This document shows, piece by piece, positions 1 to 20,059 of a stretch of 20,059 bases of DNA. Position 1 is the stretch's first letter. The number at the start of each line of letters is the position of its first letter. Where the stretch lies: positions 1 through 20,059 of the IMG/VR virus record IMGVR_UViG_3300031215_000085; one strand, written 5' to 3'. The translations under genes and the position numbers were made by a program. Source of the DNA: a virus. The notes beneath the pieces were generated by a model that saw nothing but the letters and a program-made list of their open reading frames with translations, searched no databases and was not told where the DNA came from.

Positions 1-148
1 TTGGTATTTTCGGCAATTTGGCTTCAAGACCCACACCCCAAGCATAGGCGCGCGCGGTTTTTGTCAGCCGATCCTTTTTGTGGTGCGTTTTGCTGCGGGC
101 GTTGCTTTGCAGGCCCCTGTCAGGCCAGGGAAGTGACAGTTCAATCAT
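1..148 (-). CDS. RusA-like Holliday-junction resolvase, N-terminal part (cut by window edge)
   Basis: A leftward ORF starts at the ATG at 148-146 and stays open to the left edge (49 codons visible). Its ATG overlaps the TGA of the upstream HTH gene (ATGA), so the two are translationally coupled. The visible start, MIELSLPWPDRGLQSNAR, has the short beta-strand plus LPWP-x-N pattern of RusA-family resolvases, which cut four-way DNA junctions during phage replication and recombination. It is followed by a basic stretch (KTHHKKDRLTKTAR). The catalytic aspartates of RusA lie further along and are outside the window, so activity cannot be judged. The family call is from pattern recognition of the first ~20 residues only. 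Confidence 0.65.
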   Translation of the reverse strand, partial: MIELSLPWPDRGLQSNARSKTHHKKDRLTKTARAYAWGVGLEAKLPKIP

Positions 149-579
149 TGCTTTACCCCGCCCGACTTGATAAACGCCTTGATCTTCTCGCGCATTTCGT
201 GGCGCAACTGCCGCCCGCCTTCAAGCTGGCCGATCAGGTTTGCATCGCCCACGGCGTGCTTGCCAAACATTGTCTTTGCCATGCCAGTCTTTGCGCGAAA
301 CTTTGCAATCTGGTCTAGGACTTTTTGTTCTGCGGGGTTTACCATTCGCATTTGGTCTTCCTTTTGTGCGGTTGTTTTGGGTTGTCCGTGGTTGGTAAAG
401 ACGCATCGGTGCTTTGGCATGGTGGAGCAGGTCCAATGGTTCCCTGCGCCGTCAGTAAGCCTGATGTAGGGGCCACCGCCCTTTATATGCGCATCATTTC
501 CCTTGTTTACAAAATACCCAAACCTTCTTGGGTCCGCCTTACTAGATTTCATGTTTTCAATTTTGTCGCCTACGTTCAT
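145..579 (-). CDS. HTH DNA-binding regulator with an extra N-terminal domain
   Basis: A 144-residue protein. Its C-terminal half (about 84-140) contains the pattern KTGMAKTMFGKHAVGDANLI followed by a Gly-Gly-Arg turn and a basic helix ending in KAFIKSG. This is the compact HTH type common in alphaproteobacterial phages and prophages (Cro/C1-like fold, inferred). The first ~80 residues are not recognised. They are rich in Gly, Lys and His and carry a C51-x6-H-x-C59 cluster (CSTMPKHRC) that might bind a metal. Start ATG at 579-577 has an AAGGG-type ribosome site about 8 bases upstream. It is the first gene of the leftward operon and couples to the RusA-like gene, so a role in controlling the divergent early promoters or replication is plausible but not shown. 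Confidence 0.7.
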   Translation of the reverse strand: MNVGDKIENMKSSKADPRRFGYFVNKGNDAHIKGGGPYIRLTDGAGNHWTCSTMPKHRCVFTNHGQPKTTAQKEDQMRMVNPAEQKVLDQIAKFRAKTGMAKTMFGKHAVGDANLIGQLEGGRQLRHEMREKIKAFIKSGGVKQ

Positions 580-675
580 GTTTACGGTACCCTTGCTGGT
601 TTTATCATGTGCCCACCTTCGGATATTGCCGCTGGATTGTCAACGTGATAATTCTGCATTGTCCGAAAATAACGC

Positions 676-704
676 TTGCCATGTGAGATTGCCTGTTGTA
701 TGGT
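676..704 (+). promoter_or_regulatory. Putative sigma70-type promoter of the rightward early operon
   Basis: TTGCCA at 676-681 (5 of 6 matches to TTGACA) and TATGGT at 699-704 (4 of 6 to TATAAT) are separated by exactly 17 bases. The predicted start of transcription is near 711, about 147 bases before the first clear gene at 858. It sits in the divergent intergenic region and points into the early gene run, which is where a promoter is expected. Confidence 0.5.
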
Positions 705-774
705 GGTGACACTAGAGGACGACAGGGCAGAACCTCACACGGCCAATAAAGGGGCCACATACAGGGAGAACACC

Positions 775-846
775 ATGCGCCGCGATACTTAAATGCGGCT
801 AGCAATTATTCGGCACAATCGCCGCCAACAACACCAACGCAATTAA
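775..846 (+). other. Two tandem mini-ORFs (5 and 17 codons), possible leader peptides
   Basis: Downstream of an AGGGAGA ribosome-binding-like site, ATG at 775 opens a five-codon ORF (MRRDT, stop 790-792). It is followed without a gap by ATG at 793 opening a 17-codon ORF rich in Arg, Gln and His (MRLAIIRHNRRQQHQRN, stop 844-846). The first real gene starts 11 bases later. They could be leader peptides or chance ORFs; nothing in the peptides is recognised. Confidence 0.2.
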
Positions 847-857
847 CGGAGACGACC

Positions 858-1262
858 ATGACAAAAGATTACACAACAATCGCCGAGGCTCTTGAGGCCA
901 TTCAATCCCTTGTACCTCTGATGGTGGAAAAAGGGATGGTTACGCCGTCAACTTATGTTCGCTTTTCAGATTCTTACAGGGCTGAGGTTTGGATTTGCAG
1001 CAACAGTAGGTCAGGCACTCAACTAGGTAGTTGTGGAACCGAAATAGTTAATGCCAAAACAATCCGCGAAGCCGTAGACAAAGCCCGCGCTGCAATCATG
1101 GCCCTCAAAGACCCTGAGATTGAAGCCATCGCCCGCTATCAGCGCAAGATTGCCACCGCCGTAGACGAAGGCCGCGCAGACGGTATCCCCGAAGAATACA
1201 CCAACCCGGTGTCGGCAGTTATTCACACGATCCACGAGAACCTGTTAGAGGTGACAAAATGA
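858..1262 (+). CDS. Hypothetical early phage protein
   Basis: A 134-residue protein with no recognised domain. The start is supported by GGAGA eight bases upstream of ATG 858. The N-terminal half looks like a small mixed alpha/beta domain (YVRFSDSYRAEVWICSNS), and residues ~70-115 are helical and charged (AVDKARAAIMALKDPEIEAI, then RKIATAVDEGRADG). Its stop overlaps the start of the next gene (ATGA), so it heads a coupled string of small genes. It is the first full gene after the early promoter. Codon use is ordinary for the window. No function can be assigned. Confidence 0.7.
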   Translation: MTKDYTTIAEALEAIQSLVPLMVEKGMVTPSTYVRFSDSYRAEVWICSNSRSGTQLGSCGTEIVNAKTIREAVDKARAAIMALKDPEIEAIARYQRKIATAVDEGRADGIPEEYTNPVSAVIHTIHENLLEVTK

Positions 1263-1453
1263 CCGACGCAGAATACGGCGCACAACGCCTCCAATGGGCC
1301 AACGACGACGAGGGCGCACGCGACGGGCGCAACAACCTGCATTTCCCCGACTTTGACGAACACGCCGAGGCATACGCCGACGACCGCCGCACAAGCCGCG
1401 TTTGGACTGACGGTGTGACAGTTATCCCCGCAGAAACAAAGGAAGCAACATGA
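1259..1453 (+). CDS. Small acidic hypothetical protein
   Basis: A 64-residue, Asp/Glu-rich soluble protein (ANDDEGARDGRNN; DFDEHAEAYADDRR). ATG 1259 overlaps the stop of the preceding gene as ATGA, with GAGG about 7 bases upstream, and its own stop overlaps the next gene in the same way. No domain is recognised. The strongly acidic character is shared by several small phage proteins that bind host enzymes or mimic DNA, but at this length that is only a possibility. Confidence 0.65.
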   Translation: MTDAEYGAQRLQWANDDEGARDGRNNLHFPDFDEHAEAYADDRRTSRVWTDGVTVIPAETKEAT

Positions 1454-1662
1454 CCGACCTCCCAAAATATCACAGATTCCCGCCATTGACGCCACACAAG
1501 CCAACGCCGACAATCCCGCAGATGGAGGACCGGCACGAGCGCCAGATATTCACACACAAGGCCGAGCGCGTGGTCAATCAAGTCTTGGCGTTTGCCTTGA
1601 CCGTCCTGGCCGTCGTATTTGTTGGCGGGCTGATGTATAAAACTTTTGTGTGGGGGTATTAA
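1450..1662 (+). CDS. Small single-pass membrane protein with DLPxYHxxPPL motif
   Basis: 70 residues. The Pro-rich N-terminus (MTDLPKYHRFPPLTPHKPTP) is followed by a charged linker and one clear membrane segment at about 45-64 (VLAFALTVLAVVFVGGLMY). ATG 1450 overlaps the previous stop and has GGAAG six bases upstream. The motif D3-L-P-x-Y-H-x-x-P-P-L13 recurs in the 49-residue gene at 4756-4905, which lies directly after another small membrane protein. Topology probably puts the Pro-rich part in the cytoplasm (positive residues flank the membrane segment). Function unknown. Confidence 0.65.
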   Translation: MTDLPKYHRFPPLTPHKPTPTIPQMEDRHERQIFTHKAERVVNQVLAFALTVLAVVFVGGLMYKTFVWGY

Positions 1663-1663
1663 A

Positions 1664-2083
1664 ATGACTGATACGAGCATAATTGGCGCACAACTGTACT
1701 ACGTCGAACGTGACAACCTGCGCTATATCACAGCACACGCACCGACCGACAACGGAGGCGGAACTATTTTGGAAACTTGGGTTCCTGTCGCCGAACGTGA
1801 CGCGCTACGGGGCGATAACCGCATTCTACGCACTGAAAAACACGCGGATGCTGAAGCGATTGCCACGCGGCGGGACATCAATGCAGAGAATGACCGGCTG
1901 ACGAGGCGGGGGATGAAAAAATTTACAACAATAAAAGGCGGCAAACCCGCCATTGCCCACGCCGCAGATATGTGCGAGGCTGTAAAATCTGCTGTTTATG
2001 ACTTTGCAGACAAGGTTCCTCTTGCCACTGCAATTGGAGTTTTGGCAATAGCGCAACGCGAAATCCTAGATGAACAAGAATAA
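1664..2083 (+). CDS. Hypothetical early phage protein
   Basis: 139 residues from ATG 1664. This start is preferred over an upstream ATG at 1646 because it has GGGGGT at a good distance and does not run back into the previous gene. The N-terminal ~40 residues look like a small beta domain (QLYYVERDNLRYITA). Residues ~60-85 are a charged helix (HADAEAIATRRDINAENDRL), and the C-terminus is a helical, slightly hydrophobic segment (KVPLATAIGVLAIAQREIL). No family recognised. It is followed after 9 bases by the next gene with a strong AAGGAGG site. Confidence 0.65.
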   Translation: MTDTSIIGAQLYYVERDNLRYITAHAPTDNGGGTILETWVPVAERDALRGDNRILRTEKHADAEAIATRRDINAENDRLTRRGMKKFTTIKGGKPAIAHAADMCEAVKSAVYDFADKVPLATAIGVLAIAQREILDEQE

Positions 2084-2092
2084 GGAGGCAAA

Positions 2093-2293
2093 ATGATACT
2101 TGGATACATACTTATCTGCGGATTCGGTCCACTTGAGCCGGGATCAATCGAGGGCTGCAAGGTCTACACGATACCGTTTTACAACGCGGTGACTTGCGAA
2201 AACGAGCGTGCGGGCTTCTTGGCAAACCCTGACCTGCGCGACGGCCACTACATAGACGACTCTGGCTGCATTGTGATTGGTACGGGGGTATGA
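2093..2293 (+). CDS. Small hypothetical protein, Cys-containing
   Basis: 66 residues. A very strong ribosome site (AAGGAGG) lies 5 bases before ATG 2093. The start MILGYILICGFGPLEPGS is hydrophobic but short for a signal peptide. There are four cysteines (C9, C22, C34 and C59) and a central YNAVTCENERAGFLAN stretch. Its stop overlaps the DUF6378-like gene start (ATGA at 2290). Not recognised beyond being a phage-type small protein. Confidence 0.65.
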   Translation: MILGYILICGFGPLEPGSIEGCKVYTIPFYNAVTCENERAGFLANPDLRDGHYIDDSGCIVIGTGV

Positions 2294-2553
2294 ACACACG
2301 CTCAGAAATACTCGCGGAGGCCGAGGCGCTAATCAACGGCGACCGTGAGAAGGACTACGGCACCCCGCAAGAGTCGTTTGGCTGTATTGCAAAGATGTGG
2401 ACGGCATACCTTGGAAACCCTGTTACCGCATCGGACGTTTGCAACATGATGGTGCTGTTAAAGGTGGCACGTCTACGCACCGGCCCGCACCGCGATAGCA
2501 ATGTTGACGGCGCTGGATACATGGCCCTTGGGGCGGAGATGAGTGGGGGTTAA
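2290..2553 (+). CDS. DUF6378-like phage protein
   Basis: 87 residues matching the DUF6378 phage family as I remember it: helix EILAEAEALINGDREKDYGT, then IAKMWTAYLG, a VCNMMVLLKVARLR helix, and the C-terminal DSNVDGAGYMALGAE. The family is common in phages and is usually all-helical and about 80-100 residues, so this copy is full length. Its molecular role is not established. The ATG overlaps the previous stop, and the TAA overlaps the ATG of the DUF7768-like gene, so the two are expressed together. The two families are often neighbours in phage small-gene runs (recollection, not checked). Confidence 0.8.
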   Translation: MNTRSEILAEAEALINGDREKDYGTPQESFGCIAKMWTAYLGNPVTASDVCNMMVLLKVARLRTGPHRDSNVDGAGYMALGAEMSGG

Positions 2554-2876
2554 TGAGACTTGTCATCCTGGAAAGCCCCTACGCGGGCGACGTTGAGGCA
2601 AACATCGACTACGCGCGACTGTGCGTTCGTGACAGCCTAATGCGTGGGGAGGCACCGATTGCGTCGCACTTGCTTTACACGCAGCCCGGCATTCTTGACG
2701 ATACCGACCCCGAAGAAAGGCAATGGGGGATTGAGGCGGGGCTTGCCTGGAAGGGCGTTGCGGATGCAAGCGTCATTTACATGGATAAGGGCATCACGGA
2801 GGGGATGAGATACGGCATTATAACGGCGCAATGGGCCGGTGTCCCTGTCGAATACCGCCGCATCGAAAACCCTTAA
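2553..2876 (+). CDS. DUF7768-like protein, nucleoside-deoxyribosyltransferase fold
   Basis: 107 residues. It opens with a beta-strand plus SPYAGDVEANIDYAR, keeps the conserved ASHLLYTQPGILDD block (38-50), and ends with ADASVIYMDKGITEGMRYGI (about 70-89) and AGVPVEYR. This is the layout of the DUF7768/DUF4406 group related to nucleoside 2-deoxyribosyltransferases. The conserved D-x-G-x(2-3)-E segment (D78, G80, E83) that carries the catalytic Glu in those enzymes is present. Substrate unknown: nucleoside, NAD-like or modified base are all possible. TAATG overlap links it to the DUF6378-like gene. A 100-base gap follows, the largest in the early run. Confidence 0.8.
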   Translation: MRLVILESPYAGDVEANIDYARLCVRDSLMRGEAPIASHLLYTQPGILDDTDPEERQWGIEAGLAWKGVADASVIYMDKGITEGMRYGIITAQWAGVPVEYRRIENP

Positions 2877-2976
2877 CAATCAACCCACTGCGTGATACGC
2901 ATAGCCAACGCAAGCCGATTGCCTTTCTTTTTGTAAATGCAACCGCATTGTCTTGCACTAAATTGGAAGGTTAACC

Positions 2977-4212
2977 ATGCCAAATCCACCAATGTCAGAC
3001 CAATTAGCAATAGAAGCAATAGAGGCGCTGGACCGCCACGATGGCAGGGCTTTTCTGGCCGCAAAGGCATTAGGCGTAAACGTTGAAACATTCCGCAGCC
3101 GCATTAAGAAAGCCAAGGAACGCGGGCTGCACCTATCGGACGGCGCGCAACGGGCGATGAACGACGCGGGCCTGACTGGATCGGAAGCCAAGGGCGGATG
3201 GATACACAACTATAACGAGGCGGGCAACAAGGTCGGCACAACGCGCTGGTCCGCGCCGGTTGATGAGGCCGAAACCAACAAATTTCTGGACACGATACGC
3301 GGCGCGATTGACGACCTGCAAACAATAGACGCACCGGAATACGAAATACGGGAACGACCTGATGGCGAATGCTTGCTGGTCATTGATCTGTCTGACATTC
3401 ACGTAGGCAAGCTGTGCGTCGAAACAGAGACGGGCTACACCTACAGCCGCGAGATTGCCGTGCAGCGCATGGTTGAAGGCACGCGCGAGTTAATCCGCAA
3501 GGCGTCGGGCATGGGGGTGGGGCGCATCTTGTTTGTTCTGGGCAATGACATCCTGCACGTTGACGGGCCTCGCTCAACGACGACAAGCGGCACGTATCAG
3601 GACGGCCACGGCACCATTCACCAGATGTACCGGGACGCAATGGCGGGATATGTGAAGTGCATTGAATTGGCACGCCTCACAGCGCCAGTGGACTTGATAT
3701 TCGTGCCGTCAAATCACGACTGGCTTATGGGCTGGTGTTTGGCCCGCGAGGTTGGCGCATGGTTTCGCAACGCGCCTGACGTCACCGCGACTGATTACAA
3801 TCTGTCAGAAAATCACCGCAAGTATTATCGCTTTCAAGACAACCTGATCGGCATAACGCACGGCGACGGGGCAAAGGAATCCGACCTCTACCCGCTAATG
3901 ATGACGGAGGCGCGGGCGCACATTTCAGAATGCCCGCATAAATATATCTACGTCCACCACCTACACCACAAAATCCGCAAGCAAGCGGGCGTGTTGTCTC
4001 ACAAGCGCGAAAAAGACCATATCGGAATGACAATGATGCACAACGCCGTGCGCTCAATGGAGGGGGATAATGTGCAAATTGAGTATGTCCGCTCACCAAC
4101 CCCGCCAGACGGATGGCACCATCGCAACGGATATATCAACCGGCAAGCTGTTGAGTGTTTCGTACACCACCCATACGACGGGCAGGACGGGCGCTTCACG
4201 GTTTGGTTTTAG
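2977..4212 (+). CDS. HTH-metallophosphoesterase
   Basis: 411 residues, preceded by GGAAGG. Residues ~20-46 form an HTH-like pair of helices (FLAAKALGVNVETFRSRIKK). The rest is a calcineurin-type metallophosphoesterase with the metal-binding motifs in order: D140-x-H142 (SDIHVGK), G-N-D191 (LGNDILH), S-N-H-D (245-248), a GITHGDG block with H295, and a His-rich YVHHLHHK block (325-332). All five motifs are intact, so it should hydrolyse phosphoesters, perhaps DNA ends or nucleotides. The HTH plus phosphoesterase architecture is seen in other phage early regions (recollection). It stands alone in the operon, with gaps on both sides. Confidence 0.85.
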   Translation: MPNPPMSDQLAIEAIEALDRHDGRAFLAAKALGVNVETFRSRIKKAKERGLHLSDGAQRAMNDAGLTGSEAKGGWIHNYNEAGNKVGTTRWSAPVDEAETNKFLDTIRGAIDDLQTIDAPEYEIRERPDGECLLVIDLSDIHVGKLCVETETGYTYSREIAVQRMVEGTRELIRKASGMGVGRILFVLGNDILHVDGPRSTTTSGTYQDGHGTIHQMYRDAMAGYVKCIELARLTAPVDLIFVPSNHDWLMGWCLAREVGAWFRNAPDVTATDYNLSENHRKYYRFQDNLIGITHGDGAKESDLYPLMMTEARAHISECPHKYIYVHHLHHKIRKQAGVLSHKREKDHIGMTMMHNAVRSMEGDNVQIEYVRSPTPPDGWHHRNGYINRQAVECFVHHPYDGQDGRFTVWF

Positions 4213-4234
4213 ACGGCTTAACAAAGGAAATAAC

Positions 4235-4335
4235 ATGACACCAGTAACGGCTACGGCGACGGCTTCGGTGGCAAGCCCAAAGTGCCTTACTTCGATGTCA
4301 GCCATTTGAACATGGATGGCGGCAATAGCGGATAA
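4235..4335 (+). pseudogene. Frameshifted 32-codon Gly-rich mini-gene
   Basis: AAAGGA followed by ATG 4235 opens a 24-residue ORF of low-complexity Thr/Ala (stop 4307-4309). From the very next codons another frame reads SNGYGDGFGGKPKVPYFDVS and then HLNMDGGNSG before TAA at 4333-4335, which looks far more protein-like. Removing one AC from the ACAC at 4238-4241 joins ATG to that frame and gives a continuous 32-residue Gly/Asp/Tyr-rich protein with the same ribosome site. It may be a recently broken gene, a sequencing or assembly error at a dinucleotide repeat, or a frameshift-controlled gene. Confidence 0.5.
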
Positions 4336-4374
4336 TTGTAGGTTATAGAAACACACCAACAGGAGTTACTGACA

Positions 4375-4623
4375 ATGGCATACGGAATTGCAAACCACAA
4401 CGGCGAGGAGGTGGAGGTGGCGTTCAGCGCCACCGGCGTTGCCACCGACTATGGCGTGGACCGCTCACCCACTTGGATCGAGTGGGATAATGTGGCGATA
4501 GATGATCTGACGATACTGGGGGTTGCGGTCGATGTGTCAAAGCTGCCGGTTGATCTGCAAGGGGCGATCTATGCGCTGGCCGACGATCTCGAATTTGAAC
4601 AGGAGGATCCTGACTATGACTGA
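4375..4623 (+). CDS. Small acidic hypothetical protein
   Basis: 82 residues. AGGAG lies about 10 bases before ATG 4375. The N-terminal half is beta-like (MAYGIANHNGEEVEVAFSAT), followed by SPTWIEWDNVAIDDLTILGV. It ends in an acidic helix (GAIYALADDLEFEQEDPDYD). The layout resembles the many small phage proteins that pair a beta sheet with a helical acidic tail, but no named family is recognised. The 3' end contains the AGGAGG site and start of the following membrane-protein gene, so the two overlap by 8 bases and are likely coupled. Confidence 0.65.
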   Translation: MAYGIANHNGEEVEVAFSATGVATDYGVDRSPTWIEWDNVAIDDLTILGVAVDVSKLPVDLQGAIYALADDLEFEQEDPDYD

Positions 4624-4759
4624 CAACAACCACCCTCGCTTTGCCAACCTGCGCACTGGAGGCAACATGCCCCGCAAACGCACAGGATTGATCCGCGACG
4701 CCATCAGTCTGCTACTCATCATCGCCATGTGTGTGGCGTTTTATGTGGTGACGCCGTGA
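4616..4759 (+). CDS. Small single-pass membrane protein
   Basis: 47 residues from ATG 4616, preceded by a perfect AGGAGG nine bases upstream. Residues 1-26 are polar and basic (NMPRKRTGLIRD) and are followed by one membrane helix at about 28-45 (AISLLLIIAMCVAFYVV), so the N-terminus is probably cytoplasmic. Its stop overlaps a GTG start of the next mini-gene (GTGA). With that neighbour it parallels the gene at 1450-1662, where membrane helix and DLPxYH motif are in one protein. Confidence 0.6.
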   Translation: MTDNNHPRFANLRTGGNMPRKRTGLIRDAISLLLIIAMCVAFYVVTP

Positions 4760-4905
4760 AGCAACCCGCCGACCTGCCCACATACCACGCCATACCGCCG
4801 CTTGGTGGCGACAACCCCAGCCCATTCGGTGCGCCTTGGGCTGGCCCTCTAATTGCCGACGAACTCAAGCGGGCCGAGCGCCACGCAAACAAGGATGCTG
4901 AATGA
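4756..4905 (+). CDS. Small Pro-rich protein with DLPxYHxxPPL motif
   Basis: 49 residues from GTG 4756. The start is supported by GTGA overlap with the previous stop, a GGTGA site just upstream, and the ATGA-type overlap at its own end. It begins VKQPADLPTYHAIPPLGG, then has a Pro/Gly middle and a charged helical end (DELKRAERHANKDAE). Eight of eleven motif positions match the gene at 1450-1662, while the codons differ mostly at third positions, which argues that both are translated. Function unknown. Confidence 0.55.
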   Translation: MKQPADLPTYHAIPPLGGDNPSPFGAPWAGPLIADELKRAERHANKDAE

Positions 4906-5108
4906 TGGTAGACCAAACCACACAGGCCGAAATCGACGCCGTGCGCGCCGAGAACATCGAATTGCGGGCGCGGCTTAAGGCGGCTCGGGGTGCTTTGGCT
5001 GACATATATGACGGGGAACCGCAATGGCCAGACAAGCCCAAGAAGGAACTCAAGTGGTGCCGTAAACGCGCCAAAGAAGCCTACCGCGTCACAGGTGACG
5101 CGCCATGA
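4902..5108 (+). CDS. Small coiled-coil protein
   Basis: 68 residues; ATG 4902 overlaps the previous stop and has AAGGA eight bases upstream. Residues 8-35 form a helix with coiled-coil spacing (IDAVRAENIELRARLKAAR), followed by ALADIYDGEPQWPDKPKKEL and a basic helix (KWCRKRAKEAY). The DIYDGEPxWPDxPxKEL-x-WCRxRA pattern is familiar from small proteins of Rhodobacterales and Rhizobiales phages (recollection). Role unknown. The stop overlaps a 40-codon ORF that finishes the rightward run. Confidence 0.65.
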   Translation: MMVDQTTQAEIDAVRAENIELRARLKAARGALADIYDGEPQWPDKPKKELKWCRKRAKEAYRVTGDAP

Positions 5109-5227
5109 CCCGGCCCATGACCCCAAACACAAAAATGCCGCGCAGGCCGATACGGCGCGCGGCTTATGTTAGCAAAACGGCAAAATCACGACACACCGCT
5201 GCGTCTATGTTAACGAAACGCGGCTAA
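5105..5227 (+). CDS. Small basic ORF ending the rightward operon
   Basis: 40 codons from ATG 5105, in ATGA overlap with the previous gene and with AGGTGA upstream. The product is very basic and low in hydrophobic residues (MTRPMTPNTKMPRRPIRRAA, then VSKTAKSRHT). Its stop (5225-5227) overlaps the stop of the convergent o-spanin gene. The sequence inside also forms the leftward terminator and contains two imperfect copies of a TATGTTAxCxAAACG repeat (near 5165 and 5206), so DNA constraints may explain much of it. It could be a real gene or only terminator DNA. Confidence 0.35.
   Translation: MTRPMTPNTKMPRRPIRRAAYVSKTAKSRHTAASMLTKRG
5128..5163 (-). terminator. Rho-independent terminator of the leftward late operon
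   Basis: Read on the - strand, GCCGCGC (5163-5157) pairs with GCGCGGC (5143-5137). Inside it GCCG pairs with CGGC around a three-base TAT loop, with a two-base bulge, giving an 11-bp GC-rich stem. It is followed at once by ATTTTTGTGTTT. This is about 60 bases past the o-spanin stop, exactly where the late transcript should end. It lies within the last rightward ORF. Confidence 0.7.
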
Positions 5228-5445
5228 TTCGACACACACCCATCGGGCCAGCAATTCACCACCGTGATGAGTTCCAGCCCCGTCGCCCGCATCTTGTCTA
5301 CGTCGTCACCCAAAAGGGCCCCAGCGTGTTCCCGCGACACTGGCACAGCCGCATCAAGTATCGCCGCCGCCCTGCCCTCATTCGGTAAACTTTCGCAACC
5401 CATCAAGAACATCATCGGGATTGCCAGGAATGTCAGTCTGCGCAT
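5224..5445 (-). CDS. Outer-membrane lipoprotein spanin (Rz1-like o-spanin)
   Basis: 73 residues from ATG 5445, chosen because AGAGG lies just upstream and a classic lipoprotein signal follows: MRRLTFLAIPMMFLMGC, with the lipobox L-M-G-C17. An upstream in-frame ATG at 5574 would add 43 residues that destroy the signal. After cleavage a short periplasmic protein of ~57 residues remains, with two more cysteines near the end (C66, C71). It starts inside the preceding i-spanin-like gene in another frame (68-base overlap), the arrangement typical of Rz/Rz1 pairs that fuse the inner and outer membranes in the last step of lysis. Confidence 0.75.
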   Translation of the reverse strand: MRRLTFLAIPMMFLMGCESLPNEGRAAAILDAAVPVSREHAGALLGDDVDKMRATGLELITVVNCWPDGCVSN

Positions 5446-5617
5446 TTCGTACCTCTTTGGCTTCGTCCGCGTATGCTTCGGCCATATCGTCAGCCACGGC
5501 CTGCTTGCCCTCTTTGCGGCCCCTGTGGCGCTGTAGTTTGCTGTTGCCCCAGAACGCCGCGACAACGGCCCCAAGGATGCCCAGAAGGGCGGGAATGCTG
5601 GTCAACAGATCAATCAC
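5378..5617 (-). CDS. Inner-membrane spanin-like protein (Rz-like)
   Basis: 79 residues from GTG 5617, which overlaps the stop of the upstream mini-gene (GTGA). An N-terminal membrane helix at about 4-23 (LLTSIPALLGILGAVVAAFW) precedes a charged helical region (RHRGRKEGKQAVADDMAEAY, then EAKEVRNAQTDIP). One membrane segment followed by a periplasmic helix, plus an overlapping lipoprotein gene, is the signature of an i-spanin. It is short compared with lambda Rz (~150), as many alphaproteobacterial phage versions are. It might instead be a holin-associated protein, but the overlap with the lipoprotein gene favours spanin. Confidence 0.65.
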   Translation of the reverse strand: MIDLLTSIPALLGILGAVVAAFWGNSKLQRHRGRKEGKQAVADDMAEAYADEAKEVRNAQTDIPGNPDDVLDGLRKFTE

Positions 5618-5688
5618 GTCACCACCACATAAATCAGCACAGCGATGCCCGCTAGAACCACAAACACAGCGCCCCAATCAATCATCAT
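5614..5688 (-). CDS. 24-residue transmembrane peptide of the lysis cassette
   Basis: ATG 5688 overlaps the TGA of the upstream two-TM gene (ATGA), and its own TGA overlaps the GTG of the i-spanin gene (GTGA), so it exactly fills the gap between two coupled genes. The peptide begins MMIDWGAVFVVLAGI and continues AVLIYVVVT: almost all of it is one membrane helix with a single acidic residue near the start. Position and size suggest a lysis-regulating (antiholin-like or holin-partner) peptide. That is inference; no family is recognised. Confidence 0.55.
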   Translation of the reverse strand: MMIDWGAVFVVLAGIAVLIYVVVT

Positions 5689-5888
5689 TTCATTGCACCC
5701 CGCACGCCGATGCCAACTAGGCCCGCGTTAATCAGCAGGGAGGGGGGAACCCCGCCCGTCAGCGCGTTAATCGTGCCCGTAACCGCCAACCACCCATGAA
5801 GCGGCTCAAAGGCCACCACAAGGCCCGCAATGAGCGGCGCGAATGACGCCCACCACGTTAGGGATTTAGGTTTGAAATACTTTTTCAT
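5685..5888 (-). CDS. Two-TM small membrane protein, holin candidate
   Basis: 67 residues; GGAGG lies just upstream of ATG 5888, within the endolysin's last codons. The basic start MKKYFKPKSLTWW is followed by a membrane helix (FAPLIAGLVVAF, ~16-27), a turn region, and a second hydrophobic stretch near the end (PSLLINAGLVGIGVRGAMK). Size, two hydrophobic segments, charged ends and position right after the endolysin make it the best holin candidate, which would permeabilise the inner membrane to release the endolysin. It overlaps the endolysin stop by 4 bases and the next mini-gene likewise. Confidence 0.6.
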   Translation of the reverse strand: MKKYFKPKSLTWWASFAPLIAGLVVAFEPLHGWLAVTGTINALTGGVPPSLLINAGLVGIGVRGAMK

Positions 5889-6478
5889 TTCCGTCCTCCA
5901 AATAGCGCAGCGATTGCCGCAAGGAGCGACGCGAGCGGGTTTGTCTGCGGTTCAATCTCGGTTGCAGGTGGGGCAGTGCCGTAGCCGTCTGCCTTGAGCG
6001 CCGCGTCGTATGCCCGCGCAATGGTGGCGATTGCAGCCGCCTTGTCCGTGCCGTTGATAATACGTCGAGCGCCCCTAAAGTCTGACTTTGACAGCGTGAT
6101 GTAATCGCCCAGCTTCTTGCCAGTGAACCAGCCCTCAAGACTGCCGGTAACAAGGATTTTGGCCGATACGTCCGGCTTCATGACGGCTTCGGGGTTGGTT
6201 GTCAGATCAAGGCCCAACTGCTTGCCCGCATGGATATAGTTGCGCTCCCACGTCAGTTGAACGTAGCCGCGACCATACCACGGATAATATCGCAGGTTTT
6301 TCTTGCGCCACGCCTCGGCATTCTTGACCCAATACGCTTCTTTGACAGGGTGAACGGTTCGCGCTGTTTCCCAAAACGCCGTGGCCATTACGTAGGCCGC
6401 CTGGTTGCGCAACAGGCCCGCCATCTTGCATTCCTTTAGGATTAGTTGGCTGTCGCCCAAGTGCAGGTCAGGTGTCAT
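5885..6478 (-). CDS. GH19-type (chitinase-like) endolysin with hydrophobic C-terminal tail
   Basis: 197 residues. The lysozyme/chitinase-like catalytic core is clear: NQAAYVMATAFWETARTVHP with E37 as likely catalytic acid, E47 (VKEAYW) as second acidic residue, and YYPWYGRGYVQLTWERNY (64-81) forming the substrate cleft. It cleaves the glycan backbone of peptidoglycan to lyse the host. There is no N-terminal signal or SAR helix. After a TEIEPQTNP linker the last ~18 residues form a hydrophobic helix (LASLLAAIAALF) ending GGRK, unusual for this family. ATG 6478 overlaps the stop of the upstream TM/coiled-coil gene. Confidence 0.85.
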   Translation of the reverse strand: MTPDLHLGDSQLILKECKMAGLLRNQAAYVMATAFWETARTVHPVKEAYWVKNAEAWRKKNLRYYPWYGRGYVQLTWERNYIHAGKQLGLDLTTNPEAVMKPDVSAKILVTGSLEGWFTGKKLGDYITLSKSDFRGARRIINGTDKAAAIATIARAYDAALKADGYGTAPPATEIEPQTNPLASLLAAIAALFGGRK

Positions 6479-6732
6479 TTATCAAGCCCCCTCAAAAGTG
6501 TTTTGATGTCTTGGCCAATCTCGTCTAGCCGCTTGTCGGTCCGGTCCCTGCTATCCTTGGCTGATTGCAGGTCTTCTTTGCGCTGTGTCCAGAGACGTTT
6601 GATTTCGGCGGTGTTGGAAAGGCCCCGCGCCTCAAGCCTAACAAGCCACACGACCGCGCCTAGTGCAGCCGCGACAATCGCCCAATAGTCCGCAATCAGT
6701 TCCATCGGTGTATTGTCCTTAGAATTTGCCAT
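6475..6732 (-). CDS. TM plus coiled-coil protein of the lysis cassette
   Basis: 85 residues from ATG 6732 (AGGGTG upstream); an internal ATG at 6705 with AAGGA upstream is a possible alternative. One membrane helix at about 15-31 (DYWAIVAAALGAVVWLVRL) is followed by a long charged helix (NTAEIKRLWTQRKEDLQSAK, then RDRTDKRLDEIGQDIKTLL). The type is common before endolysin genes in Rhodobacterales phages. It could be a holin, a holin regulator or a second Rz-like protein. It overlaps the upstream head gene by 14 bases and the endolysin start by 4. Confidence 0.65.
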   Translation of the reverse strand: MANSKDNTPMELIADYWAIVAAALGAVVWLVRLEARGLSNTAEIKRLWTQRKEDLQSAKDSRDRTDKRLDEIGQDIKTLLRGLDK

Positions 6733-7012
6733 CCCACACCCTGAGATTAGCGTTGTCGGAACTCATCATTTCTTTGGCGACGACCTCTTGCATGGCTTGG
6801 GTGTCGGTGTAATCAACGCCCCACTTCTTAGCCCACTCGTAAAACATCTTCATAGGCACAAGGCCCACGAGCTTGTTATCACTTGCCCCGTCGAGTCCCG
6901 CGCTTTTTAGGGCTTTCGCGCGTTCCAGCACCGGATTGTAGTCGTGCGTCTGCTTGATTAGAATCTTGCCCGTGGTCTCGTCGAAAGTCATTGATTCGCT
7001 TATCTTGCTCAT
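6719..7012 (-). CDS. Small phage protein downstream of the capsid gene
   Basis: 97 residues from ATG 7012 (GAGGG seven bases upstream); a TTG four codons earlier is less likely. It begins MSKISESMTFDETTGKIL, then KQTHDYNPVLERAKALKSAG, and has a conserved-looking block LVGLVPMKMFYEWAKKWGVD (52-71) with a C-terminal RVWDGKF. I recall similar proteins next to capsid genes in podoviruses, where a head-tail adaptor or head-completion role is possible, but no named family can be given. Its 5' 134 bases overlap the end of the preceding ORF. Confidence 0.65.
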   Translation of the reverse strand: MSKISESMTFDETTGKILIKQTHDYNPVLERAKALKSAGLDGASDNKLVGLVPMKMFYEWAKKWGVDYTDTQAMQEVVAKEMMSSDNANLRVWDGKF

Positions 7013-7148
7013 CTGGTCCCTCAAATTTCAAGTGTGGTGATCTGTTGCGCAGGATAGCCGCGTTTTCTTCGCTTAGTTCAAACGTCTCGCCCAAGCGGTA
7101 CAGCGTACCCTCAACAAACATTCCATTGACTAAAACTTTGTATTTCAT
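6879..7148 (-). CDS. Small phage protein with an anomalous C-terminal extension
   Basis: 89 residues; AGGGGG lies six bases before ATG 7148. Residues 1-45 (MKYKVLVNGMFVEGTLYRLG, then ETFELSEENAAIL) match the short YKVL...G...GE.FE beta-protein type found near phage capsid and connector genes. From about residue 46, where the next gene begins in another frame, composition changes abruptly to a highly charged tail (DEQDKRINDFRRDHGQDSNQ, ending KKRGTRRGK) encoded entirely within the overlap. This suggests the original stop, near 7015-7030, was lost by a small indel. The N-terminal half is credible; the tail is doubtful. Confidence 0.55.
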   Translation of the reverse strand: MKYKVLVNGMFVEGTLYRLGETFELSEENAAILRNRSPHLKFEGPDEQDKRINDFRRDHGQDSNQADARLQSGAGTRESPKKRGTRRGK

Positions 7149-7202
7149 GCTTTCCCCCTAAAGGTTGGCAGTAGGGCGACCGTTAAGCCGCCCCGCCGTT
7201 GT

Positions 7203-8159
7203 TTAGGAGATTGCGTTGTCGAACAGGCCACCGTTTGCGGCTTCGTTCTTGCAAACCAGCGTCAATTCAGTGATGACCTGACGTTTCTCGTTATCGCCGG
7301 ACTTGGCAAGCTGTGTGTTCTTGGTTGGCCGAAGAACGCCAGCACACCACATATCTGACTGGTTGATGAAGATGTCGCGCGAACGGTTCTCGCGGGTCAT
7401 CTGCCACTTAACCGTACCCCAAGGAGTGACGTAGATCGCCATTGCGTTGCGCACTTCGTCCTTGGTGGAGTCGATATTGGCCCGCTGGTTGTTGTTGCCA
7501 GTGAACCCAAGGGCAATGTTCATCTGGTAAGAAGAGAGCATAACCGTGTCAGGCTTGCCGCCAGCAGACCAGATTGATTCCATCACAGTGTCGAAACGTG
7601 CCTGTGAGAAGTCAATCAACGTGGTTGTTTCATCGGTACGTGCATCAGTACCGTCACCGGTTGGAGACGCGCCTTCGTTGGCACCAAACAATACGTTTGT
7701 GGTCAACCATGCAGGTGCGCCAGCAAGCTCGCGGGCAGTTGTGGCGTTACCGGCAACGCGCGCGTTGTTGGCAAACATGGCCTTTTCAATGTCCAGCTTT
7801 TGCTCCTTGGCAATCTTCAGGACTTGGTAAGCCATTTCCTTTGCGCGACCAGCTTTGTTCAAGCCGTCATCGGTGCCGGGAATGACAACCGCGTTCTTGA
7901 AGATTTGCGTATAGTTGCCAAGGCGAGTTGTTGCCGAGCGGGCTTCCGCAGCGGTGTCGTCGCCTTCAATGTGCGCGTTTGCAGCGGAGCTACGCAATGA
8001 ATCGGTCATCCATTCGTGCAAAGTGTTGGACGCTTTGACCTTTGCCATGCCGCTGTAAAACGGTGTTTCTTCTGGCGAAATGTCATAGATAGTGTCTGAA
8101 AGGTCCTCGCGGATGCCTTTAGCATCGTAGGAGTCGAAAGTGTTAGCTGGCTGTGCCAT
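7203..8159 (-). CDS. Major capsid protein (DUF5309/SU10-type)
   Basis: 318 residues; AGGAAA lies upstream of ATG 8159. The N-terminus (NTFDSYDAKGIREDLSDTIY, then ISPEETPFYSGM) is the hallmark of the DUF5309/SU10 capsid family, which forms the HK97-fold shell. Typical blocks follow: HEWMTDSLRSS, TRLGNYTQIFKNAVVIPGT, then KEQKLDIEKAMFANNAR, DTVMLSSYQMN, TPWGTVKWQMTRENRSRDIF and VITELTLVCKNEAANG. Length is normal for the family (300-350) and it looks intact with no fused protease. It follows the scaffold gene directly, as in P22 and T7. No separate protease is seen nearby. Confidence 0.92.
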   Translation of the reverse strand: MAQPANTFDSYDAKGIREDLSDTIYDISPEETPFYSGMAKVKASNTLHEWMTDSLRSSAANAHIEGDDTAAEARSATTRLGNYTQIFKNAVVIPGTDDGLNKAGRAKEMAYQVLKIAKEQKLDIEKAMFANNARVAGNATTARELAGAPAWLTTNVLFGANEGASPTGDGTDARTDETTTLIDFSQARFDTVMESIWSAGGKPDTVMLSSYQMNIALGFTGNNNQRANIDSTKDEVRNAMAIYVTPWGTVKWQMTRENRSRDIFINQSDMWCAGVLRPTKNTQLAKSGDNEKRQVITELTLVCKNEAANGGLFDNAIS

Positions 8160-8181
8160 TTTGAAAGTTTCCTATTCGGGT

Positions 8182-9174
8182 TTATGTGTCAGGCGCAAGC
8201 ATCGCCGCCGCAAAGTCTTCAAGACTGCCGCTTTGTTTTGCTTTCGCCAATTGCTTTGCGCGGGCAACGCTTTTAGGCTGTTGTCTGCGTCCAGTCGGCT
8301 TGATTGACTTCTGGGGCTTTGGCGTCGTTTTTGCCGCAGCTTTGCCAGATTGCAATTCCTGCCATTTCATCGCGTCCATGAGGACTTTGACCGCACGGGA
8401 ATCCGTAACCCCGCCCATTTCGTCTGGGCTGTAGCCGTAGTTTTCCGTACCCATTTTGAACAACTTATCTCGGAGCGGCGCTGCCGTCTCGGGATTGGCA
8501 AATTCAGGAATTTCAGTCTGCAAGCGTTGCACTTGCTCTTGAAGGTAGACCTGTTTCGCATGCTGTTGCATTGCAGATTGCCGTTGTGTAACGTCATTGA
8601 TCTGAGTCTGCTGGGCAGTGTACTCAGCCATAGCGGCGTCATATCGGGCGTTTTCCTGCATGTAGCCGATTGGGTCGGAATTAAGCAGGTCTGCACTTGG
8701 CTTTTGCGGCTTTGTCTTCATGCCGTTTTGTTGTAGGCTCTGGACGGTTTCAACGAATTTACGCTGTTCCGCTTGTAGGGCTGAATACATCTGCTCAGTC
8801 TGCTTGCGCATGTCGGCGGACTCTTGCATCCCTTTTTGAATGTACGCTTGCCCCGAATAGGAGCGCTGTAGGTCTTCAAGTGTCACCTGCTTGTCCGCAC
8901 CATCGACTTTGACAGTGTAGAGCTTGGTTGCGGGCTTCTCGTCGCCTTCGTCTTGTTCGGCTGCGTCATTCTCATCGTCGGATTCGTCGCCTTCGTCTGA
9001 CGCCTCATCCTCAGAGGTCTCGTATTCTTCTTCGTCTTCTTCGCGTGCGTCGTCTTCCTCTACTTCCTCCAATTCGGGCGCTTCTTCTTGCGTTACCTCC
9101 TCAGTTTCGGTTTCAGCTTCGGGCGCGGGTGCCAGCAGTCCTTCGACCGCTGTGTCAAGATCAGTCGTTGACAC
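8182..9174 (-). CDS. Scaffolding protein
   Basis: 330 residues from GTG 9174, with AAGGA nine bases upstream. Residues ~18-80 are an extreme acidic run (Asp/Glu/Ser), then KLYTVKVDGADKQVTLEDLQ, a long Gln-rich coiled-coil region (~110-210), a short domain around EIPEFANPETAAPLRDKL, and a strongly basic C-terminus (KPTGRRQQPKSVARAKQLAK). Acidic N-terminus, elongated helix and basic C-terminal coat-binding end, placed between portal and capsid, define a phage scaffold that guides procapsid assembly and then leaves. It overlaps the upstream small gene by 14 bases. Confidence 0.85.
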   Translation of the reverse strand: MSTTDLDTAVEGLLAPAPEAETETEEVTQEEAPELEEVEEDDAREEDEEEYETSEDEASDEGDESDDENDAAEQDEGDEKPATKLYTVKVDGADKQVTLEDLQRSYSGQAYIQKGMQESADMRKQTEQMYSALQAEQRKFVETVQSLQQNGMKTKPQKPSADLLNSDPIGYMQENARYDAAMAEYTAQQTQINDVTQRQSAMQQHAKQVYLQEQVQRLQTEIPEFANPETAAPLRDKLFKMGTENYGYSPDEMGGVTDSRAVKVLMDAMKWQELQSGKAAAKTTPKPQKSIKPTGRRQQPKSVARAKQLAKAKQSGSLEDFAAAMLAPDT

Positions 9175-9406
9175 GGTCCTGATTCCTTTTCTCTATGATT
9201 TTGCCGTCTGTGATAAAGGATCGCATCTGGCTTTGAACTTCTCTAATGGCTAATGCCATCCGCCGGGCCTCGAGGACTTCCTTCTTGGTTGCCAGCTTGT
9301 GTGTAAATATATCACATTGTCGCTGATATGCAACAGTGAACCCTTCTTGCAACACTTCGTCGTTCATAATGTGTTCGGCGTGCTGCGCTCTTGTGGCTTT
9401 ATCCAT
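9161..9406 (-). CDS. Small helical protein between portal and scaffold
   Basis: 81 residues, mostly helical (MDKATRAQHAEHIMNDEVLQ; KKEVLEARRMALAIREVQSQ). ATG 9406 lies inside the portal 3' end (8-base overlap), and the stop lies past the scaffold's GTG start. Many podoviruses carry a small helical protein of 70-100 residues in this slot; its job is not established. A host-takeover, connector or scaffold-accessory role are all open. Confidence 0.7.
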   Translation of the reverse strand: MDKATRAQHAEHIMNDEVLQEGFTVAYQRQCDIFTHKLATKKEVLEARRMALAIREVQSQMRSFITDGKIIEKRNQDRVND

Positions 9407-11486
9407 TGTTCATGCCTCCATATTGGCGCGGCGCGTTCTGTTGGGCGCTAACCTGCGCAACGTCTACGCTCGTGCCGTATTGGCCCAAGATTTTAGCCGC
9501 ATCGACAAGCAACTTCTGCGCCATTTCGTCACGCTTGAAGTCGTCGCTGTTCGCCATATCCAGCATCTTGCGCTGGTGTTCCATTGTGGCTTTCTGCATG
9601 TCCACTTGCGCCCGCGTCTGTGCTTTCATCTGCTCGGTCTGCAAGAATGCCGCGTTAGGGTCGCCGCCTTGGCCCTGCTGTGCCTGTGCCGCTTGCGCCT
9701 GCGCTTGCATTAGCTGCTGTTCAATCTGCTGGTTCATAGGCTGCATGTAGCGGTCTGAATTGTGGATGCCGCCGTGCGCCATAATGTCGGCCTGTGCGTT
9801 GCGGATATTGGTCATCGAAACCATACCGTTTTGCGGCCCGTACTGGCTAAACACCTGCATTTGCAGACCCGCAATCTGTTGCAGGGTCATCATCTTTTCG
9901 TCGTGCTTGTTTGTGCCGAGACCAACGTTTGTCATCATATCTAGGTCAACGCCCCAAGAGCGCGGATCAACGGGGATAAACTGCCCGTCAAGGCGCATCA
10001 TTTCTTCGGGGTTAGGATTCTGGCGTGCAATTTGCGCAATGGTGCGGAATAGCTGTTTCATGCCGCCCTCGGCCAGTGTGCGTGCGATAAGCTCCGAGAC
10101 CGCCGTTGCCGCCTGGACTGCCGCGTTCACGCCCGTTGCCGTCTGGTTTTGCAGGCTGTCTGTGTCCATGCTGCCATTGGCCCCTGACACGCCTGTTTTG
10201 GACCTGATAGCCTCATCATAGAGCGCGATTGCTGGAATGGCGGACGTTGCCGCCGATCCAATGACAAGTTCACGAACGGCCGTCATGTCAGTAGTGCGCA
10301 CAACCCCACCAATCTCGTTGTTTAGCACGTCGTCCATTTCCACCGCGTTGTCATTAACCAACAAGCGCGGGTTATTCATCATTGCGATGTTGTCGAGCAG
10401 GCCGCGAATAAGCGACGTGGATGCGTCTTGGTCCTCAAGGATGATGTCAACGATTGAACGGCCAAAGAAGGTGTGCGGTTCTGGGTCCACCTCAAAGACA
10501 GCAAACGGGTTGAAGTCGCAAAGCTCATATTCAAGCAGGTCGTAATTCAGGCCAGCGCAGATGAACTTATACAGACGCGGGATGCCCGTTCCTTCGATGT
10601 CCATTTTCATGTAGGCTTCGGTGATTTGAATCTTACGCATTGACGGATCGTTGTCGTTTTCGTCGTCGTCGCGTTCGCCCCACCCGCTGCGTGCGATTTC
10701 TTCTTCCTCTTGCACCGATCCAGAACCGGATCCGGCGTATTCGTAAACCTCGTCAAAATCAAAGCCCATTTCCACAAGGTCGCCAACGCGCCCGTCTGTG
10801 TTATGGCCGCAGATAAAGCAATCATCCAAGCTGACCGCGCCGCTATCCACAAAGAAGTCTTCCGGCGCAATGCTGGCAATCTTGATTTCGCCGCGCTTCT
10901 TGGTCAGTGAGACCTTGGCGTCGTACAATGCTGGTGAAATAGGCTGGCCCATTGGGTCAAACACGGCTTCCTGCGTGATGGACGACTCAACAATCTCGGC
11001 GTTCTCGTCGCTGTCAAGGTCCGCCATTTGATCTTCGGTCAGGCCGGAATACTCGTCAAACTCCACCTCTGACGTTTCGTCGTAAAACGCCTTTGCGATG
11101 CCAACCTTTTTGATAAGGGCGTCGTGGAATACGTCGCTCAGGACACTAAACCCGTCGTTGCGGTTGAACACGTAGCTGCAATACTTGGACGCCTGATCTG
11201 CTGCGTCTACGGCTTGCGGTGTGCGTGGCACAAACTCAACAGGCGCGGCTGACTGCAAAAACACCCGCATAAGGGCAGGCTTGATCGCTCGCACCGTGTC
11301 ACGGCATTTTGTCGCCACAACCTTAGAGCGTCCAGACTCGTGCTTTAGGTCCGAATGCCCGTCAAAGTATTTCTGCGCTTTGATCCGATCCGGCGCGATT
11401 TCGCTTTCGATAAAGTCCACCGCTTCACGAATAGCGACCTGCACCGAGTTGCCGATTTGATCTTCTGTTGGCTTTTTCAGTTCCAT
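9399..11486 (-). CDS. Portal protein (podovirus type)
   Basis: 695 residues; AAAGGT lies just before ATG 11486. It has a helical N-terminus (VQVAIREAVDFIESEIAPDR), then RSKVVATKCRDTVRAIKPAL, and CSYVFNRNDGFSVLSDVFHD. The mid region with the EDFFVDSGAVSLDDCFICGH block and the stem-like IRGLLDNIAMMNNPRLLVND is typical of the large podovirus portals. The C-terminus is Gln/Ala-rich (QAQAAQAQQGQGG) and probably forms the barrel/crown. As a dodecamer it forms the DNA-packaging channel at one capsid vertex and anchors the tail. It sits 3 bases after the upstream ejection-type gene; no terminase is in the window. Confidence 0.9.
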   Translation of the reverse strand: MELKKPTEDQIGNSVQVAIREAVDFIESEIAPDRIKAQKYFDGHSDLKHESGRSKVVATKCRDTVRAIKPALMRVFLQSAAPVEFVPRTPQAVDAADQASKYCSYVFNRNDGFSVLSDVFHDALIKKVGIAKAFYDETSEVEFDEYSGLTEDQMADLDSDENAEIVESSITQEAVFDPMGQPISPALYDAKVSLTKKRGEIKIASIAPEDFFVDSGAVSLDDCFICGHNTDGRVGDLVEMGFDFDEVYEYAGSGSGSVQEEEEIARSGWGERDDDENDNDPSMRKIQITEAYMKMDIEGTGIPRLYKFICAGLNYDLLEYELCDFNPFAVFEVDPEPHTFFGRSIVDIILEDQDASTSLIRGLLDNIAMMNNPRLLVNDNAVEMDDVLNNEIGGVVRTTDMTAVRELVIGSAATSAIPAIALYDEAIRSKTGVSGANGSMDTDSLQNQTATGVNAAVQAATAVSELIARTLAEGGMKQLFRTIAQIARQNPNPEEMMRLDGQFIPVDPRSWGVDLDMMTNVGLGTNKHDEKMMTLQQIAGLQMQVFSQYGPQNGMVSMTNIRNAQADIMAHGGIHNSDRYMQPMNQQIEQQLMQAQAQAAQAQQGQGGDPNAAFLQTEQMKAQTRAQVDMQKATMEHQRKMLDMANSDDFKRDEMAQKLLVDAAKILGQYGTSVDVAQVSAQQNAPRQYGGMNNG

Positions 11487-11489
11487 AAT

Positions 11490-13184
11490 TTACCTTTGGT
11501 CCTGTGAAAGAAGTCCCGGCAGCATTGGCGTGGCCTGCCGTGGAATAGATAATGGGTCACGCAAGAGTGACTGCATGGCGTGGCTGCGCATCATTGCTTG
11601 GCCCGCCATTGGTGCCATTTGCGCCGCGCCCGCACCAGCTATAGCGCCGGGCATGTTGCCAACGGCAAAGCCAGCCGTACCGCCAAGCGCAGCAAGACCG
11701 CCCGGAACCGCAAAGTTGCGGTTTGATCCGGGGCTAACTGCTGGTGCGGGGCGCAGTATGGCAGCGCCCGCGCGTGTGAAGTCCTGCATTGGAGTGCCGC
11801 GCCCCAAGGCATAAGACTCGCGGCCTTGTGACCTGATAATTGATTGATTGAGCGCCGTAGGTGATAGCGTGCCACGCTCTGCGCCCGCGCGTGTGGATGC
11901 GTCTCGAACCCCGATAAAATCACGATAAGACGTTCTTGCCGATTCTAAAGATGCGATGTCGTCGGTGCGGCCAGCAACAGTCAGTGCTTGGTCTGTTAGG
12001 CTGTCTATAAGTTCGCGAACAGAATGCGCCGCCTGTCGTGTTGCAATTTTGTCGCTCATTGCTAAGTCGCCGATTTCTTGACGCCAGCCTTTTAATCTCT
12101 CCGCCGTAACTGGCGACCTTGACTCAGCAAGCGCCCGTATTTCATTTGCTATTCCGCGCAGGCGTGGCTCTAATGAACCCTCTGGAATGCGATCCTTGTA
12201 TCTATCAGCAACGTCAAGTGCGCGTTGGGCAATGTTGGAGTCTGGCACAATGTCCGCGCCGCGCACAGCATCATCCATTTGGCCAACAATCCGCTGCTCT
12301 ACAGCCCGCAATGTTTCAGGCGTTGCAAGTCTTTCCGCGCTGCCAAGCTGGCGCATTGTTGATGCCGTGAAGTCGTCAAGCTGCGCGCCCGATGGTGCAA
12401 GACGCCCTTCTGCACGCATAAGCCGTTCGGCCCCGAGCCGCTGGCCCGCAGTAACGTTTCGCACGCCAGCACCGTCAAGGACGTTTGCCAGTCGTGACGC
12501 TTCGTCAGTGCCTCGAAACTGACCGGGGCGCGGGGTTGCGGCGACACTGCCAAGAAGTCCGCCCGCGATACGCGCTGGCATTTCAAGCCGTGTGCCTTCT
12601 GTAAGCTGGCCCGCACCCTCAGACGCAAGACCACCCAAAAGGCCAGCCTTCGCGCCCGCGCCGCCGCCGACAAACTCGCCAACTGTCTGCGCATATTCGC
12701 CCGTTGTGGTTTGTGGGTTGTATCCTGTTGCGCCGCTTGTGATTTGAGAGCCTAAATTCCTGATGCCGTCGCCAAGGCTAGGAATGTTTGTGCGCGAACC
12801 TTCTGGAATAAGTCCTACCCGCTCAGAAAGCGCGTCAAGTCCACCGCCGATTGTGGCTGGCAATGCCGCCAATTCAGTTGCGCCGCGCCCCAATCCAGAC
12901 AAGCTAGACCGGACGACATCCATCAAGGCACCGCCTCGCGCGTTTTGCGGCTGTGGATCAGTCAGGGTTGACACGTCAAACAACGGCGCGTCCATCGTGC
13001 GGCCAAATCGGTCAACGTCGCCCGCCGGTGGCGCGGTTTGCTCTTGCGGTACAGCGGCAGAGACAGAAGCAGCGGCACGAGCGGCTGCAATAAGCCTGTT
13101 GGCGCTATCGGTGTTGCCGTCCGCCACGGCCCGCCTTGCGGCTGCTTTCAATTGCTCCTCGGTGTATCCTTCATATCCAGCCAT
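11490..13184 (-). CDS. Internal virion / DNA-ejection-type protein
   Basis: 564 residues with no catalytic motif. The N-terminus is helical (YEGYTEEQLKAAARRAVADG). Two Gly/Ala-rich hydrophobic zones lie at about 95-210 (EFVGGGAGAKAGLLGGLASE) and about 490-540 (PGGLAALGGTAGFAVGNMPG, then AIAGAGAAQMAPM). The centre is helical and charged (~250-440). Gly/Ala-rich amphipathic segments on a large protein beside the portal match the ejection proteins of podoviruses, which leave the capsid and build a conduit through the envelope. The TAATG overlap with the M15-peptidase gene suggests co-production in fixed ratio. A tail protein is the alternative. Confidence 0.65.
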   Translation of the reverse strand: MAGYEGYTEEQLKAAARRAVADGNTDSANRLIAAARAAASVSAAVPQEQTAPPAGDVDRFGRTMDAPLFDVSTLTDPQPQNARGGALMDVVRSSLSGLGRGATELAALPATIGGGLDALSERVGLIPEGSRTNIPSLGDGIRNLGSQITSGATGYNPQTTTGEYAQTVGEFVGGGAGAKAGLLGGLASEGAGQLTEGTRLEMPARIAGGLLGSVAATPRPGQFRGTDEASRLANVLDGAGVRNVTAGQRLGAERLMRAEGRLAPSGAQLDDFTASTMRQLGSAERLATPETLRAVEQRIVGQMDDAVRGADIVPDSNIAQRALDVADRYKDRIPEGSLEPRLRGIANEIRALAESRSPVTAERLKGWRQEIGDLAMSDKIATRQAAHSVRELIDSLTDQALTVAGRTDDIASLESARTSYRDFIGVRDASTRAGAERGTLSPTALNQSIIRSQGRESYALGRGTPMQDFTRAGAAILRPAPAVSPGSNRNFAVPGGLAALGGTAGFAVGNMPGAIAGAGAAQMAPMAGQAMMRSHAMQSLLRDPLSIPRQATPMLPGLLSQDQR

Positions 13185-14713
13185 TAGTTGCCAACTCCTA
13201 AATAGTCCAAATCAGCCTGCGGAACGCCGCCGCCCGCTGCTGGCGTGCCTGTGGAGCCTCCGCCATACGCTGCAAGCAAATCCTTCACTTGCTCGGGAAT
13301 GCCGGACGACTGGTCTAGAGTCCGCAAGTCCTGTGTCGCCTGTGCTTGGGAATAAGTGGTGTCGTTCATTAGGCGGTTAACAATATCGGCGCGGGCCATG
13401 TTGAACTGAGACTTAGCTTGCATTACTGAGATAATTGCGGAGTTTGCTTCCCTTGTGTTTTTCATGTTGCCAAAACCGTCAAGCATACCCTGATATTCAA
13501 TGTCAGACGTAGAGCCGGAACCCTCCACCCGAAGTGTTGGCGCGACACGTCGCATAATTGAAGTCCGCAACGCCGAAACGTCGCTAAACTCTGGGAACAT
13601 TTCGGCAAACCTGCCCGTTACTGGTCCTTCTGGCGCAACGCTTGCCAATTCCTGCAACACATTGAGATCGCCCATAACTGCGGCGCTGGCTGACCCCGCA
13701 GTCCTAAACGCGGAAAACTCATCAACTAGACTTTCAGACAAGCCTGTGCGCAGCGCCGCGTCCGCTGAATCAGCCGCGTCGCCAGTGTGGATGTCAATGT
13801 TAGTCCCGCCGCCGAAAGCACGCTCCATTGCCTCTGTCGGATCCGTGCCGTTTGCCAGCATAAACTGATAATTCTGCATTGCGCTCGTCTGGTCAACGGG
13901 CGCGTTCGCCGCTGCCATTTCCGCTTGATACGCCTGCAACGCTGGCCCAACGCCCACCGCGTCCGCCATTGTTGCAAACTTTTCGCCGCCGGGCTGATTG
14001 AGCAACCATTCAATTGTACTATTCCTGCGGTTGGCGTCACGCCGTCCCTGTTGCTGGGCCTGAACCTGCCGCGCCAAGTCTCGGTCAGGGTTTAAGGTCA
14101 TTGAGTTGAACCCCATCGCAAGGTTGCCCATAAGGTCCTTGAAGTTGTCACGCTGATAGAATGACTGCCCCGTTGGACCCGCTGCGCCTTCTTCACGACG
14201 TTGTAGGCCGAGAGCACCTAGAATGCCTTGCGGCGCTTGTTCCTGTGCCATTTGTGGCGCTCCTCTTGTACTTACTGTTGCCCGTGGGTTTGGGGCCTGT
14301 TGACTTGGTGTGTGTGGCTGGTGGCCTGCGTGCGGTTGCGATCCGCCAACTTGAAAGTGAACCCCATCCCGCAAGGACTCCCAATCGCCGCCCCATACAA
14401 AATCATTATACCCAAGCTGTGACGCCGCCGCCTTTGCAGCCTCGGCTATTGGCCGGTATGCCTCAAAATCCCAATTCACCCCACCGTTGCCGTCTGGAAT
14501 GAATATGTCTGCTGCGTTGCCGACTAAGTGGCGGCTGTTCATTGTTTGGCTTGCGCCGCTGTCGAAAAGTTCTTGCTGTCGATCCCGCGTGCGCATCCCC
14601 TCCGATATTTCAAAAGGAACGCCCGACGTATTTCGCGCCATCGTTAGGATTTCGTACAGGCGAGGGTCAACCCCTTGGAAGTTTCCGGTTGACCGCTCGT
14701 TAAAGATAGTCAT
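13184..14713 (-). CDS. Virion protein with N-terminal M15-type peptidase
   Basis: 509 residues. Residues ~15-125 are a zinc D,D/L,D-peptidase of the M15 (VanY/DacB-like, phage L-Ala-D-Glu endopeptidase) group: SEGMRTRDRQQELFDSG, then SRHLVGNAADIFIPDG with zinc ligands H62 and D69, and DGVHFQ with H119 as third ligand. The rest (~140-509) is a Gln/Pro linker plus a long helical domain of unknown fold. The peptidase probably opens peptidoglycan locally so DNA can enter. Location among ejection genes, not beside the endolysin, supports a virion role rather than host lysis. Starts and stops overlap as TAATG at both ends. Confidence 0.85.
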   Translation of the reverse strand: MTIFNERSTGNFQGVDPRLYEILTMARNTSGVPFEISEGMRTRDRQQELFDSGASQTMNSRHLVGNAADIFIPDGNGGVNWDFEAYRPIAEAAKAAASQLGYNDFVWGGDWESLRDGVHFQVGGSQPHAGHQPHTPSQQAPNPRATVSTRGAPQMAQEQAPQGILGALGLQRREEGAAGPTGQSFYQRDNFKDLMGNLAMGFNSMTLNPDRDLARQVQAQQQGRRDANRRNSTIEWLLNQPGGEKFATMADAVGVGPALQAYQAEMAAANAPVDQTSAMQNYQFMLANGTDPTEAMERAFGGGTNIDIHTGDAADSADAALRTGLSESLVDEFSAFRTAGSASAAVMGDLNVLQELASVAPEGPVTGRFAEMFPEFSDVSALRTSIMRRVAPTLRVEGSGSTSDIEYQGMLDGFGNMKNTREANSAIISVMQAKSQFNMARADIVNRLMNDTTYSQAQATQDLRTLDQSSGIPEQVKDLLAAYGGGSTGTPAAGGGVPQADLDYLGVGN

Positions 14714-15672
14714 TAGTACAGCCCGCCGATAATATCACCCTTTAGCCCGCTGTAATTAACCCGCAGGTATCCGTCCGCGCCGGTCGTGACCAGTTCGGGG
14801 TGCGTCTTTTGCAACTCGTCAGCCATAACGCCAAACGTGCCTTGACCCGGTGATACGACCTTCAAGCCTTCTTCGTTCCAGTCCCAATTGTAGAACCGGA
14901 TGCCGTCGATGTCGCCAACGTGCTGCACGTTTTCTTTTAGGCGAGGGTCGGAAAAATTGGTGCCACTCGCCCCCAGCGCCCCAAGAGACAGATAATCAAA
15001 AAGCCCCGGTTGCTTTGTCTGCGTTGTGGTTTGCCCGTATTGAGCGCCGCCAAGCGCCTGCAATGGAAGGCTAAGCGCCTGCTGTGGTGCGCCCGTAAAG
15101 CCCGCGTATTGCTGACGGCCTGCGTTCATAAGCTGCTGCATCAACGCTTGTTGCTGCCCGCCCTGTTGCGCTTGCTGTTGCCCGATCTGCTGACCAAAGC
15201 CAAAGCCCATGTTGGACAGATTGCCCATTTGGTTAGCCGCTTGTAGCCCGACCTGCTGTTGGTTTTGTGCGCCGCCGAGTGCGGTGTTAAAGCCCTGCTG
15301 TTGAAGCCGCCCGAACGTATCCGCGCCCTGACGCGCAAAGCCCTCATTGGTCATCGCATCCGCGACCCCGTGGCGTGAACCACCGAACGCGCCTGCCGCT
15401 GACGCCTGTGCGCCCATGTTGTTGGTTGCCATTTGGCGTTGCCGCTCAAGGCTGTCTAGCGTGTTGCCCGTGACCTGCTCGGTGTAGGGGTTCATAAACG
15501 CGCCGATATTTGGCCCTGCTGCCGCTGCTTGCGTTCCGCCTAGTGCCGCGTTGTACGCGCCCGCCGATTGGCCGAAAACACCGTTGCCCGCGCCCGCCGT
15601 CGGCCCGCCGACTTGCGACATTGCTGGCTGATAAGGTGCCTGCGTTTGTTGTGGATTTGCTCCGCCTGCCAT
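14713..15672 (-). CDS. Gln/Ala-rich structural protein with C-terminal S74 chaperone domain
   Basis: 319 residues from ATG 15672 (GGGGGC site upstream); an ATG at 15813 would run back through the whole end of the previous gene and is rejected. Residues 1-230 are Gln, Ala and Gly rich (NTALGGAQNQQQVGLQAANQ; QQQAQQGGQQQALMQQLMN). The last ~79 residues are a Peptidase_S74 intramolecular chaperone: FSDPRLKENVQHVG, then RFYNWDWNEEGL, GTFGVMADELQKTHPELV and YLRVNYSGL. The self-cleavage pair S241 and K246 is intact, so cleavage before S241 after trimer folding is expected. These domains usually end tail fibres; here it caps a helical internal or tail-hub-like protein. Confidence 0.75.
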   Translation of the reverse strand: MAGGANPQQTQAPYQPAMSQVGGPTAGAGNGVFGQSAGAYNAALGGTQAAAAGPNIGAFMNPYTEQVTGNTLDSLERQRQMATNNMGAQASAAGAFGGSRHGVADAMTNEGFARQGADTFGRLQQQGFNTALGGAQNQQQVGLQAANQMGNLSNMGFGFGQQIGQQQAQQGGQQQALMQQLMNAGRQQYAGFTGAPQQALSLPLQALGGAQYGQTTTQTKQPGLFDYLSLGALGASGTNFSDPRLKENVQHVGDIDGIRFYNWDWNEEGLKVVSPGQGTFGVMADELQKTHPELVTTGADGYLRVNYSGLKGDIIGGLY

Positions 15673-15673
15673 T

Positions 15674-16123
15674 TTACTTGCCCCCGCCCATCCCAGAAGG
15701 TCGTGAGGACCCGGGAAATAGTGATGTTCTGGGAGCTTGTGGCCCTCCAGGATCAATGAATTGGTCTGTAATAGCCTTGTATTGGTCGGGACGCTGCGCC
15801 TGTAGCTGGCCAACTGCGCTTTCGTACATTGGCGCTGACGAATAGCCCATCACGCCGTTGAAGTCCTGCGCTGCTGGCATTCCCTCCATTCCAGTCATAC
15901 CGCCGCCCGCCATGCCGAACGCGTCTGCGGCGTTGCTGGTGTTGGCAAAGGACGCCTGTTGCATGGGGTTAAATGCCGCCACGTCAGCACCGTAGTAGGG
16001 CGTGTAGCCAATCTGTGAAATCTCATCAGCCCGTGCAAGGTTCGCTTTTGATGCGTCCTCAACCCATTGTGGAATTTTTACCTCAGAGGTGGTGCTTCCG
16101 CCTTTTCCGCCGCCGCCGCTCAT
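15674..16123 (-). CDS. Gly/Met-rich structural protein
   Basis: 149 residues. It starts MSGGGGKGGSTTSEVKIPQW and continues VEDASKANLARADEISQIGY and TPYYGADVAAFNPMQQASFA, a pattern seen in structural proteins of marine podoviruses (recollection). The middle is low-complexity Gly/Met (GMAGGGMTGMEGMPAAQ). It probably works together with the following Gln/Ala-rich protein, whose N-terminus reads like a continuation (NPYTEQVTGNTLDSLERQR); in related phages the two may be one gene. ATG 16123 overlaps the previous stop; it ends 2 bases before the next start. Confidence 0.65.
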   Translation of the reverse strand: MSGGGGKGGSTTSEVKIPQWVEDASKANLARADEISQIGYTPYYGADVAAFNPMQQASFANTSNAADAFGMAGGGMTGMEGMPAAQDFNGVMGYSSAPMYESAVGQLQAQRPDQYKAITDQFIDPGGPQAPRTSLFPGSSRPSGMGGGK

Positions 16124-16476
16124 ATCGTGCGCTCCATAACTGTCATTACTGCCTTCCAGTTCTCTTTGCCAAGGACCTTAAGCCAGCCGTGTCGCCCGCT
16201 CATTGTCATACTTTCGCAGCCTTGGGATTTACCCCAAGCTGCGGCTGAATCAATCATGCCGACCAATTCTTCTTTGTCACCAGCGGCTAGAAACACGTGC
16301 AACACCTTCTTTTTCGGGTAGCATATGATTTCCGTTATAGCACAACTGTTGCACGTTGGCCACACTTGCATCTTGCTAGACATGACGCCCTGTGCCACGT
16401 CCTCAAAGTCATGCGTGCCACCGCTATAGGCTAGTGCCGCCTCGATCCTGTCGCGGTATTCTTCTAGGTTTACCAT
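16120..16476 (-). CDS. GNAT-like small virion-associated protein
   Basis: 118 residues from ATG 16476 (MVNLEEYRDRIEAALAYSGG); an ATG eight codons earlier is possible. The blocks WPTCNSCAITEIICYPKKKV, LHVFLAAGDKEELVGMIDSA, AWGKSQGCESMTMSGRHGWL and KVLGKENWKAVMTVMERTI follow the strand-helix order of the acetyltransferase-like (GNAT) fold seen in podovirus virion regions, where T7 gp13 is a comparable small protein. The acetyl-CoA loop is not obvious, so enzyme activity is doubtful. It has three Cys (CNSC and IIC) absent from most neighbours. Overlaps the gene on each side. Confidence 0.65.
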   Translation of the reverse strand: MVNLEEYRDRIEAALAYSGGTHDFEDVAQGVMSSKMQVWPTCNSCAITEIICYPKKKVLHVFLAAGDKEELVGMIDSAAAWGKSQGCESMTMSGRHGWLKVLGKENWKAVMTVMERTI

Positions 16477-16793
16477 GTTGATATTGCCACCCGTTTCCAT
16501 GTGTCGGTTGCAGTGCAGACGTAAAGGTGCGTAGTGTCCTGCGCCAATTCGCCCGCCTGCCCCGATGCTGTCGCGCTTGCAGGCACGCCGACAAACAAAC
16601 CGATTTGCGCGTATGCGCCGCCCTTAGAGACAATCGGATAACCGTTTGCGTTGTCCCAAAGGAGTGTCCCGTTTTCCGCCGCAGTCAATCCGGACCGCTT
16701 GTAAGTCAGCCTTGACCACTGCGCGGCGATAGTGCGGCGAAAGTCTTGCGCCCAGACACGAACGTCAGGCCCTACTGGTGGCAAGCCATTCAT
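16470..16793 (-). CDS. Small tail/virion protein
   Basis: 107 residues; ATG 16793 overlaps the nozzle-like stop (ATGA). The N-terminal ~30 residues are helical (PPVGPDVRVWAQDFRRTIAA), followed by a beta-rich module: ENGTLLWDNANGYPIVSKGG and then GELAQDTTHLYVCTATDTWK ending RVAIS. The last block is the common phage structural ending in which a displayed strand finishes with TWKRVA. It is likely a tail or fibre-attachment component; the position directly after the gp10-like gene fits. No enzymatic motif. Confidence 0.65.
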   Translation of the reverse strand: MNGLPPVGPDVRVWAQDFRRTIAAQWSRLTYKRSGLTAAENGTLLWDNANGYPIVSKGGAYAQIGLFVGVPASATASGQAGELAQDTTHLYVCTATDTWKRVAISTW

Positions 16794-18268
16794 CGACGGC
16801 CACCTGCAAAGGCTTCGACGCGCATAGTCCCCACACGCCAGTCAGCCAGCCGGGCCGCATCAACGCGCATTCGCACCTGTCGCCCCGTAAACCGCACGTC
16901 TGTCGGGGTTCCCATCGTGTAAGGCCCGAATGACTGCTCGTCGCCATTTGGGTAAAACCGTGTCTTAAATGTCGCAGTTACGTCGCCCTGCGTTTCCTCG
17001 TCGGGCAAAAGGCTTGTGACCGAATAAACATTCTCGCCCGTGCCGATTGTGATAGGTCCGCTTTCCGCAAACACAGCGTCGGCACCATGCATCAACCCAA
17101 CCTCATGCTCGTACACGTTCCCGCTTACATCGGCCCACAACGGATACTTGAACACACCGCGAGGCACTGCCGATGTGCGCTCAATTGTGCCAATCATCCA
17201 GTGGCCCTCTGCGTAGTCTAGTGCGACATATCTGTCACACTCATTGGACCCGCCCGATGGATAGAACCACCAGATTTCGCTGTGTTGCGCTAATGACACA
17301 GTATGGATCAAGCTAACCTGTGATCTGTTAATGTCACCAAAGACATAATCAGCAACGTCGCACGGCAATTCCTGCACCGCGCCGCCTGCGAACGTAAAGA
17401 ATGCGTTTTGCCCCATCCAGAACGCGCCTGCGTCAACGGATACCAGCGCCTTGCGCGATGTAATGCCGCACGCTTGGCCCACCTTCTCAAAGCCATAGAC
17501 GAATGGTGGGCCTTGATAGGTTGCCGTGTGGGCGTCTTGGTCTGTCAGGATTAGCGATTGGCCGCGCACGTTAATTCCGCACATAATCTGCCCAGACGTT
17601 TGCAACTCAATATCGCCCGCCTCGTTTGTCGCCGCCGCCGTCCATACCGTGTTGTTTTCGCGGTCACACCATTGAACCTTGCGCGGATTGCCACCAGCGC
17701 CAAGCGCAAACAAAAAACGATCCGCTGAAACTAGCAATGAAAGGTTGTCCACTGGTGCGTTGCTAATTGCCGCCGCTGGGGTGCCTGTATCCAGCGCCCA
17801 TTCGTACAGCTTTCCGTCCGCGCTTGAGCAAGCAACAAGGTTCTCGCCAAAGTTATCAAGCGCCCAGGTTGTCGCCTCTGAAAAGGTGCCTGTGTCCGCC
17901 CGTTCCGTGCCAAACGTTCCGGCCCCAAAAAAACCGCCGCCAAAGCCGGTGAACGCCGCAGAACGAATAAGCCCCGACGTAAAGCTCACCGGTGTGATGT
18001 CAGTTGTCGTGCCTGACGCCGACGTGGTGAATAGTTTGTTATACGTCCCCGCCGCGATGCGCCGATCCCCGTTCAGGTCATCCCAAGCGAGCATCCCGCG
18101 CGGGGGCTGGTCGTATGCTGTTTCTAAGCGCGTGCGCCACCCGCCAACCGGCCGCAATGACCCGTCACGCCAGCGCACTAGGTTAGCGTCACGCCACCGG
18201 CCCGATTGGTCAAACTCGGTTCCGTTGCGATAAACGCCGGGCGGTATCTCAAGTGGCAGTAGTGGCAT
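16790..18268 (-). CDS. Tail nozzle-like protein (P22 gp10 type)
   Basis: 492 residues from ATG 18268 with AAAGG upstream; an ATG at 18358 would overlap the preceding gene. It opens PLEIPPGVYRNGTEFDQSGR, then WRDANLVRWRDGSLRPVGGW, and continues as repeated beta blades (AAGTYNKLFT; ENLVACSSADGKLYEW; KVQWCDRENNTVWTAA; SEIWWFYPSGGSNECDRYVA). It closes with a strand-rich end (VRFTGRQVRMRVDAARLADW). This mostly-beta layout with a C-terminal R-x-R-V strand matches the gp10/gp4-like closure proteins of short tails, which plug the portal channel and hold fibres. Assignment is by layout and context; an outer tail protein is the alternative. Confidence 0.65.
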   Translation of the reverse strand: MPLLPLEIPPGVYRNGTEFDQSGRWRDANLVRWRDGSLRPVGGWRTRLETAYDQPPRGMLAWDDLNGDRRIAAGTYNKLFTTSASGTTTDITPVSFTSGLIRSAAFTGFGGGFFGAGTFGTERADTGTFSEATTWALDNFGENLVACSSADGKLYEWALDTGTPAAAISNAPVDNLSLLVSADRFLFALGAGGNPRKVQWCDRENNTVWTAAATNEAGDIELQTSGQIMCGINVRGQSLILTDQDAHTATYQGPPFVYGFEKVGQACGITSRKALVSVDAGAFWMGQNAFFTFAGGAVQELPCDVADYVFGDINRSQVSLIHTVSLAQHSEIWWFYPSGGSNECDRYVALDYAEGHWMIGTIERTSAVPRGVFKYPLWADVSGNVYEHEVGLMHGADAVFAESGPITIGTGENVYSVTSLLPDEETQGDVTATFKTRFYPNGDEQSFGPYTMGTPTDVRFTGRQVRMRVDAARLADWRVGTMRVEAFAGGRR

Positions 18269-18281
18269 TTGTGGCCTTTCC

Positions 18282-18632
18282 TTAAAAGCTGTAAGATACG
18301 CCGATAACAGCGCCGTAATTGATGCCGCCGCGCCCGTCAGTCTCAAAAGCGGGGGCAATAAATAAGTCTACGTTGTCCGCAATCTCGTAACCAGCGCGTA
18401 GATATGGTGCCACTGTTATAGACTCGTACCCACCAACCGCGCCAACCTCAAGAAACGCGGCGTCATACTCAAAGCGCCAGCCCAGATACGGTGATACGTT
18501 GCTTTCGCTGTTTAGATATGCACCAGCAACAAAACCGCTGTCAGCCTGCAACTGAATATGCGGGTGAATTTCATTGTAATCTCCGTTCATGCCGATGTGC
18601 TGGCTAAATGCTATGGCGAATATCAGGTCCAT
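18282..18632 (-). CDS. Small outer-membrane beta-barrel-like protein
   Basis: 116 residues; AGGAAAGC lies right before ATG 18632. After a short hydrophobic start (MDLIFAIAFS) the protein shows alternating beta strands with the GDYNEIHPHIQL, GFVAGAYLNSESNVSPYLGW, FLEVGAVGGYESITVAPYLR, AGYEIADNVDLFIAP and YGAVIGVSYSF blocks. It ends in an aromatic residue, as outer-membrane barrel strands do. The pattern recalls small phage-coded outer-membrane proteins. About six strands are predicted, so it would have to oligomerise. It has no clear signal peptide cleavage site. It lies within tail genes, so a virion surface protein is the alternative. Confidence 0.6.
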   Translation of the reverse strand: MDLIFAIAFSQHIGMNGDYNEIHPHIQLQADSGFVAGAYLNSESNVSPYLGWRFEYDAAFLEVGAVGGYESITVAPYLRAGYEIADNVDLFIAPAFETDGRGGINYGAVIGVSYSF

Positions 18633-18640
18633 GTGCTTTC

Positions 18641-19351
18641 CTACTTTGGTGCGATTATGAGGGTTACGGCTGCGGAACTGTTGGTGCTATTGGTAGCCCC
18701 CGTGAATGTAAGAACGGCAGGGTCAAACGCTCCGGCAGCCCATGCAAAGCGGCCCACACCTACCGTAGCGCAACGAATGTCATTGGCTCCAGATGTCTCA
18801 AACCCGTCAAATTGTGAAAACCCTGACGTGTCGTAGACTTTAGTGCCATCTCTGTGTGACCCTGCACCCCCCGCGAGTATTACCGCCCCCAGAACAGTCG
18901 GAGTAATTGCAGGTGCGTCAACTTCCGCTGTGTTATTTTGGTTTGCGTCAGCAAATACCGGTGTATCAGTTGATGCGCCAGCGTACACAAATACCGCCGC
19001 AGCCATCGAGTTACGAGTAGATTGCGTACCCCCTGATATTACCATTCCAGTGTCCGGTGTTGACCCCATAACCTTATAGTAAACACTTAGATCAGTGCTG
19101 TTAGTGTCTGACCCCCCCTTGTTAACGAGCAGCGTCCACCCGCTCGGTGTTGGGACCGATTCTGGGACTTCTCGTGACGCAACACCAACGTATATAATAA
19201 CAAGATCGCCTTCGCGCGGCGCTGACGATATGCCACCGGATAGGCCGTCGATAGGCACAGTTACATCACTTGTTGTCCCGTCGCGGGCGTAGGACTGTGA
19301 GCCTACAAACTTCAAACCGCCCATCCGCGTAAATGTAAACGGCATAAGCAT
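18641..19351 (-). CDS. Beta-rich virion protein, likely tail or receptor-contact protein
   Basis: 236 residues. ATG 19351 overlaps the tail-fibre stop (TAATG). It is beta-rich with Ser/Thr/Gly: PREGDLVIIYVGVASREVP, then TPSGWTLLVNKGGSD, LSVYYKVMGSTPDTGMVISG, NSMAAAVFVYAGASTDTPVF, APAITPTVLGAVILAGGAG, and the end FTGATNSTNSSAAVTLIIAP. This domain type occurs widely in phage and bacterial surface proteins (PSGWTLL ... VYYKV ... ATNST.SSA..TL). It sits beside the tail fibre and probably takes part in host contact. No catalytic motif. Confidence 0.65.
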   Translation of the reverse strand: MLMPFTFTRMGGLKFVGSQSYARDGTTSDVTVPIDGLSGGISSAPREGDLVIIYVGVASREVPESVPTPSGWTLLVNKGGSDTNSTDLSVYYKVMGSTPDTGMVISGGTQSTRNSMAAAVFVYAGASTDTPVFADANQNNTAEVDAPAITPTVLGAVILAGGAGSHRDGTKVYDTSGFSQFDGFETSGANDIRCATVGVGRFAWAAGAFDPAVLTFTGATNSTNSSAAVTLIIAPK

Positions 19352-19995
19352 TATTGAAGCGCCTCAATGCTGGCAGACGCAAACGCGCCAATGCGGATTA
19401 TGTGGATGAAGAAGTCGTCACCATCCGTTGTGGTAAGAGTGTCACCACCAACCTTTTGATAGCCCGCTGCGAATGTGATTTCCCCTGCGCTTCCGTTGTT
19501 TGTAACCTGAATAGAGATAGGCCCGTTTGTTGCAGGGATTGCTAGTGTAAACGCGCCGCCGTTTGTGAGTGATTTTAGGTTTTCTTTAGCATTAGCGACC
19601 TCTGGAGTTACCGTGCCGCTTGAGATTGTGCCGAGGGCCTCAACGTCAGACGAATAACCAGCCGTGAGATTATCGGAAACGTCAGGCTGTAGGATGGCGG
19701 TCACGTCGTCAAGCAGGCTTAACTCCGCCGCTGTCGCTGTGACCCCGTCAAGGATATTCAGCTCTGCGACGGTTGCCGTGATGCCGTCTAGGACATTGAA
19801 CTCCGCAGCCGTGGCAGTAACCGCGACACCCGCGACCTCCCAGCCTGCGATCAGGTTAGGCGTAATGCCCGTCGTGCCGTCTAGAAGGTCATCTAGAGTG
19901 TCCGAATTTGCGTTTAAATGACCTCCCCATGAATCTTCTGAGGCCCCTACTTCTGGCTTGGTCAGGTTGTAGGTCGTTGTGAATGCGTTTGCCAT
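19351..19995 (-). CDS. Tail fibre protein with 13-residue repeats
   Basis: 214 residues; GGGAAAA lies about 8 bases upstream of ATG 19995. The N-terminus NAFTTTYNLTKPEVGASEDS, then WGGHLNANSDTLDDLLDG, is the usual start of phage tail fibres. Residues 60-98 hold three tandem 13-residue repeats of the TATAAELNxLDGV kind, which build a triple-stranded shaft. The C-terminus is a beta-rich tip (NGPISIQVTNNGSAGEITFA; DFFIHIIRIGAFASASIE). It is short and lacks its own chaperone domain, so it may be a fibre shaft or adaptor with the next protein as the tip. Confidence 0.85.
   Translation of the reverse strand: MANAFTTTYNLTKPEVGASEDSWGGHLNANSDTLDDLLDGTTGITPNLIAGWEVAGVAVTATAAEFNVLDGITATVAELNILDGVTATAAELSLLDDVTAILQPDVSDNLTAGYSSDVEALGTISSGTVTPEVANAKENLKSLTNGGAFTLAIPATNGPISIQVTNNGSAGEITFAAGYQKVGGDTLTTTDGDDFFIHIIRIGAFASASIEALQ
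19702..19818 (-). repeat. Three tandem 39-bp fibre-shaft repeats
   Basis: Three copies of a 13-codon unit encode TATAAEFNVLDGI, TATVAELNILDGV and TATAAELSLLDDV (residues 60-72, 73-85 and 86-98). The DNA copies differ mostly at third codon positions, so the repeat is kept at the protein level. Such arrays can expand or contract by recombination and change fibre length. Confidence 0.8.
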
Positions 19996-20006
19996 TTATG
20001 TTTTCC

Positions 20007-20059
20007 CTAGAATGCCGTGATTGCAATGATACCCAAGACGCGCTTTGGCCTTTTCGTAA
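20007..20059 (-). CDS. C-terminal end of an upstream gene (cut by window edge)
   Basis: On the - strand one frame is open from the right edge to TAG at 20009-20007 and encodes TKRPKRVLGIIAITAF. It is preferred over a second open frame (ending TAA at 19998-19996) because its stop falls just before the GGGAAAA ribosome site of the tail-fibre gene and its codons are more ordinary. Only 16 residues are visible: a basic stretch followed by a hydrophobic end. Nothing can be said of its function except that it probably belongs to the same late operon. Confidence 0.45.
   Translation of the reverse strand, partial: TKRPKRVLGIIAITAF

Follow-up and report, generated by a model that had tools for sequence, protein, structure and literature searches.

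A putative PagP-like outer-membrane barrel without a signal peptide in the tail operon of a phage

Introduction

Bacterial outer-membrane proteins carry a cleaved Sec signal, and we know of no Sec route for a barrel protein that has no signal peptide. A small gene in the window analysed here, which is the whole stretch of 20,059 nucleotides of virus record IMGVR_UViG_3300031215_000085, raises the question of what a protein with the features of an outer-membrane barrel might do among phage tail genes, and of how it would reach a membrane when it begins directly at its first strand. A sequence-only reading of the locus had proposed an outer-membrane barrel that shields receptors late in infection or travels with the virion; it was silent on the leaderless state of the protein, which is the main puzzle.

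The gene and its neighbours

The gene, identified by its open reading frame, a profile match, and an AlphaFold model, occupies positions 18282..18632 of the minus strand, starts with ATG, and encodes a protein of 116 residues whose last residue is Phe, in line with the length and aromatic end previously claimed for it. A ribosome-binding site, AGGAAAG (18636..18642, minus strand), can be read directly 3 nt 5′ of the ATG and shares bases with the stop codon, TAG, of the upstream gene. The reading frame is more than a chance one because identical DNA is carried by contig L001 (0 of 348 nt differing), because the proteins of L002 and L009 are 73% and 71% identical to the window protein, and because dN/dS over the first 98 codons is ~0.09 and ~0.12 for L002 and L009 against the window, respectively, and ~0.14 for L002 against L009. 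The gene is thus real and, by these sequence comparisons, under strong purifying selection.

Downstream lies a nozzle gene (16790..18268, minus strand; likely ATG at 18268), whose product matches phrog_3287 (E 1.6e-88) and, by sequence, phage nozzle chains in the PDB (E 1.8e-5 and 2.2e-5). The upstream neighbour (18641..19351, minus strand) encodes 236 residues for which searches of PHROG, Pfam, and the PDB returned no match. Of the two neighbours previously assigned, the nozzle protein therefore stands, whereas the receptor-contact protein finds no backing in these searches. The contig also codes for capsid, portal, ejection, and lysis genes, the lysis module comprising an endolysin and an Rz-like spanin. 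Two further products of the window were noticed: a 509-residue protein at the position of an ejection gene (13187-14713) has an N-terminal endolysin-like domain, and a DNA-ejection-like protein (14713-15813) ends in a Peptidase_S74 (endosialidase chaperone) domain, which is unusual at that position.

A predicted membrane-type barrel fold

AlphaFold2, supplied with an alignment of 20 contig sequences, models the window protein as eight strands with a mean pLDDT of 94.3 and a pTM of 0.82, in keeping with the all-beta character and the G/A-Y strand patterns noted earlier (GAY 37-39, GGY 67-69, AGY 80-82). By the model and a comparison of N-termini, the hydrophobic strand 1 comprises residues 2-13 (18594..18629, minus strand); the last strand, G111-F116 (18285..18302, minus strand), read directly, ends in GxxYxF, which we take to resemble the C-terminal beta-signal of outer-membrane proteins. 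Residues alternate in all eight strands, which gives each strand a distinctly more hydrophobic face and a less hydrophobic one, and the summed difference was reached in 67 of 20000 shuffles. This alternation in every strand points to a membrane barrel. The hydrophobic outside, the C-terminal aromatic residue, and the eight modelled strands are features of outer-membrane barrels, closure of the barrel being deduced from the barrels that the model matches in the PDB.

These structural matches are mainly outer-membrane barrels, accompanied by some soluble ones, with Z scores of 11.9 for a designed barrel, 10.7 for OmpA, 10.5 for Cap15 (7n34; rmsd 2.3 over 97 residues), 10.2 for PagL (2erv; rmsd 3.1 over 111 residues), 10.1 for NspA, and 10.0 for PagP (3gp6; rmsd 3.2 over 112 residues). 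Neither a jelly roll nor a fibre fold is present among the PDB matches shown, so that the structure prediction proposed as a check in the sequence-only reading yields a membrane-type barrel. Foldseek found no match to the model in the PDB at E<=0.001 and returned 18 viral matches, the top one in Vibrio phage JSF10. The function cannot be read off the fold alone, since PagP scores no higher than a designed barrel, OmpA, and Cap15.

Probable kinship to PagP

The sole PHROG match of the window protein is phrog_3600 (E 4.4e-10, residues 6-114), a host-takeover family labelled 'antimicrobial peptide resistance and lipid A acylation protein PagP'; the match spans just positions 190-305 of a profile 315 positions long. 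Relatives of the window protein match the same family, as does Escherichia coli PagP itself (E 1.3e-6), while OmpX, OmpA, and OmpW give no match to it at E<=1; OmpX matches phrog_108 instead. The link to PagP is strengthened by gp22 of phage BcepIL02, which matches both phrog_3600 (E 4.1e-37) and the Pfam PagP family (24.8 bits; cut-off 24) and, when aligned with E. coli PagP, shows 32% identity. In profile comparisons, the marine family is connected to a family from Vibrio and Salinibacter phages (98.6%), which in turn is connected to a set formed by Burkholderia-phage proteins and E. coli PagP (93%).

Direct comparisons are negative. The marine-family profile is not significantly similar to PagP (probability 0.2-0.3%), a 27-sequence profile found no PDB chain, PagP included, and the window protein has no match in Pfam and does not reach the cut-off of PF07017 (PagP). 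With single sequences, hhalign did not distinguish PagP (score 27.1) from OmpA (26.4). Because the profiles link stepwise and the direct comparison is not significant, the kinship to PagP is transitive only; on sequence grounds, a remote relationship of this kind is probable. Together with the hydrophobic outside of the modelled strands and the signal peptides on several relatives, the family match bears out the earlier proposal of an outer-membrane-type barrel.

A conserved polar cluster

Apart from Met1, 15 positions are invariant in 23 marine sequences, including H12, Y19, N20, H23, N41, S42, S47, and Y49. The conserved polar cluster consists of H12, Y19-N20-E21, H23, H25, N41, S42, S47, and Y49, plus E62, R79, and E97, and is located mostly inside the half that is taken as extracellular by PagP topology. 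H12 (18597..18599, minus strand), invariant in 23/23 marine sequences, aligns with His33 of PagP; the Y19-N20-E21 motif (18570..18578, minus strand) recurs in the alignments as YNE in E. coli PagP; and N41-S42 (18507..18512, minus strand), the counterpart of PagP Asp76-Ser77, is N-S in 28/28 distinct leaderless sequences. An 11-sequence alignment that includes E. coli PagP leaves the His, the Asn of YNE, and the Ser invariant. In a legend of PMC5740924, H33, D76, and S77 are listed as important residues of PagP. Two of these three, His and Ser, are aligned in the window protein, and the Asp is replaced by Asn, as it is in all 28 distinct leaderless and 14 of 16 leadered sequences; Asp is found in the two leadered sequences from Burkholderia.

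With the inward face selected by polarity and the extracellular half assigned by PagP topology, residues pointing inward in the putative extracellular half have a mean conservation of 0.85 in the 23 marine sequences, whereas those pointing inward in the opposite half average 0.61 and the two groups of outward-pointing residues 0.56 and 0.49 (Spearman 0.34; p 0.0016, indicative only as the sequences are related). Conservation thus appears concentrated inside the putative extracellular half, an arrangement resembling an active site.

The missing signal peptide

Judged by eye, charge, and hydrophobicity, the window protein has no recognisable Sec signal peptide, and it has no room for one since strand 1 already begins at residue 2. 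The same approach divides a comparison set of 65 of the fetched family loci, from which duplicate contig ids and some loci were omitted, into 49 leaderless loci (28 distinct N-termini), in which the conserved His is at residue 11-18 and the start at or just before strand 1, and 16 leadered relatives, in which this His is at 28-78, mostly behind an apparent Sec signal. The six residues ahead of the S-x-H motif have a Kyte-Doolittle mean of 2.59 in leaderless and 1.15 in leadered proteins (p 1.7e-7, with kinship ignored). Unlike Sec signals, 25 of the 28 leaderless N-termini have a net charge of zero or below at residues 2-7; two of the three positive ones are MF(R/H)KKK forms and possibly weak signals.

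A hidden leader or upstream extension was considered and rejected: L002 and L020 have a stop codon directly ahead of the ATG, and most other loci offer a short open stretch without a start codon. Possible earlier starts, at most 21 codons upstream and judged unlikely, occur in L005, L085, L093, L027, L030, L054, L096, L097, and L098. L099 and L100 were counted as leaderless by judgement, a V read as a GTG start being preferred over an ATG 25 codons upstream (140 residues). No account of a leaderless PagP-like phage protein, and no mention of this barrel as belonging to the phage curli operon, was found in the literature listings or in the available portions of PMC10269572, PMC9804370, PMC7029224, PMC9599517, PMC9004378, PMC5740924, and PMC9144972.

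Genomic contexts of the relatives

The barrel gene immediately follows a tail-fibre or tail-module gene in five loci, namely the phage of the window, L002, L009, L010, and L037. Elsewhere, the neighbours among 28 loci opened include DNA polymerase (L012) and ribonucleotide reductase (L014), other relatives adjoin terminase/NinB regions or a phage curli operon, and those of Vibrio phages are located in early regions. Among 20 records searched, Terminase_3 was not found and Terminase_6N exceeded its cut-off in four. Vibrio phage Thalassa (L071, 10290-10799) has, besides its PagP-like protein, one annotated as a Lom outer-membrane protein, both within 5 kb. The place of the barrel among tail genes looks incidental, because the other loci adjoin non-tail genes.

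In all four longer marine stretches opened (G010, G008, G002, and G006, corresponding to L101-L104), the leaderless barrel comes after CsgF, CsgG, curlin-like, and FecR-like genes, with a CHASE2-cyclase-like gene further along. In each of the four, Pfam verified CsgF and CsgG. Curlin repeats exceeded the cut-off in one of two of these stretches tested and in one further contig, L054, but not in the curlin-like protein of L056. FecR exceeded it in both recognised proteins (L056 and L022), and CHASE2-cyclase in the one protein tested (L022). A large protein of 609-664 residues with a signal-like N-terminus adjoins the barrel in curli-bearing contigs (L056, 4386-6212; L048, 4360-6351) and has no Pfam match above cut-off. 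Phage curli operons have been published (PMC7029224, PMC9599517, PMC9004378), and the barrel is unmentioned in the available portions of these accounts.

Possible functions

The best reading, to which we assign a probability of about 0.5, is that of an accessory host-takeover protein of the PHROG 3600 family, a leaderless PagP-like barrel that remodels outer-membrane lipid and has been inserted into the tail operon. The polar cluster would be the active site, at which acyl chains on an outer-membrane lipid are transferred or cleaved in a PagP- or PagL-like manner, with Asn where PagP has Asp76. The surface of the infected cell would then be remodelled late in infection, which might, for example, hinder superinfection or toughen the membrane; shielding against superinfection by such a putative barrel enzyme is possible. 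As to export, a slightly favoured guess, itself unproven, is that the hydrophobic strand 1 doubles as an uncleaved export signal; slightly less favoured is an exit via the holin when the cell lyses, in the way endolysins leave. Somewhat doubtfully, several phage lineages may have made signal-less barrel enzymes that are targeted by a strand 1 turned hydrophobic or delivered by the lysis or secretion machinery of the phage itself; in marine phages with curli genes, the barrel may even be a so far overlooked component of the curli system.

The conserved interior could instead be structural packing in a non-enzymatic, OmpX/Lom-like barrel that merely alters the surface. Barrels of this kind normally have a polar interior, and many PDB matches of equal Z, such as OmpA and NspA, are structural proteins; however, the outer half is more conserved than the inner one, and the family tie is to PagP rather than OmpX/Lom, the window protein matching phrog_3600 only. 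This makes a purely structural role rather unlikely. Unlikelier still is a leaderless cytoplasmic protein that is let out by the holin at lysis and inserts into the outer membranes of debris or neighbouring cells or aids rupture. That the proteins of 49 loci begin at strand 1 would suit such a protein, as would the late operon with a lysis module in the same contig and the arrangement in L002, where the barrel is directly followed by weak spanin-like and amidase endolysin genes. Yet leaderless relatives are also found beside early genes and beside curli genes whose products show signal-like N-termini, and the phage of the window already has a spanin-like gene. A soluble ligand-binding barrel, e.g., a Cap15-like cyclic-nucleotide sponge, would agree with the Cap15 match and the missing signal peptide, but is highly improbable given the hydrophobic outer faces, the homologues with signal peptides, and the tie to PagP. 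Equally improbable is a virion tail component, which the adjoining nozzle gene and the tail genes preceding the barrel in L002, L009, L010, and L037 would suggest, but which is at odds with the predicted membrane-barrel fold and with relatives outside tail modules, in early regions or beside curli genes. The earlier interpretation is thus partly supported: the outer-membrane idea was right in kind, whereas the virion idea is unsupported, the position of the gene not being conserved.

Under the preferred reading of a lipid-remodelling barrel, marine phages, some of them with curli genes, would carry an enzyme that likely modifies lipids. The PHROG 3600 family is already known; the leaderless form and the curli neighbourhood are the parts that deserve a bench test, and leadered and leaderless members that keep one putative active site offer a direct test of barrel export without a Sec signal.

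Comparison with known systems

Cap15 receptors consist of two transmembrane helices plus a soluble barrel, whereas the model of the window protein has no helix and a hydrophobic outside. Lom/OmpX proteins (phrog_108) are likewise small outer-membrane barrels carried by phages, but the window protein has no match to phrog_108. PagL, a lipid A deacylase, is also an eight-stranded outer-membrane enzyme, with no sequence match found to the window protein. The phage proteins of PHROG 3600, such as those of Vibrio phages and BcepIL02 gp22, have the H, YNE, and (N/D)S motifs in common with the window protein, although many members carry a signal peptide while the window protein begins at strand 1. 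According to the available parts of the respective sources, PagP-like accessory genes of phages include orf72 of CSP3 (PMC10269572) and genes in BcepIL02 and DC1 that are missing from JC1, Bcep22, and BcepMigl (PMC9144972).

PagP itself features an N-terminal helix, and both this helix and the signal peptide are absent from the window protein, which has 116 residues compared with 186 in the E. coli PagP precursor. E. coli PagP (PF07017) and the window protein nevertheless have in common an eight-stranded barrel, the YNE motif, and the His and Ser residues at PagP positions 33 and 77 (H12 and S42 in the window protein), with Asn in place of Asp76.
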